From assembly GCA_913776045.1 (NCBI GenBank), contig CAJYOI010000041.1, positions 1 through 64,000 on the forward strand: a stretch of 64,000 nucleotides of DNA. Reading direction: 5' to 3'. Position numbers and translations under genes: made by a program. This DNA comes from an uncultured Sphingomonas sp. Its GTDB lineage: Bacteria; Pseudomonadota; Alphaproteobacteria; Sphingomonadales; Sphingomonadaceae. Positions 1 through 64,000 of this stretch are shown here, in pieces. The notes under the pieces are model-generated. The model did not search any database. It was not told the DNA's origin and worked only from the letters and a program-made list of their open reading frames with translations. Position 1 is the first letter of the stretch. Each line of letters starts with the position of its first letter.

Positions 1-123
1 CACCAGCCTCGGCCTCCTTCAGGATGCCGATGATCTGCTCTTCCGAAAACTACTTCCGCTTCATTCCGTCCGTCCCGTCGAGGGCCGGTCTCTAGGTCGA
101 GATGGATGAAGAAACGGGGGTCA
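1..123 (-). mobile_element. IS3-family element, terminal fragment with broken OrfA
   Basis: Read on the minus strand, the element end starts at 123 with TGACCCCCGTTTC, a typical IS3-family (IS407-like) terminus. An OrfA start codon follows at 64-62. The reading is MKRK, then a TAG stop at 52-50, then FSEEQIIGILKEAEAG to the window edge. This is the well-known N-terminus of IS3-family OrfA, a helix-turn-helix protein that binds the element ends. The premature stop at codon 5 suggests the copy is dead or restarts downstream. Only the first 123 bases are in view, so the rest of the element, including OrfB, cannot be judged. Confidence 0.75.
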
Positions 124-176
124 CGCCAATTGATACTAAGATCCAGATTGCGACCGCGCTGAGTTGTCGCTAGCTG

Positions 177-1268
177 ATGCACATGGGTAATACAGCTGGC
201 GTGCTGAAGCAGGCAGTTTACAGCGGTTTGCTCGCAGTGGCGGCTCCTACGTTCGTGGCGGACGCTAGGTCGAATTCCGCGCTGCCGAATATGACCGCAA
301 CTCTGCGCGACCAGCGCGTGGAGAGCGCCTCGGTCGCGCTGATCCGCGGTGGGCGGATCGTCTCGACCGGGGCCTGAGGCATGGCGGGGCCGAACCGGGC
401 GGCGACCGTCGCCACGCCCTACAATCTCGCCTCGCTGACCAAGCCGCTGACGGCGGAGGTCATCCTGCGACTGGTGTCGTCCGGCAAGCTGTCGCTCGAT
501 GGGCCGATGGATCGCTACTGGAGCGATCCCGACCTAGCACGCGATCCACGGCGGATGACGCTGACGGTCCGCATGGCGCTGAGCCATCGCACCGGGTTGC
601 CGAACTGGCGCGATGCGAAGGGGCTGGCGTTCGACCATGACCCCGGCACGACCACCGGCTATTCGGGCGAGGGGTATCAATATGCCGCGCGCTATGCCGA
701 GCATCGCACCGGGCAATCGTTCGAGAGGCTTGGCCAGCGCTGGCTGTTCGTCCCGGCCCGCATGCGCGCCTCGGGCTATGTGTCGGCGCAGGGCAACACG
801 ATGCCGCTCGCTAGTCCCTACGACGACGCCGGCAAGCCGCTGCCCGTCGAGCGGGTGACGCGCTACAACGCTGCCGATCTGGCGCACGCGACCGCGCGTG
901 ATTATGCGCGCTTCCTCATCGATGTGCGCAACGACAGGGGCTTGGTCGCGTCTGTCGCGGCGGAGCGCAGCAGATTACAGGCCGACCTGACACCTGAAAT
1001 ATGTGCCGGTTCGAAAGCGGCCACCTGTCCCCCCTGGACCGGCTTTGGACTGGGTTGGCAGCTTCTCGGCTTTCCCGATGGCACGACGATGCTCCACACC
1101 GGCAAGGATGCTGGGGCTTTCACCTTCGCCGCGATCAATCGAACGAGTGGCGACGGAATCGTGATCCTGACGAACAGCGACAACGGATGGCGGGTCATCC
1201 TGCCTATCCTCGAAAGCACGGGAAGCGATCCGAAGCTGATCGCCTTCCTCCGCGGGCAGATGAACTGA
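177..1268 (+). pseudogene. Serine hydrolase of the beta-lactamase (class C/PBP-like) family, interrupted by an in-frame TGA
   Basis: Two open stretches, 177-374 and 378-1268, are in the same frame and separated only by TGA at 375-377. The first gives an exported-looking N-terminus and the strand VALIRGGRIVSTGA. The second carries the active-site SxxK motif as SLTK, a YSGEGYQYA stretch in the place of the family Tyr motif, and HTGKDAGAF near the end (family HTG motif). Family members have an aromatic residue where the stop lies (often before G-x-A), so TGG to TGA is the simplest explanation. The start is uncertain: ATGs occur at 177 and 183, with an IS end only about 50 bases upstream. The product was probably a periplasmic esterase or peptidase. 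It is now likely inactive unless the stop is read through or the downstream part restarts at 381. Confidence 0.75.
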
Positions 1269-1663
1269 CAGGACCATATTGCCTCCGCGCCGCGACGTCT
1301 GTGGAGCAGCGAAGCGCTACTGACAGGTAGCTCGTAGGAGGCTTCGTAATTTGGTCTGGAGGACCAGACCCTCAAAGCGAGATTCCCAAGGCACTTCAGC
1401 ATTTCGACATCGGTCGCTCGTTCAATCGCGAGGGCGCCGTTAGGAACGTCCTAGGTTGAATTAAAGCCATCATTCCAAACGGTTTCTCGGCCACAGGGTA
1501 GACAGCCTCGATTACAGACACCCTTTCACGCTGGCCATAAAGGCTAACCTAACGACCTTTGTCACATTCCCCACATTGCTTGTACGTTGCCGCGCTCCCG
1601 CTCTGCTGACCATTACTGCCAGCACATTCGCAAGCGGCGGAACTTCAGCCGCTGCGACGCCGG
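1269..1663. other. Intergenic region, no gene seen
   Basis: No reading frame here has coding character, and no tRNA, clear hairpin terminator or repeat was recognised. It presumably carries the promoter of the SLAM-like gene that starts at 1664, but no convincing -35/-10 pair stands out. Confidence 0.5.
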
Positions 1664-3004
1664 ATGAGCTTGAAGCAGGGGGCAGATGTGGGCCGCGATT
1701 GGGTAATCGGTGTGGCGATGGGGGTCGCGTGCGCGCTGCCGGGGGAAGCGCAGGCGGAGGTCGACAACCTTGTCAAACAGGCCCTGACGCTGGAGGCGCA
1801 GGGTCGGATGGCGCAAGCCTATGCATTGCTGGCGCCCGTAGTGGACGCGCGGGCCGGTGATCCTGACTTCGACTATGCTCTGGGCATCGCCGCTGCCGAC
1901 AGTGGCCGCCCCGGCGATGCGATCGCCGCGTTCCAGCGTGTACTGGCGGTTCGGCCCGATCACGCCCAGGCCCGCGCAGAAATCGCGCGGCTCTATGCTC
2001 AGGCAGGCGACGTCGACACTGCCCGCGCGGAATTCGCCACCGTCGTCCAGGATCCGACGTTGCCCGACCCGGTCCGCCAGCGCTTCGGTGGTCTGATCCG
2101 CGACTATGACCGCGCCATCCGTGGCGGCGGCAACCAGCTCAGCGGCTTCATCGATGCCGATGTCGGCTACGACGGTAACGTCAATAGCGCCACCAGCCTG
2201 ACCTCGATCACCCTGCCGGTCTTTGCCTTCCTGGGACCCGCGACGCTGGCCGGCACCGCGTCGCGGATGAGCGGTGGCTTCCACCAGGTGCAGGCCGGGG
2301 CGAGCGGATCGATGGCGGCCGGGCGTCAGGATCGCCTGTTCGCATCCGCCCTTGGGTCGTGGCGCGATACCTGGTCGAGCGAGGCGTTCGACCAGGCCGC
2401 GGTGACCGCCACGGCGGGCGGAGCGCATACTACGGCGACGGGCGACGTCGTCGCGGTGTCCGGTCAGGCCCAGCGGTTCTGGTTGGGTCAACGGGGGTTT
2501 CGCACCGGTATCGGGGTCATCGGGCAATATACGGCACGGTTGCAGCGGGACCGCGCCGTGTCGACCCAGCTCCAGTATTTCCGGTTCGATTATGATGGCG
2601 ACCCGTCGCGCGATGCCCATCGCTATGCCGCCACGTTGACCTATTCCGACCGCACCGCGTTGCTGTCGATCGGCGGTGGGCGGGAAGCCACCATCCGCGA
2701 TGGAGCGCGCAATCTCGGTTACTGGTTCGGCGCGGTCCAGGGCGGCAGCGAGGTTCCCTTGGCGCGCGCCGTCGCGATCATCGCGGGCGCTGGTATCGAG
2801 CATCGCGACTATGACGCGACCGACCCGCTGTTCCTGGCCGGCCGCCGCGACACGCAGATCGATGCGACGATCGGCCTTCGCCTGACCGTGCGAAACGGCA
2901 TCGCGGTTCGGCCCCGCGCCACTGTCACGCGCAATTTCAGCAATCTGAGCTTGTACGACTATTCCCGCGTGACCGGGTCGGTCGGGCTCACCTTCGCGTT
3001 CTGA
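1664..3004 (+). CDS. TPR plus outer-membrane beta-barrel protein, SLAM-like (surface lipoprotein assembly modifier)
   Basis: The protein has 446 residues. An N-terminal hydrophobic stretch ending PGEAQA (about residues 14-31) looks like a signal peptide. Residues about 35-145 form tetratricopeptide-type helices ([43 protein letters not shown]). From about 150 to the end the sequence alternates aromatic and small residues in beta-barrel style and finishes VGLTFAF with a C-terminal Phe, the usual BAM signal. TPR domain plus 14-stranded barrel is the SLAM (DUF560) architecture, which moves surface lipoproteins or secreted hemophilin-type proteins across the outer membrane. The gene ends 11 bases before a large surface-protein gene, which is the expected substrate position. 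The family call rests on architecture, not on a profile search. Confidence 0.65.
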
Positions 3005-3015
3005 GGAGCCCCACC

Positions 3016-5685
3016 ATGAAGCTGTCCCGTGCCCATCGGATCCTGACCGGCGTCTCGATCATCGCGATCGGCCAGCCGCTCCTAGCGGTGCCGCGCGTCA
3101 TCTATGCATCCGGCAGCCTGCCAGCCGGCCGTTTGCACGCCGGCGCCCTTCCCGCCGGTCCGATTTCGGTCCGCGGCGGCATTACCCAGATCCGCATGGA
3201 TACTGGCGCACTGGTCTCGTTCGTCGGCGATGCGCGGTTCGAGGTGACCGGCGCCAATCGGATCGTCGTTACCGCCGGCCGCATGATCATAAGCGATGCG
3301 GCTGGCGCGGGTGGCATCGTCGTCGCGACTCCCGGCGGGACGTCCGCTGTCGTGCATGGCGCAGCCGCCTCGGCGAGCCTGAGCGTCGCCGGAAACGGCA
3401 CTATCGCTGGAAGAGCGCTAGGCGGATCGATCGCCGTCACCGGAGCGGGGACAACCCGCAGCTTCGGCGTCGGAAAGGCATTCACGGCCGCAGTCGATCG
3501 CGCGCCGGTCGCAACGGTGACCGCAGGCGCCCAACCCCAATCGGCACCTGGGGCAACGGTCGCGGACGTGACCACGAACGCCACGCTGGTGCCGGCGCTT
3601 CTCGGCAGCCGCGGCGTGTCGGTGCTTCAGAACCCGACGCTGCCCGCAGTCGCATCGGGCCCGACCCTCGCTCTGCTGGAATCCTATCTCCAGCAGGAAC
3701 AACGAAGCGGGTTGGGGATTGCGATTTCCCAGCCGGTGCTCTCGGCGCAGATAGCCTATCTACGCGCCGGCGGCGTCCCTGGGGGCCTGACGCCCGAGCG
3801 AGCGGCCGGTGGCCTCGCCGGTTACGTCGCATTCCTGCAGAGCGGGGGAAGCGCCGCGGCATATCAAGGCACGACGCGCGCCCTGCTCGCAGCCTATGCG
3901 CAGTATCTCTCGGCGACCGGACTGCCGGCATCGCTCGATTCGACGACGAGACAGACCCTGACGTCGTATCTCGCTTATCTCGCCGGAGGCGGTACCCTGT
4001 CAGCCCTGCCGTCAACTACGGCGCCAACCCCGACGCCGACGCCTTCCACGACACCGACGCCAACTCCGTCACCGACGCCAACTCCAACCCCGGTACCGAC
4101 GCCAACACCCAGTCCCACGCCGACCCCCAGTCCCACGCCGACGCCAGCTCCTACGCCGGCACCGACTCCTACGCCGACGCCAACTCCGGCACCAACACCC
4201 ACGCCCACGCCTACCCCGACACCTACTCCAACGCCCACGCCCACGCCCGGTATCGGACTAGGCAGATCGACGGTCGTGCGGAGTTCGATCGGCTCGATTG
4301 GATTCAACACCCCGGCCGCCGGTGCGGGAAGTGGTCTTCAGGCGACACTTACCTATGATGCCGACGGCAAGCCGACCGATCTCGGCAACATCGGGGGTGG
4401 GACGGCCAAGGTCAACGACTTTCAGGCCGGCGACGGTTGGGTCATCGGACGGTTCGCCGGCGGCTCGTTCGGCGGCAAGACCTTCGATGCCAAGACCGGC
4501 GTGCATTTCGCGATCGCGCCGGCCCTGACCAATCTGCCGACCAGCGGCACCGCCTTCTACAAGGTCGCCGCCTTCACTCCGGCGACGATGCCGGATGGTG
4601 GCGATGTCGGCGGGACAGCGCTATCGATCAATCTGGGAATCAATTTCGGCAGTGGCCTGCGTTACGGCTTCGACGGATCGCTGGCGTTCAACGACACCAG
4701 CGTCACCTTCGCGACGATGGGTGGTGCGGCGAACCCGATCCTGTCCAGCAACGTGTCGAACAGCAGCAACGGCGTATCCTTCTATCTGTTGGCACCTCTG
4801 CTCAGCGCATCGGGCAGCCTGTGCGCGCGGGCCGGTCTGTGTCAGATGGGATTGGGCTTCCGGCCGAGCGGTAACGGCGTCCCGACGGTAACCGCAGTCT
4901 GGGGTCTCGTCGGGCCAGCGGAACGCAATGTTGCCGAAGGCGCCGCCATCCTGGTTCGCGACGCCAGCGCCGGTGTCCCTCCGGTGCGGACTTCGGGTGC
5001 GCCGTCGGGCCTCGGCCTGAGTTTCGCCGCCGTCGGTCCTTCGGTCGAACAGATCGTGACGACCGCCAACGTCAATGCCGGCCCGTCCGGCGAACTGGCC
5101 GAGGCGATCACGATTGCGAGCGGCGCGATGTCCAAGACCTTCTCGCGCAACACCGCAGCGAGCATCGAACAGGGCGGCGCGGCCGGCATCATCGGTTGGA
5201 GCCGCTGGGCATCCGGGAGCCCGACGACGCCGAACGGCGGGCCGGGGATCTCGGCAAATCAGGGCATTCATAGCGTGTGGGGCGCGCCCCTGACGAACCT
5301 GCCCACCGCGGGTTCCGCGACTTATGACATGGTCGGCGCGACCAAGCCGACGATCGGCGACGGGTCGGTCGCGCCGGGCAGCTTCAGCGGCAAGCTGGGC
5401 GTGTCGTTCGCCGCGCGGACCGTCGGTTGGCAGGGAACGATCACGATGGGCGCCAACACCTATGCCTTCGGATCGAGCGGTGGTGCGGACGCGCCGTCGG
5501 TCACCTTCGGCAGCGAAGGGAAATGGTTCAGCGCGACGACCATCGGAGCCACTTCGACCCGGGTCAGCGGCTTCCTGGCGGGCGACGGCGCCAGTCATGC
5601 CGGCATGGCCTACAGCTACGCCATCAACCAATCGGGCGCCGCGTCCTCCATCATCACCGGCACCGCCGCTTTCCAGAAGCGCTGA
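3016..5685 (+). CDS. Large exported FecR-domain protein with Pro-Thr linker and two barrel-like C-terminal modules
   Basis: The protein has 889 residues. Residues 1-24 are a signal peptide without a lipobox cysteine. Residues about 50-165 match the secreted FecR-like fold ([42 protein letters not shown]). Residues about 190-335 are helical and Gly/Ala-rich. Residues about 338-414 are an almost pure Pro-Thr linker. Two related modules follow; both contain LTNLP(T)SG/AG-type strands followed by glycine-rich beta-hairpins, and the protein ends GTAAFQKR. The last part resembles barrel domains of TbpB/hemophilin-type SLAM substrates. The SLAM-like gene directly upstream fits a transporter-substrate pair. 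The function of the passenger is unknown. Confidence 0.6.
4018..4250 (+). repeat. Imperfect 6/12-bp tandem repeat encoding the Pro-Thr linker
   Basis: The stretch is built from degenerate copies of codon pairs for Pro-Thr (forms of ccgacgccaact and cccacgcccacg), with occasional Pro-Ser and Pro-Ala pairs. It lies wholly inside the FecR-domain surface protein gene and keeps its frame. Such tracts expand and contract by slippage, so the linker length probably varies between strains. Confidence 0.85.
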
Positions 5686-5712
5686 GTTTAGCATCCACGA
5701 AGGGATCCGACC

Positions 5713-6783
5713 ATGTATCTTCGTCGTCTCGCCATCGCCATCGCCGTTACCGCGGCGGTCCCCGCAGCCGCGCAGTTCAGCCTTGGCGGCGCGAGTTGGG
5801 GCAACGCCAAACCGGGCAAGCCGGTGGAATTTCCCAGCGGAACCAGCCTTTCGCTCGACCAACTGAAACGGATAGGCAAGGACGATGCCAGTCGCACGAC
5901 CCGCGTCGTGGTGCCCTACTTCCAGGTTCAGTTCGTTACCTCGTCGAAGAAATCGTCGAACCGGACCTGGGCATCCCTCAGCCAGAGCTACGAGCTTGCC
6001 GGATTGTCGCAGGCTGACATGCAGGCGATGACCGACGAACTCTACGCGAAGTTCGTCGACGACCTGCGCGCCAAGGGACTGAGCGTGATGACGATCGACG
6101 AGGCGCGTGCCGCCAGCCCGTCGTTCGCCAAGCTGCTGGCCGCCGCCAAGCCGTCGCCCTGGGCGGGCAAGACCGGCGACGGGACCACCTCGACGATCGT
6201 GGCGCCGACCGGCATGTCGGTCTATTTCCACGGCGAAGATCCCGAACGCGACGCCTTTTCCGGCGCGATCAGCGACCGCTCGTACTGGAACCAGCCGGCT
6301 GCCGCGAAGGAATTGAATGCCGCCCTTGTCGGTGCGCGCGTCTCTGTCAGTTTCGTCGAGCAGAAGAACAATGACGCGCGCGGCCTGTTCGGGTTTCGCT
6401 CGTCCACGGCCAAGCTGGAAAGCGCGGTGGGCCTGACGATCGAGCCGATCACGACCCACGTCTGGGTGGCAGGGCCGACGCGCCAGGCGTCGATCGTCGG
6501 CCAGCCGGTCGCGCCGGCCCGATATTACCTCTCCAGCCCGCTGATCCTGCCCGCCGCGGCGATTGCCGACGTCAGCGACGTCACGACCCGCGGGCAGAAG
6601 CGCAGCGACGTCGTCAATTCGGTCATCGGCACGTTGCTGGGCGGCGGCATGAAGCAGCGGACGAAGTCGTACACGGTGACGGTCGAACCGCAGGCCTTCC
6701 GCCGCGACGTCGGCCAGGCGATGGCCGCGGTCGATACGACGCTCGCGGCGCAGGCGGCCGCCAGCATCGCGGCCGACCGCTGA
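5713..6783 (+). CDS. Exported protein of unknown function
   Basis: The protein has 356 residues with a clear signal peptide (MYLRRLAIAIAVTAAVPAAAQ). I do not recognise the family. The mature part contains a VVVPYFQVQFVTSSKK strand, a helical segment around residues 95-140 (LSQADMQAMTDELYAKF), and two later strand-rich blocks (SVYFHGEDPERDAF and HVWVAGPTRQASIVG). No cysteines or catalytic motifs stand out, and there is no lipobox or transmembrane helix beyond the signal. The gene sits 27 bases after the FecR-domain surface protein and before a two-component system, so it probably belongs to the same periplasmic or surface module. Confidence 0.7.
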   Translation: MYLRRLAIAIAVTAAVPAAAQFSLGGASWGNAKPGKPVEFPSGTSLSLDQLKRIGKDDASRTTRVVVPYFQVQFVTSSKKSSNRTWASLSQSYELAGLSQADMQAMTDELYAKFVDDLRAKGLSVMTIDEARAASPSFAKLLAAAKPSPWAGKTGDGTTSTIVAPTGMSVYFHGEDPERDAFSGAISDRSYWNQPAAAKELNAALVGARVSVSFVEQKNNDARGLFGFRSSTAKLESAVGLTIEPITTHVWVAGPTRQASIVGQPVAPARYYLSSPLILPAAAIADVSDVTTRGQKRSDVVNSVIGTLLGGGMKQRTKSYTVTVEPQAFRRDVGQAMAAVDTTLAAQAAASIAADR

Positions 6784-6838
6784 TCGACGGGCTGGTCCGC
6801 CGGCGCGCGATGGTGCAGGATCGTCGGCGGAGGGCGCG

Positions 6839-7522
6839 ATGGGGCTGAGCATCCTGTATGTCGAGGACGATCGCCTGGCCGCGGCGGCGATGCTGGCGCG
6901 CGCAGCGGAAGGCGGCGACCGCGTGATCTGGGAAGAAAGCGGCGCCACCGGGCTCAGTCGTGCCGCGGCCGAGCCGTTCGACATCATCATCCTCGACCGG
7001 ATGCTGCCCGATCTCGACGGGACCGACGTCGTGCGCCGCCTGCGGGCTGCCGGCGTAGACACCCCGGTCCTGATGCTGTCCGCACTGGCCCTTGCCGGGA
7101 ACCGGATCGAGGGGCTGGATGCCGGGGCCGACGACTATCTGTCCAAGCCCTACGAACCCGACGAACTGATCGCCCGGGTCCGGGCGCTGCACCGCCGCGC
7201 CGTCCCGCGACCGCACAGCGCCGTCCTGCTGCACGGCAGCTTCGAATGTCATCTTAAGTCACGCACCGCGTTTCGCGGCGGTGTGCATTTGCCGCTCAGT
7301 CCCAAGGAATTCGAGCTGTTCCGCTACCTGATGGAAAACGCCGGGGGCACGGTTACCCGGCAGATGCTGCTGCGCGACGTTTGGAACATGGGTTTCGACC
7401 CCCAGACCAACGTCGTCGACGTCCAGATCGGGCGGTTGCGCCGCAAGCTTGATCACGGCTTCGCGACGCCAGGGCTGGAGACGATCTGGGGCGCCGGCTA
7501 TCGGCTGACCGAAGGCCGGTGA
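6839..7522 (+). CDS. OmpR-family response regulator
   Basis: The protein has 227 residues. The receiver domain has acidic residues E9-D10-D11, phosphoacceptor D53 in IIILDRMLPDLDG, S81 and K103 in LSKPYEPDEL. The C-terminal half is a winged-helix DNA-binding domain (LPLSPKEFELFRYLMENAG, VDVQIGRLRRKLD, WGAGYRL). A strong GGAGG ribosome site lies just upstream of the ATG. The stop overlaps the start of the histidine kinase gene by four bases, so the two are co-translated. It likely controls the surrounding secreted-protein cluster; that is inference from position. Confidence 0.92.
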   Translation: MGLSILYVEDDRLAAAAMLARAAEGGDRVIWEESGATGLSRAAAEPFDIIILDRMLPDLDGTDVVRRLRAAGVDTPVLMLSALALAGNRIEGLDAGADDYLSKPYEPDELIARVRALHRRAVPRPHSAVLLHGSFECHLKSRTAFRGGVHLPLSPKEFELFRYLMENAGGTVTRQMLLRDVWNMGFDPQTNVVDVQIGRLRRKLDHGFATPGLETIWGAGYRLTEGR

Positions 7523-8862
7523 CGACGCGCCGCCGGCTTCGCCATTCGATCGTCGGTCGTGTCGCGCTGGGGGCTCTGCTCCTGTCGCTGGTCGCGGCGG
7601 CGGTCCTGTTCGCCGTCGCCTACGGCACGGTATCCGCGGTCGCCACGAAAGGCCTGCAACGGGCGGTCGATACCGATCTTGCCGGGCTCGCCGACATCGC
7701 AGCGACCGGCGGCGCGGCTGACCTGACCGCACGCATAGCCGATCGTCTGGCGATGACACCCGGCGACAGTCGCCAGTCGCACTATCTGCTGATCGACGCC
7801 GCGGGTCGCAAAATTGCCGGCGACCTGACGGACTGGCCCGCCTCGCTGTCCGCCGATCGATCGGACGCGGGCTATCTGGCATTGCCCGACGGCACCCGCC
7901 TGTACGCACGCGCCACGCGCCTGTCGCCGAACCTGGCCCTGGTCGTCGGCCGCGACGATCGGCCGGAGCGGGCCTTGCTCGATCGCCTGACGATCAGTTT
8001 CGCGCTCGCCAGCCTCGTCGTCGTCCTTACCGTCAGCCTGCTGACGTGGCGAAACGCGCGCACCTTGTCCGACAGGATCGATCGGATCGGCGCGGCACTG
8101 CGCACGGGGGATTCGGCGGCCATGGAGCTGCTTGTCGAGGACGCCGGGCAGGACGAATTGGCCGAGGTCACGCGCCGCAGTGGTGTCGCCTTGCGACGGA
8201 TGCAGGCACTCGCCGTATCCTATCGCCAGGTGTCCGACCATGTCGCCCACGAAATCCGCACCCCGCTCGCACATCTCGACCGGCGCCTGCTCGACCTTCG
8301 AGAAAGCGCCGATGGGCGCACGGTAGATCGGGCCCGCCAGGACATCGCCGATATCGTCCGCCTGCTCGAATCGCTGCTCGACATCGCTGCCAGCGAGGCG
8401 CAGCGCGACGACCCGTCCGGCATGACCGAACTGGACATTGCCGGTATCGCGCGCGAGCTGGCGGAACTGTATGACGACAGCATGGAAGACGCCGGGCTGA
8501 GCTTGGAAACCAACATCGGTGCCCCGGTCCCGATGCGAGGGGACGCGATGCAATTGCGGCGGATGTTGACCAACCTGCTCGACAACGCGGTCAAATATGT
8601 CCCACCCGGCGGCCTGATCCGATTGAGCGTGCAAGAGGGACCGACGATCATCATCGAGGATGACGGGCCCGGCATCCCGGTGGATCGACGCCAGACGATC
8701 TTCGATCGCTTCGTGCGGGGCAATGCCGGGACGAACGGCCATGGACATGGCCTGGGTCTGACGCTGGCGCGTGCGATCGCCGAGCGGCATGGGCTGACGA
8801 TGATGCTGGACGACGCGCCGCGCGGATGTCGCTTTCGCATCGCGCCGGGGCTCGTGTCGTGA
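7519..8862 (+). CDS. Sensor histidine kinase
   Basis: The protein has 447 residues and a GTG start inside the stop of the response regulator (GTGA overlap). A first membrane helix spans about residues 13-37 and a second about 160-180, enclosing a periplasmic sensor region of about 120 residues; a HAMP-like linker follows. The dimerisation box is VAHEIRTPLAH with His244. The ATPase domain shows NLLDNAVKY (N box), DDGPGIP (G1) and GHGLGLTLA (G2). This is a complete OmpR-type kinase. The sensed signal is unknown. Confidence 0.92.
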   Translation: MTTRRRLRHSIVGRVALGALLLSLVAAAVLFAVAYGTVSAVATKGLQRAVDTDLAGLADIAATGGAADLTARIADRLAMTPGDSRQSHYLLIDAAGRKIAGDLTDWPASLSADRSDAGYLALPDGTRLYARATRLSPNLALVVGRDDRPERALLDRLTISFALASLVVVLTVSLLTWRNARTLSDRIDRIGAALRTGDSAAMELLVEDAGQDELAEVTRRSGVALRRMQALAVSYRQVSDHVAHEIRTPLAHLDRRLLDLRESADGRTVDRARQDIADIVRLLESLLDIAASEAQRDDPSGMTELDIAGIARELAELYDDSMEDAGLSLETNIGAPVPMRGDAMQLRRMLTNLLDNAVKYVPPGGLIRLSVQEGPTIIIEDDGPGIPVDRRQTIFDRFVRGNAGTNGHGHGLGLTLARAIAERHGLTMMLDDAPRGCRFRIAPGLVS

Positions 8863-9371
8863 TCGGCGTCGCCCTGATCCCGGTCGTCGTCGCACTGGCG
8901 GTGGAGCAGCCGATCACCGCCGATGTCGCGACTTTGGCGGCCGAGGCCCTGCTCGATGCCGAAGGCGGTTCGCCTGCGCAGCGCCGCGACGCGCTCCGGT
9001 TGCTCGACAGGCTCGGCGCGCACCCGGCCGATGCCGCCGATGACCCCCGACCTGCCTTGCGCGCCCAGGCCCGCATTCAGCCGGAAACGACGCGCGGCCG
9101 ACTGCTGGGCCCGGCGTTTCGCCGCGGCGAGGTCGGTGGCGGGGCGGTATGGACGATCGAACAGACGTTCCTGGCGGGTCGCCCGACGACCGTCGCCTTG
9201 GCATCGCGTCCGCGGCAAGCGGCGGTTCTGGGCATCGATGGCCCCGACACGGCCGTCCGCTGTGCCGCCGCGGTCCGGTGCAGCTGGGTTCCGAAATTCA
9301 CCGAACGCTACCGCATCACCGTCACTAACGCCGCGCCCGCGCCCGCGCGCTTCGTGCTTGTGACCAATTAA
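8859..9371 (+). CDS. Small exported protein of unknown function
   Basis: From a GTG at 8859, inside the stop of the kinase gene, the product is 170 residues. The N-terminus MIGVALIPVVVALAVEQPITA reads as a signal peptide. The first half is helical (DVATLAAEALLDAEG, RRDALRLLDRLG). The second half is strand-rich and ends YRITVTNAAPAPARFVLVTN, like the closing strands of an exported beta-sandwich. Two cysteines (CAAAVRC) may form a disulfide. An upstream ATG at 8826 would lie inside the kinase gene and is less likely. The gene lies between the two-component system and the CHAT protein and probably works with them. Confidence 0.6.
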   Translation: MIGVALIPVVVALAVEQPITADVATLAAEALLDAEGGSPAQRRDALRLLDRLGAHPADAADDPRPALRAQARIQPETTRGRLLGPAFRRGEVGGGAVWTIEQTFLAGRPTTVALASRPRQAAVLGIDGPDTAVRCAAAVRCSWVPKFTERYRITVTNAAPAPARFVLVTN

Positions 9372-9415
9372 AGCGCGATGACATGCCGAGCGCCTGATCT
9401 GACAAAGGGGGGAAC

Positions 9416-12337
9416 ATGAACCGGACATTATTGATCGCCGCTCTGATCGTGTCTGCTTCCCCGGCCGCGGCCCAATCGACCGAGCAGGCGAAGCTCGCGC
9501 GTCCGCCGGCGATCTCGCTTGGCACGCCGCCTGCGCGCGAGCGGGCCTTGCGCGCTCTCGAATGGCACGTCGCACAACTCAATAGGGAGGACGCGGTTCG
9601 CGCCAAGGCGTCGGAAAGAGCGGCAACGACGCAGGCGCTCTACGATCTGGCCGTCGCCACGCCTACTGGGCCCGAACGACGAGCGCACCCGCTAGCGGGG
9701 CTGGCGCGATCGATGCAGGCGGCGGAGGCACAGGAAGCGGGCGACAACGACGCTGCACTCAAACTGTCGCGCGAAGCCACCGAGCTGCTGCGGCCGTTTC
9801 GTACCGCTTATCCCGACTATTATCTCGAAGCCGTCTCCACCACGGGCTTCACGCTGACGCAGCTCGGCCGGAACAGTGAGGCCGCCGCGGCGCTGGGCGA
9901 GGCGGCAGACTTCGCCGAGACGCGCTTTGCGACGCTATCCGCGGCAGACCGCAAGCTCGATACGTGGATGGCGCTGTCCAATGCGCAATTCGCCAATGCT
10001 CAGGCGCTTTACCGCCTTGGCAATCTGGAGACGTCAGCCGAATATCAACGGCGCAGCATGCAGAGCCGGATCGAAGGGCTCGGTGCGAACGATCCCGATA
10101 CCATCGCAAGCTATTATCAATATGCGCTGTCCCTGATGCGGATCGGCCGCAGCGAGGACGCGGAACACTATGCCCGTCGCGCGCTCGACGGGGCGATCGC
10201 TCATGTCGATCCGAAACGATCGACCTATCCCCGCGCCTTCGCCGCGATGGGCGTCGTGCTCGCCAATACCGGCCGGCGGGCCGAGGCGCTGGGCTATATG
10301 GAACGCGCGCTCGATGCCTATCGCACGACATTCGGCGCGGACAATCTCAACACCCAATATGCGATCGGTAATCTGGGCGACGCCCTGTTGCGGCTGGAAC
10401 GCTATGACGATGCGATCGCGGTGTTCGACGACGGCATCGCAGGTTTCGCCGCGAAACAGGGCAAGACAAGCGCGCCTGGCGCCGAGCTGATCGTTTCATC
10501 GGGCGTAGCCGACGCCGCACAGGGCCGTGCCGCTGCTGCGGAGGAAAAGCTTCGCCGCGGCTTCGATATCGCTCGATCGCTCGATGCGAAGGAACAGGTG
10601 ACCGGTCCCACTGCCCTGCCGATCCTGGTCGACCTCGCCATCGAACAAGGCGATGGCGCGACCGCCCGACGCTGGGCGACACAGTATCACGACGAAGTGA
10701 CGGCGCGTCCCAATCCATCCGCGTTCGATCGTGCCGATTCCGATCTGCGGCTGGCGATCGCATCGCCGGGCAGCGATCCGCGCCCCGCCGCACGCGCGAT
10801 GATCGCCGCGATCCGCCGCAACGTCGCGATCGCCGAAACCGGCGACATGTCCTACATGCAGCGCGCCGCGCTCGACGTCGTCTTGAACGTTGCCGCGCGG
10901 ACCGGCGACGCGCAGATCGCGCTGGATGCGATGACGCTGCTGGCAGGCTCGAAGATCGCGCTCGCCGGCCGCCTTGTCGCGCAACGGCTCGCTGCCGCCG
11001 ACCCCGAGCTCGGACGGCTTGTCCGACGCTATCAGGATGCCGCACGCACCTATCGCTCGGCGGACGCGATCCTGCCCAGCGCCACCGCAGGCGCTTCTGA
11101 AATCGCCAAGGCACGCCGCCGTCGCGATGCCGCCTTTGCCGATCTCGAAGCGGCCCGGGCCGCGATCCGCGCGCGCGATCCGCGCTGGCTCGACACACGT
11201 GGATACAGCGAACCCGATATCGCTGCGGTTCGCGCCGGCCTCGCGCCCGGCGAGGCTCTGGTCGCGATCATCCCCGCGTTCGCCCACGCCTATACCCTCG
11301 TGGTCAGCAAACACGGTACCCGCGTCGAAAGCACCACGTCGGGCCGGGCGACACTGGAGAGGCTGGTCCATCGCGTGCGAGCATCGCTGCCGACCGGCCG
11401 CTACGATACGGAAGCCGCGTCGATCCTCCACGACCAGATCCTGACGGCCGGCAACCGCGCGCTGCTGAAAGGTGTCGACACGCTGCGGGTCGTCTCGGCG
11501 GGCCAGCTGGCGACATTGCCCTTCGCCGCCCTGGTCGAACGACGTGGCGCTAGGCTGGATCGGCACACGCCCTATCTGCTGCACCGATACGCCGTCGTTA
11601 TCCAACCCGATTTCCTTCCCCAGCCCAACCTCAAGCGGGTCGCAACCGCGGAATATCGCGTGCTGGCGGTCGGCGCGCCGGCAATCGGCATCGCGCCGCC
11701 TCCACCTGTTACCCCGCGAGCCACGTATCGCTTTTTTCGAGGCAGCAGCGCATCGCCCCTGTCCGACTTGCCACCCCTGCCCGGTGCAGAGGCCGAAGTC
11801 CGGCAGGTCGCTGCGCGCTTTCCCGCAAAGGATACGACGGTCCTGATCGGCCGGGATGCGACCGAACCACGCGTTCGCGCGCTGCCGCTCGACAGCTACG
11901 CCATGATCCTTTTCGCAACGCATGGACTGGTCGCCGGCGAGCTGAACAGCAGTTCGGAGCCGGCGTTGGTCCTTTCGCCTACCAATCAGACCGACGGACT
12001 TCTCACCGCATCTGAAATCGCAACCCTGCCGTTGAATGCGGAGTGGGTGATCCTGTCTGCCTGCAATACGGCCGCTGGCGATGGCGTGACCGCGCCCGCT
12101 TACTCGGGACTTGCCCAAGCCTTTCGCTATGCTGGTGCACGCTCTTTGCTGCTGTCGAACTGGCCGGTGCGCGACGACGTCGCGAGCGTCATCACACTGG
12201 CCACGACCCGCGCCACGCGCCATGGCGCGACGCCCGCCCAGGCCCTGCGCTCCGCCATGAGAAACCTGCTCCACCGCCGCGATCTCGATGGCGCGGACGA
12301 CCCGTTCGTCTGGGCTCCCTTCATGCTCCTCAATTGA
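9416..12337 (+). CDS. Exported TPR-CHAT protein (caspase-like cysteine peptidase family)
   Basis: The protein has 973 residues with a signal peptide (MNRTLLIAALIVSASPAAAQ). Residues about 90-460 hold tetratricopeptide repeats of the Kinesin-light-chain type (for example TFGADNLNTQYAIGNLGDALLRLERYDDAI). Residues about 600-973 form a CHAT domain. The caspase-type dyad is visible: His836 in LFATHGLVAGEL and Cys883 in VILSACNTAAGDG. CHAT proteins range from separase-like proteases to scaffold proteins and are often paired with TPRs that bind a partner. Export into the periplasm is predicted from the signal. It closes the cluster that begins with the SLAM-like gene, and a ggggggaac ribosome site precedes the ATG. 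Confidence 0.85.
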   Translation: MNRTLLIAALIVSASPAAAQSTEQAKLARPPAISLGTPPARERALRALEWHVAQLNREDAVRAKASERAATTQALYDLAVATPTGPERRAHPLAGLARSMQAAEAQEAGDNDAALKLSREATELLRPFRTAYPDYYLEAVSTTGFTLTQLGRNSEAAAALGEAADFAETRFATLSAADRKLDTWMALSNAQFANAQALYRLGNLETSAEYQRRSMQSRIEGLGANDPDTIASYYQYALSLMRIGRSEDAEHYARRALDGAIAHVDPKRSTYPRAFAAMGVVLANTGRRAEALGYMERALDAYRTTFGADNLNTQYAIGNLGDALLRLERYDDAIAVFDDGIAGFAAKQGKTSAPGAELIVSSGVADAAQGRAAAAEEKLRRGFDIARSLDAKEQVTGPTALPILVDLAIEQGDGATARRWATQYHDEVTARPNPSAFDRADSDLRLAIASPGSDPRPAARAMIAAIRRNVAIAETGDMSYMQRAALDVVLNVAARTGDAQIALDAMTLLAGSKIALAGRLVAQRLAAADPELGRLVRRYQDAARTYRSADAILPSATAGASEIAKARRRRDAAFADLEAARAAIRARDPRWLDTRGYSEPDIAAVRAGLAPGEALVAIIPAFAHAYTLVVSKHGTRVESTTSGRATLERLVHRVRASLPTGRYDTEAASILHDQILTAGNRALLKGVDTLRVVSAGQLATLPFAALVERRGARLDRHTPYLLHRYAVVIQPDFLPQPNLKRVATAEYRVLAVGAPAIGIAPPPPVTPRATYRFFRGSSASPLSDLPPLPGAEAEVRQVAARFPAKDTTVLIGRDATEPRVRALPLDSYAMILFATHGLVAGELNSSSEPALVLSPTNQTDGLLTASEIATLPLNAEWVILSACNTAAGDGVTAPAYSGLAQAFRYAGARSLLLSNWPVRDDVASVITLATTRATRHGATPAQALRSAMRNLLHRRDLDGADDPFVWAPFMLLN

Positions 12338-12527
12338 GCAATCGCGGATGAAAGCTGCACTAAGGACGATGCGCGTACTGTCCGTAGCACCTCGCCTGTC
12401 TGCCGAATGCCTTGAAGCCGATAGGAAGACCGAGGCCTAATCAGACCGAGTTGTGGTCATTCTGGAGCAAATTAGCCGGCCCTGGATCCAATCACTTGTT
12501 CATGTGTCGGCGATCACGTCCACGGCA

Positions 12528-12938
12528 CTAGGCCGTCTCGTCATCTTGGACGTTTAAGCGTAAGTCTTTCAGCTTCCCCGGCTCCTGTCCCGACAATACC
12601 CAGGCCCGGGCCTCGTCATAGCTGTCGACGATCCGCGCGAACGGCTGGTCGAACAGGCGCTGTAACTGAAGCCTCCCTAGCATCGAGCCCGCTACCACGG
12701 CGACGGCACGCGCATTCCTCATCCGGCCAAGATGCCCGCGCATCGCGGCGATGATGTCCTGCGCCTGCACGGGGCAGCGCGAAACGTCGATGATGAGGCC
12801 GTAGCCGGTCATCCGTTCGGCCGCGATCCGGCCGATTAGATCCGCGACAAGCCGGTCGGCCTCGGCCGGGGACAGCATCCCGTCCATGTCCAGCCTGATG
12901 AGCGAGTGCGCGCTGTCGACGACGATCTTGTACACCAA
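12528..12938 (-). CDS. SpoIIAA/STAS-like domain protein
   Basis: The protein has 136 residues. The pattern of alternating strands and helices (YKIVVDSAHSLIRLDMDGMLSPAEADRL, GYGLIIDVSRCPVQAQDIIAAM, ARAVAVVAGSMLGRLQLQRLF, FARIVDSYDEARAWVL) fits the STAS/SpoIIAA-like fold found in stand-alone alphaproteobacterial proteins. No kinase or anti-sigma partner is next to it. It lies 87 bases downstream of the aldehyde dehydrogenase gene on the same strand. The role is unknown. Confidence 0.65.
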   Translation of the reverse strand: MVYKIVVDSAHSLIRLDMDGMLSPAEADRLVADLIGRIAAERMTGYGLIIDVSRCPVQAQDIIAAMRGHLGRMRNARAVAVVAGSMLGRLQLQRLFDQPFARIVDSYDEARAWVLSGQEPGKLKDLRLNVQDDETA

Positions 12939-13025
12939 ACTCTCCCGCGACCTGACCTTAACGGCAGAACCTTGACGTTTCGCTATCTTCGGCGCGGGCG
13001 GCGGCCGCCGCCCGCGCCGATCGAA

Positions 13026-14402
13026 TCAGGCGACGAGGATCGCCTTGGCGTTTACGAACTCCTTCAGCCCCTCCTCGCCATGCTCGCGGCCATAGCCCGA
13101 GTCCTTGACTCCGCCGAATGGCATGTCGGGCGAGGCGACGTTGAAATTGTTGATGAACACCATGCCGGTGTCGAAATGCCGGGCGGCCAATTCCTTGGCG
13201 CGCTCGACATCCTTGCTGAATATGCCGCCGCCCAGGCCATAGCGACTGCTGTTGGCGATCCGCATCGCATCCTCGTCGTCCTTGGCGCGGATGATCGAGG
13301 CAACGGGGCCGAACAGTTCGTCCTCATAGGCCGGCTGGCCGGGAGCCACGTCGACCAGCACTGTCGCGGGATAGAACCAGCCCTGACGGTCGGGGATCTC
13401 GCCGCCGACGAGGATGCGCGCGCCGCCCGCGACGCTCTTTTCCACCTGCGCGTGAAGCGACTCCCGCTGGCGCTTCGACACCAGCGGACCGAGCTGCGTG
13501 TCGTCGGCGGTCGGATCGCCCATGCGGATCCCCTCGAACGCGGCGGCATAGCCCTTAACGAAGGCGTCGTAATTCGCCTCGGTTACGATAAACCGCTTGG
13601 CGTTCACGCACGTCTGGCCGTTGTTGTAGACGCGCCCCTGCACGCAGGTCTTGATCGCAAGATCGAGGTCGGCATCGTCCAGCACCAGATAGGCGTCGTT
13701 CGAGCCGAGCTCGAGCACCGTCTTCTTCGCGACCGACGCCGCCTTGGCGCCCACGGTGCGCCCCGCTTTGTCGCTGCCCGTCAGCGTGACGCCGCGGACG
13801 AGCTTGTGCTCGATCACGCGGTCGGACTGATCGTGGTCGATGACGAGCACGCCGAAGAGGTCCTTGGGCAGCCCGCCCCGCTCATAGACCTCCTTCAGGA
13901 ACAGGCCGCTGCCGGTGCAGTTCTCCGCATGCTTCAACAGGACGCCGTTGCCCGCCATCAGGCTGGCGATCGAATAGCGGATCGCCTGATAGGCGGGGAA
14001 ATTCCAAGGCTGGATGCCATAGATGACGCCGAGCGGGGCGTGCGTGACATAGCCCTCGCCGCGCTGCACCTGGCGCTTCTGATCGGCAAGGACGACCGGA
14101 CCCTGCTTGGCGGTATAGTCGCAGATCGCGGCGCACAAATCGATCTCCTGCCGGCTGTCGCGCAGGAGCTTGCCGACCTCATCCGTCATCAGCCGGGCGA
14201 AGTCCTCTTTCGCCTCGCGCAGCGCTGCGCCGATCGCGGCGATCACCTTCGCGCGGTCCTCGAGGCTCTGCATCCGCCAGTCGAGAAAAGCCGCGTGGCT
14301 CGCCTCGATCACCCCATTCATCTCGTCGTCGCCGATGTAGCGATAGGTCTCGATCGGCGCTTCGGTCAGCGGATTGATCGTCTGGAAGCTGTTATCGGTC
14401 AT
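13026..14402 (-). CDS. NAD(P)-dependent aldehyde dehydrogenase, succinate-semialdehyde type
   Basis: The protein has 458 residues. The ATG at 14402 is chosen because a GAGGAGAAC ribosome site precedes it and the family N-terminus (INPLTEAPIETYRYIGDDEM) follows at once. Catalytic Cys lies in NNGQTCVNAKR and the general base Glu in LELGSNDAYLVLDDAD. The C-terminus KEFVNAKAI is typical of the Sad/GabD2 branch of succinate-semialdehyde dehydrogenases, which oxidise succinate semialdehyde to succinate. The substrate is inferred from the branch. The gene starts 20 bases after the stop of the metallo-hydrolase-like gene, suggesting an operon. Confidence 0.85.
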   Translation of the reverse strand: MTDNSFQTINPLTEAPIETYRYIGDDEMNGVIEASHAAFLDWRMQSLEDRAKVIAAIGAALREAKEDFARLMTDEVGKLLRDSRQEIDLCAAICDYTAKQGPVVLADQKRQVQRGEGYVTHAPLGVIYGIQPWNFPAYQAIRYSIASLMAGNGVLLKHAENCTGSGLFLKEVYERGGLPKDLFGVLVIDHDQSDRVIEHKLVRGVTLTGSDKAGRTVGAKAASVAKKTVLELGSNDAYLVLDDADLDLAIKTCVQGRVYNNGQTCVNAKRFIVTEANYDAFVKGYAAAFEGIRMGDPTADDTQLGPLVSKRQRESLHAQVEKSVAGGARILVGGEIPDRQGWFYPATVLVDVAPGQPAYEDELFGPVASIIRAKDDEDAMRIANSSRYGLGGGIFSKDVERAKELAARHFDTGMVFINNFNVASPDMPFGGVKDSGYGREHGEEGLKEFVNAKAILVA

Positions 14403-14422
14403 CTTGTTCTCCTCGGAAGCAA

Positions 14423-15184
14423 TCAGTTGTGGGCGTACCGGTGGCGGTCGAGCGCCGGGCGGACATGATCGAGCGCGTCCAGCATCTCGGCGCGCCAGCC
14501 ATCGGGGTCGAGGCGACGAATCGCCGAATGCGCGGCGCAGACAATGGGCGTTCCCGCCCAGCGATCGGCGAGATCGCGCGCCCACGCGGCATATTCGTCA
14601 GCAGCGCCGCCGCGCTGCTGGAGCGCACGCGCAAGCATCGGGTGAAAGCGCAGCCGGGGCTCCGGCAACACGGGTTTCAGTAGCGAGGGCGGCGAGAGCA
14701 CGTTGATCGTATCGTCGACATGGACAATCCCGCTTGCGCGGTGCCGGACGAGGACCGAGGCTACGTGCACCTTGTCATCGGGGCAGACGAAATCCACCCC
14801 CGCCGGGATCGAGAAATCGAGCGTATCGGCAAATTGCGCCTGCGTAACGGCATCCTCGATCGTGCCGTCCGTCCAAGGCAGCTCTGGCAGCCTTTGCCGG
14901 TGGCGGGCCGTCCCGATCAGGGGAACGCCTGGAAACGACGCGTGCATCGCGGCGCAATGCAGCGTGTGAAACGGATGGACGTTGAGGATTGCATCCACTG
15001 CCCTGCCATTGTCGGTGAGCGACAACAGCGCGGCGCGATCCGCGCCCTCCAAATTATAGCTGTCGAGCACCAGGAACCGCCCGTCCGGCCGCTGCACCAG
15101 CGACAGGTGCGTGCCGACGTTGACGACGCCCGCGATTCGAAAGTCACCCCTGAAGTTCCAGAAACCATCGTGCAGCTGCGTCAT
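14423..15184 (-). CDS. Metallo-beta-lactamase-fold-like protein with a non-canonical His cluster
   Basis: From an ATG at 15184 the product is 253 residues (MTQLHDGFWNFRGDFRIAG). Strand content and the layout VNVGTHLSLVQRPDGRFLVLDS then ILNVHPFHTLHC recall metallo-beta-lactamase-fold proteins. However, the usual HxHxDH motif is replaced by HPFHTLH. Later histidines (VRHRASGIVHVDDT, VCAAHSAIRR) could complete a metal site. I do not know the substrate. The start is uncertain because the frame stays open upstream to 15298 and no strong ribosome site is seen. It is probably co-transcribed with the downstream aldehyde dehydrogenase. Confidence 0.55.
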   Translation of the reverse strand: MTQLHDGFWNFRGDFRIAGVVNVGTHLSLVQRPDGRFLVLDSYNLEGADRAALLSLTDNGRAVDAILNVHPFHTLHCAAMHASFPGVPLIGTARHRQRLPELPWTDGTIEDAVTQAQFADTLDFSIPAGVDFVCPDDKVHVASVLVRHRASGIVHVDDTINVLSPPSLLKPVLPEPRLRFHPMLARALQQRGGAADEYAAWARDLADRWAGTPIVCAAHSAIRRLDPDGWRAEMLDALDHVRPALDRHRYAHN

Positions 15185-15275
15185 TGCGAGGGCGGGCCCT
15201 TTCGAGGTAGCGACACGCTGAACCCAGCGGCACCGCCCGCGGTTCCTGATCGACGCGGGTGCCTGCACACTGAGC

Positions 15276-15866
15276 TCAGTTCGTTCGAAGCTTGCCATCT
15301 CCGTCCTGCAACAGCCAGACGCGGCTCCATCGCTGGAGCCGCGGCAGGACTATCCATTGGAGTACCGCGGTGAGGACCAGCGACGACGGGAGAAGCTGGA
15401 GCGCCGGGGGCAGGCCGGCGAGCAACCAGCGCATCACGCTGCTGATCGCGAGCAGGACAGGAAACACCGCAATCCATGTCGCGATGAACCGCTTCCAACC
15501 GACGGCGGCGTTGTCATTCGGCGCCTCGAACCGCACTGGGTCGCCGGCTTGCATCTGATCCAGTCCGGTGGAGAAATCGTTGGCAGACGCCGCAAGCGCG
15601 CGGAAACGATCACTCTCGCGCCACGCCCGGGCATCGGTTTCACGCTCGAACCGGAAGACAATGTGCTGAAGCCCCTGCGTCTGGCGAAGCTGGATCGCAC
15701 CGAGATAGCCCGCCGAGTCCCGCGCCGCGTCCTGAAGCTGATCGACCCATCGCTCGAACCGCGCTTCTGCGCCGGCCTGGATCGCCCGGCTGGATATGAT
15801 GGTTCCGGGCGGAGCATTTGAATAGGACATGGCGTCGGAACTCGGCATGTCCACGATCGGGTCCAC
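15276..15866 (-). CDS. Antibiotic-biosynthesis-monooxygenase-like (ABM) domain protein with membrane anchor
   Basis: The protein has up to 196 residues; ATGs at 15866, 15848 and 15830 are all possible starts. The N-terminal half (TIISSRAIQAGAEARFERWVDQLQDAARDSAGYLG, HIVFRFERETDARAWRESDR) matches dimeric alpha-beta-barrel ABM domains. The C-terminal half has two predicted membrane helices (FIATWIAVFPVLLAISSVM and LLPSSLVLTAVLQWIVL). This membrane-anchored ABM form is common in proteobacteria and of unknown function. It lies upstream of, and on the same strand as, the metallo-hydrolase-like and dehydrogenase genes. Confidence 0.7.
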   Translation of the reverse strand: MDPIVDMPSSDAMSYSNAPPGTIISSRAIQAGAEARFERWVDQLQDAARDSAGYLGAIQLRQTQGLQHIVFRFERETDARAWRESDRFRALAASANDFSTGLDQMQAGDPVRFEAPNDNAAVGWKRFIATWIAVFPVLLAISSVMRWLLAGLPPALQLLPSSLVLTAVLQWIVLPRLQRWSRVWLLQDGDGKLRTN

Positions 15867-16045
15867 GACCGCCGCAATGAAGGAAAACGCCCGAATGGTG
15901 CGACCCGGCTTCAGCCACTACAAGCCGCCTTCGACGCGCCCGAAAGCAGTCATATCTTCATAGCCTGAGCAGTCGGCTGAGCGAGGCCTCGCTGTTTGAT
16001 CCCACGGTTTGATGGTGTGATCCTCTCGTTGGAATCGAAGCCGTA

Positions 16046-16884
16046 ATGGGACAGGTAGGTCACGGGAGCGCCCCGACCACGCACGCCGTCCGAGCAGCAA
16101 TGCAGCGCGCCAAGCTTCGCGCCCGACGCTGGGCCGGGAATCGGGGATCAACCCGAAGAGGGTCACGAAGTGGCGTAAGCGGGCAACGGTCGAGGATCTG
16201 AAGACCCGGCCGAAGGCCCGCCATTCAACAACCCTGACCGAGGCGCAGAAGGCAATGTTGGTGGCGTTCCGACGACACACGTTACTACCGCTCGACGACT
16301 GCCTCTACGCATTGCAGCCGTCGCTACCGCACCTGACCCGGTCAGCGCTGCAGCGTTGCCGTCAGCGGCAAGGCATCTCACGGTTGCCGGATGTTGGGGG
16401 TGACAAGCCCCAAGCGTCAGCGCTTCAAGCGCTACCCAATCGGCTTCTTCCACATCGATATCGCCGACATGCAGATTGCCGAAGGCGAGCTCTACCCGTT
16501 CGTCGGCATAGACCCCACCGGCAAGTTCGCAGTCACCCAGCTGGTCGGCAAGGCCGATAGGCGCACAGCATCGGAGATCCTCGAACACCGGCTCACCAAG
16601 CCGAACCACCCGTGGACGGACGGTAAGAGCCTGCCCCGGCGGAGGCTGGTGTCGAACTGATGAACCGGACGATCAAGGACGCGACCGTCAAACGCTTCGT
16701 CTACGACAGCCATGACCAACTGCGCACGCACCTCGCCGACGTCATGGCCGCCTACAATTTCGCCCGCCGGCTCAAGACGCTCAGCGGGCTCATACCCTAC
16801 GAATACATCGTCAGAATCTGGACGTCAGAGCCAGATCGGCTCACCGTCGACCCGATCCACCAGATGCAGGGACTGAACACCTAG
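16046..16884 (+). pseudogene. IS481-family transposase remnant with frameshifts and a large internal deletion
   Basis: Successive frames spell pieces of an IS481-type transposase. They include INPKRVTKWRKR (helix-turn-helix linker), LLPLDDCLYALQPSLPHLTRSAL, FHIDIADMQIAEGELYPFVGID (first catalytic Asp region), HRLTKPNHPWTDG, and MNRTIKDATVKRF to YEYIVRIWTSEPDRLTVDPIHQMQGLNT (intact C-terminus). At least three frame changes are needed (near 16130, 16400 and 16640). The segment that normally carries the second catalytic Asp is missing between TASEIL and EHRLTK, so the enzyme is dead. The element ends were not identified. It lies about 270 bases from tRNA-Lys. Confidence 0.8.
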
Positions 16885-17155
16885 GGGTGACTCAGCAAGC
16901 ATCGATAAAGCGGGACTGGGCCGCGTAACGGCCCTCCTGCCGCACCTGAATGAACGGCCGCTTACGTCATCTGCAAGCCCGAAAACGGTTAGGCTATAAT
17001 TCTCCCCGTATTGGACATGCAATTTGCTGGTGCACGCGCGGGACGCGAGTTGGGCTGCCCATCTGACAAACTCGTCATGGGGCAGGCAGCAGGGGCATAC
17101 GATGAGACGGTCAAAGCCTTCAGCCCTACCGCGCTCGCTAAGCTATTGGAAAATA

Positions 17156-17231
<76 letters not shown>

Positions 17232-17287
17232 ACACTGATCGGCTTGGTAGGCAGCGCCGAAGCGCCGCGTCCCGATCGGGAGGGCGC

Positions 17288-17315
17288 CCAATATCATCGT
17301 TTCGACGGCGTGCAA
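17288..17315 (-). promoter_or_regulatory. Candidate promoter of tRNA-Lys
   Basis: On the minus strand, TTGCAC (17315-17310) is followed after 16 bases by TATTGG (17293-17288), about 55 bases before the tRNA 5' end. The spacing and hexamers fit a vegetative promoter. The assignment is by eye. Confidence 0.4.
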
Positions 17316-17436
17316 GCGCTTTTGTGAAATCGCGTGACGATTTTTCGCGGGCGGCGGATGGAACAGCGCCGCCGATTGTCGCGCCCCCTCAACACGTGTA
17401 ACGGCGCGGCGACTCATCCCACCAGGAGAAACGCCC

Positions 17437-18078
17437 ATGCTGGGCTGGTTCCAGAAGTTGATGCCCAGCCAGGGGCGCTTCTTCGATCAATTCGAAGCGC
17501 ACTCGCGCGTCGTCGTTGCCGGTGCCGAGGCGCTGTCGCAGCTGTTCCACGGCCAGGGCACGCTGAGCGATCACATCGCCGAGATCGTCCGCCGCGAGCA
17601 TGAAGCCGACGATGTCACCCGCGAAGTCCTGATGGACGTGCGCCGCGTGTTCGTAACGCCGTTCGACCGCAGCGCCATCACCGACCTGATCGGGGTGATG
17701 GACGATTCCATCGACCAGATGAACCAGACCGCGAACACGATCGCGATATACGAAGTGACGAGCTTCGAACCGCAGATGGTCGCGATGAGCGAAGCGATCG
17801 TCGAGGCGGCACAGGTCACCGCGGAGGCCATTCCGCTGCTGCGCAACCTCGCGCCCAACGCCGCGCGGCTGCACGACCTGACCGAGCGCCTCGTGCGGAT
17901 CGAGGGCAAGGCCGACGACATGCACGATGCGGGCCTTCGCGCGCTGTTCGGCAAGACCAAGGCTGATCCGATGGCGTTCACCATCGGCCGCGAAATCTAC
18001 AGCCATCTGGAGCGCGTCTGCGACCGGTTCGAGGATGTCGCGAACGAGATCCAGGGTCTCGTGATCGACCACGCCTGA
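17437..18078 (+). CDS. DUF47 (PhoU-like) phosphate transport regulator
   Basis: The protein has 213 residues, entirely helical, and belongs to the DUF47/TIGR00153 family: FFDQFEAHSRVVVAGAEAL, IVRREHEADDVTREVL, FVTPFDRSAITDLIGVMDDSID, DRFEDVANEIQGL. These are PhoU-like bundles found next to Pit transporters, where they are thought to modulate uptake. An AGGAG ribosome site precedes the ATG. The Pit transporter gene starts 10 bases after its stop, so the two form an operon. Confidence 0.9.
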   Translation: MLGWFQKLMPSQGRFFDQFEAHSRVVVAGAEALSQLFHGQGTLSDHIAEIVRREHEADDVTREVLMDVRRVFVTPFDRSAITDLIGVMDDSIDQMNQTANTIAIYEVTSFEPQMVAMSEAIVEAAQVTAEAIPLLRNLAPNAARLHDLTERLVRIEGKADDMHDAGLRALFGKTKADPMAFTIGREIYSHLERVCDRFEDVANEIQGLVIDHA

Positions 18079-18088
18079 GGGGCGGCGC

Positions 18089-19096
18089 GTGACCATCTCC
18101 TTCACCCTGCTGATCGTTCTGATCGTCGTCGCGCTGCTGTTCGACTTTCTGAACGGCCTGCACGACGCGGCGAATTCGATCGCCACCGTCGTCGCCACGC
18201 GCGTGCTTTCGCCCGTCGTGGCGGTCGTCTGGGCGGCGTTCTTCAACTTCACAGCCTATTTCGTGTTCGGGACCGCGGTTGCGAAGACGGTGGGCAAGGG
18301 CATCGTCGATGCGAGCGTCATCGATCCGCGCGTCATCTTCGGCGCGCTGTGCGGCGCGATCGCGTGGAACATCATCACCTGGGTGCGCGGGATCCCGTCG
18401 TCGTCCAGCCATGCACTGATCGGCGGGCTGCTCGGTGCGGCGCTGGTCAAGGCCGGTACCGATCCGATCGTCTGGAAGGGCGTCATCATGACGGTCGCCG
18501 GCATCTTCGTGTCGCCCGCGCTCGGCCTCGCGCTTGCGCTCGTCATCGTTCTGGCGGTCGCATGGACCAGCATCCGCCTGACTCCGATGGGCGTCGACAA
18601 GCGGTACCGGAAACTGCAGTTGGTGTCGGCCGCTATGTATTCGCTCGGCCACGGCGGCAACGACGCGCAGAAGACGATGGGGATCATCACCGCACTGCTC
18701 TATTCGCAGGGCATGATCGCCGAGTTCGCGGTACCTGGTTGGGTCGCGGTATCGTGCTATATCGCGATCGCGATCGGGACGATGTCGGGCGGCTGGCGGA
18801 TCGTGCACACGATGGGGTCGAAGATCACGCGCCTGACCCCCGCCCAGGGCTTCGCTGCGGAGACGGGCGGCGCGCTGACCGTGTTCTTCGCGACGCACAT
18901 CGGCGTTCCGGTGTCGACCACGCACACGATCACCGGTGCCATCGTCGGCGTGGGTGCAGCGAAGCGCCTGACTGCGGTGCGGTGGGCGGTCGCGTCGAAC
19001 ATCGTCTTCGCCTGGTTCGTGACGCTGCCTGCTTCGGCGGCGATGGCGGCGGTGGCGTACTACGCAGCGGGCGTGATCCCCGGCCTGGGCGGCTGA
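18089..19096 (+). CDS. pit: Inorganic phosphate transporter, Pit family
   Basis: The protein has 335 residues with a GTG start. It contains the PiT signature near each end: FDFLNGLHDAANSIATVVATR at the N-terminus and GHGGNDAQKTMGIITALL in the middle, plus VPVSTTHTITGAIVGVG. About ten membrane helices are evident. Pit transporters move metal-phosphate with protons across the inner membrane with low affinity. It follows the DUF47 partner directly and is followed after one base by a gamma-carbonic anhydrase gene. Confidence 0.93.
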   Translation: MTISFTLLIVLIVVALLFDFLNGLHDAANSIATVVATRVLSPVVAVVWAAFFNFTAYFVFGTAVAKTVGKGIVDASVIDPRVIFGALCGAIAWNIITWVRGIPSSSSHALIGGLLGAALVKAGTDPIVWKGVIMTVAGIFVSPALGLALALVIVLAVAWTSIRLTPMGVDKRYRKLQLVSAAMYSLGHGGNDAQKTMGIITALLYSQGMIAEFAVPGWVAVSCYIAIAIGTMSGGWRIVHTMGSKITRLTPAQGFAAETGGALTVFFATHIGVPVSTTHTITGAIVGVGAAKRLTAVRWAVASNIVFAWFVTLPASAAMAAVAYYAAGVIPGLGG

Positions 19097-19097
19097 T

Positions 19098-19622
19098 ATG
19101 CCGCTCTACGAAATTGCCGGGGCGGCTCCGACGATCGGCGATAAGGCCTGGGTCGCGCCAAGTGCGGATCTGATCGGCGATGTGCAGCTGGGCGAGCAGG
19201 CGAGCATCTGGTTCGGTGCGGTCGTGCGCGGGGACAATACGCCGATCGCGATCGGCGCCAGGAGCAATGTGCAGGAAGGCGCGGCGCTGCATAGCGATCC
19301 CGGCGCGCCGCTGACGATCGGGGAAGAGGTGACGGTCGGGCATCATGCGGTGCTTCACGGCTGCACGATCGGAGCGCGCAGCCTGATCGGGATGGGCGCG
19401 ATCGTGCTCAACCGTGCGGTGATCGGCGAGGATTGCATCGTGGGGGCCGGCGCTCTGGTGACCGAGGGCAAGGCGTTTCCGGCCGGCAGCCTGATCGTCG
19501 GCAGCCCAGCGCGCGCGGTGCGGACGTTGGACGATGCGGCGAGGGCGATGCTTCGCGGGTCGGCGGCGGTGTATGTCGCCAAGGCGGCGGAATATGCGGC
19601 CGGGTTGAAGCAGGTCTGTTGA
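19098..19622 (+). CDS. Gamma-carbonic-anhydrase-like hexapeptide protein
   Basis: The protein has 174 residues, almost all left-handed beta-helix hexapeptide repeats (IGDVQLGEQASIWFGAVVRGDN, IGARSNVQEGAALHSDP). Metal-ligand histidines are present in ALHSD and VGHHAVLHGC. Members (YrdA/PaaY/CaiE type) are trimeric metalloproteins, some with carbonic anhydrase activity and others acting as thioesterases. It is translated right behind pit, with one base between them, but a functional tie to phosphate uptake is not known. Confidence 0.88.
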   Translation: MPLYEIAGAAPTIGDKAWVAPSADLIGDVQLGEQASIWFGAVVRGDNTPIAIGARSNVQEGAALHSDPGAPLTIGEEVTVGHHAVLHGCTIGARSLIGMGAIVLNRAVIGEDCIVGAGALVTEGKAFPAGSLIVGSPARAVRTLDDAARAMLRGSAAVYVAKAAEYAAGLKQVC

Positions 19623-19623
19623 C

Positions 19624-19653
19624 AATCCTTCCCTAGGAAAGCTGGGGAGGATT
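19624..19653. terminator. Candidate bidirectional terminator
   Basis: AATCCTTCCC and GGGAGGATT form an imperfect stem (one bulge) around an 11-base loop between two convergent genes. It overlaps the first base of the L,D-transpeptidase stop codon. There is no strong U-tract. Confidence 0.4.
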
Positions 19654-20408
19654 CAGGAGCGCCGTCGCCCGGTCGGTACCATCAGCGGACTGTCCGGCAC
19701 CATCCACTCGTCGCCCAACACCGCCAACCCCGTCGACCCGCGCAGTTCGACCGGCGGCACCACGTCCGTCCTCCACGTCACCCGCCCGAACGCCGCGCCA
19801 TCTAGGCCGCCGACGTCCGCGATGATCAGTGGAAACCGCTCCTTCGGCACCGGCGCCGTCGATTCATCGTCGATCACCGCCACCGATGCGCCCATCTTCG
19901 TGACGCCGTACAGCAATTGCGCGAAGCCGCTCGGCAGGCGAATACAGCCGTGCGAGGCGGGATAGCCCGGGTTCACTCCGGCGTGGAGTGCAATGCCGTC
20001 CCACGTCAGCCGCTGCATGTAAGGCATGGGCGCGTTGCTATAGAGGTTGGAGCGGTGCCAGACCTTTTTCTGCAGGATGGTGAAGTCGCCAAGCGGAGTG
20101 CGCTTGCCGGGCTTTCCGGTCGATACGCTCGACACCGCGACCAATGTCTGCCCGCGATAGACCATCGCCACCTGCGCCGAGCGGTTGATGACGACCGAAA
20201 TCTCGCCGAGCGACAGGTCATCGTCGCGCCACATATACTGGCCGGGGCGCAGTGCCTCGGCCGCCGCGTAGAGCGTGGCGGGCATCGTTCCGATACGCGG
20301 GTCGGACTCGCCGCCGGTCGCCGAATCGGTCGCCAGCAACGCCAGGGTCATCAGCAGTGTCGAACGGATCGCCAATCGGCCGTCTTTCGCACGGGGTGAA
20401 GCCGTCAA
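19653..20408 (-). CDS. L,D-transpeptidase (YkuD domain), exported
   Basis: The frame gives up to 251 residues. The first codon at 20408 is TTG and an ATG at 20351 is an alternative start. A signal-like helix (STLLMTLALLATDSATG) follows. The catalytic domain spans about residues 68-190, with SVVINRSAQVAMVYRG, TPLGDF, IALHAG and the active-site motif SHGCIRLP carrying Cys155. Such enzymes make 3-3 peptidoglycan crosslinks or attach proteins to the wall in the periplasm. The C-terminal 60 residues are a Pro-rich tail. A second, unrelated YkuD-type gene lies divergently upstream. Confidence 0.87.
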   Translation of the reverse strand: MTASPRAKDGRLAIRSTLLMTLALLATDSATGGESDPRIGTMPATLYAAAEALRPGQYMWRDDDLSLGEISVVINRSAQVAMVYRGQTLVAVSSVSTGKPGKRTPLGDFTILQKKVWHRSNLYSNAPMPYMQRLTWDGIALHAGVNPGYPASHGCIRLPSGFAQLLYGVTKMGASVAVIDDESTAPVPKERFPLIIADVGGLDGAAFGRVTWRTDVVPPVELRGSTGLAVLGDEWMVPDSPLMVPTGRRRS

Positions 20409-20583
20409 TTCCTAACCGATATTGACGGTTAACGCGAGGTTTTGACGTCCCGCAATGAGACGGCCGACGCGGAGCGCCACGCCGAGCCGAGCCGATCGCG
20501 CGACGGGGCGCGCCAGTCAACCCGCTGAAAAGGCAACCAATTGATGCTATATGCGTGGCGGGGTCAACTACCAGGACCAGTGA

Positions 20584-21297
20584 ATGGAGCCTCTGCTCGC
20601 GCGTGCGGCCTCGCGTCGCTCGCTGTTAAAGACTGCACTTGTCGTCGGATCGGTCGCCGTCGTGCCGGGCTGCGCGCAGCAGGCGAACAAGGTCGCGACG
20701 CTGCATTTGCCGCCGCCTCCGTCTGCCCCGATCCCCGCCGCGCGTCCGCCCGTTGCCGTGGCTGCTACACCGTCGGTCGCCCCTCCCGGCATCCGTCCCG
20801 CGCTGTTCGATCGCGCACGCCAGGCGCTGCAGCGGCATGGCACTGCGATCCAGAAGCAGGACCGGATCGCGCTCGCCGATTTCTCGCGCTCGTCGTCGTC
20901 CCCGCGCTTCCACCTCATCAATCTGCATGACGGGACGGTCACGTCGCTGCTCGTTGCGCATGGCAGCGGGTCGGACCCGTCGCACACCGGCTGGCTCCAG
21001 CGTTTCTCCAACGAAGTGAACAGCGAAGCGTCGTGCGAAGGCGCGTTCGTGGCGAGCGATTACTACGTCGGCAAACATGGCCGTTCGCAGCGGCTGATCG
21101 GGCTCGATCCGACGAACAACAACGCGCTCGATCGGGCGATCGTCGTGCACGGCGCTTGGTATTCGAACGAGGACATGCTGGCGAAACACGGCAAGCTCGG
21201 CCGGAGTCAGGGATGCTTCGCGGTTGGCGAGCATTCGCTGGCGACGGTGTTCGACCTGCTCGGCGAAGGCCGGATGATCTACGCGGCGAAGGTGTGA
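20584..21297 (+). CDS. Murein L,D-transpeptidase-like lipoprotein (YkuD_2 family), Tat-type signal
   Basis: The protein has 237 residues. The N-terminus contains SRRSLLK, a twin-arginine motif, then VVGSVAVVPGC, a lipobox, so export through Tat as a lipoprotein is likely. A Pro-rich spacer leads to the catalytic region: HLINLHDGTVTSLLVAHGSG, AIVVHGAWYS and GRSQGCFAV, the Cys motif of the YkuD_2 (DUF2778-like) family. It probably acts on peptidoglycan in the periplasm. The spacer of about 60 residues would let it reach from the membrane to the wall. Confidence 0.8.
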   Translation: MEPLLARAASRRSLLKTALVVGSVAVVPGCAQQANKVATLHLPPPPSAPIPAARPPVAVAATPSVAPPGIRPALFDRARQALQRHGTAIQKQDRIALADFSRSSSSPRFHLINLHDGTVTSLLVAHGSGSDPSHTGWLQRFSNEVNSEASCEGAFVASDYYVGKHGRSQRLIGLDPTNNNALDRAIVVHGAWYSNEDMLAKHGKLGRSQGCFAVGEHSLATVFDLLGEGRMIYAAKV

Positions 21298-21304
21298 GGT
21301 TTCG

Positions 21305-21432
21305 ATCCTCCCCGGCACGGGGAGGTGGAAGGCCGTAGGCCTGACGGAGGGGGCTCTCCTCATAGACCACCAGATGCGGCCCGCCCCCTCCACCAGCCTG
21401 CGGCTGGTCCCCCTCCCCGTGCCGGGGAGGAT
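21305..21432. repeat. Palindromic MITE/REP-like element, copy 1
   Basis: This is a 128-bp intergenic element. It begins ATCCTCCCCGGCACGGGGAGG and ends in the inverted form of the same sequence, and each terminus is itself a hairpin (CCTCCCCG / CGGGGAGG). An inner hairpin ACCAGCC-TGC-GGCTGGT lies near the right end. A second copy sits at 55898-56030. It lies between an L,D-transpeptidase gene and pncC and may also act as a transcription terminator. Confidence 0.85.
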
Positions 21433-21480
21433 AGACGCGCATCACAGCGCTGCTGGCCTGCTGTCCGTACGCTGGCCGCC

Positions 21481-21984
21481 ATGACCGAAACCCTCTCCCC
21501 CGCCCTGCCCGATCACGTCGAAGCCGCAGTCCGCCGCGTGCTCGAAAAGGCAAATGACGCCGGCCTCTCGCTAGCCACCGCCGAAAGCTGCACCGGTGGC
21601 CTGCTCGCGTCGCTACTGACCGATGTCGAGGGCATGTCGGGCGCGTTCGAGCGGGGCTATGTCGTCTATTCGAAGGATGCCAAGTGCGAGTTGCTGCACA
21701 TCGCGCGCGACGTCGTCGAAAGCTGTGGCGCGGTCAGCCGCGACGTGGCCCTGGCCATGGCCGATGGTGCGCTGGCCGCGAGCCATGCCGACGTCGCGCT
21801 GTCGATCACCGGCTTCGCCGGGCCCGGCGGGCCGGATGACGACCCCGGCCTGGTCCATTTCGGCTGCGCGCGAACCGGCCGCACGACCGATCATCGTAAA
21901 GAGCATTCCGGCGGCATCGGCCGCGGCCCGACGCGCGTTAAATGCCTGGAAGTGGCGCTCGAGATGATCGAAAAGGCGCTGTGA
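21481..21984 (+). CDS. pncC: CinA C-terminal-type nicotinamide-nucleotide amidohydrolase
   Basis: The protein has 167 residues: the stand-alone CinA C-terminal domain (PncC), which deamidates NMN to nicotinate mononucleotide. Hallmarks are LATAESCTGGLLASLLTDVEGMSGAFERGYVVYS and SITGFAGPGG. The ATG at 21481 is chosen because upstream sequence is the palindromic repeat. Its stop overlaps the start of nadE (GTGA), which links NMN recycling to NAD synthesis. Confidence 0.88.
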   Translation: MTETLSPALPDHVEAAVRRVLEKANDAGLSLATAESCTGGLLASLLTDVEGMSGAFERGYVVYSKDAKCELLHIARDVVESCGAVSRDVALAMADGALAASHADVALSITGFAGPGGPDDDPGLVHFGCARTGRTTDHRKEHSGGIGRGPTRVKCLEVALEMIEKAL

Positions 21985-24038
21985 CCAGCTCCCACCCCTT
22001 CTACTCGCATCACGCGCAGGGCTTCGTCCGAGTCGGCGCCTGCACTCCCATCGGTACGGTCGGCGATCCGGCCGCCAATGCCGCGGCCACGATCGCGCTG
22101 GCGCGGCAGGGGCATGAGCAGGGGTGTGACCTTCTCGTCTTCCCAGAACTCAACCTGTCGTCCTACGCGATCGACGACCTGCACCTGCAGGACGCGCACG
22201 CTGCCGCGGTCGAGGCCGCGCTGGCGCAGGTCGCTTCGGCAACCGCCGGGCTCATCCCGCTCCTGCTCGTCGGCGCGGGTCTGCGTCGAAACGGCCGGCT
22301 ATATAACTGCGCGATCGCGATTCACCGCGGGCGTGTTCTGGGTGTCGTGCCCAAGACCTATCTGCCGAACTACCGCGAATATTACGAGAAGCGCTGGTTC
22401 GCCGCTGGCGTCGGGCTGACCGGACTTGAGATCGCGGTCGCTGGACAGAGCGTTCCGTTCGGCACCGACCTGCTGTTCGCGGCCGACGATCTGTCCGACT
22501 TCATAGTCCATGCCGAAGTGTGCGAGGATTTCTGGGCACCCGCCCCGCCCTCGACCGATGGCGCTCTGGCGGGCGCGCTGATCCTCGCCAATCTGTCGGC
22601 GTCCAACGTCGTCATCGGCAAGGCGCGCGAGCGGGCACTGCTGTGCGCATCGCAATCGGTGCGGACGGTGTCGGCGTATGTCTATTCCGCGTCGGGGCCG
22701 GGGGAAAGCACCACCGACCTCGCCTGGGACGGTCAGGGCATGATCCTGGAGCTTGGGGAGATGCTGGCCGAAAGCGGCCGGTTCGACCTGTCGACCGAGA
22801 TCGTCGTTGCCGACATCGACATCCAGCGGCTGCGGCTGGAGCGGATGCGCACCGGCACGTTCAACGACTGCGCCGCCGCGCGCGGGCATCCCGAAACGCG
22901 CTTCCGCCGCGTACCGTTCAGCCACACTCCCGACTTCGCCGACCGCGGGCTGATGCGCGACATCCGTCGCTTCCCGTTCGTGCCCAACACGCCGTCGAAA
23001 CTTGACGAGGATTGCTACGAAGCCTTCAATATCCAGGTCGAGGGTCTGCGCAAGCGGCTGACGACGACGGGATCGAAGCATCTGGTGGTCGGGGTGTCGG
23101 GTGGGCTCGATTCGACCCATGCGCTGATTGTCGCGGCCAAGGCATTCGACCGCATGAGCCGTCCTCGCTCGGACATCCTCGGCTTCACCATGCCCGGGTT
23201 CGCGACCGGGGAAGCGACCAGGAAGCAGGCCTGGGCGCTGATGAAAGCGCTGGGGGTCACCGGCGAGGAAATCGACATACGTCCCGCAGCGACCCAGATG
23301 CTGAGGGACATCGGCCATCCCTTCGCCGAAGGGCACCCCGAGTATGACGTGACATTCGAGAACGTCCAGGCGGGACTGCGCACCGACTATCTGTTCCGCC
23401 TGGCCAATCAGCGGCAGGGCATCGTGCTGGGCACCGGCGACCTGAGCGAACTGGCGCTGGGCTGGTGCACCTATGGCGTCGGCGACCATATGAGCCACTA
23501 CGGCGTCAATGCCGGCGTGCCGAAGACGTTGATCCAGTATCTGATCCGCTGGGCGACGCGCACGAACCAGTTCGATGCCGAAACCGACGCGGTGCTCGAA
23601 GCGATCCTTGCGACCGAGATTTCGCCCGAACTAATCCCAGCAGACGCGTCGGGCGCGATGCAGAGCACGCAGGACCGGATCGGCCCATACGAACTGCACG
23701 ATTTCTTTGCGCATAACGTCCTGCGTCACGGGCTGCCGCCGTCGAAGATCGCGTTCCTAGCCTGGCATGCGTGGCGCGACGCGAGCGTGGGGCGGTGGCC
23801 GATGGGCTTTCCGGAGGATGGGCGCAACGCCTACGACCTCGCGACCATCGCCAAGTGGCTGGAAGCGTTCGTCTGGCGCTTCTTCCAGACCAGCCAGTTC
23901 AAGCGGTCGGCCCTGCCGAACGCGCCGAAGGTGTCGGCTGGCGGTGCAGTCAGTCCGCGCGGGGATTGGCGGGCGCCATCGGATGGCACGGCCACGGTTT
24001 GGCTGGCGGAGCTGAAGGAGAAACTGCCGCCGGTTTAG
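21981..24038 (+). CDS. nadE: Glutamine-dependent NAD+ synthetase
   Basis: The product is 685 residues from the GTG inside the pncC stop. The N-terminal nitrilase-type glutaminase domain has Glu in LLVFPELNLSSYAID, Lys in VVPKTYLPNYREYYE and Cys in HAEVCEDFW, which releases ammonia from glutamine. The C-terminal synthetase domain (from about residue 345) has the PP-loop VGVSGGLDSTHAL and the LGTGDLSELALGWCTYGVGDHMSHYGVNAGVPKT region. It converts nicotinate adenine dinucleotide to NAD+. Length and domain order match the long bacterial form. Confidence 0.95.
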   Translation: MTSSHPFYSHHAQGFVRVGACTPIGTVGDPAANAAATIALARQGHEQGCDLLVFPELNLSSYAIDDLHLQDAHAAAVEAALAQVASATAGLIPLLLVGAGLRRNGRLYNCAIAIHRGRVLGVVPKTYLPNYREYYEKRWFAAGVGLTGLEIAVAGQSVPFGTDLLFAADDLSDFIVHAEVCEDFWAPAPPSTDGALAGALILANLSASNVVIGKARERALLCASQSVRTVSAYVYSASGPGESTTDLAWDGQGMILELGEMLAESGRFDLSTEIVVADIDIQRLRLERMRTGTFNDCAAARGHPETRFRRVPFSHTPDFADRGLMRDIRRFPFVPNTPSKLDEDCYEAFNIQVEGLRKRLTTTGSKHLVVGVSGGLDSTHALIVAAKAFDRMSRPRSDILGFTMPGFATGEATRKQAWALMKALGVTGEEIDIRPAATQMLRDIGHPFAEGHPEYDVTFENVQAGLRTDYLFRLANQRQGIVLGTGDLSELALGWCTYGVGDHMSHYGVNAGVPKTLIQYLIRWATRTNQFDAETDAVLEAILATEISPELIPADASGAMQSTQDRIGPYELHDFFAHNVLRHGLPPSKIAFLAWHAWRDASVGRWPMGFPEDGRNAYDLATIAKWLEAFVWRFFQTSQFKRSALPNAPKVSAGGAVSPRGDWRAPSDGTATVWLAELKEKLPPV

Positions 24039-24129
24039 ATGCTCCCCGCCTTCGTAGAGATGACGAAGAGCAGTTGTTGACACCGGTTTCTTCCGCCTCC
24101 ATCGTCGCGAAAAACCGGAGGGGACCACC

Positions 24130-25431
24130 ATGATCTCGCTGCTCTTGCTCAGCGCCGCCGCACCGCAGGCCGTCCTCGCCTTCCCCGGCGCGGAGGGCGC
24201 CGGGCGCTTCGCGCAAGGTGGCCGCGGGGGACGGGTCATCAAGGTTACGACGCTGGCCGACTCTGGCCCCGGGTCTCTGCGTGCCGCGGTCGAGGCGAAG
24301 GGACCGCGCACCGTGATCTTCGACATTTCCGGCACGATCGCGCTCGCCTCCGAACTCAAGATCCGCGAGCCGCGCATCACCATCGCCGGCCAGACCGCGC
24401 CCGGTGACGGCATCACGCTGCGCGACCACAGCCTGGTCGTCGCTGCCGATGACGTCGTTATCCGCTACATCCGCTCACGCTTGGGCAATGTGTCGAAGAG
24501 CCAGGAAGACGCGATGACCGTCACCAAGGGGCGGCGGGTCATCCTCGACCACGTCTCAGCCAGCTGGTCGATCGACGAGTCGCTGTCCGCATCGGCGAAT
24601 TACAAGGACCCCGATCAAGGGTGGTACGATTTGACCGTCCAATGGTCGATCATCGCCAACTCGCTGCGCAAGTCGGGCCATGTGAAGGGCGACCACGGCT
24701 ATGGCAGCCTGATCCGCGGCGGGCGCGGGGCAAAGGGGAGTTGGCACCATAATCTCTGGGCGAACCACATCGCCCGCATGCCGCGGCCCGGCAACTACGA
24801 CGGGCCGGACATCGACCCCGTCGGTGCGACCTTCGATTTCCGGTCGAACGTCTTCTACAATTGGGGCGGCTCGCATTCGGGATACGACGCCGACAAGGCC
24901 GCGATCGTGCGATATAATTTCGTCGACAACGTCTACCTGCCCGGCCCCGACAGCCGCGGCAATTTCGCGTTCGACGAATCGAACGTGCTGGCGAAGGGCT
25001 GGTTCGCCGGCAACTCGATGGCGGGCAGCATCCCTGCGGACCAGATGGCGCTGGTGAAGGGTACGATCGCGCCGGGATGGAAGCTCGACGGCCCGATCGA
25101 CGTCGCACCGCTGACGGCCGATGCCAAGCCGTTTGAAGCCGTGCTGTCCCGCGCGGGGGCGTCCAAAGTGCGCGACGCGGTCGACGCCGCGGTGGTCGCC
25201 GGCGTCCGCTCCGGCACCGGGCGGATCATCGACAGCCAGGACGATATGGGCGGGTGGCCGGCGCTGAAGTCCCTGCCCGCCCCGAAGGACAGCGACGGCG
25301 ACGGCATCCCCGACGCGTGGGAAAGCGCCCATGGCCTGAACCCGCGCGACACATCGGACGGCAATGCCGATCGTAATGGTGACGGCTGGACCAACCTGGA
25401 GGACTATTTGGACAGCCTGACGCGCATGTAG
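24130..25431 (+). CDS. Secreted pectate lyase-like protein (PL1-type beta-helix)
   Basis: The protein has 433 residues with a signal peptide (MISLLLLSAAAPQAVLA). The mature start FPGAEGAGRFAQGGRGGRVIKVTTLADSGPGSLRAAV, the ITIAGQTAPGDGITL strand and RVILDHVSASWSIDESLS are typical of PL1-like pectate lyases, right-handed beta-helices that cleave polygalacturonate by beta-elimination. The tail carries DSDGDGIPDAWE, a calcium-binding thrombospondin-type-3/dockerin-like loop common at the end of these enzymes. GGAGG lies before the ATG. No other pectin genes are close. Confidence 0.85.
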   Translation: MISLLLLSAAAPQAVLAFPGAEGAGRFAQGGRGGRVIKVTTLADSGPGSLRAAVEAKGPRTVIFDISGTIALASELKIREPRITIAGQTAPGDGITLRDHSLVVAADDVVIRYIRSRLGNVSKSQEDAMTVTKGRRVILDHVSASWSIDESLSASANYKDPDQGWYDLTVQWSIIANSLRKSGHVKGDHGYGSLIRGGRGAKGSWHHNLWANHIARMPRPGNYDGPDIDPVGATFDFRSNVFYNWGGSHSGYDADKAAIVRYNFVDNVYLPGPDSRGNFAFDESNVLAKGWFAGNSMAGSIPADQMALVKGTIAPGWKLDGPIDVAPLTADAKPFEAVLSRAGASKVRDAVDAAVVAGVRSGTGRIIDSQDDMGGWPALKSLPAPKDSDGDGIPDAWESAHGLNPRDTSDGNADRNGDGWTNLEDYLDSLTRM

Positions 25432-25502
25432 CGTCGTCGCTAATCCGCAAACGGCACTACAGGCGGCACGAACCGCCGCATTGCAGCATTTTGCCCGTTG
25501 AT

Positions 25503-25514
25503 ACGTTGTAACGT
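25503..25514. promoter_or_regulatory. Short palindrome upstream of the ZnuD-like receptor, candidate operator
   Basis: ACGTT-GT-AACGT is a perfect 5-bp inverted repeat 41 bases before the receptor start codon. The receptor type suggests a zinc-uptake regulator (Zur) or another metal regulator. The site is short and does not match a Zur box that I can quote with certainty. Confidence 0.3.
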
Positions 25515-25555
25515 TGCGCGTAACCGGCTCTTTGAATTTTCGTCGAAAGGCCGTC

Positions 25556-27685
25556 ATGTCGCATCGCCTGTTTCTCGCCTCCGCCCTTCCCCTCGTGCTG
25601 GCCGCGCCGGCGATCGCGCAGACCAGCGGCAATCAGACCGCCCAGCCCGGCCGCGGCGACATTATCGTCACTGCGCCCGTCCTGACCAGCGAGCGCGACG
25701 TGCTGCAGGGCACGTCGGTCGTCACGGGCGAGGAACTGACCCGCGACATCCGATCGACGATCGGTGAGACGCTCGCCCGCCAGCCCGGCGTGTCTGCAAC
25801 GTCCTTCGGCCCCAATGCCTCGCGCCCGATCCTGCGCGGCTTCCAGGGCGAGCGCGTCCGCATCCTGACCGACGGCATCGGATCGATCGACGTGTCGAAC
25901 ACCTCGGTCGACCACGCCGTCATCATCGATCCGCTGCTCGCCGAGCGTGTCGAAGTGCTGCGCGGCCCCTCCGCGCTGCTGTTCGGCTCGTCCGCGGTCG
26001 GCGGTGTCGTAAACGTCATCGACAATCGCATCCCGCGCCGGATGCCCGAAGGCGGCTTCCGCGTCGACGGGCGCGCCGCCTACGGTAGCGCTGCCGACGA
26101 ACGTTCGGGCGGGATCGCAGGCGATGTCGCACTGGGCGACAAGTTCGTTCTTCACGCCGATGGGTCGTATCTGAAGACCGGCGATCTGCGGATCGGCCGC
26201 GGCTATCTGCTGAGCCCCGCCGCCCGCGCCGCCGCGCTATCGCAGGTCGGCCGCCCGCAGGACCCGGCTGAGGATCCGATCGACTTCGCCGGCTCCGCCA
26301 ACCTACGCGGCCGTATTCCTAACACGGCGGCCGAAACCTGGACTGCTGGCGTCGGCGCGTCGCTCATCACCGACACAGGCATGCTGGGCGTGTCGTACAG
26401 CCATTATGACAGCCTGTACGGCGTGCCGATCCGCTACGCGACCGAGGTGGGTCAGGAGCAGGAGGCGCCGCGCCTGGATGTCGTGCAGAACCGCGTCGAT
26501 CTGCGCGCCGAAGTGCAGACCGGCGGCGGCTTCCTCGACCGCATCCGCCTGCGCGCGGGTCATGCCGATTATCGTCATTTCGAACTGGAGCCTAGCGGCG
26601 AGATCGGCACCGCTTTCTACAATAAGGGCACCGAAGGACGGCTCGAACTCGTCCAGGCCCGCCGCGGCGGCTGGCAGGGGGCGAGCGGCGTCCAATATTA
26701 CAACCGCGTGTTCGAAGCGGTCGGCGACGAGGCCTTCATTCCGAAGGCTGAGACGAACCAAGTCGGCCTGTTCACGCTCCAGCAGATCGATCTGGGCGGC
26801 GTGAAGGCCGAAGGCGGCCTACGCTACGAACTGACCGACCATGCGAGCCGCGTCGTCGCCGGCGACGCGCGCTTCTTCTCGGGCAAGCGCAATTTTGAAA
26901 CGCTGTCGGGTTCGCTCGGCGCCTCGATCGAACTCGCGCCCGATGTCCGCTTCGGCATCAACGGTTCACGCACCGCGCGGGCGCCCTCGGCCGAGGAACT
27001 GTTCGCCAACGGCCCGCACGCCGGCACCCAGGCCTATGAGCTCGGCAACCCGAACTTCCGCACAGAAAAATCGTGGGGCCTGGAAGCGACGCTGCACGCG
27101 CATGGTGACGGCTTCAGCTTCGACGCGTCGGCCTATCACAGCTGGTTCAGCAACTATATCTTCGAGAACCAGACGAACCAAGCCGTCTGCGAAGCCGCCG
27201 CGGCGCCATCGGGCCGCGACGTCGACCTGCCCTGCTTCGCCTATGCTCAGGCCGACGCGCGCTATTACGGGTTCGAGGCCGACGCTTCGTTCCGGGTCGC
27301 GCAGATCGGGTCATATGCGATCAACGCGGATATCCTGGGCGACTATGTCCGCGCCACGGTGAAGAGTAGCGGCCCCGTGCCCCGCATCCCGCCGCTGCGT
27401 CTGCTGGGCGGTATCGAAGCGCAGGGATCGAAGCTGACCGCGCGAGCGGAGGTCGAACATGCCTTCGCGCAGGAGCGCATCGCGGCATTCGAAACGCCGA
27501 CCGACGGCTATACGCTGGTCAACGCATCGCTGTCGTTCAAGCCGTTCGACAACGACCGCACGATCCTGATGCTGAGCGCCAACAACATCTTCGACCAGCT
27601 GGCACGCCGCCATACAAGCGTGCTCAAGGACTTCGCGCCGCTCTCGGGCCGCGATGTGCGCGCGACCGTACGGTTCGGGTTCTAA
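25556..27685 (+). CDS. TonB-dependent receptor, ZnuD-like
   Basis: The product is 709 residues from the ATG at 25556, followed by a signal peptide (MSHRLFLASALPLVLAAPAIAQ). The plug domain shows DIIVTAPVLTSERDVLQGTSVV, RPILRGFQGERVRILTDGIGSIDVSNTSVDHAV and VEVLRGPSALLFGSSAVGGVVNVIDNRIP, the form of ZnuD/zinc-type receptors. A His/Asp-containing barrel follows, closing with ATVRFGF and a C-terminal Phe. It imports a metal or metallophore through the outer membrane. Zinc is inferred from plug similarity only. Confidence 0.8.
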   Translation: MSHRLFLASALPLVLAAPAIAQTSGNQTAQPGRGDIIVTAPVLTSERDVLQGTSVVTGEELTRDIRSTIGETLARQPGVSATSFGPNASRPILRGFQGERVRILTDGIGSIDVSNTSVDHAVIIDPLLAERVEVLRGPSALLFGSSAVGGVVNVIDNRIPRRMPEGGFRVDGRAAYGSAADERSGGIAGDVALGDKFVLHADGSYLKTGDLRIGRGYLLSPAARAAALSQVGRPQDPAEDPIDFAGSANLRGRIPNTAAETWTAGVGASLITDTGMLGVSYSHYDSLYGVPIRYATEVGQEQEAPRLDVVQNRVDLRAEVQTGGGFLDRIRLRAGHADYRHFELEPSGEIGTAFYNKGTEGRLELVQARRGGWQGASGVQYYNRVFEAVGDEAFIPKAETNQVGLFTLQQIDLGGVKAEGGLRYELTDHASRVVAGDARFFSGKRNFETLSGSLGASIELAPDVRFGINGSRTARAPSAEELFANGPHAGTQAYELGNPNFRTEKSWGLEATLHAHGDGFSFDASAYHSWFSNYIFENQTNQAVCEAAAAPSGRDVDLPCFAYAQADARYYGFEADASFRVAQIGSYAINADILGDYVRATVKSSGPVPRIPPLRLLGGIEAQGSKLTARAEVEHAFAQERIAAFETPTDGYTLVNASLSFKPFDNDRTILMLSANNIFDQLARRHTSVLKDFAPLSGRDVRATVRFGF

Positions 27686-27692
27686 CGTCGAT

Positions 27693-27725
27693 GCGTCGTC
27701 CCCGCCGCCCGCGCGGGGACGACGC
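27693..27725. terminator. Strong hairpin between convergent genes
   Basis: GCGTCGTCCCCGC and GCGGGGACGACGC form a perfect 13-bp stem with a 7-base loop, between the stop of the ZnuD-like receptor and the stop of the convergent GDSL hydrolase gene. It fits a bidirectional terminator, although no U-tract follows. Confidence 0.7.
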
Positions 27726-27731
27726 CGAACG

Positions 27732-28634
27732 TTAGCGGCGCCCCTCGACCTGCAGTGTTTCATAGGCGATTCGCTGCAACGCACTCGCCTGTGCGTTCGA
27801 AAGCCCCAGTTCGTCGGCGGCCCGTTCGTTTCCGCCGAGCGTCCGGGGATCGATGCCGGTGATGCGGCCGAACACGGTCAGCGCTTCAAGATAATAGCCT
27901 GCCGTGCTGGCGTGATACTGGTCGTAGGACCAGAGATCGAGCTGGCCGAATGCGACCCCATCATAAGGGTTGGGGTCCGCCACTCCCGCCGAAAACGCCC
28001 GGTTCCACGCGAGTCCGACCGGAATGATCCCGTCGATATCGCGCGACGCCGCCTTGGCGCGCATGGCGGCGGTGAACAGGTCGTCGGCCATCTTGTTGAC
28101 CGGCGTTCCAGACCACGGGCTGCCCGGCCGCCAGACCTGGTCCGCGCGGCTCCACGTCGGCATCAGGAAGACATCGACGTTGCGGTTGCCGCGCGTGAAG
28201 AGTGCCGCGAGCGCGCCCGTGTCGCGGACATAGGCCGCGGGGTCGCCCGGCCGCTGCCGGTCCAGCGTCGAATATTCCTGCAGGACGACGACATCCCACG
28301 GCCGATTGAAGCGTGCCGCCCGCTGGGTGAGGTGAAAGCCGAGCGATCGGCCGCCCTGCGTTTCCAGGCTGACGGCATAATTCAGCCCCGCCTGTTCGGT
28401 GAACAGTTTGAACAGCGCCGGCACGCCCCCATAGCCGTCTCCATTCAGGTCGGTCACCGTGTTCGCGCGATAATTGCGCGCCGGCGAATGCGCACCCTGG
28501 GTGAAGCTGTTGCCGATGAACAGGATCGTCCGCGGCGCGGTGGCGGGCACCGGTCGCGTCGGTGCGGGCGCGACCTGCGCGGTGGCGGGAACGGCGGCTG
28601 AGACGGCCGCCAGCGCGAGGAGTACAGCTTTCAC
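27732..28634 (-). CDS. Exported GDSL/SGNH-type hydrolase
   Basis: The product is 300 residues from a GTG at 28634, one base after the stop of the TonB receptor gene. The N-terminus is a signal peptide (AVLLALAAVSAAVPATAQ). The nucleophile block is ILFIGNSFTQGAHSP, a GDS-like variant with Ser in GNSFTQ. VVLQEYS and DQYHAS (Asp and His near residue 250) fit the remaining SGNH positions. It likely deacylates or hydrolyses an ester in the periplasm. Coupling to the TonB receptor suggests that the receptor imports its substrate. Confidence 0.75.
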   Translation of the reverse strand: MKAVLLALAAVSAAVPATAQVAPAPTRPVPATAPRTILFIGNSFTQGAHSPARNYRANTVTDLNGDGYGGVPALFKLFTEQAGLNYAVSLETQGGRSLGFHLTQRAARFNRPWDVVVLQEYSTLDRQRPGDPAAYVRDTGALAALFTRGNRNVDVFLMPTWSRADQVWRPGSPWSGTPVNKMADDLFTAAMRAKAASRDIDGIIPVGLAWNRAFSAGVADPNPYDGVAFGQLDLWSYDQYHASTAGYYLEALTVFGRITGIDPRTLGGNERAADELGLSNAQASALQRIAYETLQVEGRR

Positions 28635-28635
28635 G

Positions 28636-31600
28636 TCAGAACCTCTTGCTGATGGTCGCATACAGATAGCGCGCATAGGGAACGTAAAGCGACCCCAGAT
28701 AGCCATCGGCGGTGATCGGCGGCTGAACGTCGAACAGGTTGCGCGCACCGATCCGGAAGCGCGTGTCGTCCAGCGCGCCGCCCTTGAACCGGTATTGGGC
28801 GTAGAGGTTGACCGTCGCTTGCCCCTTCACGACGTACGGCATGCCGTTGGCGTCGAGGAAATTGGTGTCGTCGACGTCGGCGACATAATTTACGAATCCG
28901 CCGATCTGAAAGCGCTTCAGGCTCCAGGTGAGCGAGCTGGTCAGCCGCCACTTCGGGCGGCCACGCTGCTCGATCAGGTCGGTCGCATCCGTCAGAGGAG
29001 TGGCGGCGTTGATCGTGCCTGCTGCGCGCGCGTCGAACAGGGTCGCGACACCCGGCGGGGTGTCGCGGCTGAACTTGATCAGGTGCGCGGCGTTCACCGA
29101 CAGGTCGAACTTCCCGACACCGGTGCGCACGTTGTAGAGAAGGCCGAGGTCCAACCCCTCCACCGTCTGCGGCAACAGGTTTGCGAACTGGTCGTTGATC
29201 TGCGTGACGACGCCTGCGGTGGCAAGGTTCGTGCCGGTAAAGACCGGCGCGTCGTCGGCGGTCGGCGCAGCGCGAATGACATTGGGGTTCGAAGATCCCT
29301 GCAGGCGCAGCAGATAGTCGAGCACCAGCGCGTTCTGCGGCCCGAACTGTCCGACGATGCCCTCCTGCCGGATCGACCAATAATCGGCGGTCAGGGTCAG
29401 CTTCCCGAGCTTCGGATTCTGGAAATCGGGCTGGAGCACGACGCCGGCTGACCAGTTGGTGCTTTCCTCGGGCTTCAAGTCGGGGTTGCCGGCGATGAAG
29501 ATCGAGTAGCTGACCCCGCGCCCGCACGCCCCGAAATTGGTAATCCGGCGCGCGCGCAGATCGGCTTCGCAGCGGTAGAAATCGGTGTTCGAACCCAGAC
29601 GCGAATATTGCACCGTGTTTGTCTGTTCCAGGTTTGGAGCACGGAAGCCCTGCGACCAGGATCCACGGATGCGGAAGCCGTTGGTCAGATCCCACGCGCC
29701 CGCGATCTTGGGCTTCGCGACCGATCCGAAGTCGCTGTAATGTTCGTACCGCCCGGCAATCTGAAGCTCGACGCGCTGAACCAGCGGGATGTTCATGTCG
29801 GGCGAGATCATCGGTACCGCGAGTTCGGCAAACGCCGAGAACACCGTGCGGCGCCCGCGCGTCGTCGGCGTCGGGCTGACTGCGGCGACATTCGACAGGT
29901 TGCGCTCGCCGGTAACGGAATCGACGAACTGGACCGTCCCGTTCAGGTTGTCGTCACGAATGTCGGCCTGAGTCTCCCGCCGCCCCTCGACGCCGAAGGC
30001 GATACCGAGATTGCCGCCGGGCAGCGCGAGCAGGTCGGCGCGCGACACCTTGAAGTCGGCGAGAGCAAGCGTCGTCTTCGATCGGCGAACGAGATCGAAG
30101 GTGAAGCTGTCGATCGTTGCCTGCGACGACGGCGTGCAATCGCCTAGTGACGGCGTTGCCGAACAGCCGCCCGAGAAGGGATTGTACGCATCGGGCGTCG
30201 ATAGCGACAAAGCCTGCTGAAGGCGGGTCATATTCACGGCATTCGACACGTCGGTCGCCTGCGCTTCCGAATAGAGGATCGCGCTATCGAAATCGAAGCT
30301 GCCGATCTTGCCGCGCGCTCCGCCGAGGAACCGCGACTGCCAGTTGTCGACATTGACCCGCTGATACCCCGCATCGACGAAGCGATAGGTCGATAGCCGC
30401 ACCGGCAAGCCGGCAGCGGGGACGTTGGTCAGGCCGGAAATCCGGTTGGGGTTGGTCGCTCCGTTGGCGAAAGTGACGGGCCCAAACGGGTTCCAATAGT
30501 TGGACGCTGGCACGACGATCGCATTGAGGTTGATCGTCGGTGGCTGGATGCGCGTCGTGTCGGCACGGTAATAGCCAAGCTCGGTGTAGAAGGTCAGGCT
30601 GTCGCTGACATCGTAATGCGCCGACAGGAAGCTGTTGAAGCGATGGATCGATGGCGACACCGTCGTGCCGGGACGCGTGTCGAACCGCTCCGACCGCAAC
30701 GTCGACGCGGTCGCGCGCGTACCGCTGCCCAGACAGGTCTCCGCGTTTAGCGTGACGGCGCAGCCCGGATTCAACACCGACTGCGTGTGAAACGCGCCGG
30801 CAGACGACGTGAGTGCGGTGTTTCCAGGGTTGCGGCGAACTGTACCGGGACCATTTACGACGGCGAGGTTCGCCCACGGGCTCTGTGTCGCGCGCCCGTC
30901 GGCGGTCAGGTTTCCGGCGAAGCGGGGGTCGTCGGCGAAGTACGGCAGCAAGTTGTCGGTCGCGGTGTAATATTGGTCCTCAGCCCGCTGCGCCGTACGC
31001 CGGGTATAGTCGGCATAGACCGACACATTGCCGCGCCCCCCGGCGAAATCGCTGCCAAGTAGTCCTGTCGCCTGAAACTCTCGCCGATGCGTACCTTCCG
31101 CGCCGCCATAACGCAGGTCGACCTGACCGCCGTTTACATTGCCCTTTGTCACCGTGTTGACGACGCCCGCGACCGCGTCTGCGCCGTAGATTGCAGCGGC
31201 GCCGTCACGCAGGATCTCCAGTCGTTCGATCCCCGCGACAGGCAGGGCGTTCGAGTTGAAGCCCAGCACCGGCACGTTGCCGTCACCGGCCTGGCTGGTC
31301 GGGTGCTGGACGAGCCGGCGTCCGTTCAGCAGCACCAGCGTATTGCCGACCCCCAAATTGCGCAGATTGATCGAATTGACGTCGCCGCGCGCGGCGTTCG
31401 ACGTCTGCGGATTGTTCGCTTCGTTGAAGGTGACGTCGCCGGCCTGAGGGATCGCGCGGAACAGTTCGTCGCCGCTCAGCGCGCCGGTCGCGTCGATCTG
31501 ATTGGCATCGACGACGGTGACGGGCAGCGCTGCGGTCGTGCTGGCGCCGCGGATCTGGGTGCCGACGACGACGATGTCCTGCGCAGGCTGCGCGGGGCTG

Positions 31601-31743
31601 TCGTCCTGTTCGGTCGCCACCGCGATACCGGGCACGTTTTCGCTCGTCTGCGACGTCGATCCCGTCTGGGCATGCGCCAGTCCGGCCGTCACCAGCGCGA
31701 GCACCGCCGCTCCGCCTCGCAGGGCAGCTGTCGTCTTGGTCAT
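28636..31743 (-). CDS. TonB-dependent receptor, large oligo/nutrient type
   Basis: The protein has 1035 residues with a signal peptide ending GLAHAQ. TonB box and plug follow (QDIVVVGTQIRGASTTAALPVTVVDANQI, INLRNLGVGNTLVLLNGRRLVQHP, IERLEILRDGAAAIYGADAVAGVVNTVTKG). This is the form typical of the many large sphingomonad and Caulobacter receptors for carbohydrates or aromatic compounds. The barrel ends LYATISKRF. An AGGGGAG ribosome site lies before the ATG. It follows dctA by 50 bases and precedes the GDSL hydrolase by one base on the same strand. Confidence 0.92.
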   Translation of the reverse strand: MTKTTAALRGGAAVLALVTAGLAHAQTGSTSQTSENVPGIAVATEQDDSPAQPAQDIVVVGTQIRGASTTAALPVTVVDANQIDATGALSGDELFRAIPQAGDVTFNEANNPQTSNAARGDVNSINLRNLGVGNTLVLLNGRRLVQHPTSQAGDGNVPVLGFNSNALPVAGIERLEILRDGAAAIYGADAVAGVVNTVTKGNVNGGQVDLRYGGAEGTHRREFQATGLLGSDFAGGRGNVSVYADYTRRTAQRAEDQYYTATDNLLPYFADDPRFAGNLTADGRATQSPWANLAVVNGPGTVRRNPGNTALTSSAGAFHTQSVLNPGCAVTLNAETCLGSGTRATASTLRSERFDTRPGTTVSPSIHRFNSFLSAHYDVSDSLTFYTELGYYRADTTRIQPPTINLNAIVVPASNYWNPFGPVTFANGATNPNRISGLTNVPAAGLPVRLSTYRFVDAGYQRVNVDNWQSRFLGGARGKIGSFDFDSAILYSEAQATDVSNAVNMTRLQQALSLSTPDAYNPFSGGCSATPSLGDCTPSSQATIDSFTFDLVRRSKTTLALADFKVSRADLLALPGGNLGIAFGVEGRRETQADIRDDNLNGTVQFVDSVTGERNLSNVAAVSPTPTTRGRRTVFSAFAELAVPMISPDMNIPLVQRVELQIAGRYEHYSDFGSVAKPKIAGAWDLTNGFRIRGSWSQGFRAPNLEQTNTVQYSRLGSNTDFYRCEADLRARRITNFGACGRGVSYSIFIAGNPDLKPEESTNWSAGVVLQPDFQNPKLGKLTLTADYWSIRQEGIVGQFGPQNALVLDYLLRLQGSSNPNVIRAAPTADDAPVFTGTNLATAGVVTQINDQFANLLPQTVEGLDLGLLYNVRTGVGKFDLSVNAAHLIKFSRDTPPGVATLFDARAAGTINAATPLTDATDLIEQRGRPKWRLTSSLTWSLKRFQIGGFVNYVADVDDTNFLDANGMPYVVKGQATVNLYAQYRFKGGALDDTRFRIGARNLFDVQPPITADGYLGSLYVPYARYLYATISKRF

Positions 31744-31793
31744 GATATCTCCCCTAAATTCTGTTCTATTCTGATTTTATGGTCGGTGAAGTT

Positions 31794-33149
31794 TCAGTGG
31801 GCCGGCACCGTCACCAGCGCGTCGTCCTCGTCGATCGGCTCGGCGTCCGATACACGGCGGTCGTTCAGCACTTCGTCTAGGCGCCCTCGGTCGAGCTTGC
31901 CTTCCCAGCGGGCGACGACGACCGCCGCGACCGCGTTGCCGATGAAATTGGTCAGGCTGCGGCACTCGCTCATGAAGCGGTCGACGCCCAGGATCAGCGC
32001 CATGCCCGCGACCGGCACAGACGGTACGATGCTGAGCGTGGCGGCCAGCGTAATGAAGCCTGCCCCGGTCACGCCCGCTGCGCCCTTCGACGACAGCATC
32101 GCGACACCCAGCAGCGCGGCCTGTTCGCCCCAGCTGAGTTCGATGCCGGTCGCCTGCGCGATGAACAGGGCCGCCAGCGTCATGTAGATGTTGGTGCCGT
32201 CCAGATTGAAGCTGTAGCCTGTCGGCACGACCAGTCCGACGACGCCCTTGTCGCATCCGGCGCGCTCCAGCTTGCCAATCAGGCTGGGCAGCGCCGCTTC
32301 CGACGACGAGGTGCCGAGGACGAGCAGCAATTCGGCCTTCAGATAGGCGATCAGCTTCAGGATCGAGAAGCCATGCAGCCAGGCGACGACACCGAGGATG
32401 CCGAGCACGAAGATCAGCGAGGTGAGGTAGAAGGTCGCGACCAGCGCGCCGAGGTTGGCCAGGCTGGCAAGGCCGTACTTGCCGATGGTGAAGGCCATCG
32501 CACCGAACGCGCCGATCGGGGCAGCCTTCATCAGGATGCCGACCAAACGGAAAATGACGAGCGTGATGCGCTCAAGGAAATCGAGCACCGGCTCGGCGGG
32601 CTTGCCGACCAGGCTGAGCGACACGCCAAACAGAATGGCGACGAACAGTGTCTGAAGGATGGATCCGTCGGTCAGCGCCGAGGGGATCGTGGTCGGAATG
32701 ATGCTCAGCAGGAACCCGATTAGCGTCGTTTCCTCGGCCTTGTGGGCGTAATCCGCGATCGCCTTGCTATCCAGCGTGGCGGGATCGACGTTCATGCCCG
32801 CGCCGGGCTGGACGACGTTCGCGACGATGAGGCCGACGATCAGCGCCAGTGTCGAGAAGAACAGGAAATAGGCGAACGCCTTGCCGGCGACGCGACCCAC
32901 CGCGGTCAGTTCGCGCATCCCGGCGATGCCGGTGACGACGGTCAGGAAGATGACCGGCGCGATAACCATCTTCACCAGCTTGATGAAGCCGTCGCCGAGC
33001 GGCTTGAGCGCCGCGCCCGTCTCCGGATAGACGGCGCCCAGCGTCACGCCGAGCGCGATGGCGACGATCACCTGCACGTAAAGATGGCGGTAGAACGGGA
33101 CCTTGCGGAGCGTTTCGGCAGCCGGTGAGCGGTCGGGTATCGCGATCAT
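31794..33149 (-). CDS. dctA: C4-dicarboxylate/proton symporter DctA
   Basis: The product is 451 residues from the ATG at 33149, of the DAACS family. Signature stretches are [43 protein letters not shown] (serine-rich hairpin), [41 protein letters not shown] and the [17 protein letters not shown] end. It imports succinate, fumarate and malate. It is divergent from dctBD, with two DctD-type palindromes in the gap, so control by that system is expected. Confidence 0.95.
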
Positions 33150-33315
33150 TCCATCCTCTCGAAATGTCAGTGGCGTTTGCGCCTCTGTCCCTTCCGGGCT
33201 TGGGGCGAAGGCTAAGGGCGATCGGGCGTGTCCACCAAATGCGTCCACCCTTCCACCTAACCAATTGATTTTGCTCAGATTCGTAGTTTGACGCCTAGAA
33301 GCCAAGCGCCGCAGT

Positions 33316-33333
33316 TGTGCGATTTCATGCACC
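33316..33333. promoter_or_regulatory. DctD-type operator, weaker site
   Basis: TGTGCG-ATTTCA-TGCACC keeps the inverted GTGC/GCAC core of the DctD binding site known from rhizobia, with two mismatches in the right arm. It is about 30 bases from a perfect copy, on the dctA side. Confidence 0.5.
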
Positions 33334-33345
33334 GGCGCGACGGAC

Positions 33346-33367
33346 TTTGTGCGATTAACCGCACAAA
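33346..33367. promoter_or_regulatory. DctD-type operator, perfect palindrome at the dctB start
   Basis: TTTGTGCG and CGCACAAA form perfect 8-bp arms around ATTAAC. This matches the rhizobial DctD site form TGTGCGGAAATTCGCACA in its arms. The last base of the site is the A of the dctB start codon chosen here (33367). Confidence 0.65.
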
Positions 33368-35139
33368 TGCCGAGTCGCCCGCTGTCCCTGACCCGCCGCC
33401 TTTTTGGCCCGGTCGTCATTACGATCGGGATCGTGATCGCGCTGGCGCTGGCAGGCAATCGGTGGGCCAACCTGCGCGCGAACAGCGTGACGGAAGACGC
33501 GGCAATGACGACCGCGCGGACACACGCCGAACTTCTGTCTAGCGAGCTTCAGAAATTTCGCCTCCTACCACTCGTGCTAGGCGATTTGCCCGAAGTCCGC
33601 GACGCCTTGACGGGATCTCAGCAAGGCCGACAAAGGCTCAACGAGCGCCTGGAGCTTTTGTCCGCGCGGACCGCGGCGGCGACGATTTACGTCATCGACG
33701 CCCGCGGCGTGACCGTTTCAGCCAGCAACTATCGCCTTCCGACCAGCTTTGTCGGCCTGAACTATAATTTTCGCCCATATTTTCAGGACGCTGTTCGCTC
33801 CGGTTCGGCCGAAATCTTTGCAATGGGCACGGTCAGTCGTCGACCAGGCCTGTATCTCAGCCGTCGAATATCGGAGAACGGCCGCACGCTGGGTGTCATA
33901 GTGCTGAAGGTCGAATTCAATGCGGTCGAAGGCACTTGGGCCGGATCGCCGGGGATCAGCTATGTCGTCGACAATCAGAACATCGTCCTGATTACCAGTC
34001 GCCCCGACTGGCGCTTCCGATCGATCGGGCCGGTCGATCCGCAGGTTGCGACGAAGGCCCGGCGAACGCTGCAATTCGGCGATGCGCCACCGCGGCCGGC
34101 GCCGATCACGATGCAGGGCGACGTTGCGACCGACGCGAGCGGAGCGCGCTACCGCGTCGGATCCGTACCGGCACCCATCGCCAATGCCCGTCTGATCCAT
34201 CTGACCCCGATCGCCCCGGCTCTGACCGCGGCGTACACCTTAGCCATGCTCTGGGGCGTCGCCGGGCTGCTCGTCGCCGTGCTGGTGACCGCGATCGTGT
34301 TCCGCGACGGCGAGCGCCGCCGCCTCGCCCACCGGGCCCGCATCGCTTTGGAGCGCGAAGTGTCGGCGCGAACGGCGGAGCTGCGTGAGACGAACGAACG
34401 GCTGCGGATCGAATCCGACGAACGCGTCGCGGTCGACCGACGCTATCGCGACGCGCGCGAGGAACTGGCGCAGGCTAATCGGCTGGGCACGCTGGGCCAG
34501 ATCACCGCCGGCGTCGCGCACGAGATCAACCAGCCTGTGGCCGCCATTCGAACCTTTGCCGAAAACGGCGCGACGCTGCTGGATCGGGGCGCGGCAGACG
34601 CGGCGCGAGAGAATCTGACGCGGATCGTCGGATTGGCCGACCGCATCGGGTCGATCACCGCCGAACTTCGCGGCTTTGCGCGAAAAAAGACACCGGCGGG
34701 GGGCGTCGCTACACTCGGCGATATTCTCGATGGGCTGCTGATCCTCATCGGCGAGCGGGCGCGCGGGCGGGTCGCGATCGTCGCCGATCCGGCCGGTCGG
34801 GCGACGCGACTGATCGGCGACCGGGTGCGGATCGAACAGATCCTGGTCAATCTGATCCAGAACGCGCTCGATGCCATCGGTGACGGTGACGGGCGAATTA
34901 CCATAACCGCTACACGCGCGGACGACCAACTGACGATCGTCGTCGCCGATACTGGCCCCGGCGTCGCGTCGAACATTCGCGGGGCGCTGTTCACGCCCTT
35001 CACCTCCGGCAAGCCGGCCGGGCTGGGTCTGGGCCTTGCCATCGCGCGCGACATCGCCCGCGAATTCGGTGGGGAACTCGCCCTGCGCGATGAAGGGCCT
35101 GGCGCGCAATTCGCGCTGCGGCTGAAGGTGGCGGCATGA
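33367..35139 (+). CDS. dctB: C4-dicarboxylate sensor histidine kinase DctB
   Basis: The product is 590 residues from ATG 33367; a GTG six codons upstream (33349) is also possible. A first membrane helix ([22 protein letters not shown]) and a second ([26 protein letters not shown]) frame a periplasmic double-Cache-like sensor with [15 protein letters not shown] and [21 protein letters not shown], the DctB ligand-binding form. A coiled coil precedes [20 protein letters not shown] with His385. [15 protein letters not shown] and GLGLGLAIA complete the ATPase. It overlaps dctD by four bases. Confidence 0.92.
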
Positions 35140-36455
35140 CCGATGTGATCTTTGTCGAGGATGACGAGCCGCTGCGCGTTGCGACAGCGCAGGCGTTGCA
35201 ACTGGCCGGATACCGCGTCACGTCGCATACCGACGCGCAAGCCGCCCTCAATGCGATCCCGTCCGACTTCGCCGGTGCAATCGTGTCCGACATTCGTATG
35301 CCCGGCATGGATGGCCTGGCATTTCTCGACGCGATCCGGGCCAGCGACCCCGATCTTTCGGTCATTCTGGTCACCGGTCACGGCGACGTCGCCATGGCGG
35401 TTTCCGCGCTTCACCGCGGCGCGTTCGACTTTCTGACCAAGCCTTTCGCGGTCGATCATCTCACCGCCAGCATCGACCGTGCGACCGAGCGGCGGCGGCT
35501 GATCCTCGAGAACCGCCGCCTGAAGAGCGAAGCGGAGGCAGCCCAGGCGGGCAGCCCGTTGATCGGCGACAGCCCGGCGATGGTCCGCCTGCGGGCAACC
35601 ATCGCGCAACTCGCCGCCGCCGATATCGACGTGCTGGTTGAGGGTGAGACGGGCACCGGCAAGGAACTCGTCGCCAGCCTGCTTCATCGGCAGGGGCCGC
35701 GCCGCGGTCGACCCTTCGTCGCGGTAAATTGCGGCGCGCTGTCCGATGGGCTCGCCGAATTCGAACTGTTCGGCCATGCCGCCGACAGCGTGCCCCACAC
35801 CCGCCTGTCGCGCGACGGACAGATCGTCGGGGCGAGCGGCGGCACGTTGCTGCTCGACGAGATCGACAGCATGCCGCTCGCGCTCCAGACGCGACTTCTC
35901 CGCGTGATCGAGGAGCGCGAAGTGCATCCGATCGGCGAACCGCGGCCGATCGCGGTCGATCTGCGGATCGTCGCGACGACCAAGACCGACCTCGCCGCCG
36001 CAGTCACGGCGGGCACGTTCCGCGCCGACCTGTTCTACCGGCTCGACACCGTCCGCCTGCGCGTGCCCCCGGTGCGGGAGCGCGACGGTGACGCCTTTCG
36101 CCTGTTCGCCGCGTTCATCGAGGAGGCGAAGGTGCAGCTCGGGCGGCAGGACTTCGCGCTGACCGATACCGCGAGTCGGCGCCTGCGTGAACATGACTGG
36201 CCGGGCAACGTCCGCGAACTGCGCAACTTCGCGTTCGAGACGGTGCTGGGCCTGACGTCCGATGCGCCCCGCACTCCGGGAAGCTCAGACCTGCCAACGC
36301 GGGTGGCGGCCTATGAGGCCGAACTGATCGAGGCCGCACTTCGCCGCCATCACGGCCGCGTCGCCTCCGCGCTGAGCGAACTCGCCATTCCCCGCAAGAC
36401 CTTCTACGACAAGGTCGCGCGGCACGGGATCGATCTCGACGCGTTCCGGCGGTGA
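35136..36455 (+). CDS. dctD: NtrC-family response regulator DctD, lacking the GAFTGA motif
   Basis: The protein has 439 residues. The receiver domain has D9-D10, phosphoacceptor D52 (IVSDIRMPGMDG) and Lys in FLTKPFAVDHL. The AAA+ domain has Walker A GETGTGKELVASLL, ELFGH, Walker B GGTLLLDEIDS and sensor ATTKTD. A Fis-type helix-turn-helix ends the protein (GRVASALSELAIPRKTFYDKVARHG). Between ELFGH and GGTLLLDEI, where family members carry the GAFTGA sigma54-contact loop, this protein reads AADSVPHTRLSRDGQIVGAS. It therefore probably cannot activate sigma54 and may act on the housekeeping polymerase, like other NtrC relatives without the loop. Confidence 0.9.
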   Translation: MTDVIFVEDDEPLRVATAQALQLAGYRVTSHTDAQAALNAIPSDFAGAIVSDIRMPGMDGLAFLDAIRASDPDLSVILVTGHGDVAMAVSALHRGAFDFLTKPFAVDHLTASIDRATERRRLILENRRLKSEAEAAQAGSPLIGDSPAMVRLRATIAQLAAADIDVLVEGETGTGKELVASLLHRQGPRRGRPFVAVNCGALSDGLAEFELFGHAADSVPHTRLSRDGQIVGASGGTLLLDEIDSMPLALQTRLLRVIEEREVHPIGEPRPIAVDLRIVATTKTDLAAAVTAGTFRADLFYRLDTVRLRVPPVRERDGDAFRLFAAFIEEAKVQLGRQDFALTDTASRRLREHDWPGNVRELRNFAFETVLGLTSDAPRTPGSSDLPTRVAAYEAELIEAALRRHHGRVASALSELAIPRKTFYDKVARHGIDLDAFRR

Positions 36456-36497
36456 CGGGGGCTGCCCAAAACTGTCCGTGCGTGGTAGCGCCGCGTC

Positions 36498-37541
36498 GTG
36501 AGCGAAACGACCCGCCCCTACCCCATGGCTGCCGATCTGTTCGGCGACATCGTCGACGGGCCCCGCGTCGGTTGGCGGGAGCATCTGCCGGGCCTTGCCC
36601 TCGTCATCGCCGCGACACTTGCTGCCGGGTTCCTGTCGGATCGCTACGGCGCACCGCTGACGCTGATGGCATTGCTGATCGGTCTGGCGCTGAATTTCCT
36701 GTCGGCGGACAAGCGGCTGCATCCGGGCCTCGGCCTCGCTTCGCGCGACCTGCTGCGCTGGGGCATCGTTCTGGTCGGCGCGCGGGTGACATTGGGGCAG
36801 ATCGCCGACCTCGGCCTGCCCGCACTTCTGGCGATCGTCGTGGTCGTCGCCGGCACGATCACGCTGGCGGTCATAATCGCAAAGCGGTTCGGCTATGACC
36901 AATGGTTCGGCATGCTCGTCGGCGGCGCGGTGGCGATTTGCGGCGCGTCGGCGGCGCTCGCAGTCGCGACGACGCTCAGTACGCGGCGGATCAGCCAAGC
37001 GCAGTTGACGCTCGTCCTGATCGGCATTTCGGCGATGAGCGCCGCCGCGATGGTGATCTACCCGATGCTGGCCCATGCCGCCGGCTTCTCCGACGGGCGG
37101 GCGGGGTTCTTGCTTGGCGGCGCGATCCACGATGTCGCGCAGGCGCTGGGCGCGGGCTATTCCTATTCCGCGGAGGCCGGGCGGATCGCGACGATCGTAA
37201 AGTTGACTCGCGTCGCTTTGTTGGCGCCGGTGCTCGCCGTTATCGCGCTGTTCCTGCCACGGAGCGAGCGCGCTGCCGGTAGTCAGGGCGTGCCGTGGTT
37301 CGTACTGGGCTTCTTCGTCGTCGCCGGCGTCAATTCGACCGGCATCATCCCGTCGATCGTCGTGCACGGCGCCGAAACGCTTGCCGGCGCCATGCTGGCA
37401 TGCGCCGTGGCGGCGACTGCCATACGGTCCCCCCTGCCCCAGCTGCTGAAGATGGGATCGAAGCCGCTGATTCTGATCGGCATCGTAACGCTGACGATGT
37501 TCGCTTTAGCGGCGGCAGGCGCGATTCTCGCGATTCGATAG
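36498..37541 (+). CDS. yeiH: YeiH/UPF0324-family putative sulfate exporter
   Basis: The product is 347 residues from a GTG at 36498. About ten membrane helices are visible. Family blocks include LTLMALLIGLALNFL, GIVLVGARVTLGQIADLG, VGGAVAICGASAALAVATTL, GGAIHDVAQALGAGYSYS and KLTRVALLAPVLAVIAL. Members are inner-membrane proteins proposed to export sulfate or related anions. It is on the same strand as dctD, 42 bases downstream, but no functional tie is evident. Confidence 0.88.
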   Translation: MSETTRPYPMAADLFGDIVDGPRVGWREHLPGLALVIAATLAAGFLSDRYGAPLTLMALLIGLALNFLSADKRLHPGLGLASRDLLRWGIVLVGARVTLGQIADLGLPALLAIVVVVAGTITLAVIIAKRFGYDQWFGMLVGGAVAICGASAALAVATTLSTRRISQAQLTLVLIGISAMSAAAMVIYPMLAHAAGFSDGRAGFLLGGAIHDVAQALGAGYSYSAEAGRIATIVKLTRVALLAPVLAVIALFLPRSERAAGSQGVPWFVLGFFVVAGVNSTGIIPSIVVHGAETLAGAMLACAVAATAIRSPLPQLLKMGSKPLILIGIVTLTMFALAAAGAILAIR

Positions 37542-37612
37542 GTAGCGACGCACCAAAAAAGGCCGTGTTTTGCTGCACTTGCGAAGGGCGCTTGACGTGT
37601 ACCGGCGACAAA

Positions 37613-37632
37613 GATACCGGACGGTCGGTATC
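37613..37632. promoter_or_regulatory. Palindromic operator upstream of the TetR/RND operon
   Basis: GATACCG and CGGTATC form perfect 7-bp arms around GACGGT, 24 bases before the TetR start codon. A TTGACG -35-like hexamer lies at 37592-37597, so the palindrome would cover the -10 region. Autorepression by the TetR protein is the natural reading. Confidence 0.6.
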
Positions 37633-37655
37633 CACAAGTCTGCCGGTCCTGTCGC

Positions 37656-38225
37656 GTGAGTCCCCCAAACGCCTATGAACGAAAAAAGGATCCCGAAGGG
37701 GTCCGCGCTGCGATCATCGACGCAGCGATGGCGGTGCTTGCCGACAAGGGGATGTCGCGTTTGACGATCGACGGCGTTGCGAGTGCCGCCGGCGTGACTA
37801 AGGGTGGGCTCTTCCACCATTTCCCGACCAAGGATACGCTGATCGACGGCGTTCTCGACAGCATGACCGCACATGCCGCAGCATCGGTCGAAGCGGAGAT
37901 GGCGGCGGACCCCGAGCCGCATGGCCGGTTCACCCGCGCCTATCTGAACGGCGTGTTCGTGCAGCATTGCATTCGCGAGTCGGTTTCGTCGCACGCGCTG
38001 TGCCTCGCGATGATCGCCGATCCCATCCTGCAGGATCGCTGGGCGGCCTGGGTCGAAACTCAGGTTCGTATCCACGCCGCGACCGACGACAATGTCGCCT
38101 GCCGCATCGTCCGTCTGGCAGCAGACGGCATCTGGCTGTCCACGATGCGATCCAAAGAGGGCGTCGCCGATGTGTCGCCCGATGTTCGCGCGGCCTTGAT
38201 CGCGATGACCCGCGCGTCGCCCTGA
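37656..38225 (+). CDS. TetR-family repressor of an RND efflux operon
   Basis: The product is 189 residues from a GTG. The N-terminal helix-turn-helix is classic (VRAAIIDAAMAVLADKGMSRLTIDGVASAAGVTKGGLFHHFPTKDTLI). The C-terminal ligand domain is helical and carries two cysteines. It directly precedes and is co-oriented with the adaptor, pump and outer-membrane factor genes, so it most likely represses them and itself and is relieved by pump substrates. Confidence 0.9.
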   Translation: MSPPNAYERKKDPEGVRAAIIDAAMAVLADKGMSRLTIDGVASAAGVTKGGLFHHFPTKDTLIDGVLDSMTAHAAASVEAEMAADPEPHGRFTRAYLNGVFVQHCIRESVSSHALCLAMIADPILQDRWAAWVETQVRIHAATDDNVACRIVRLAADGIWLSTMRSKEGVADVSPDVRAALIAMTRASP

Positions 38226-38285
38226 CGTCATACAGTTTTCGTACCGCTTGCCTCCCTTCCCGGCCGCCACCCCCGGAGATTTCCC

Positions 38286-39497
38286 GTGCCGAACCGCTTC
38301 CGCAATTCGATCTCGACCTTCGCCCTGCTCGCTCTCGCCGCCTGTGGCGAGGGTAGTCCCGAAGCTCCCGGCGGTGCGCCCGGCGGCGCGGCGGGCGGTG
38401 CCCCGCCGCCGACGCTGGTCGAGGCGGTGACCGTCCAGACCCAGACCGTCCCGAATATCGTCGAGCTGCCCGGCCGGATCGAGGCCGTGCGCACCGCGGA
38501 GGTCCGCGCTCGCGCCGATGGCATTATCGAGCGCCGATTGTTCACCGAAGGCTCGGACGTCCGTGCCGGCCAGGCTCTCTTCACCATTGATCCGCGCGAC
38601 TTGCGCGCCGCTGTCGAACAGGCCCGCGCCACCCTTTCTCGCGCGCAGGCGGCACAGGCGAACGCCCAGTCGGTCGTTCGCCGCTACACGCCGCTGGTCA
38701 ACGAACGCGCGGTCAGCGGGCAGGAATATGACGCCGCGCAAGCGACGCTGCGTACGGCATCCGCCGACGTGGCCCAGGCGCGCGCGGCGCTGACCCGCGC
38801 GCAGATTCAGCTCAACTACACCACCGTCCGCGCGCCGATCTCCGGCCGGGTCGGTCGCGCGCAGGTGACCGAAGGTGCGCTCGTCAGCGCTGCACAGGGC
38901 ACGCTGATGACCACGGTAGAGCAGCCCTCGCCGATCTACGCCGTCTTCACCGAATCGAATACGGCATTGCTCGACATGCTGGCGACCGAGCGCGCCGGGC
39001 AAACCAACCTGAAGCCGCTGCGTCAGGTCGAGGTCCGACTGGTCCTGGCGAACGGCAAAGATTACGGCCCCGTCGGCACGCTCGACTTCGCAGCGCCTTC
39101 GGTCGATCCGCAGACCGGAACGCAGGTGCTTCGTGCGATCTTTCCGAACGGCGAGCGGCTGCTGGTCCCCGGCCAGTTCGTTCGCGGCCGCGTGGCGATC
39201 GGCACTGCGCCCAACGGCATCCTGATTCCGGCGCGCGCGATCCAGTTCGGCGAGCGCGGCGCGACCGTCACGGTCGTCAACGCCGATGGATCGACCGCGC
39301 CGCGGCCCGTGCAACTCGCGGGCCAGGTCGGTAACACCTGGCTCGTGAAGTCCGGCCTGAAGGCGGGTGAGCGCGTCATCACCGATGGCTGGCAGAAGCT
39401 CGCCATGATGCCGCCGGGCGGGCGGGTCCAAGTGAAGGGCGACCCCGCCCCCGCGGCCCAGGGCGGCCAGCCTCAGCAGCAGCCGGCGAAGAAGTAA
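38286..39497 (+). CDS. RND efflux periplasmic adaptor lipoprotein (MexA/AcrA type)
   Basis: The product is 403 residues from a GTG. The N-terminus ends in a lipobox (LLALAACGEG). Adaptor blocks are VELPGRIEAVRTAEVRARADGIIERRLFTEGSDVRAGQ (lipoyl), an alpha-hairpin at about residues 100-165, the second lipoyl half TTVRAPISGRVGRAQVTEGALVSA, and the beta-barrel and proximal domain (VRLVLANGKDYGPVGTLDF, GILIPARAIQ). It links pump and outer-membrane channel in the periplasm. The pump gene starts 6 bases downstream. Confidence 0.93.
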   Translation: MPNRFRNSISTFALLALAACGEGSPEAPGGAPGGAAGGAPPPTLVEAVTVQTQTVPNIVELPGRIEAVRTAEVRARADGIIERRLFTEGSDVRAGQALFTIDPRDLRAAVEQARATLSRAQAAQANAQSVVRRYTPLVNERAVSGQEYDAAQATLRTASADVAQARAALTRAQIQLNYTTVRAPISGRVGRAQVTEGALVSAAQGTLMTTVEQPSPIYAVFTESNTALLDMLATERAGQTNLKPLRQVEVRLVLANGKDYGPVGTLDFAAPSVDPQTGTQVLRAIFPNGERLLVPGQFVRGRVAIGTAPNGILIPARAIQFGERGATVTVVNADGSTAPRPVQLAGQVGNTWLVKSGLKAGERVITDGWQKLAMMPPGGRVQVKGDPAPAAQGGQPQQQPAKK

Positions 39498-39503
39498 GCG
39501 ACC

Positions 39504-42500
39504 ATGGACAGTTTCTTCGTTCACCGCCCGGTCTTCGCCTGGGTCATCGCCGCGTTCGTCGCGCTGTTCGGCACGATGGCGCTGCTCAACCTGCCGGTGG
39601 AGCAATATCCATCGGTCGCGCCGCCATCGCTGACGCTGACCTATACCTACAACGGCGCCGACGCCGACACGATGGACAAGAACGTCACCGCCGTCATCGA
39701 GCGAGAACTGAACGGCGTCGACAATTTCCTGTACATGGCCTCGACGAGCCGCGCGAACGGCACCGGTGAGATCGTCGTGACCTTCAAGTCGGGCACCAAC
39801 CTCGACGTCGCGCGCACGCAGGTGCAGGATCGCCTGAACCGGGCGGAACCACGTCTGCCCGAAGACGTCCGGCGATTGGGCATTCAGATCACCGACAATT
39901 CGGCAGGCTTCCTGGAAGTGCTGTCGATCCAGTCCAAGACGGGCAAGACGCCCGCGCTGGAGCTGGGCGACTTCGCCTCGACAAAGATCGTCAACGAAAT
40001 CCGGCGCGTCCCCGGCGTCGGCAACGCGCAGCTCTTCTCCTCGGAAAAGGCGATGCGTATCTGGCTCGATCCCGACAAGCTGGCCGGCTTCAACCTGTCA
40101 CCGTCGGACGTGCTGCTCGCGGTGCAGGAACAAAACAGCCAGACCGCGGGCGGCGGTATCGGCGACCAGCCGACGACGCCGGGCACCGAATTCAACGCCA
40201 AGATCGTGACCCAGAACCGCTTCCAGACCCCGGAGCAGTTCCGCCAGATCATCATCAAGGCGAACACGGATGGCTCGACCGTCCGGCTGGGCGATGTCGC
40301 GCGGGTCGAGATCGGCGCCGACAATTATCAGTTCAAATCGACGTTGAACGGCAAGGAAGTTGCAGGCATCGCCGTCCAGCTGGCCACCGGCGCCAACGCG
40401 CTTGCCACCCGCGACGCGGTCAGCGCACGGATGACCGAGCTGCAGCGTACCTTCCCTCAGGATATCACCTGGGAAGTTTCGTATGACACGACGCCGTTCA
40501 TCTCGAATTCGATCGACAACGTCATCCGCACGCTAATCGAGGCGATGCTGCTCGTCTTTTTGGTGATGTTCCTGTTCCTCCAGAACTGGCGCTCGACGAT
40601 CATCCCGGCGATCGTCGTGCCGATCGCGCTGGCGGGCGGCTGCTTGGGGCTCTGGGCGTTCGGTTTCTCGATCAACACGCTGTCGCTGTTCGCGATGGTG
40701 GTGGCGATTGGCATCCTGGTCGACGACGCGATCGTCGTCGTCGAGAACGTCGAACGCATCATGGCCGAGGAAGGCCTGCCGCCCGCGCAGGCCACGATCA
40801 AGGCGATGGGCCAGATTCGCGGCGCGATCATCGGCATCACGCTCGTTCTGATCGCGGTGTTCATCCCAATGGCGTTCTTCCCCGGTTCCACCGGCGGCAT
40901 CTATCGCCAGTTTTCGGTCACGCTCGCCGTTTCCATCTTCTTCTCGGCCGTCCTCGCCCTGACGCTGACCCCGGCGCTGTGCGCGACACTGCTGAAGCCG
41001 CATAAGCATGAGCCCGGCCACACGCCCGAGCCCCGCGAGGGCTGGCGTGGCTATCCGCAGCGCTTCTTCAACTGGTTCAACGACCGGTTCCAGAACGCGA
41101 CCGACCGCTACATCGGCGGCGTCGGCTCGATGCTGTCGCGCCCGGTGCGCTGGCTGGCGGTGTTCCTGGCGGTGCTGGGCGTGACTGCGCTTCTCTTCAT
41201 GCGCCTGCCCGGCGGCTTCCTGCCCGAAGAGGACCAGGGGTATTATGTCATCAGCTACGACGCGCCGGTCGGCGCGACGGCGGAGCGGACGCAGGCCGCG
41301 GTCACCCAGACCGAGAAATTCCTGTTCCAGCAGCCGCAGTTCAGCAAGATGTTCTCGGTCATCGGGTTCAACTTCTTCGGCCAGGGCCAGTCGGCCGCGC
41401 TCTCCTTCGTCATGCTCAAGCCGTATGAGGACCGGCATGGCGCGGAGAATTCGGTCAATGCGCTGATCGGCAAGACCTTCGGCGCGACCGGCGGGATCAC
41501 GGGGGCGACTATCTTCGCGCTCAATCCGCCGGCGATTCAGGCGCTGGGCAATGCCACCGGCTTCTCGATGAAGATCGAGGATCGGGTGGGCAACGACCCG
41601 GCGGGGCTACAACAGGCGATGGGTGCCATCCTGGGCGCGGCATCGCAGAGCAAGATCCTGGCGGGCATCCGCCCCGAGGGTCAGGCCCCGTCGCCACAGC
41701 TGTACGTCGACATCGACCGCGTCCAGGCGCGGGCGCTGGGGCTACAGATTTCTGACGTCAATGCGACGCTCGCGATCACCTTCGGCTCGGCCTACGCCAA
41801 CGACTTCTCGAACCAGGGCACCGTTCAACGCGTCTACCTGCAGGCCGACGCGCCGAGCCGGATGAAGGCGGAGGACGTGCTGGCGTTGCGAGTCCGCAAT
41901 GCGCAAGGCCAGATGGTCCCCTTCTCCGCCTTCACCAAGGTATCGTGGGAGGCCGGGGCGACCCAGCTTCAACGCTACAACGGCTATCCCTCGGCCACGA
42001 TCTCGGGCCAGGCGGCGCCGGGGCAGTCGTCGGGAGCGGCGCTGAAGGAAATGGAGCGGATCGCCGATCAGGTGCTGAAGCCCGGCTTCAGCTACGAATG
42101 GACCGGCACGGCCTATGAGGAGAAGCAGGCTGGTGGCCAGATCGGGCTCTTGCTCGGCCTGTCGCTGGTCGTCGTCTTCCTGCTGCTGGCGGCCCTCTAC
42201 AACAGCTGGGCGATCCCCTTTTCGGTGCTGCTGGTCGTGCCGTTCGGCGTGCTCGGCGCCGTGCTGTTCACAATGCTGCGCGGGCTGTCGGCTGACGTCT
42301 ATTTCAACATCGGCCTCATCACCATCATCGGCCTGGCCGCGAAGAACGCGATCCTGATCGTCGAATTCGCGATCGAGGATGAAGAGCATCAGGAGGGTGA
42401 AGGCATCGAAAAGGTGCGCGAGGCGACGGTAGAGGCATCGCGCCAGCGCCTGCGGCCGATCCTGATGACGTCGCTCGCCTTCATCCTGGGCATGGTGCCG

Positions 42501-42737
42501 CTGGTGATCGCCAGCGGCGCGGGTGCCGCCAGCCGCCATGCCGTGGGAACGGGCGTGATGGGCGGCATGATCGCCGCCACCGCGCTCGGCATCTTCTTCA
42601 CCCCCGTCTTCTACTTCGCCGCGCGGCGCTGGCTGTCGCGCAAGGCGCCGACATCGGTGGCCGCGGACCAGCATGACACGCCGCCGCCCGCACCACGCGA
42701 CGACGACCGTTCGGAAGGAACCCCCGCCCATGCGTAA
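39504..42737 (+). CDS. RND efflux pump, hydrophobe/amphiphile type (AcrB/MexB)
   Basis: The protein has 1077 residues, the length of HAE1 pumps. It starts MDSFFVHRPVFAWVIAAFVALFG and has twelve membrane helices in two sets, with two large periplasmic loops (DADTMDKNVTAVIE, LDVARTQVQDRL). The proton-relay Asp pair sits in GILVDDAIVVVENVERIMAEEG. It exports drugs, detergents or other amphiphiles by proton antiport. The outer-membrane factor gene overlaps its 3' end by 8 bases. Confidence 0.95.
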   Translation: MDSFFVHRPVFAWVIAAFVALFGTMALLNLPVEQYPSVAPPSLTLTYTYNGADADTMDKNVTAVIERELNGVDNFLYMASTSRANGTGEIVVTFKSGTNLDVARTQVQDRLNRAEPRLPEDVRRLGIQITDNSAGFLEVLSIQSKTGKTPALELGDFASTKIVNEIRRVPGVGNAQLFSSEKAMRIWLDPDKLAGFNLSPSDVLLAVQEQNSQTAGGGIGDQPTTPGTEFNAKIVTQNRFQTPEQFRQIIIKANTDGSTVRLGDVARVEIGADNYQFKSTLNGKEVAGIAVQLATGANALATRDAVSARMTELQRTFPQDITWEVSYDTTPFISNSIDNVIRTLIEAMLLVFLVMFLFLQNWRSTIIPAIVVPIALAGGCLGLWAFGFSINTLSLFAMVVAIGILVDDAIVVVENVERIMAEEGLPPAQATIKAMGQIRGAIIGITLVLIAVFIPMAFFPGSTGGIYRQFSVTLAVSIFFSAVLALTLTPALCATLLKPHKHEPGHTPEPREGWRGYPQRFFNWFNDRFQNATDRYIGGVGSMLSRPVRWLAVFLAVLGVTALLFMRLPGGFLPEEDQGYYVISYDAPVGATAERTQAAVTQTEKFLFQQPQFSKMFSVIGFNFFGQGQSAALSFVMLKPYEDRHGAENSVNALIGKTFGATGGITGATIFALNPPAIQALGNATGFSMKIEDRVGNDPAGLQQAMGAILGAASQSKILAGIRPEGQAPSPQLYVDIDRVQARALGLQISDVNATLAITFGSAYANDFSNQGTVQRVYLQADAPSRMKAEDVLALRVRNAQGQMVPFSAFTKVSWEAGATQLQRYNGYPSATISGQAAPGQSSGAALKEMERIADQVLKPGFSYEWTGTAYEEKQAGGQIGLLLGLSLVVVFLLLAALYNSWAIPFSVLLVVPFGVLGAVLFTMLRGLSADVYFNIGLITIIGLAAKNAILIVEFAIEDEEHQEGEGIEKVREATVEASRQRLRPILMTSLAFILGMVPLVIASGAGAASRHAVGTGVMGGMIAATALGIFFTPVFYFAARRWLSRKAPTSVAADQHDTPPPAPRDDDRSEGTPAHA

Positions 42738-44190
42738 GGCCATCCTGCTTGCCGGGCTGAGCACGCTTGCCGGCTGCAACTTCACGCCGAAGTACGTCCA
42801 GCCCACCGCCCCGGTCGCCCCGACCTTTCCGGAAGTGACGACGGGTAGCCGGGCGGCGACCGAGATCGGCTGGCGCGAGTTCTTCGGCGACCCGCGGTTG
42901 CAGGCCTACATCGCCGCCGCGCTCGCCGGCAATCGCGACCTCGCCCAGTCGGTCGCCCGCGTCGCCCAAGCGCGCGCGCAGTATCGGATAACCGATGCCG
43001 ACCGCCTGCCGCAGGTTGAGGGCGTAGCGGGTGTGACCCGCACGCGCCAGCCGCTCAACGCGCTTGGTTTCCCGACCGGGGGAACCGGCACCGATACGGG
43101 CACGGGCACCGGCGGGACGACGACCGAGGCGCCGACCAGCTTTACATTCACCCAATATTCGCTGGGGGTACAGGTCCCGAGCTACGAGCTCGATTTCTGG
43201 GGCCGCGTGCGCAACACCGCGGAAGCGTCGCGTCGCGAGTATCTGGCGACCGTGGAAGCCGAGCGTGCGTTTCGCATCTCGCTGGTCGCGCAGGTCGCCG
43301 CGACCTACCTCCAGATCCGCGCCGGTGAGGAACAGATCGCGCTCGCCGAACGCACGCTGACCGGGCGGCGCGAGGCGGTGACGATCGCGCGCAAGCGGAT
43401 GGATGCCGGCGTCACCTCGACGGTCGATTTCGACCAGACGCGGTTGCTGGTCACGCAGGCGGAAACGCAACTGGCGGAATTGCGCCGAACGACCGCGCAG
43501 AGCGAGAACCTGCTGACGGTGCTGATCGGCGGCCCGATCGCCGGACCCCTGCCGGCACCACGCCCGCTGTCGGATGCCGGGCAGTTCACCGGGATCGAGC
43601 CTGGCCTGCCGTCCGCCCTGCTCGCCAACCGCCCGGACGTGCTTCAGGCCGAGCAGCGGCTGCGCGCGGCCAACGCCAACATCGGCGTTGCGCGTGCGTC
43701 GTTCCTGCCGACGATCTCGCTCACCGGCCTGCTCGGCTTCATCTCGCCGGCGCTCGGCAGCCTGATCGGCGGCGACTCGGTCCAGTATCGGGTCGGGGCG
43801 AACGCGACCCAACCGATCCTGACATGGGGCAAGCGCAGCGCAGGCATCGCTCTGACCCAGGCGCAGGCCGACGAGCTGGTCGCTGCGTATCAGAAGGCTA
43901 CGCAGACCGCGTTTCGCGAGGTCGCCGACGCGCTGGTCGCACGGCGTCGGTATATCGAACAGATCACCGCGCAGCAGAACGCGATCGAGGCGCAGCGTCG
44001 TCTCGTGCGTGTCGCCCGCCTGCGTTACGATAATGGCCTCGCCATCTATCTCGAAGTGCTTGATGCCGAGCGCAATCTGTTCAGTGCCGAACAGCAATTG
44101 CTGCAATTGCGTAGCGCCCAGCTGCAGAATGACGTGTCGCTCTACACCGCACTAGGTGGCGGTCTGAAGGAGGTTTCGACCGTCGGCTGA
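42730..44190 (+). CDS. NodT-family outer-membrane efflux lipoprotein
   Basis: The product is 486 residues from the ATG at 42730. The signal peptide ends in a lipobox (LAGLSTLAGCNFTP). TolC-like repeats are clear: WREFFGDPRLQAYIAAALAGNRDLAQSVARV, SYELDFWGRVRNTAEASRREYLA, VTSTVDFDQTRLLVTQAE, LLANRPDVLQAEQRLRAANANIGVARASFLPTISL and YLEVLDAERNLFSAEQQLLQLR. It forms the exit channel of the adjacent RND pump. It could also serve the peptide exporter downstream, although that locus has its own channel gene. Confidence 0.93.
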   Translation: MRKAILLAGLSTLAGCNFTPKYVQPTAPVAPTFPEVTTGSRAATEIGWREFFGDPRLQAYIAAALAGNRDLAQSVARVAQARAQYRITDADRLPQVEGVAGVTRTRQPLNALGFPTGGTGTDTGTGTGGTTTEAPTSFTFTQYSLGVQVPSYELDFWGRVRNTAEASRREYLATVEAERAFRISLVAQVAATYLQIRAGEEQIALAERTLTGRREAVTIARKRMDAGVTSTVDFDQTRLLVTQAETQLAELRRTTAQSENLLTVLIGGPIAGPLPAPRPLSDAGQFTGIEPGLPSALLANRPDVLQAEQRLRAANANIGVARASFLPTISLTGLLGFISPALGSLIGGDSVQYRVGANATQPILTWGKRSAGIALTQAQADELVAAYQKATQTAFREVADALVARRRYIEQITAQQNAIEAQRRLVRVARLRYDNGLAIYLEVLDAERNLFSAEQQLLQLRSAQLQNDVSLYTALGGGLKEVSTVG

Positions 44191-44317
44191 AGGTTAACAA
44201 ATCGTGTCGGATCGGGACGACGCCGCAAATCTTAACCGGGGACAGATGGTGAGTCGCGCTTTTACATAAATCCCACACCGGCCGAACGGGATCGGACGGG
44301 AAAATAGGGAGCATATC

Positions 44318-44482
44318 ATGCGCGATCTTCGCACCGCCGAACTGAACGCCGTTTCGGGCGGCACCTTCGGCTGCTTCTCGTGGCTGTTCGCTTGCAAGCC
44401 GAAGGTTTCGTACTGCAAGCCGGAACCGAAGTGCGATCCGGCTCCTAAGTGCGAGCCGAAGCCCAAGAAGGGCTGCCGCTAA
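44318..44482 (+). CDS. Double-glycine leader peptide, candidate microcin/bacteriocin precursor
   Basis: This small gene encodes 54 residues. The first 15, MRDLRTAELNAVSGG, are a textbook double-glycine leader of the class II microcin kind (MR-L----E-N-VSGG). The remaining 39 residues, starting TFGCFSWLFACKPK, contain six cysteines and repeats of the form C-x-P-x-P-K (CKPEPK, CDPAPK, CEPKPKKGC) and are strongly basic. A gggagc ribosome site lies 5 bases upstream. A strong hairpin terminator follows at once, and the next gene, convergent, is an ABC exporter with a C39 peptidase that would cut after GG. The mature activity (antibacterial, metal-binding or signalling) is not known. Confidence 0.8.
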   Translation: MRDLRTAELNAVSGGTFGCFSWLFACKPKVSYCKPEPKCDPAPKCEPKPKKGCR

Positions 44483-44491
44483 GATCTCGAC

Positions 44492-44518
44492 ACGGGGCCG
44501 TCCCAAGGGCGGCCCCGT
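44492..44518. terminator. Terminator between the leader peptide and the exporter genes
   Basis: ACGGGGCCG and CGGCCCCGT form a perfect 9-bp stem with a 9-base loop, followed by TTTC on the plus strand. It lies between two convergent genes and can stop transcription from both sides. Confidence 0.8.
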
Positions 44519-44523
44519 TTCAT

Positions 44524-46662
44524 CTACCAGTCCGGCGCCTCTACCGACCGCGGTCTGCCGGGCACCGTCCGCCGCTCGACGACGGCCTTTCCTCCATCGA
44601 CCCGGATGACGATTTCCGCCCGGTCGATCAGCGCAGGCCGATGCGCGATCACAATGCGCGTGATCGGCAACCCAGAGATCATGTCGGCGATGCGAACCTC
44701 GGTATCGGGATCGAGGTTCGCCGTTCCTTCATCCAGGAAGAGGATATCGGGATCGCGGAACAGTGCGCGCGCGAGCATGACGCGCTGGCGCTGCCCTGCC
44801 GAGAGCGCCGCGCCCATGTCCCCGATCAGCGTGCGATACCCCATCGGCATCGCGACGATGTCGTCGTGGATCGCTGCCAGCATCGCTGCGCGCACGACGT
44901 CCTCGGGCTTTGCCGAGGCATCGAAGAAGGCGATATTGTCCTCGATTGTGCCGGTTAGCAGGCAGTCGTCCTGCATGACCGCGCCGATCCGCGCACGCCA
45001 CCCCGCCATCGTCGCCGGGCTCAGGCGTACGCCATCGACCGTGATCGTCCCCGCCCCGGGCGTCAGGAGCCCCAGCAGGATGCGCATCAGCGTGGTCTTG
45101 CCCGCCCCACTGGGGCCTACGAACGCGACGAAGGCGCCCGACGGAATCTTCAGATCGATGCCGTCGAACACCGGGCGCGACGTCGGATCATAGGTGAAGC
45201 TCAGGTCTTCGATCCGCATCTCCGGCCCGGCCAGCAATTCGCGACGCGGGGCGGCGGGGAAGTCCTCCTTCGTTTCGGTCACGATGTCGGACAGCCGGTC
45301 GAGGTGCAGCCCGACCAAGCGCCATTCCTGGAACTTGTCGACCAGCGACACCGCGCTGGCGGCAAAGCTGCCGCGATACGACAGAAAGGCGAGCAACGTG
45401 CCGACCGTCAGCGTGCCGGAGATCACCTGCAGGCCGCCGATGTAGATGCACGCGACCAGCGCCAGGTTGAACAGAAGACCTTCGCCCAGATCGAGCCCGA
45501 TGGCGAAGCGGCGCGTCTTGTACGACGCGCGGATGACGTCGGCATAGCGGTTGCGCCACCCACCCTCGCGCTGCGCCTCATGCCCGTGGATCTTGACGGA
45601 TCGGATCGCGCGGATCGTTTCCATCAGATAGCTCTCCTCGCCCGCGCGGGCGTGGATTTCCTCCTCCGACCGGCGCCGCAGCGCTGGATACATGGCTTGA
45701 GACAGCGCGATGTAGAGCAGGGTCGATCCGATCACGATCGCCGACAGGATGGGGCTGATGAACACCATGACGACGATCGTCGTTACGACCAGCGCGGCAT
45801 CGATGACCACGCTGGCGATGCCGTGCGCGAGGAGTTGCTGGATCGGCTGGATCGACCCGATCCGCGACATCAGATCGCCAATGTGCCGTCGCTCGAAATA
45901 GGCGAGCGGCAAGCGGATCAGGTGACGGACCACATTGCCGCCCATGTGGAACGACAGCGACTGGCCGAGCGACAGCATCACCCATTCGCGCAACGCCTGA
46001 GTGACGGCTCCCAGAACATAGACCGCCCCGAAACCCAGCATCAGAAGAAGCAGCAGGTTGGTGTCAGCCTGCGGAAACGCCTCGTCGATCGCGATCTGGA
46101 TATAGAAGGGCGTCAGCAGCGCGGTGAATTGCATGACCGCCGACAGTGTGATGACCTGTGCCAATGCGCCCCGGAAATTGGTCATCCGGCTCCACAGGTC
46201 GCTCAGCCGCGTCGTGCGACGCGCCTCGACCGGCTGAAACGAGGCGGTAGGCGCGAGTTCCAATGCGACGCCGGTGAAATGCTTGCTTACCTCTCCCATT
46301 GGCAGCACGCGGCGTCCGACCGCGGGATCGAGGATCGTCGCCGACTTGCCGGGCTTCACCGACTCCAGCACGACGAAGTGGTTCAGGTCCCAATGCAGGA
46401 TCGCCGGTAGCTGGAGCTCGGGCAATTCCTCCAGCTCCAGCCGAACCGGCCGCGGGGCCAGCTCCAGCTGGGCGGCGATCGCCATCAGCTGTTCGAGCGT
46501 CGCCCCTTTGATCGACGTCGGAAAATGCAGGCGCAGCCCCGACAGGTTGACGCGGTGGCCGTGATAGCCGGCGACCATCACGATCGCGGCGAGCCCGCAT
46601 TCCGCGGCCTCGGCCTGTAATACCGGCTCCATCCGCCGCGCGGACAACCATTCGAGGCTCAT
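44524..46662 (-). CDS. Peptidase C39-containing ABC exporter for double-glycine peptides
   Basis: The protein has 712 residues. The C39 peptidase domain (1-130) has the catalytic set Cys22 (QAEAAECGLAAIVMV), His95 (ILHWDLNHFVVLE) and Asp112 (ILDPAVGRR), so it should be active. Six membrane helices follow (about 165-440). The ATPase has Walker A GPSGAGKTTLMRIL, signature LSAGQRQRVMLARAL and Walker B ILFLDEGTANLD. It removes double-glycine leaders and pumps the mature peptide out through a type I pathway. The adjacent 54-residue peptide is the obvious cargo. Its start overlaps the end of the HlyD gene by four bases. Confidence 0.93.
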   Translation of the reverse strand: MSLEWLSARRMEPVLQAEAAECGLAAIVMVAGYHGHRVNLSGLRLHFPTSIKGATLEQLMAIAAQLELAPRPVRLELEELPELQLPAILHWDLNHFVVLESVKPGKSATILDPAVGRRVLPMGEVSKHFTGVALELAPTASFQPVEARRTTRLSDLWSRMTNFRGALAQVITLSAVMQFTALLTPFYIQIAIDEAFPQADTNLLLLLMLGFGAVYVLGAVTQALREWVMLSLGQSLSFHMGGNVVRHLIRLPLAYFERRHIGDLMSRIGSIQPIQQLLAHGIASVVIDAALVVTTIVVMVFISPILSAIVIGSTLLYIALSQAMYPALRRRSEEEIHARAGEESYLMETIRAIRSVKIHGHEAQREGGWRNRYADVIRASYKTRRFAIGLDLGEGLLFNLALVACIYIGGLQVISGTLTVGTLLAFLSYRGSFAASAVSLVDKFQEWRLVGLHLDRLSDIVTETKEDFPAAPRRELLAGPEMRIEDLSFTYDPTSRPVFDGIDLKIPSGAFVAFVGPSGAGKTTLMRILLGLLTPGAGTITVDGVRLSPATMAGWRARIGAVMQDDCLLTGTIEDNIAFFDASAKPEDVVRAAMLAAIHDDIVAMPMGYRTLIGDMGAALSAGQRQRVMLARALFRDPDILFLDEGTANLDPDTEVRIADMISGLPITRIVIAHRPALIDRAEIVIRVDGGKAVVERRTVPGRPRSVEAPDW

Positions 46663-47915
46663 CGGATCAGGCTTTCACGGATCGGCGCGAACAGCAGTGC
46701 CCAGAGCGGCCGGCGTTCGAGCACCAGGTCGCCCGACACGGTCATGCCGGGCCGGACCCCGGCAGCCGTCGCGGGAGCCGAGCCGATCGAGTCGATGCGG
46801 ACGCGGACCCGGAAACTCGCCTCCTTGATGCCCAGTGCCGGATCGACCGCCGCCGGATCGACCGCCACGCGCGAAACGTCTGTTACGACACCGCGGCCCG
46901 AACCGTATTTCTGATAGGGAAAGGCATCGAAGCGCAGCCGCACCGTCTGCCCCGGCTTGGCGAAGCCGACCGCCTGCGATGGCGCATAGAACCACGTCTC
47001 CAGCTTCCCGCCATCGGGTACCACCGTCACCAAAGATGCGTCGGGCGTTGCGTGGCGGCCCGGATCGGCGATCAGGTCGGCAATGCGGCCGGCGACCGGC
47101 GCGGTCAGCACGATATGATCCGAACGTACCAGATCGACCCGCTGCGTCATCAGTGTCGATCGTTCGTTGCGCAGCTGCGACGCGGCCTTGCCCGACGTCA
47201 GCCCCCCCTGCGACAGCTTGATGCCGAGGTCGGCGATCGAACTTCGCGCGGTGATGAGGCGCTCGGTCAGGTTCTCGACCTCGCTCTTGCGCATCAGCAA
47301 TTCGGCACGTGCTGCATCGACCTGGCGCTGCGTGCCGGCGCCTTCCCTGGCGAGCCGCTGGCTGCGGGTCACCGATTTCTCGGCCAGCCCAACCTGCTCG
47401 CTGGCGATGCCACGCTGACGTTCGAGCGAAGTGACGCTTTCGATCAGGCCGCGACGCTGCGCCTCGAGCGCGCCGGTTTCGCTCGATGCCAGCCCCTCTG
47501 CAAGGCCGAGCTGGCGGTCGATTTCACCGATCTGCCGGTCGAGTTGCGCGATCTGTTCGGTCAGTCCGCGCTCGCCCTGAGCCAGTCCCAGTTCGACAAG
47601 CGGCTGGCCAGCGGCAATCCGATCGCCCTCGCGGACCAGCACTCGGCGAACCTCGGCGGCGCTACGGGGATACACACGTGCGACGCCCGTGTCATAGGCG
47701 ACGATACCCCGCACCGGGGCGTTGGTCGCGTAGCTGCCGAACACCAGCATCAGGACGATCGCGACCGCGACCACAACAATCACGCCGGTGTAGAGGCGCG
47801 CGGACGGCGGCACCGCGGCGACGACCGTGCCGGCCAACCGCTGACGCTGCGCGTCGATCGCTTCCTGTCTGAAGAGCGTGTCTGACAAAAACGCCTGCCG
47901 TCCCCGAAAATCCAA
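46659..47915 (-). CDS. HlyD-family adaptor of the peptide exporter
   Basis: The protein has 418 residues. One N-terminal membrane helix (ARLYTGVIVVVAVAIVLMLVFGSYA) precedes a lipoyl half (VRRVLVREGDRIAAGQPLVELGL), a coiled coil of about 150 residues (to about 240), the second half VLTAPVAGRIADLIADPGRHATPDASLVTVVP and a beta-barrel. This is the CvaA/HlyD type used with C39 ABC exporters. It is the first gene of the minus-strand exporter pair and is divergent from the outer-membrane factor gene. Confidence 0.9.
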   Translation of the reverse strand: MDFRGRQAFLSDTLFRQEAIDAQRQRLAGTVVAAVPPSARLYTGVIVVVAVAIVLMLVFGSYATNAPVRGIVAYDTGVARVYPRSAAEVRRVLVREGDRIAAGQPLVELGLAQGERGLTEQIAQLDRQIGEIDRQLGLAEGLASSETGALEAQRRGLIESVTSLERQRGIASEQVGLAEKSVTRSQRLAREGAGTQRQVDAARAELLMRKSEVENLTERLITARSSIADLGIKLSQGGLTSGKAASQLRNERSTLMTQRVDLVRSDHIVLTAPVAGRIADLIADPGRHATPDASLVTVVPDGGKLETWFYAPSQAVGFAKPGQTVRLRFDAFPYQKYGSGRGVVTDVSRVAVDPAAVDPALGIKEASFRVRVRIDSIGSAPATAAGVRPGMTVSGDLVLERRPLWALLFAPIRESLIR

Positions 47916-48020
47916 TGACTACGACCTAAGCCAGATTGTCTAAGGCGCGGTTAATCCTGAACAATCGGGCTTTCGGACGTGGAAACCATTCGTAAGGGGG
48001 CGGTCGGCTATGGCGCGACG

Positions 48021-49373
48021 ATGACCCTGCGTTCCTATGTGTCGCTGATCGCCATCGGTACGGCCGCCGGCTGCGCGCCCCCCGCTCGGCTTGCCGTGCC
48101 GCCGTCGCTCTACAGCCAGGACTGGACCGACCCTGTGGCGAGGGATACGCCGACCGTCGCCGACCAAAGCCTGGGTGCCTTGCTCGCCTCACCCGAACTC
48201 GATGCGCTGATCGCGACCGCACGGCGGGACAATCCAACGCTCCGGGTCAGCGACGCGCGGGTGCAGCAGGCGGCGGCGCTGCTTACGGCCGCGCGCTCGA
48301 CGGCGCTGCCCGTGGTGACCGCGAGCGTCCAGCCCGGCGGCACGCGCCTGCCCGGGCAGCGCGAGATTTTCTCGTTCGATCGAAGCTTCGCAAGCATCGA
48401 TGCCAGTTTCGACCCCGATCTGTTCGGCCGCAACCGCGCGCTGCGCCGTGGTGCCGCCGGGCGGTTGCGTGCGGCGGAGCTGGACCGCGTCGCAGCCGGG
48501 ATCGCCATCGAGGCGCAGGTCGCGCTCGCCTATGTTCAGCGCGCGACGCTGGCGCGGCGGATGACGTTGCTCGACTCCAGCGTCGGGCAGGCCGCCGAAC
48601 TCGACCGCATCATGCGCATCCGCCAGCGCGAGGGCGATGCGACACGGGTCGATGTCGGGCTTCAAGCGATCCGACTAAAACAGTTGCGCGCGGAAGCGAC
48701 CCGTCTGTCGGAGGCGTTGCAGGAAACCCGCACATCGCTCGCGGTGCTGACCGGGGCCGAGTCGCCGGGCTTCACGGTGGAAACGGGCGTGCTGGAGGAC
48801 CTGACCGCCCCCGCCCTCGCCGCTCCACCACCGGCCATCCTGATCGAGCGGCGCCCCGACGTGCGTGCGGCGGAGGCCCGGCTCCGCGCGGCCGGCGGAG
48901 ACGTGGCTGCGGCACGGCGCGCCTTCTATCCGTCGCTAAATCTGTCGGCGAGCCTGGTCGCGACGACCGCGTCCCTAGGCCCGCTCGTGCCGATCGCGCG
49001 CATCGGCAACGACCTGTTGGCGCCGATATTCGCGCGGTCGCGACTGAAGGGAGATCTCGCGCTCAGCCTAGGTCAGCAGCGCGAGGCGGCCGAAGCGTAT
49101 CGGCAGTCGGTCCTTGATGCGCTGCGCGGTGTCGAGAACGCTTTGTCCTCGATCCGCCACGCCCGCGAGCGCGAGGCGTTGCTGGCCGACGTCGAGGCGG
49201 AGGCGCGGACGACCACGGCGCTCGCGCGGCGGCAATATCTGGAAGGCGACGTCGATCTTCAGCGTCTGCTCGATGCGCAGGATCTCTTGATCTCGGCGCA
49301 GGACGCCCGCGCCATTGCGATGCAGGAATTGCTCGCGGCGACGATCGCGCTCTACGCGGCGACGGCGGTGTAG
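48021..49373 (+). CDS. NodT-family outer-membrane channel lipoprotein, exporter-associated
   Basis: The product is 450 residues from the ATG at 48021, which places a lipobox (LIAIGTAAGCAPP) at the right distance; a GTG at 47979 is less likely. TolC-type segments are present: LDALIATARRDNPTLRVSDARVQQAAALL, FDPDLFGRNRALRRGAAGRLRAAEL, LIERRPDVRAAEARLRAAGGDVAAARRAFYPSLNLS and QYLEGDVDLQRLLDAQDLLISAQDA. It is divergent from the HlyD adaptor gene, so adaptor, ABC protein and channel together make a complete type I secretion machine. Confidence 0.88.
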   Translation: MTLRSYVSLIAIGTAAGCAPPARLAVPPSLYSQDWTDPVARDTPTVADQSLGALLASPELDALIATARRDNPTLRVSDARVQQAAALLTAARSTALPVVTASVQPGGTRLPGQREIFSFDRSFASIDASFDPDLFGRNRALRRGAAGRLRAAELDRVAAGIAIEAQVALAYVQRATLARRMTLLDSSVGQAAELDRIMRIRQREGDATRVDVGLQAIRLKQLRAEATRLSEALQETRTSLAVLTGAESPGFTVETGVLEDLTAPALAAPPPAILIERRPDVRAAEARLRAAGGDVAAARRAFYPSLNLSASLVATTASLGPLVPIARIGNDLLAPIFARSRLKGDLALSLGQQREAAEAYRQSVLDALRGVENALSSIRHAREREALLADVEAEARTTTALARRQYLEGDVDLQRLLDAQDLLISAQDARAIAMQELLAATIALYAATAV

Positions 49374-49439
49374 CCTAGCGAAGCGGAATTAATCCCTGCC
49401 CGCGCGGGAACCCTGGCCCAGCCCGCGGGTATCACCGCC

Positions 49440-51011
49440 ATGCCCTCCACCACCCGACCGCGCCCTTGGTGGGAAAGTGGCACCATCTATCAAATCTACC
49501 CCCGCTCCTTCTACGACACGACCGGCGACGGGGTGGGCGATCTGACGGGTGTGATCGAAAAGCTCGACCATGTCTCCTCTCTCGGCGTCGATGCGATCTG
49601 GCTCTCGCCGATCTTCCCCTCGCCGATGGCCGACTTCGGCTATGACGTCGCCGACTACACCGACATCGATCCGCTGTTCGGCGACCTGGCGACATTCGAT
49701 CGTCTGCTGGCCGAGGTTCATGCGCGCGGGCTGAAGCTCATTCTCGACTTCGTGCCGAACCACAGTTCGGACCATCATCCCTGGTTCCGGGAAAGCCGGT
49801 CGTCGCGCGATGATCCGAAACGCGACTGGTATATCTGGCACGATCCCGCCCCGGATGGCGGGCCGCCGAACAACTGGATCAGCGATTTCGGCGGATCGGC
49901 GTGGGAATGGGACGCCGCCACCGGTCAATATTATCTGCACGCGTTTCTGAAGTCGCAGCCCGACCTAAACTGGCGCAACCCGGACCTGCGCGCGGCGATG
50001 TTCGACGCGATGCGCTTCTGGTTAGACCGTGGCGTGGACGGCTTCCGCATCGACGTGTTGTGGCACATCGTGAAGGCGGAAGGCTTTCCCGACAATCCGC
50101 CGAACCCCGACTGGACGCCCGACAAGACCGAACGCGACAAGGTCATCCAGCTTTATTCGGCCGACCAGCCCGAAGCGCATGCGATCGCCGCCGAAATGCG
50201 CGCGCTGGCCGACAGCTATGGGTCACGCGTCCTGATCGGCGAGATCTTCCTGCCCAACGCCGCCCACGCCCGCTGGTACGGTACGCCGCAGCGGCCCGAG
50301 GTGCATCTGCCGTTCAACTTCCAGCTGGTCGAAAATCCTTGGGATGCGGACGTGCTGCGGCGAACGATCGCCGATTATGCGGCGTCGCTCCCGTCGTGGG
50401 GCTGGCCGAACTGGGTGTTCGGCAGTCATGACGCCGCCCGGATCGCCGCGCGCATCGGCGAAGCCCAAGCGCGTGTCGCGGCGCTACTTCTGCTGACGCT
50501 GCGCGGCACGCCGACGCTATACCAGGGCGACGAAGTCGGCATCGGCCGCGTCCCCATCCCGCCGGAGCGCATCCGCGATCCGCAGCACTTTCGCCAGCCA
50601 AGTCTGAACATCGGCCGCGACCGGTCGCGCACGCCGATGCCCTGGGACAAGTCCGCCTTCGCTGGCTTCAGCACGGCCGAGCCGTGGTTGCCGCTCAATC
50701 CCGACTGGCCTGAGCGAAATGTCGCTGCGCAAAGCGTCGATCCCTCGTCAATGCTGTCGCTCTACCGGCGCCTGCTGACGATCCGCCGCCAGACACCGGC
50801 CTTGGCGATCGGCGACATGAAGCTGCTGGACGCACCATCCGGGATGCTCGCCTATATCCGCATGCAGGCAGGCGAGTTGCGGACAATCCTGCTCAATCTC
50901 ACGGACTCGCCGATCGCTTTCGACTGGCAGGGCGACGTACTGCTCTCGACACTCGAATCGCCTGCCAATCCCGGCCAGCTGCGTCCGAACGAAGGGTTGA
51001 TCCTGGCATGA
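49440..51011 (+). CDS. GH13 alpha-glucosidase (oligo-1,6-glucosidase type)
   Basis: The protein has 523 residues and no signal peptide, so it is cytoplasmic. GH13 blocks are IYQIYPRSFYDTTGDGVGDLTGV, LILDFVPNHSSDHHPWF, nucleophile Asp205 in GFRIDVLW, acid/base Glu268 in LIGEIFLP and Asp331 in FGSHDAAR. It hydrolyses alpha-glucosides such as isomaltose, sucrose or maltose; the exact bond cannot be told from sequence alone. The third acidic site reads SHD instead of the usual NHD. It overlaps the next gene, a GT4 glycosyltransferase, by four bases. Confidence 0.92.
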   Translation: MPSTTRPRPWWESGTIYQIYPRSFYDTTGDGVGDLTGVIEKLDHVSSLGVDAIWLSPIFPSPMADFGYDVADYTDIDPLFGDLATFDRLLAEVHARGLKLILDFVPNHSSDHHPWFRESRSSRDDPKRDWYIWHDPAPDGGPPNNWISDFGGSAWEWDAATGQYYLHAFLKSQPDLNWRNPDLRAAMFDAMRFWLDRGVDGFRIDVLWHIVKAEGFPDNPPNPDWTPDKTERDKVIQLYSADQPEAHAIAAEMRALADSYGSRVLIGEIFLPNAAHARWYGTPQRPEVHLPFNFQLVENPWDADVLRRTIADYAASLPSWGWPNWVFGSHDAARIAARIGEAQARVAALLLLTLRGTPTLYQGDEVGIGRVPIPPERIRDPQHFRQPSLNIGRDRSRTPMPWDKSAFAGFSTAEPWLPLNPDWPERNVAAQSVDPSSMLSLYRRLLTIRRQTPALAIGDMKLLDAPSGMLAYIRMQAGELRTILLNLTDSPIAFDWQGDVLLSTLESPANPGQLRPNEGLILA

Positions 51012-52018
51012 AGATTGCGATGCTTGCCCCGATCGCGTGGCGTACGCCCCCGCGGCATTATGGCCCGTGGGAGCTCGTCACCAGCCTGTTGACCGAAGCG
51101 CTGGTCGCGCGCGGGATCGACGTCACCCTGTTCGCGACCCTCGACAGCCAGACCTCCGGCACTTTGGATGGCGTCGTCCCCGCCCCCTATTCCGAAGACC
51201 CCAGCATCGATGCGAAGGTCTGGGAGCACCGCCACCTGTCGCATGTCTTCGGTCAGGCCGACCGATTCGACATCATTCACAATCAGGCTGATTTTCCGGC
51301 GCACGCCTTCACGCCGTTCGTCGATGCGCCGTTGGTGACGACCATCCACGGCTTCTCGTCCGATCGCATCCTGCCGATGTACGAACCGTTTCAGGACCGA
51401 GTGCATTTCGTCGCGATCAGCGACGCCGACCGACATCCATCGCTGCGGTACGCGGCGACGATCCACCATGGCATTCCGATCGAGGATTTCGCGTTCGATC
51501 CCGTCGGTAGCGACGACCTACTGTTCTTCGGCCGCATCCACCCCGACAAGGGGCCGAAGGAGGCGATCGCAGCGGCGCGAGCGAACGGCCGGCCGCTGGA
51601 CATGTACGGCATCGTCCAGGATGCGAGCTATCACGAGAGAGAGGTCGCGCCCGGTATCGACGGCGATCGGATCCGCTATCACGGCGCGGTCGGGGGCGAG
51701 GTCCGCATCCGCGCGCTCGGTCACGCCCGCGCCCTGCTGCACCTCATCAACTTCGACGAACCCTTCGGCCTTTCGGTCGTCGAGGCGATGGCGTGCGGCA
51801 CACCCGTCATTGCCACACGGCGCGGATCGATGCCCGAATTGATCGAAGACGGCGTGACCGGTTTCCTGATCGACAGCCCTGACGAGGCGGTAGCGGCAAT
51901 CGACCGCGCCGCCGACCTCGACCGCGCGTCGATCCGTCAGGCGGTGATCGATCGGTTCTCGGTCGAGCGGATGGCGGACGATTACATCGCCCTCTACCGC
52001 CACATCCTCGGACGGTAG
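51008..52018 (+). CDS. GT4-family glycosyltransferase
   Basis: The protein has 336 residues. The N-terminal Rossmann domain starts MKIAMLAPIAWRTPPRHYGPWELVTSLLTEALVARGIDVTLFAT. The donor-binding region holds LLFFGRIHPDKGPKEAI, FDEPFGLSVVEAMACGTPVIATRRGSMPELIEDGVTGFLID, the EX7E motif of GT4. It transfers a sugar from a nucleotide donor; the acceptor is unknown. Translational coupling to the alpha-glucosidase suggests a shared carbohydrate pathway. Confidence 0.9.
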   Translation: MKIAMLAPIAWRTPPRHYGPWELVTSLLTEALVARGIDVTLFATLDSQTSGTLDGVVPAPYSEDPSIDAKVWEHRHLSHVFGQADRFDIIHNQADFPAHAFTPFVDAPLVTTIHGFSSDRILPMYEPFQDRVHFVAISDADRHPSLRYAATIHHGIPIEDFAFDPVGSDDLLFFGRIHPDKGPKEAIAAARANGRPLDMYGIVQDASYHEREVAPGIDGDRIRYHGAVGGEVRIRALGHARALLHLINFDEPFGLSVVEAMACGTPVIATRRGSMPELIEDGVTGFLIDSPDEAVAAIDRAADLDRASIRQAVIDRFSVERMADDYIALYRHILGR

Positions 52019-52030
52019 CGAGCAGTTGTC

Positions 52031-52783
52031 TTAGGCAGGAACCTGCAAGACTACCGGTGTCAGGTACGCAGGATCGAACTCGCCGAACTCGCGCAGCCGC
52101 TGTTCGTCGACAATATGATACCGATCCCCGTCACGGCGCAGGCATTCCATCGCCTCCAGGCGACGTAAGACGCGATTGGTGTGAACAGACGTGAGGCCGA
52201 CACAATCGCTCAGAAACTCCTGCGTCAGACGCGGCAATGCGGCGCCGCCGATGCGGTACGCGACTTCGCACAACAGATGCGCGACGCACGTCGCCGCTTC
52301 GCGCCGGCAATTGTTGGTCAGCCAAGCACGGGAGATCGCCAAGTTCACCTGCATTTCCTGCTCGACCGCCGTGCGGATCGACGACTGGGCTGCCACGATT
52401 TCCCGCCACACCGTCGGTTCGAACACCGCAACCTTTGTGGGCCCATGCGCGCCGATCGCCGCCGCACCCATGCCCGGACAGTCCACGCCGACAATTTCGC
52501 CCGGAAGGTGCAGACACAGTACCTGTCGCGCGCCCGACCGCACGATTGCGTGGTGAAACAACACGCCCGACAGAACAACCATTACACGATCGCGCAAGCC
52601 ATCGAAGGCACGGGCCGATCGCGACGAGCCAAGATCGACGAGATGCCACGGCATTACGCGCAATGCCGCCTTCGCGCCCGGTGAGAGCGGATTCAATTTA
52701 TTAAGGCGCGCCGTGAGGACGGCAATACCATCCATCGCCGAGCTATCGGTTCGGAGGGTCTGGAGCGGTTGCAATTGACTCAT
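52031..52783 (-). CDS. Crp/Fnr-family transcription regulator
   Basis: The product is 250 residues from the ATG at 52783 (MSQLQPLQTLRTDSS); an ATG at 52819 would add 12 residues. The N-terminal cyclic-nucleotide-binding fold is present (GLRDRVMVVLSGVLFHHAIVRSGARQVLCLHLPGEIVG). The C-terminal winged helix reads LPRLTQEFLSDCVGLTSVHTNRVLRRLEAMECLRRDG. No Fnr-type cysteine cluster is seen. It resembles the many alphaproteobacterial Crp/Fnr paralogues of unknown signal. Confidence 0.85.
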   Translation of the reverse strand: MSQLQPLQTLRTDSSAMDGIAVLTARLNKLNPLSPGAKAALRVMPWHLVDLGSSRSARAFDGLRDRVMVVLSGVLFHHAIVRSGARQVLCLHLPGEIVGVDCPGMGAAAIGAHGPTKVAVFEPTVWREIVAAQSSIRTAVEQEMQVNLAISRAWLTNNCRREAATCVAHLLCEVAYRIGGAALPRLTQEFLSDCVGLTSVHTNRVLRRLEAMECLRRDGDRYHIVDEQRLREFGEFDPAYLTPVVLQVPA

Positions 52784-53107
52784 GTTCAATGTGGTACGAT
52801 CCCGTACGAAGATGCACATTAACTTAAGGCAAAAATAGCTGTCATGCGAAGCATTTTTTCCTTAGCTCACTTTCCTATACCCTAGTATTTTAAGGCTAAT
52901 TTTCACCAGCCGCGCATCGAGAAGGGCTAAGACTTTGACGATGCTGCGCAATTTTGTGTGAAGGCGGATGCGCTGGTTAGGCACCGATGGCGACGAGCGT
53001 CCGGCAGAGTACGGTCATGAACGGCACCCTGCCTGTAACGATCTGAACAGCAGCGCACCGTCTCCTGCAGGCTCGCCGCTTGTCCTGACGTTAGATGTTC
53101 GGGCAGG
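52784..53107. other. Intergenic region, no gene seen
   Basis: No credible coding frame was found. The part around 52840-52910 is unusually AT-rich for this window and probably holds the promoter of the Crp/Fnr-type gene on the minus strand. No repeat or RNA was recognised. Confidence 0.5.
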
Positions 53108-53419
53108 TCACAGTTTCTCATGCTTTGCATCGGCCCACTTCTTGCCCTCGTCGCCACCCCAGAGCAGCCACGCGATGTACCCCGCCGACGGGTCTTTCGT
53201 ATCGCCCCAACCCTTGCCGTCCTTGTCGACCGAATGGCGCGCGAAATAGCTGTGCATAGACTTCACGTCTGCGGCGGTGACGGTCTTCCGCTCGCTCAGT
53301 TGGTGCGCACGCTTCACCCCGACCTCGGTCCCTCCGCGATCGAACTTTTCGCGCAGCTTCAGGCCACGCTTGGCGTTCGCCGCCATTTTCAGCGTCGGTG
53401 TGAACTCGGTATTGGCCAT
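53108..53419 (-). CDS. Small conserved-looking hypothetical protein
   Basis: The protein has 103 residues. It is basic in its first half (MAANAKRGLKLREKFDRGGTEVGVKRAHQLSERKTVTAADVKSMHSYFARH) and aromatic near the end (AGYIAWLLWGGDEGKKWADAK). I recall similar short proteins and phage-associated domains with the same WLLWGGDxGxxWA ending, but I cannot assign a function. It lies 51 bases after hutU on the same strand, and AGGAGC precedes the ATG. It may be read from the hut transcript by proximity only. Confidence 0.75.
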   Translation of the reverse strand: MANTEFTPTLKMAANAKRGLKLREKFDRGGTEVGVKRAHQLSERKTVTAADVKSMHSYFARHSVDKDGKGWGDTKDPSAGYIAWLLWGGDEGKKWADAKHEKL

Positions 53420-53470
53420 GAAATGCTCCTTCGTCGAAGGTAAAGCGCCCCACCCCCGCGCGGTTCCGCG

Positions 53471-55126
53471 TTAGAGGATACCGGGGAGGTCCAACCCCTT
53501 CTCCCGCGCGCAGTCGCGGGCGACGTCGTAGCCGGCATCGGCATGGCGCATCACGCCGGTCGCGGGATCGTTCCACAACACCCGCTCCAGCCGCTTCGCC
53601 GCCTCCGGCGTCCCATCGGCGACGATGACCATGCCCGAGTGCTGCGAATAACCCATCCCCACGCCGCCACCGTGGTGCAGCGACACCCAGGTCGCGCCGC
53701 TGGCGGTATTGAGCAGCGCGTTGAGCAACGGCCAGTCGCTCACCGCGTCGGATCCGTCCCGCATCGCCTCCGTCTCGCGATTGGGCGAGGCGACCGACCC
53801 GCTGTCGAGGTGATCGCGCCCGATCACGACCGGCGCCTTCAGCTCGCCGCTCGCGACCATGTCGTTGAACGCAAGGCCCAGCCGGTGGCGATCGCCCAGC
53901 CCCACCCAGCAGATCCGTGCGGGCAGGCCCTGAAACCTGATCCGCTCTCGCGCCATGTCGAGCCAGCGGTGAAGGTGCGTGTCGTCGGGTAACAACTCCT
54001 TCACCTTGGCGTCGGTGCGATAGATGTCCTCGGGGTCGCCCGACAGCGCCGCCCAGCGGAACGGCCCGACACCGCGACAGAACAGCGGGCGGATATAGGC
54101 GGGCACGAAGCCGGGGAAGTCGAACGCGTTCGCCACACCCTCGTCCTTTGCGACCTGTCGGATGTTGTTGCCGTAATCGACCGTCGGCACGCCCGCCGCC
54201 TGGAACGCCAGCATCGCTTCGACATGGCGCGCCATCGACGCCTTGGCAGCTTCGGCGACGGCCTCCGGATTTTGCTCGCGCGTCGCCAACCAGCGCTCGA
54301 CCGTCCAACCGGCGGGCAGATAGCCGTTGACCGGATCGTGCGCGCTGGTTTGGTCGGTCAGCAGGTCGGGGTGAACCCCGCGCGCCAGCATCTCGGGCAG
54401 CAGTTCCGCCGCGTTGCCGAGCAACCCGACCGACGTCGGCGTGGTCGCCGTCGTCACAATCTCCAGCGCCTCGTCCAGGCTGGTGGTCGCGCGGTCGAGG
54501 TATCCGGTGCGCAGCCGCATATCGATGCGGCTCTGCTGACATTCGATCGCAAGGCACGACGCGCCCGCCATAACCGCCGCGAGCGGCTGCGCGCCGCCCA
54601 TGCCGCCGAGGCCCGCGGTCAGCAGCCACTTGCCCGACAGGTCGCCGCCATAATGCTGTCGGCCCATCTCGACGAACGTTTCGTACGTCCCCTGCACGAT
54701 GCCTTGCGTGCCGATGTAGATCCACGACCCCGCGGTCATCTGGCCGTACATCGCCAGTCCCTTGCGATCGAGGTCGTCGAAATGCGCCCAATCCGCCCAT
54801 TTGGGCACCAGGTTCGAATTGGCGAGCAGCACGCGCGGCGCGTCGGCATGGGTTCGGAACACACCGACAGGCTTGCCCGACTGGATCAGCAGCGTCTGGT
54901 CGTCGTCGAGCCGGCACAGCGTTTCGACGATCCGATCGTAGCTTTCCCAATCGCGCGCCGCGCGGCCGATGCCGCCGTAGACGACAAGCTCCTCGGGCCG
55001 TTCCGCGACGTCGGGGTGCAGGTTGTTCATCAGCATCCGCAAGGGCGCTTCGGTCAGCCAGCTCTTGGCGCTGAGCGTCGTACCGGTCGCAGGCGTGATG
55101 ACGCGGGTCGGGTCGAGGCGGGTCAT
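53471..55126 (-). CDS. hutU: Urocanate hydratase
   Basis: The protein has 551 residues, the normal length. Family blocks include [83 protein letters not shown], the Cys-containing [19 protein letters not shown] and [23 protein letters not shown]. It converts urocanate to imidazolone propionate using tightly bound NAD+. Its start overlaps the hutG stop by four bases (ATGA). Confidence 0.97.
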
Positions 55127-56043
55127 GGGCGCAAATCCAGGCAGGCGTTCAGGACGGCGCGCAGTGTCGGCGCGATCGGGGGGTGGTCGAGCATCGGCGG
55201 CGGCCAGTTGCTGTCATCGGGCATGTCCGGCTCGATCATGTAGCCACGCATCGCGAGTTCCATCTGGATCGCGTGGACGCCCCGTTCGGGCTGGCCGTAA
55301 TGCCGCGTCGTCCAGCCGCCCCGGAAGCGACCGTCGACGATGCAATCGGAGCCGCAGGCGGCGGCTACCGCTGCGGTCAGCTTCGGCGAGCAGGTCGTGC
55401 CGCCGTTCGTGCCGATGTTGAATTGCGGAAGCTTGCCATCGAACAGACGCGGGATGCGGCTGCGGATCGAATGCGCGTCGAAGAGGATGACGTGGCCATG
55501 GATGGCCTTCAGTCGCTCGATCTCCGCAGCGAGGGCGGCGTGATAGGGGTCGAACCACGTTGCCCGTCGTCGAGCGATCTCGTCCGCGTCCGGACCTGCG
55601 CCGACATACAGCGGATCTCCGTCGAACGTCGTCGTCGGACAGAGCTCGGTGGTCGCCTGCCACGGATAGAGCGATGCGCCCGATGGATCGCGATTTACGT
55701 CGATCACGCTGCGCGAGATAGGTGTCCGAATGGTCGTCGCACCGACGTCGCGGGCGAAGGCGTAGAGGTCGTGGATGTGCCAATCGGCATCCCGCCGCGC
55801 GAGCCACGGCGATACGAAGCCGTCAGCGCAGTCGACCAGATCGGTACCGGTGTGCGGAAAGGCGACGATCAGCGGCGCGTGCCCTTGGTGGACCTCGATC
55901 CTCCCCGGTACGGGGAGGGAGACCGCCGACCGCAGGTCGGTGGTGGAGGGGGCTATCTTCGAGGGGATCGCTTGCGGCACTCCCCCTTTACCAGCCTGCG
56001 GCTGGTCCCCCTCCCCGTGCCTGGGAGGATTGGTCACGCGCAT
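55123..56043 (-). CDS. hutG: N-formylglutamate deformylase with repeat-encoded N-terminal extension
   Basis: The product is 306 residues from ATG 56043; GTG 56037, which overlaps the hutH stop as GTGA, is an equal candidate. The catalytic part begins at [20 protein letters not shown] (about residue 50) and contains [22 protein letters not shown] and [13 protein letters not shown], the HutG/FGase blocks with zinc-binding His and Asp/Glu. It releases formate from N-formylglutamate. Residues about 5-49 are encoded by a palindromic repeat element (55898-56030) lying in frame inside the gene. The catalytic core has no conventional start codon of its own at its N-terminal boundary. A GTG at 55980 inside the element is a third possible start. 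Confidence 0.85.
55898..56030. repeat. Palindromic MITE/REP-like element, copy 2, inside hutG
   Basis: This 133-bp element has the same layout as the copy at 21305-21432. The left terminal hairpin reads ATCCTCCCCGGTACGGGGAGG, the ACCAGCC-TGC-GGCTGGT hairpin lies near the right end, and the right terminus ends GTGCCTGGGAGGAT. The terminal and inner hairpins are well matched between copies while the central part differs. It lies entirely within the hutG reading frame, just after its start. Confidence 0.85.
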
Positions 56044-57560
56044 GCCCCCGGCAAGTCCGCTCCGGCGGCCTCGATCAGCGCGCCCGACCGCACCAGCGCC
56101 GTCGCCGCTTCCATATCGGGGTGGAAATGCCGATCCTCGCCCAGCGTCGGCACCTGCCCGCGCAAACACGCCCGCGCCCGCTCCAATGCTGGCGAGGACG
56201 TCAACGGCGCGTGGAAGTCGCACCCCTGCCCCGCCGCCAGCAGTTCGATGCCGACCACGGCCTGGGCATTCGCCGCCATCTCCAGCAGGCGACGCGCGCC
56301 ATGCGCCGCCATCGACACATGATCCTCCTGGTTCGCCGAGGTCGGGATCGAATCGACGCTCGCCGGGTAGGCACGCTGCTTGTTTTCGCTGACCAGCGCC
56401 GCCGCCGTCACCTGCGGGATCATGAAGCCCGAATTGAGGCCCGGTCGCGGGGTCAGGAATGCCGGCAAGCCCGACAGCGCGGGATCGACCAGCATCGCAA
56501 TGCGGCGTTCGGAAATGCTGCCGATCTCACAGATCGCCAGCGCGATCATGTCGGCGGCGAAGGCGACGGGCTCGGCGTGGAAATTGCCGCCCGACAGCGC
56601 TTCGTCGGTGTCGGCGAAGATCAGCGGATTGTCGGAGACACCATTAGCCTCGATCTCCAGGGTCCGCCCCGCCTGACGCAGCACGTCGAGCGCGGCACCC
56701 ATCACCTGCGGCTGGCACCGCAGGCAATAGGGATCCTGGACGCGCGGATCATCGTCGCGGTGGCTCGCGCGGATCGCCGAGCCCGTCATGAGCCCGCGCA
56801 ACGCAGCGCCGACGGCGATCTGCCCGGCATGACCACGCAAGCTGTGGATCCGGTGGTCGAACGGCGCGTCGGAGCCCTTGGCGGCTTCGGTCGACAGCGC
56901 GCCCGTCACCAGCGCGGCCTGGAACAGCGCCTCGACCTCGAACAGGCCGGCCAGCGCATTGGCGGTCGAGAATTGCGTGCCGTTGAGCAGCGCCAAGCCT
57001 TCCTTCGGTTCGAGTTCGAGGGGCACAAGCCCGACCTGTCGCAGCGCTTCGGCGGCCGGCAGCACGCACCCGGCGATATCGATCTCGCCCACCCCGATCA
57101 TCGCGGCTGCCATGTGCGACAGCGGGGCGAGATCGCCGCTGGCGCCGACCGAGCCCTGGCAGGGCACCACCGGCAGCGCGTCGGCCGCCAGCATCGCCTC
57201 GATCATCGCAACCGTGGCAGGCCGCACGCCGGACGCGCCCATGCCGAAGCTCGCAAGCTTCAGCGCCATCATCAGGCGCACGATCGCGCGAGGGGTTGGC
57301 GCGCCGACGCCGGCGGCGTGGCTGAGGACGATGTTGCGCTGGAGCATCGCGAGATCGTCCGCCTCGACGCGGACGCTCGCCAGCTTACCGAAGCCGGTGT
57401 TGATGCCATAGACCGGCGCGCCGCGGACAACGATCCGCTCGACCGCAGCGGCGCTCGCGGTGATGGCATCGTGGCAGGCCGGGTCGAGCGACAGGGCATC
57501 GCCGTGATAGACGGCGCGCCAGTGGCCGAGCGTAGCGGTGCCGGGGGTTAGCGAAATCAT
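56034..57560 (-). CDS. hutH: Histidine ammonia-lyase
   Basis: The product is 508 residues from the ATG at 57560. The Ala-Ser-Gly triad that forms the MIO cofactor is in [15 protein letters not shown]. Other blocks are [42 protein letters not shown] and [18 protein letters not shown]. It deaminates histidine to urocanate. The start overlaps the hutI stop (ATGA), and the end overlaps the hutG start. Confidence 0.97.
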
Positions 57561-58756
57561 CGGCCGTTTCGTATCCGTTGGTGCAGGGGGTTGAAGCCGA
57601 TCCGGTAGACCAGCTCCGCAGGACGCTCGATGTCCCAGATCGCGAGGTCGCAGGCCTTGCCCGCCTCCAGCGAGCCGATGCGATCGGCCAACCCGAGCGC
57701 GCGAGCGGCGTTGATGGTGACGCCGCGCAAGGCTTCGTCGACCGTCAGGCCAAAACAGGTAGACGCCATGTTCATCGCCAGCAGAATCGACGTCATGGGC
57801 GACGTGCCCGGATTGCAATCGGTCGCGACCGCGATCGGCACGCCTGCCGCGCGCAGGGCCTCGACCGGCGGCAGCTTCGTCTCGCGGGTGAAATAATAGG
57901 CGCCGGGCAGCAATGTCGCGACGGTTCCGCTCGCCGCCATCGCCCAGACTCCGGCGTCGTCCAGCCATTCGAGATGGTCGGCGGACAGCGCGACATGCTG
58001 CGCAGCAATTTGCGCGCCGTGCAGGTTCGACAGTTGTTCGGCATGCAGCTTGATCGGCAGGCCATGCCGCGTCGCTGCGGCGAAGACTCGCGTGACCTGT
58101 TCAGGCGAAAAACCAATGCCCTCGCAAAAGGCGTCGACCGCATCGGCCAGCCCCTCCGCCGCGATCGCGGGCAGCATCTCGTCGCATATGTACGTGATGT
58201 AGCTATCCGCATCGCCCGCCCATTCCGGCGGCAGGGCATGCGCGCCTAGGAAGGTCGTCGTGACCCCGACGTCGCGTCGGTCTGCCAGTGCCCGCGCCGC
58301 GCGCAGAGATTTGGACTCGGTATCCGTCGACAGCCCATAGCCCGATTTCACCTCGACGGTGGTCACGCCCTCGGCGATCAGCGCGTCGAGCCGCGGGAGA
58401 GCATTCTTGACCAGCTCTGCCTCGCTCGCGGCGCGCGTCGCAAGCATCGTCGAGACGATGCCGCCGCCCGCGCGCGCAATCTCCTCGTACGTCGCACCCG
58501 CCAGGCGCTGCTCGAACTCGGCAGCGCGATCGCCACCGTAGATCAGATGCGTGTGGCAATCTATCAGCCCCGGTGTCACCCACCGTCCGCCGCAATCCAC
58601 CTCACGTTCCGCGGCGAAATCGGCGGCATCGCAAGCAGACCCGGCGAACACGATCACCCCGTCCCGCGCGGCCAAGACCCCATCCTCGACGATTCCAAGC
58701 CCCGCCCCGACCATCGTCGCGAGTCGCGCGTTTCGCCAGAGGTTGTCGCATCGCAT
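57557..58756 (-). CDS. hutI: Imidazolonepropionase
   Basis: The product is 399 residues from ATG 58756. It is an amidohydrolase-fold enzyme: metal motif [57 protein letters not shown] and [12 protein letters not shown]. It opens imidazolone propionate to formiminoglutamate. It is the first gene of the minus-strand hut operon, divergent from hutF with a palindromic operator in the gap. Confidence 0.96.
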
Positions 58757-58782
58757 CCCCCGCTGTTTGGCACGCTCACGAT

Positions 58783-58800
58783 TTAATGTATAGACATTAA
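58783..58800. promoter_or_regulatory. HutC-type operator between divergent hut operons
   Basis: TTAATGT and ACATTAA form perfect 7-bp arms around ATAG, with core ATGTATAGACAT. The site lies 4 bases before the hutF start and 27 bases from the hutI start. GntR/HutC repressors bind AT-rich palindromes with a TGTATA-like core, and hutC lies downstream of hutF. A single site can control both arms. Confidence 0.7.
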
Positions 58801-58804
58801 CACC

Positions 58805-60132
<1,328 letters not shown>

Positions 60133-60136
<4 letters not shown>

Positions 60137-60840
60137 CCCCGCTCCACGACCGAATCCGCCGCGATCTTGAGCGCGAGATCCTGGCCGGCACCCGGGCACC
60201 CGGCTCGCGCATCCCGGTCGAGCACGAACTGATGGCCGATTACGGCTGCTCGCGGATGACGGTCAGCAAGGCGCTCGCCGCGCTCGCCGCCGATGGCTTC
60301 ATCGAACGCCGCAAACGCGCGGGCAGCTTCGTCGCGCGGCCACGGGTGCATTCGATGGTGCTCGACATCCCCGACCTCGCGGTCGAGGTCCGCAATCGCG
60401 GCCAGGCCTATGCCTATCGGCTGGAGGCGCGGACGGTTTGCGCAGCCGACCCGGCCGATCCGGTAGCGACCGAAATGGCGCGCGGCGGCGCATTGCTGCA
60501 ACTCAGCGGCACGCATCTGGCCGATGGCGCGCCGCTCGCGATCGAGGACCGGTTGATCGCGCTCGTCGCAGTGCCCGATGCCGAAGGCGCCGATTTCTCG
60601 CAGACGTCACCCGGCGCCTGGCTGCTCGAACATGTCGCCTGGACCGAAGCCGAAAGCCGCATCGCCGCAATGGGCGCAGACGGCGGAACGGCCCGACGCC
60701 TTGGGGTCGCGAGCGGAACGGCCTGCCTGGCCATCGATCGCCGAACCTGGCGCAGCGGCGAGCCGATCACCTATGTTCGCCAGCTCTTCGTCGGTGCCTC
60801 CTACGCCTTGTCCGCCCGCTTCGGCCCCGCGGCACGTTAG
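60133..60840 (+). CDS. hutC: GntR/HutC-family histidine utilisation repressor
   Basis: The product is 235 residues from a GTG overlapping the hutF stop. The winged helix is HDRIRRDLEREILAGTRAPGSRIPVEHELMADYGCSRMTVSKALAALAADGFIERRKRAGSFVA. The C-terminal UTRA domain (about 85-230) binds urocanate in this family (QLSGTHLADGAPLAIEDRLI, ITYVRQLFVG). It should repress both hut arms through the palindrome at 58783-58800. Confidence 0.93.
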
Positions 60841-61577
60841 AGTGGACCGGTCACAATGACGCCGTCAGGCGTAACGCGCGCGGCGACGCCATACAGCGAG
60901 GCAATCGTTTCGTCGGTCATTGTCGCGGCGACCGATCCGTCAACGACGATCCGCCCCCCACTCATCCACAGCAGTCGGTCCGCATAACGCGCGGCGAGGT
61001 CGAGATCGTGGAGTACGACCAGCGCCCCGCCGCCCGCCGCCACGAAATCGGCCAGCAGCCCCAGCACCCTGTGCTGGTGGCGCGGGTCGAGCGAGGCGAC
61101 CGGTTCGTCGGCGACGATGATCGGTGCTTCGGCAGCGAGAGCCCGGGCGAGGTGCATCCGCGCGCTTTCACCGCCCGACAGAGTGTCGGCAGCGCGATCC
61201 GCCAGCGCCTCCAGGTCGCAGGCAACAATGGCGCGATCGACCGCGGCGGCGTCCTCCGCTCTCAACCGACCGCTTACGCCATAAGCGAAGCGACCGAGGG
61301 CGACGATGTCCCGTACCCGCGCCGGCCAGGCGACTGGGCGGGTCTGGGGCAGATAGGATATGCGGCGCGCCCGGTCGGCCGGCTTCAACGTCGCTGCCGC
61401 CACGCCGTCTATGTCCGCATTCCCGGCGTCGGGCACTGTCAGGCCCAGCAAAAGGCGCAGCAGCGTCGTCTTGCCCGCGCCGTTCGGTCCGAGCAGCACG
61501 ACCAGTTCACCCGGCGCGACCGTCAGTGCAATATCGGCGATGATCGTGCCGTAGCGCAGTCCCTCCGCCTGGATCAT
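60837..61577 (-). CDS. btuD: ABC transporter ATPase for corrinoid/heme uptake
   Basis: The product is 246 residues from ATG 61577. Walker A is GPNGAGKTTLLRLLLG, the signature is LSGGESARMHLARALA, Walker B is IIVADEPVASLD and the switch is LVVLHDLDLAARY. It belongs to the FecE/BtuD/HmuV class that drives siderophore, heme or vitamin B12 permeases. The start overlaps the permease stop by four bases. The stop overlaps the convergent hutC end by four bases. Confidence 0.88.
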   Translation of the reverse strand: MIQAEGLRYGTIIADIALTVAPGELVVLLGPNGAGKTTLLRLLLGLTVPDAGNADIDGVAAATLKPADRARRISYLPQTRPVAWPARVRDIVALGRFAYGVSGRLRAEDAAAVDRAIVACDLEALADRAADTLSGGESARMHLARALAAEAPIIVADEPVASLDPRHQHRVLGLLADFVAAGGGALVVLHDLDLAARYADRLLWMSGGRIVVDGSVAATMTDETIASLYGVAARVTPDGVIVTGPL

Positions 61578-62548
61578 GCCCCTCGCCTCCGCGCCGCGAT
61601 ACCGACGAACAAGGGCGCACCGACCAGGGCGGCGACCACGCCCAGGCGCAGCTCCGACGTCGTCGGGATCAGCCGAACCCCGATGTCGGCGAGCACGAGG
61701 AACAGCCCGGCGACCAGGGCGGACGGCATCAAGCTGCGCGCGGGGTCGTGCCCGACCCACGGCCGAATGAGGTGCGGCGCGACGATCCCGACGAAGCCGA
61801 TCGCCCCGGCGAGCGCCACCGATGCGCCGGTGGCTAGACCTGCGCCCAGCACGACCGCGATCCGCTGGCGCCGCAGGTCGAGCCCGATGCTCGCCGCCGC
61901 CTCCTCGCCCAACGTCAGCGCGGACAGGCCGCGACGGGTCAGGATCAGCAGTGCTGCACCGAGGCCCATGAACGGGAGCGTCCCCGCAATCTCGGCAAAG
62001 CTGCGGTTGGCGACTGACCCCAGCGTCCAGTTGATCATGTCGGCCAGGCTGAATGGATCGGGCGCCAGGTTGAGCAGCAGCGCCATGATCGCGCCGGCAA
62101 AGCTCGACAGGCCGACGCCGATCAGGATCAGCGTGGCGACCGACGTCGTCCGCATCGCGACCCCGGCGATAATCGCGGTCGCGGCAAGCGCGCCGAAGAT
62201 CGATGCGGCCGGCAGGGCGATCGGCGAGGCCCCGACGAAACCATAATAGAGCGCCACGGTCGCCGCGAGCGTCGCGCAGGCTGATACCCCCAGCACGCCG
62301 GGCTCGGCCAGCGGATTGCGCAGCAAGCCCTGCAGCGCCGCGCCGCTGAGACCGAGTGCGGCACCGGCGAGAAACGCCGCCAGCGCGCGTGGGAGGCGAA
62401 TCATCCACACGACGATGGTGTCGCCGGGCAATCCCTGGCCGGCAAGCGCGGCGAAAAGGCGATCGGCCGGGAGCGACGTGGAGCCGAGGAAACAAGCGGC
62501 GATGATCGCGGTCACGCTGGCGAGCGCCAAGGTCAGGATGAGCTTCAC
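61574..62548 (-). CDS. btuC: FecCD/BtuC-family permease
   Basis: The product is 324 residues from a GTG at 62548. About ten membrane helices with family blocks are seen: VVWMIRLPRALAAFLAGAALGLSGAALQGLLRNPLAEPGVLGVSACATLAA, LILIGVGLSSFAGAI, GEEAAASIGLD, GAIGFVGIVAPHLIRPWVGHD (coupling region) and TSELRLGVVAALVGAPLFV. It forms the inner-membrane channel with the ATPase encoded next to it. Its start overlaps the stop of the binding protein gene. Confidence 0.9.
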   Translation of the reverse strand: MKLILTLALASVTAIIAACFLGSTSLPADRLFAALAGQGLPGDTIVVWMIRLPRALAAFLAGAALGLSGAALQGLLRNPLAEPGVLGVSACATLAATVALYYGFVGASPIALPAASIFGALAATAIIAGVAMRTTSVATLILIGVGLSSFAGAIMALLLNLAPDPFSLADMINWTLGSVANRSFAEIAGTLPFMGLGAALLILTRRGLSALTLGEEAAASIGLDLRRQRIAVVLGAGLATGASVALAGAIGFVGIVAPHLIRPWVGHDPARSLMPSALVAGLFLVLADIGVRLIPTTSELRLGVVAALVGAPLFVGIAARRRGA

Positions 62549-63366
62549 GGTCGTGTCGTCACTTTGGCGAGCCGCTCCACAGCGTCCAGCACGAACCACC
62601 CTCCACACGCCGTCCAGGCGCCCGGCAGTTCCGCGGTCGGCACACCCTTGAGCGCACGACCGACGACCGGGTGCGCTGCCGCGCTCCACGGGTCGGGCCG
62701 GTTCCACCGCGTATCGAAGAAGGCTGCCGCGACGACATCCGGTCGCGCATAGGCCAACCGCTCCAACGGCAACGGCCCCCAGCCCCCGGAGGTCTGGAAG
62801 TTCACGAGGCCACCGGCGCGCAGCAGCTCATCGACGATCGATCCGGGACCCGTGGTCACGCCGCCCGGCGTCACATAGAGCGCCGACTTGCCCGTCGAGG
62901 CGCGCTTCAGCGCCGCCAATCGTGTATCGAATGCCGCCGCCATCACCTCGCCTTGGCGCCGCTCGCCAAGCCCCCTTGCCGTATCGAGCAGCACCGTGCG
63001 GATACCGGCCAGATCCGGTGCATAGCCCAGTTGCAGCACCGGCACCCCGGCGCCTTCGAACAGCGCCGCGGCGTTGGGCCCGCCGCCATAGCTGCGCACG
63101 ACCAGGTCGGGCTTCAGCAGCAGCACGTCCTCCGCTTGTGGGCGGACCTGGGGCACGCCCCGCGCGGCGGCGCGCATGTAGGAGAATTCGGCTGCCGCAT
63201 CGGGCGACACCGCAGCGATGCGGTCCCGCCCGACCAGCTTCAGGACATATTGATCGGCACAATAATCCAGGCTGACGATGCGCATCGGGCGCACTGCCCG
63301 CACCGGCATGGGGGCCGGGGTGCACCCGGCCACCGTTACCAGCAGCATCGCCAGCCAGCGGATCAC
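62545..63366 (-). CDS. btuF: Periplasmic corrinoid/heme-type binding lipoprotein
   Basis: The product is 273 residues from a GTG inside the receptor stop. A lipobox is visible (LLVTVAGCTPAP). The two lobes show RIVSLDYCADQYVLKLVGRDRIAAVSPD and LLLKPDLVVRSYGGGPNAAALFEGAGVPVLQL, linked by a helix, as in BtuF-like class III binding proteins. B12 is favoured over heme or siderophore because of the BtuF-like form and the receptor-F-C-D order, but the ligand is inference. Confidence 0.82.
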   Translation of the reverse strand: MIRWLAMLLVTVAGCTPAPMPVRAVRPMRIVSLDYCADQYVLKLVGRDRIAAVSPDAAAEFSYMRAAARGVPQVRPQAEDVLLLKPDLVVRSYGGGPNAAALFEGAGVPVLQLGYAPDLAGIRTVLLDTARGLGERRQGEVMAAAFDTRLAALKRASTGKSALYVTPGGVTTGPGSIVDELLRAGGLVNFQTSGGWGPLPLERLAYARPDVVAAAFFDTRWNRPDPWSAAAHPVVGRALKGVPTAELPGAWTACGGWFVLDAVERLAKVTTRP

Positions 63367-64000
63367 AGCTTCAGTCTCACCCCGCCATAGGCCGCACGAC
63401 GCGGCGTGCCGTAGAGGTAGACCGTCTCATAGACCTCGTCGAACAGGTTCTCGACGCGGCCGAACACTTCGAAGCGATCGCCGATGGGAAGGCTCGCGCG
63501 GAGGTCGACAAGCACATAGCCGTCCAGCCGATGCGTATTCGTCGCGTTTTCGAAGCTGTCGCCGACATGGGTGATCGTGGCCCCCGTCGACAGGCCGAAC
63601 GCCCAGCGATAGTCGGCGACCATGTTCACGCTCTCGCCCGGACGCCGCGCGAGCTTCCGTCCAGTGTCGCGGTTCTGCGCGTCGAGATAGGTGTAGGCGA
63701 AGGCCACGCGCAGCGGCTCGACCGGTTGCAGCACCAGCGTCGCCTCCACACCCTCAGCCCGCGTACGGCGGATGTTGTCGTAGGTGCCGAACGGCCGATT
63801 TACGCAGATCGCGCTCGTCACGCCAAAGCAGGACACGAAGTCGATCTGGTTGCGCGTATCGCGGTGGAAATAGGTCGCCTGGACCTGCAACGCATCGCCC
63901 AGCAGCCGCTGGGTCACGCCCGCATCCCAGCTGTTGGCACGCTCAGGCACCAGGCGGTCGTTCCCGTAATCGCCGAAGAGCTGGTAGAGCGACGGCGCGC
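63363..64000 (-). CDS. btuB: TonB-dependent receptor, BtuB-like, C-terminal part (runs off the window)
   Basis: The last 212 or so residues are visible and the frame is open at the right edge. The segment begins APSLYQLFGDYGNDRLVPERANSWDAGV, a barrel block typical of BtuB and related receptors. It continues with paired strands (VQATYFHRDTRNQIDFV, VEATLVLQPVEPLRVAFAYTYLDAQN, FEVFGRVENLFDEVYETVYLYGTPRRAAYGGVRL). It imports the ligand across the outer membrane for the downstream binding protein and permease. The N-terminus and any cobalamin riboswitch upstream lie outside the window. Confidence 0.8.
   Translation of the reverse strand, partial: APSLYQLFGDYGNDRLVPERANSWDAGVTQRLLGDALQVQATYFHRDTRNQIDFVSCFGVTSAICVNRPFGTYDNIRRTRAEGVEATLVLQPVEPLRVAFAYTYLDAQNRDTGRKLARRPGESVNMVADYRWAFGLSTGATITHVGDSFENATNTHRLDGYVLVDLRASLPIGDRFEVFGRVENLFDEVYETVYLYGTPRRAAYGGVRLKL

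What the first reader, a model, noticed from the sequence alone, without database searches (positions are those of the whole stretch)
44318..49373. Microcin-like locus: Cys-Pro-Lys-rich double-glycine peptide with a complete C39 type I exporter
A 54-residue gene, too short for normal gene calling, encodes leader MRDLRTAELNAVSGG and a 39-residue core with six cysteines and repeated C-x-P-x-P-K units. It sits convergent to an ABC exporter whose C39 triad (Cys22, His95, Asp112) is intact, with an HlyD adaptor and a divergent outer-membrane channel. Class II microcins use this logic, but a core of repeated Cys-Pro-Lys units is unlike the microcins I know. It could be an antibacterial, a metal-binding secreted peptide or a signal. 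No dedicated immunity gene is obvious, which argues for a non-toxic role or an unusual immunity mechanism.
Basis: partly seen in the sequence, partly recalled or inferred. Interest (0 to 1): 0.85.

Follow-up and report, generated by a model that had tools for sequence, protein, structure and literature searches.

The report
Sphingomonad exported Cys-Pro peptide family
A tiny gene beside a dedicated three-part exporter encodes a short, probably secreted peptide rich in cysteine, proline and lysine; it belongs to a family of mostly repetitive exported peptides in sphingomonad bacteria that I could not find described, and no gene that would protect the producer from a toxin lies beside it.

Summary
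ORF 44318-44482 encodes a canonical 15-residue double-glycine leader and a 39-residue core with six Cys, convergent to a C39 exporter with intact triad, an HlyD adaptor and a divergent NodT-type channel. It is a real gene: conserved, leader dN/dS 0.11. The exporter lies in a 26-row clade (100/100) whose named rows are Sphingomonadales; 24 of 26 loci carry a peptide with the same leader, and all 24 with enough contig carry the divergent channel gene. In 250 Sphingomonas genomes the leader peptide was found in the 10 with this exporter and in none of the other 240 (not every candidate was scored). Cores are diverse: 15 of 24 rich in Lys and Ser/Thr, others Cys-Pro-Lys or Gly-rich; the window's genome also holds Ser/Tyr and Gly/Val peptides elsewhere. 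Many share a Cys-Pro-Cys clasp and a C-terminal Cys. Relatives add a 2OG oxygenase and an unknown ~320-residue protein, each tracking a different core motif (post hoc). No immunity gene fits in the window cassette. Best reading: a secreted, disulfide-forming cationic peptide acting at the cell surface or matrix rather than a class II microcin; a toxin is not excluded. Function is inference.

The parts
44306..44311 (+). ribosome-binding site AGGGAG of the peptide gene
   Evidence: read by eye; purine-rich stretches precede the relatives' ATG too (by eye)
44318..44482 (+). 54-aa double-glycine precursor peptide gene
   Evidence: 80% identical peptide in G557; leader dN/dS 0.11, core 0.48; peptides with this leader in 24 of 26 exporter-clade loci
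44318..44362 (+). 15-residue leader MRDLRTAELNAVSGG
   Evidence: M1, R2, L4, E8, V12, G14 invariant in 11 aligned peptides
44363..44479 (+). 39-residue core: hydrophobic start, then C-x-P-x-P-K units, ends GCR
   Evidence: Cys-Pro-Cys clasp in 18 of 24 family cores (2000 shuffles: mean 9.2, maximum 16) and Cys in the last four residues in 20 of 24 (mean 6.8, maximum 15)
44492..44519 (.). GC-rich hairpin between the convergent genes, probably a shared terminator
   Evidence: fold of 44480-44530, -28.4 kcal/mol; a like GC-rich inverted repeat follows the G557 peptide gene (by eye); consensus scan found no terminator
44524..46662 (-). C39 peptidase ABC exporter, 712 aa
   Evidence: Pfam Peptidase_C39, ABC_membrane, ABC_tran; triad; clade of 26 rows
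46659..47915 (-). HlyD-family adaptor; TTG start at 47915 or 47888
   Evidence: PF13437 3.6e-11; TIGR01843 below cut-off
47979..49373 (+). NodT-type outer-membrane channel, divergent from hlyD; an in-frame ATG at 48021 gives a lipoprotein-like start (by eye)
   Evidence: PF02321 2e-30; TIGR01845 4e-60, just under cut-off; divergent in the 24 clade loci with enough contig

Best explanation
The four genes form a self-contained secretion cassette. The precursor is recognised by its leader; the C39 domain cuts after Gly15; the ABC exporter, HlyD and the cassette's own NodT channel pass the 39-residue core outside. There its Cys residues can form disulfides within or between chains (the Cys-Pro-Cys clasp), and the basic, repetitive part binds anionic surfaces such as exopolysaccharide or LPS, so that the peptide acts as a small surface or matrix component rather than a diffusible toxin. 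Shown by sequence: gene, leader, exporter triad, pairing of leader type and exporter clade, diversity and low complexity of many cores, absence of a neighbouring immunity gene. Inferred: expression, cleavage, export, disulfides, surface or matrix role. I put export and processing at about 0.9 and the surface or matrix role at about 0.45.
For: The leader-peptide model matched, with its leader part, in the 10 of 250 Sphingomonas genomes whose exporter is at least 55% identical and in none of the other 240 (caveats in the full report). Leader dN/dS 0.11, core 0.48, exporter 0.08. Many cores are low complexity: (KGSK)n types, Gly/Val/Leu, Ser/Tyr; the window genome and G557 each carry three such genes. 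Clasp and C-terminal Cys exceed shuffles; net charge is positive in 24 of 24 clade cores. No immunity candidate: 0 ORFs of 30-150 codons mainly outside the four genes in the window, G557 and L037 cassettes, and in nine cassettes none with a 19-residue hydropathy mean of 1.6 or more (maximum 1.52). 24 of 24 clade loci with enough contig keep their own divergent channel gene; 60 of 60 other loci gave no match to it.
Against: Small cationic and, in some members, Gly-rich hydrophobic cores also fit membrane-active bacteriocins; of five relatives scanned, L040 passes two NCBIfam bacteriocin models. Caulobacter Cdz toxins are surface-bound glycine-zipper proteins (PMC5380434, passages), so surface location and toxicity are compatible. 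Immunity may be encoded elsewhere or come from the exporter. A channel gene (31% identical) also follows the non-clade exporter of L052. The window core itself is not strongly repetitive. No expression, secretion or phenotype data.
Confidence: 0.47

Rival explanations
1. It is a bacteriocin: a cationic, partly hydrophobic peptide exported to inhibit related bacteria, with immunity encoded elsewhere, provided by the exporter, or unnecessary.
For: C39 exporter plus MFP plus double-glycine leader is class II microcin logic (PMC9746304, passages). L037, L040, L041 and L052 cores have glycine-zipper-like hydrophobic stretches (by eye). L040 passes TIGR03949 (24.5 bits, cut-off 21.5) and TIGR01847 (19, cut-off 15.7). 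[quoted passage not shown]
Against: No immunity candidate in the window cassette or in eight relatives' cassettes without the unknown protein and the oxygenase. 15 of 24 family cores are Lys- and Ser/Thr-rich and others are repeats. The window peptide matches no bacteriocin model at E<=1.
Confidence: 0.3
2. It is a metal-binding secreted peptide: Cys (and His) in Cys-Pro units bind copper, zinc or another soft metal outside the cell, for protection or uptake.
For: L074 has His where relatives have Cys (KHPAPPVKHPAPPRPPKHH), and L042/L099 ends GHGHGGHC. Six Cys in the window core.
Against: 19 of 24 clade cores have only 1-4 Cys. No gene family of 90 or more residues besides exporter, adaptor and channel is shared by the accessory-free loci beyond syntenic pairs, so no shared metal gene was seen. 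L074 is a single case outside the tree.
Confidence: 0.12
3. It is a signal peptide for quorum or host sensing, like RaxX.
For: RaxX is a double-glycine-leader peptide of a Gram-negative bacterium exported by a type I complex, with a role in plant interaction (PMC6637879, passages).
Against: No shared receptor-sized gene in the accessory-free loci (ORFs of 90 or more residues); cores are very variable.
Confidence: 0.08

Closest known systems
Class II microcins (MccV type)
   Same: GG/GA leader precursor, C39 exporter with intact triad, HlyD-type adaptor
   Different: no immunity gene found beside it; a NodT-type channel gene lies in the cassette; cores are Cys-Pro-Lys or low-complexity; found here in Sphingomonadales
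Cdz contact-dependent bacteriocin of Caulobacter (CdzABCDI)
   Same: alphaproteobacterial type I exporter plus adaptor with small Gly-rich cargo; the L165 and L042 cores are Gly-rich too
   Different: Cdz has a two-protein toxin, immunity protein CdzI and no TolC homologue in the cluster (PMC5380434, passages); here one peptide gene in the window cassette, no immunity gene found, own channel gene
RaxX-RaxSTAB of Xanthomonas
   Same: double-glycine-leader peptide exported without a bacteriocin role, with a modifying enzyme in the cluster (PMC6637879, passages)
   Different: Tyr-sulfated peptide with a sulfotransferase; I saw none among the neighbours but did not search for one
Silaffins and mussel foot proteins (eukaryotic; recalled, not tested)
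   Same: Lys/Ser- or Tyr-rich low-complexity secreted proteins with hydroxylation or phosphorylation; relatives here have a 2OG oxygenase and an unknown protein
   Different: no homology shown; likeness of composition only

Membership tests
class II microcin | precursor with double-glycine leader fused to core | tested here: met
class II microcin | C39 ABC transporter with catalytic triad | tested here: met
   PF03412 1.3e-31; C22, H95, D112
class II microcin | membrane fusion protein | tested here: met
   PF13437 3.6e-11
class II microcin | outer-membrane TolC channel | tested here: inconclusive
   a NodT-type channel is encoded in the cassette; its use is inferred
class II microcin | cognate immunity protein near the peptide gene | tested here: not met
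   no ORF of 30-150 codons mainly outside the four genes in the window; a remote gene, or one beyond the neighbouring genes, is not excluded
class II microcin | antibacterial activity | not testable with these tools
   needs an experiment
Cdz bacteriocin | two glycine-zipper proteins plus CdzI immunity protein | tested here: not met
   one peptide gene in the cassette and no immunity candidate beside it; CdzI itself was not searched for in the genome
bacteriocin models TIGR03949 / TIGR01847 | score above curated cut-off | tested here: not met
   window peptide: no match at E<=1; among five relatives scanned, L040 passes both
NHLP bacteriocin export system (TIGR03796, TIGR03794) | scores above curated cut-offs | tested here: not met
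   475.4 bits against 853.3 and 52.9 against 156.2
sphingomonad exporter-clade cassette (defined here) | exporter in the 26-row clade, HlyD, divergent NodT-type channel, leader MRxLxxxExxxVxG | tested here: met

The most novel reading that the evidence does not exclude
Sphingomonads own a class of secreted modular mini-scaffold peptides: a common leader, a Cys-Pro clasp and an interchangeable low-complexity block, exported by a dedicated tripartite exporter. In many members the block is modified before export: a 2OG-Fe(II) oxygenase acts on [S/P]-P-x-P stretches (prolyl hydroxylation) and the unknown ~320-aa protein acts on the Lys-Ser/Thr repeats (possibly a kinase of a ParB/SerK-like fold), giving a bacterial counterpart of silaffin- or mussel-foot-like matrix peptides. 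The window carries a stripped-down version without Lys-Ser repeats and without both enzymes in its cassette.
Probability: 0.2. Interest if true: 0.85.

Novelty: new variant of a known kind. Interest (0 to 1): 0.6.

Why it matters
Short genes beside C39 exporters are usually filed as bacteriocins. Here an exporter clade carries cargo whose cores are mostly cationic, often repetitive and Cys-clasped, with no immunity gene found, which makes the question 'what do Gram-negative double-glycine exporters secrete apart from toxins?' directly testable in culturable Sphingomonas. The separable association of two accessory proteins with two core motifs, if it holds in a fresh sample, predicts peptide modifications that mass spectrometry can check.

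Tried and rejected
The window peptide alone as query finds 2 of 397 family genomes at E<=1e-3, one of them the window's own; cores diverge too much, so the exporter was used. The weak own-genome match at C33 (E 0.035, one stop inside) overlaps a long dehydrogenase-like frame (named by eye) and was dropped. Of 8 of 397 genomes matched by the 7-peptide model at E<=0.01, five (G120, G121, G125, G158, G220) showed no leader peptide on inspection and were dropped. In one search the matches in G335, G407, G473 and G581 start at model positions 9-28 and lack the leader. In one search the G399 match covers positions 2-60 but has two stops inside and no leader-type ORF. The 2OG oxygenase homologue in the window's own genome (C36, 50% identical) lies beside a frame that looks like a TonB receptor (by eye), not beside a peptide seen there. 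The unknown ~320-aa protein has no Pfam match above cut-off and no meaningful PDB match; its likeness to serine kinase SerK is 12.4 bits, E 0.06, only a lead. The glucosidase-glycosyltransferase pair beside the cassette (names by eye) is kept in 29 of 29 loci read from other Sphingomonas genomes (of 37 other genomes with a match), none with the NodT gene in the about 1.5 kb held on each side; with G557 sharing the window's flanks, the cassette looks like an insertion at this site. TTAAC/GTTAA boxes are enriched upstream of peptide genes (16 of 24 against 33 of 109 control genes, p 0.001), but the motif was picked after reading the sequences and the controls had to have 120 bp of free upstream DNA while the peptides did not, so it is not used as evidence. 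Literature searches.
Full report
The observation. ORF 44318-44482 is as described: a 54-residue precursor with leader MRDLRTAELNAVSGG and a 39-residue core with six Cys and three C-x-P-x-P-K units. The leader has the pattern L-12, E-8, L-7, V-4, GG, canonical for double-glycine leaders (recalled). The exporter 44524-46662 (-) has C39, ABC membrane and ATPase domains and the triad C22/H95/D112. The HlyD gene and the divergent NodT-type channel gene follow. With the starts the gaps are 127 bp before the peptide gene, 41 bp between the convergent genes, 63 bp between the divergent starts and 66 bp to the next gene; exporter and HlyD overlap by 4 bp. The leader pattern occurs once in the window's short ORFs and 0.025 times on average in 40 random sequences.

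It is a conserved gene. In G557 the arrangement is the same, with an 80% identical peptide and a 92% identical exporter. Between the two, dN/dS is 0.11 for the leader, 0.48 for the core and 0.08, 0.05 and 0.07 for exporter, HlyD and channel; with 54 codons the peptide figures are rough.

The exporter clade. In 250 genomes of the genus 75 have an exporter match at E<=1e-60; 10 are 55-100% identical and the next is 44%. The genus is Sphingomonas: the G438 locus is identical in its exporter to S. oligophenolica (L036 and L081). A scan of the named genome collection kept the best 80 of 285 relatives. In a tree of 65 rows, made from 48 of those 80 loci, 20 loci and the window (four duplicates removed), the window exporter falls in a clade of 26 rows with support 100/100 and a stem of 0.80 changes per column. 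Named rows are Sphingomonadales; four are labelled only Proteobacteria or Alphaproteobacteria (L083, L087, L089, L092). All 26 have HlyD, two of them cut by the contig end. The divergent channel gene is present in the 24 loci whose contig reaches it; in L082 and L084 the contig ends first. The 60 other loci (49-50% identity or less at best, some on short contigs) gave no match to that gene, but the non-clade exporter of L052 is followed by a 31% identical channel gene. A 57% identical exporter with divergent channel gene, HlyD, oxygenase, a 324-residue hypothetical protein and two leader peptides sits on a mobilizable 42-kb Blastomonas plasmid; it was not put in the tree, and the next listed plasmid hits are 44% or less.

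The cargo family. 24 of the 26 loci carry a short gene with the leader M-R-x-L-x3-E-x3-V-x-G; none was found in the DNA held for L082 and L089. A model of 11 peptides (A1), run on 250 genomes of the genus, matched at E<=0.05 in 14: the 10 genomes with an exporter of 55% identity or more, and four others whose matches lack the leader part. So the leader was found in 10 of 10 and 0 of 240. Caveats: the ten main peptides helped to build the model, the search scored at most 25 candidates per genome, and I take the sample to be that because the handles agree, although both lists were cut. With all candidates scored, 18 genomes without the clade exporter gave no leader peptide and the added positive control G427 did. 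Cores differ strongly. By the rule K>=6 and S+T>=5, 15 of 24 are Lys- and Ser/Thr-rich, many with (KGSK)-like repeats and Cys near both ends; the rest are C-x-P-x-P-K, Gly-rich hydrophobic, or KGNNG[FY]GNG types. The window's own genome has two more such genes: a Gly/Val/Leu repeat ending GGGRRC (C2) and a CYTPPACQPTPPAC block followed by Ser/Tyr repeats (C66). G557 has a close homologue of the Ser/Tyr peptide between like neighbours, plus a further leader peptide next to it. A Cys-Pro-Cys clasp is found in 18 of 24 cores (2000 shuffles: mean 9.2, maximum 16) and a Cys among the last four residues in 20 of 24 (mean 6.8, maximum 15); all 24 are net positive. The clasp pattern was framed after reading the peptides.

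Accessory proteins in relatives. Within the flanks held, 14 of 26 clade loci have a ~320-aa protein of no known family and 9 of 26 a 2OG-Fe(II) oxygenase (PF13661 in the three scanned). Among the 24 loci with a peptide, the unknown protein goes with Lys- and Ser/Thr-rich cores in 14 of 14, while 1 of 10 loci without it has such a core (L093). The oxygenase goes with a [SP]P-x(0-2)-P stretch in 9 of 9, against 1 of 15 without it (L083). Both rules were chosen after seeing the sequences, and the rows are related, so the p values overstate. On the tree the pairs L086/L093 and L091/L088 agree for the oxygenase; L091/L088 and window+G557 against L081, L083, L035 and L090 agree for the unknown protein; L086/L093 disagrees for the latter. 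The window and G557 sit in a 6-row group (100/99) with repeat-carrying loci. No match to the unknown protein was found in the window's genome; an oxygenase homologue exists there on another contig.

Immunity. In the window, G557 and L037 cassettes no ORF of 30-150 codons lies mainly outside the four genes; in nine cassettes without the unknown protein and the oxygenase (window, L034, L037, L038, L041, L085, L093, L097, L099) 16 such ORFs exist in all, none with a 19-residue hydropathy mean of 1.6 or more (maximum 1.52, L093). The comparison of neighbours used ORFs of 90 or more residues in 11 loci; beyond syntenic pairs the accessory-free loci share only exporter, HlyD and channel. Class II microcins are defined with a cognate immunity protein (PMC9746304, passages); a remote gene remains possible.

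Function. I favour a surface or matrix peptide: cationic, often low-complexity, disulfide-capable, several per genome in two cases, no immunity gene found, own channel. A bacteriocin is the main rival, since some members have glycine-zipper-like stretches and one of five relatives scanned (L040) passes two bacteriocin models. Cdz of Caulobacter shows that surface-bound Gly-rich cargo can be toxic (PMC5380434, passages), but Cdz has an immunity gene and no TolC homologue in its cluster. A His-for-Cys relative (L074) keeps the metal-binding idea alive.

Literature. No title or abstract start in the listings describes this peptide family; four repeat strings gave no paper. The library lacks most subscription journals. 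Seen as passages: PMC5380434, PMC9746304, PMC6637879; all others only as listings. The silaffin and mussel-protein comparison is recalled; the ParB/SerK idea rests on a motif by eye and a 12.4-bit match.

Noticed in passing
L164 (G000:C66:8811-8942, same genome): Orphan leader peptide MRTLSAQEVSTVTGA with a CYTPPACQPTPPAC block and Ser/Tyr repeats, between frames that look like an amidohydrolase and a pyruvate kinase (by eye); a close homologue lies between like frames in G557 (L181).
   Followed up: partly
L165/L080 (G000:C2:3678-3746, same genome): Orphan leader peptide with a Gly/Val/Leu repeat core ending GGGRRC, near frames that look like DNA polymerase IV and DnaE2 (by eye).
   Followed up: partly
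L035, L036 and 12 of the loci L081-L107: A protein family of about 320 aa without Pfam match (motif NGYHRA) beside Lys-Ser/Thr-rich peptides; 14 sequences aligned (A4).
   Followed up: partly
L051 (G000:C51:58288-60357): A second C39 exporter with HlyD in the window's genome (42% identical); the leader patterns found no peptide in the 10.6 kb read.
   Followed up: partly
L177, L085, L091, L218:10207-10389: Peptides with KGNNG[FY]GNG stretches behind the same kind of leader; the Blastomonas plasmid carries one near a KGSK-repeat peptide.
   Followed up: no
upstream of 44318 (-125 and -86) and of 15 other clade peptide genes: GTTAAC/TTAAC boxes enriched upstream of peptide genes (16 of 24 against 33 of 109 controls), possibly a shared regulator; motif chosen after the fact.
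   Followed up: partly
window 39504-44190: Genes that look like an RND efflux pump and its outer-membrane channel (by eye) directly upstream of the peptide gene; shared with G557 but with none of the other nine loci compared there.
   Followed up: partly
L074 (G207:C14): Leader peptide whose core has His where relatives have Cys (KHPAPPVKHPAPPRPPKHH), convergent to an exporter-like frame.
   Followed up: no
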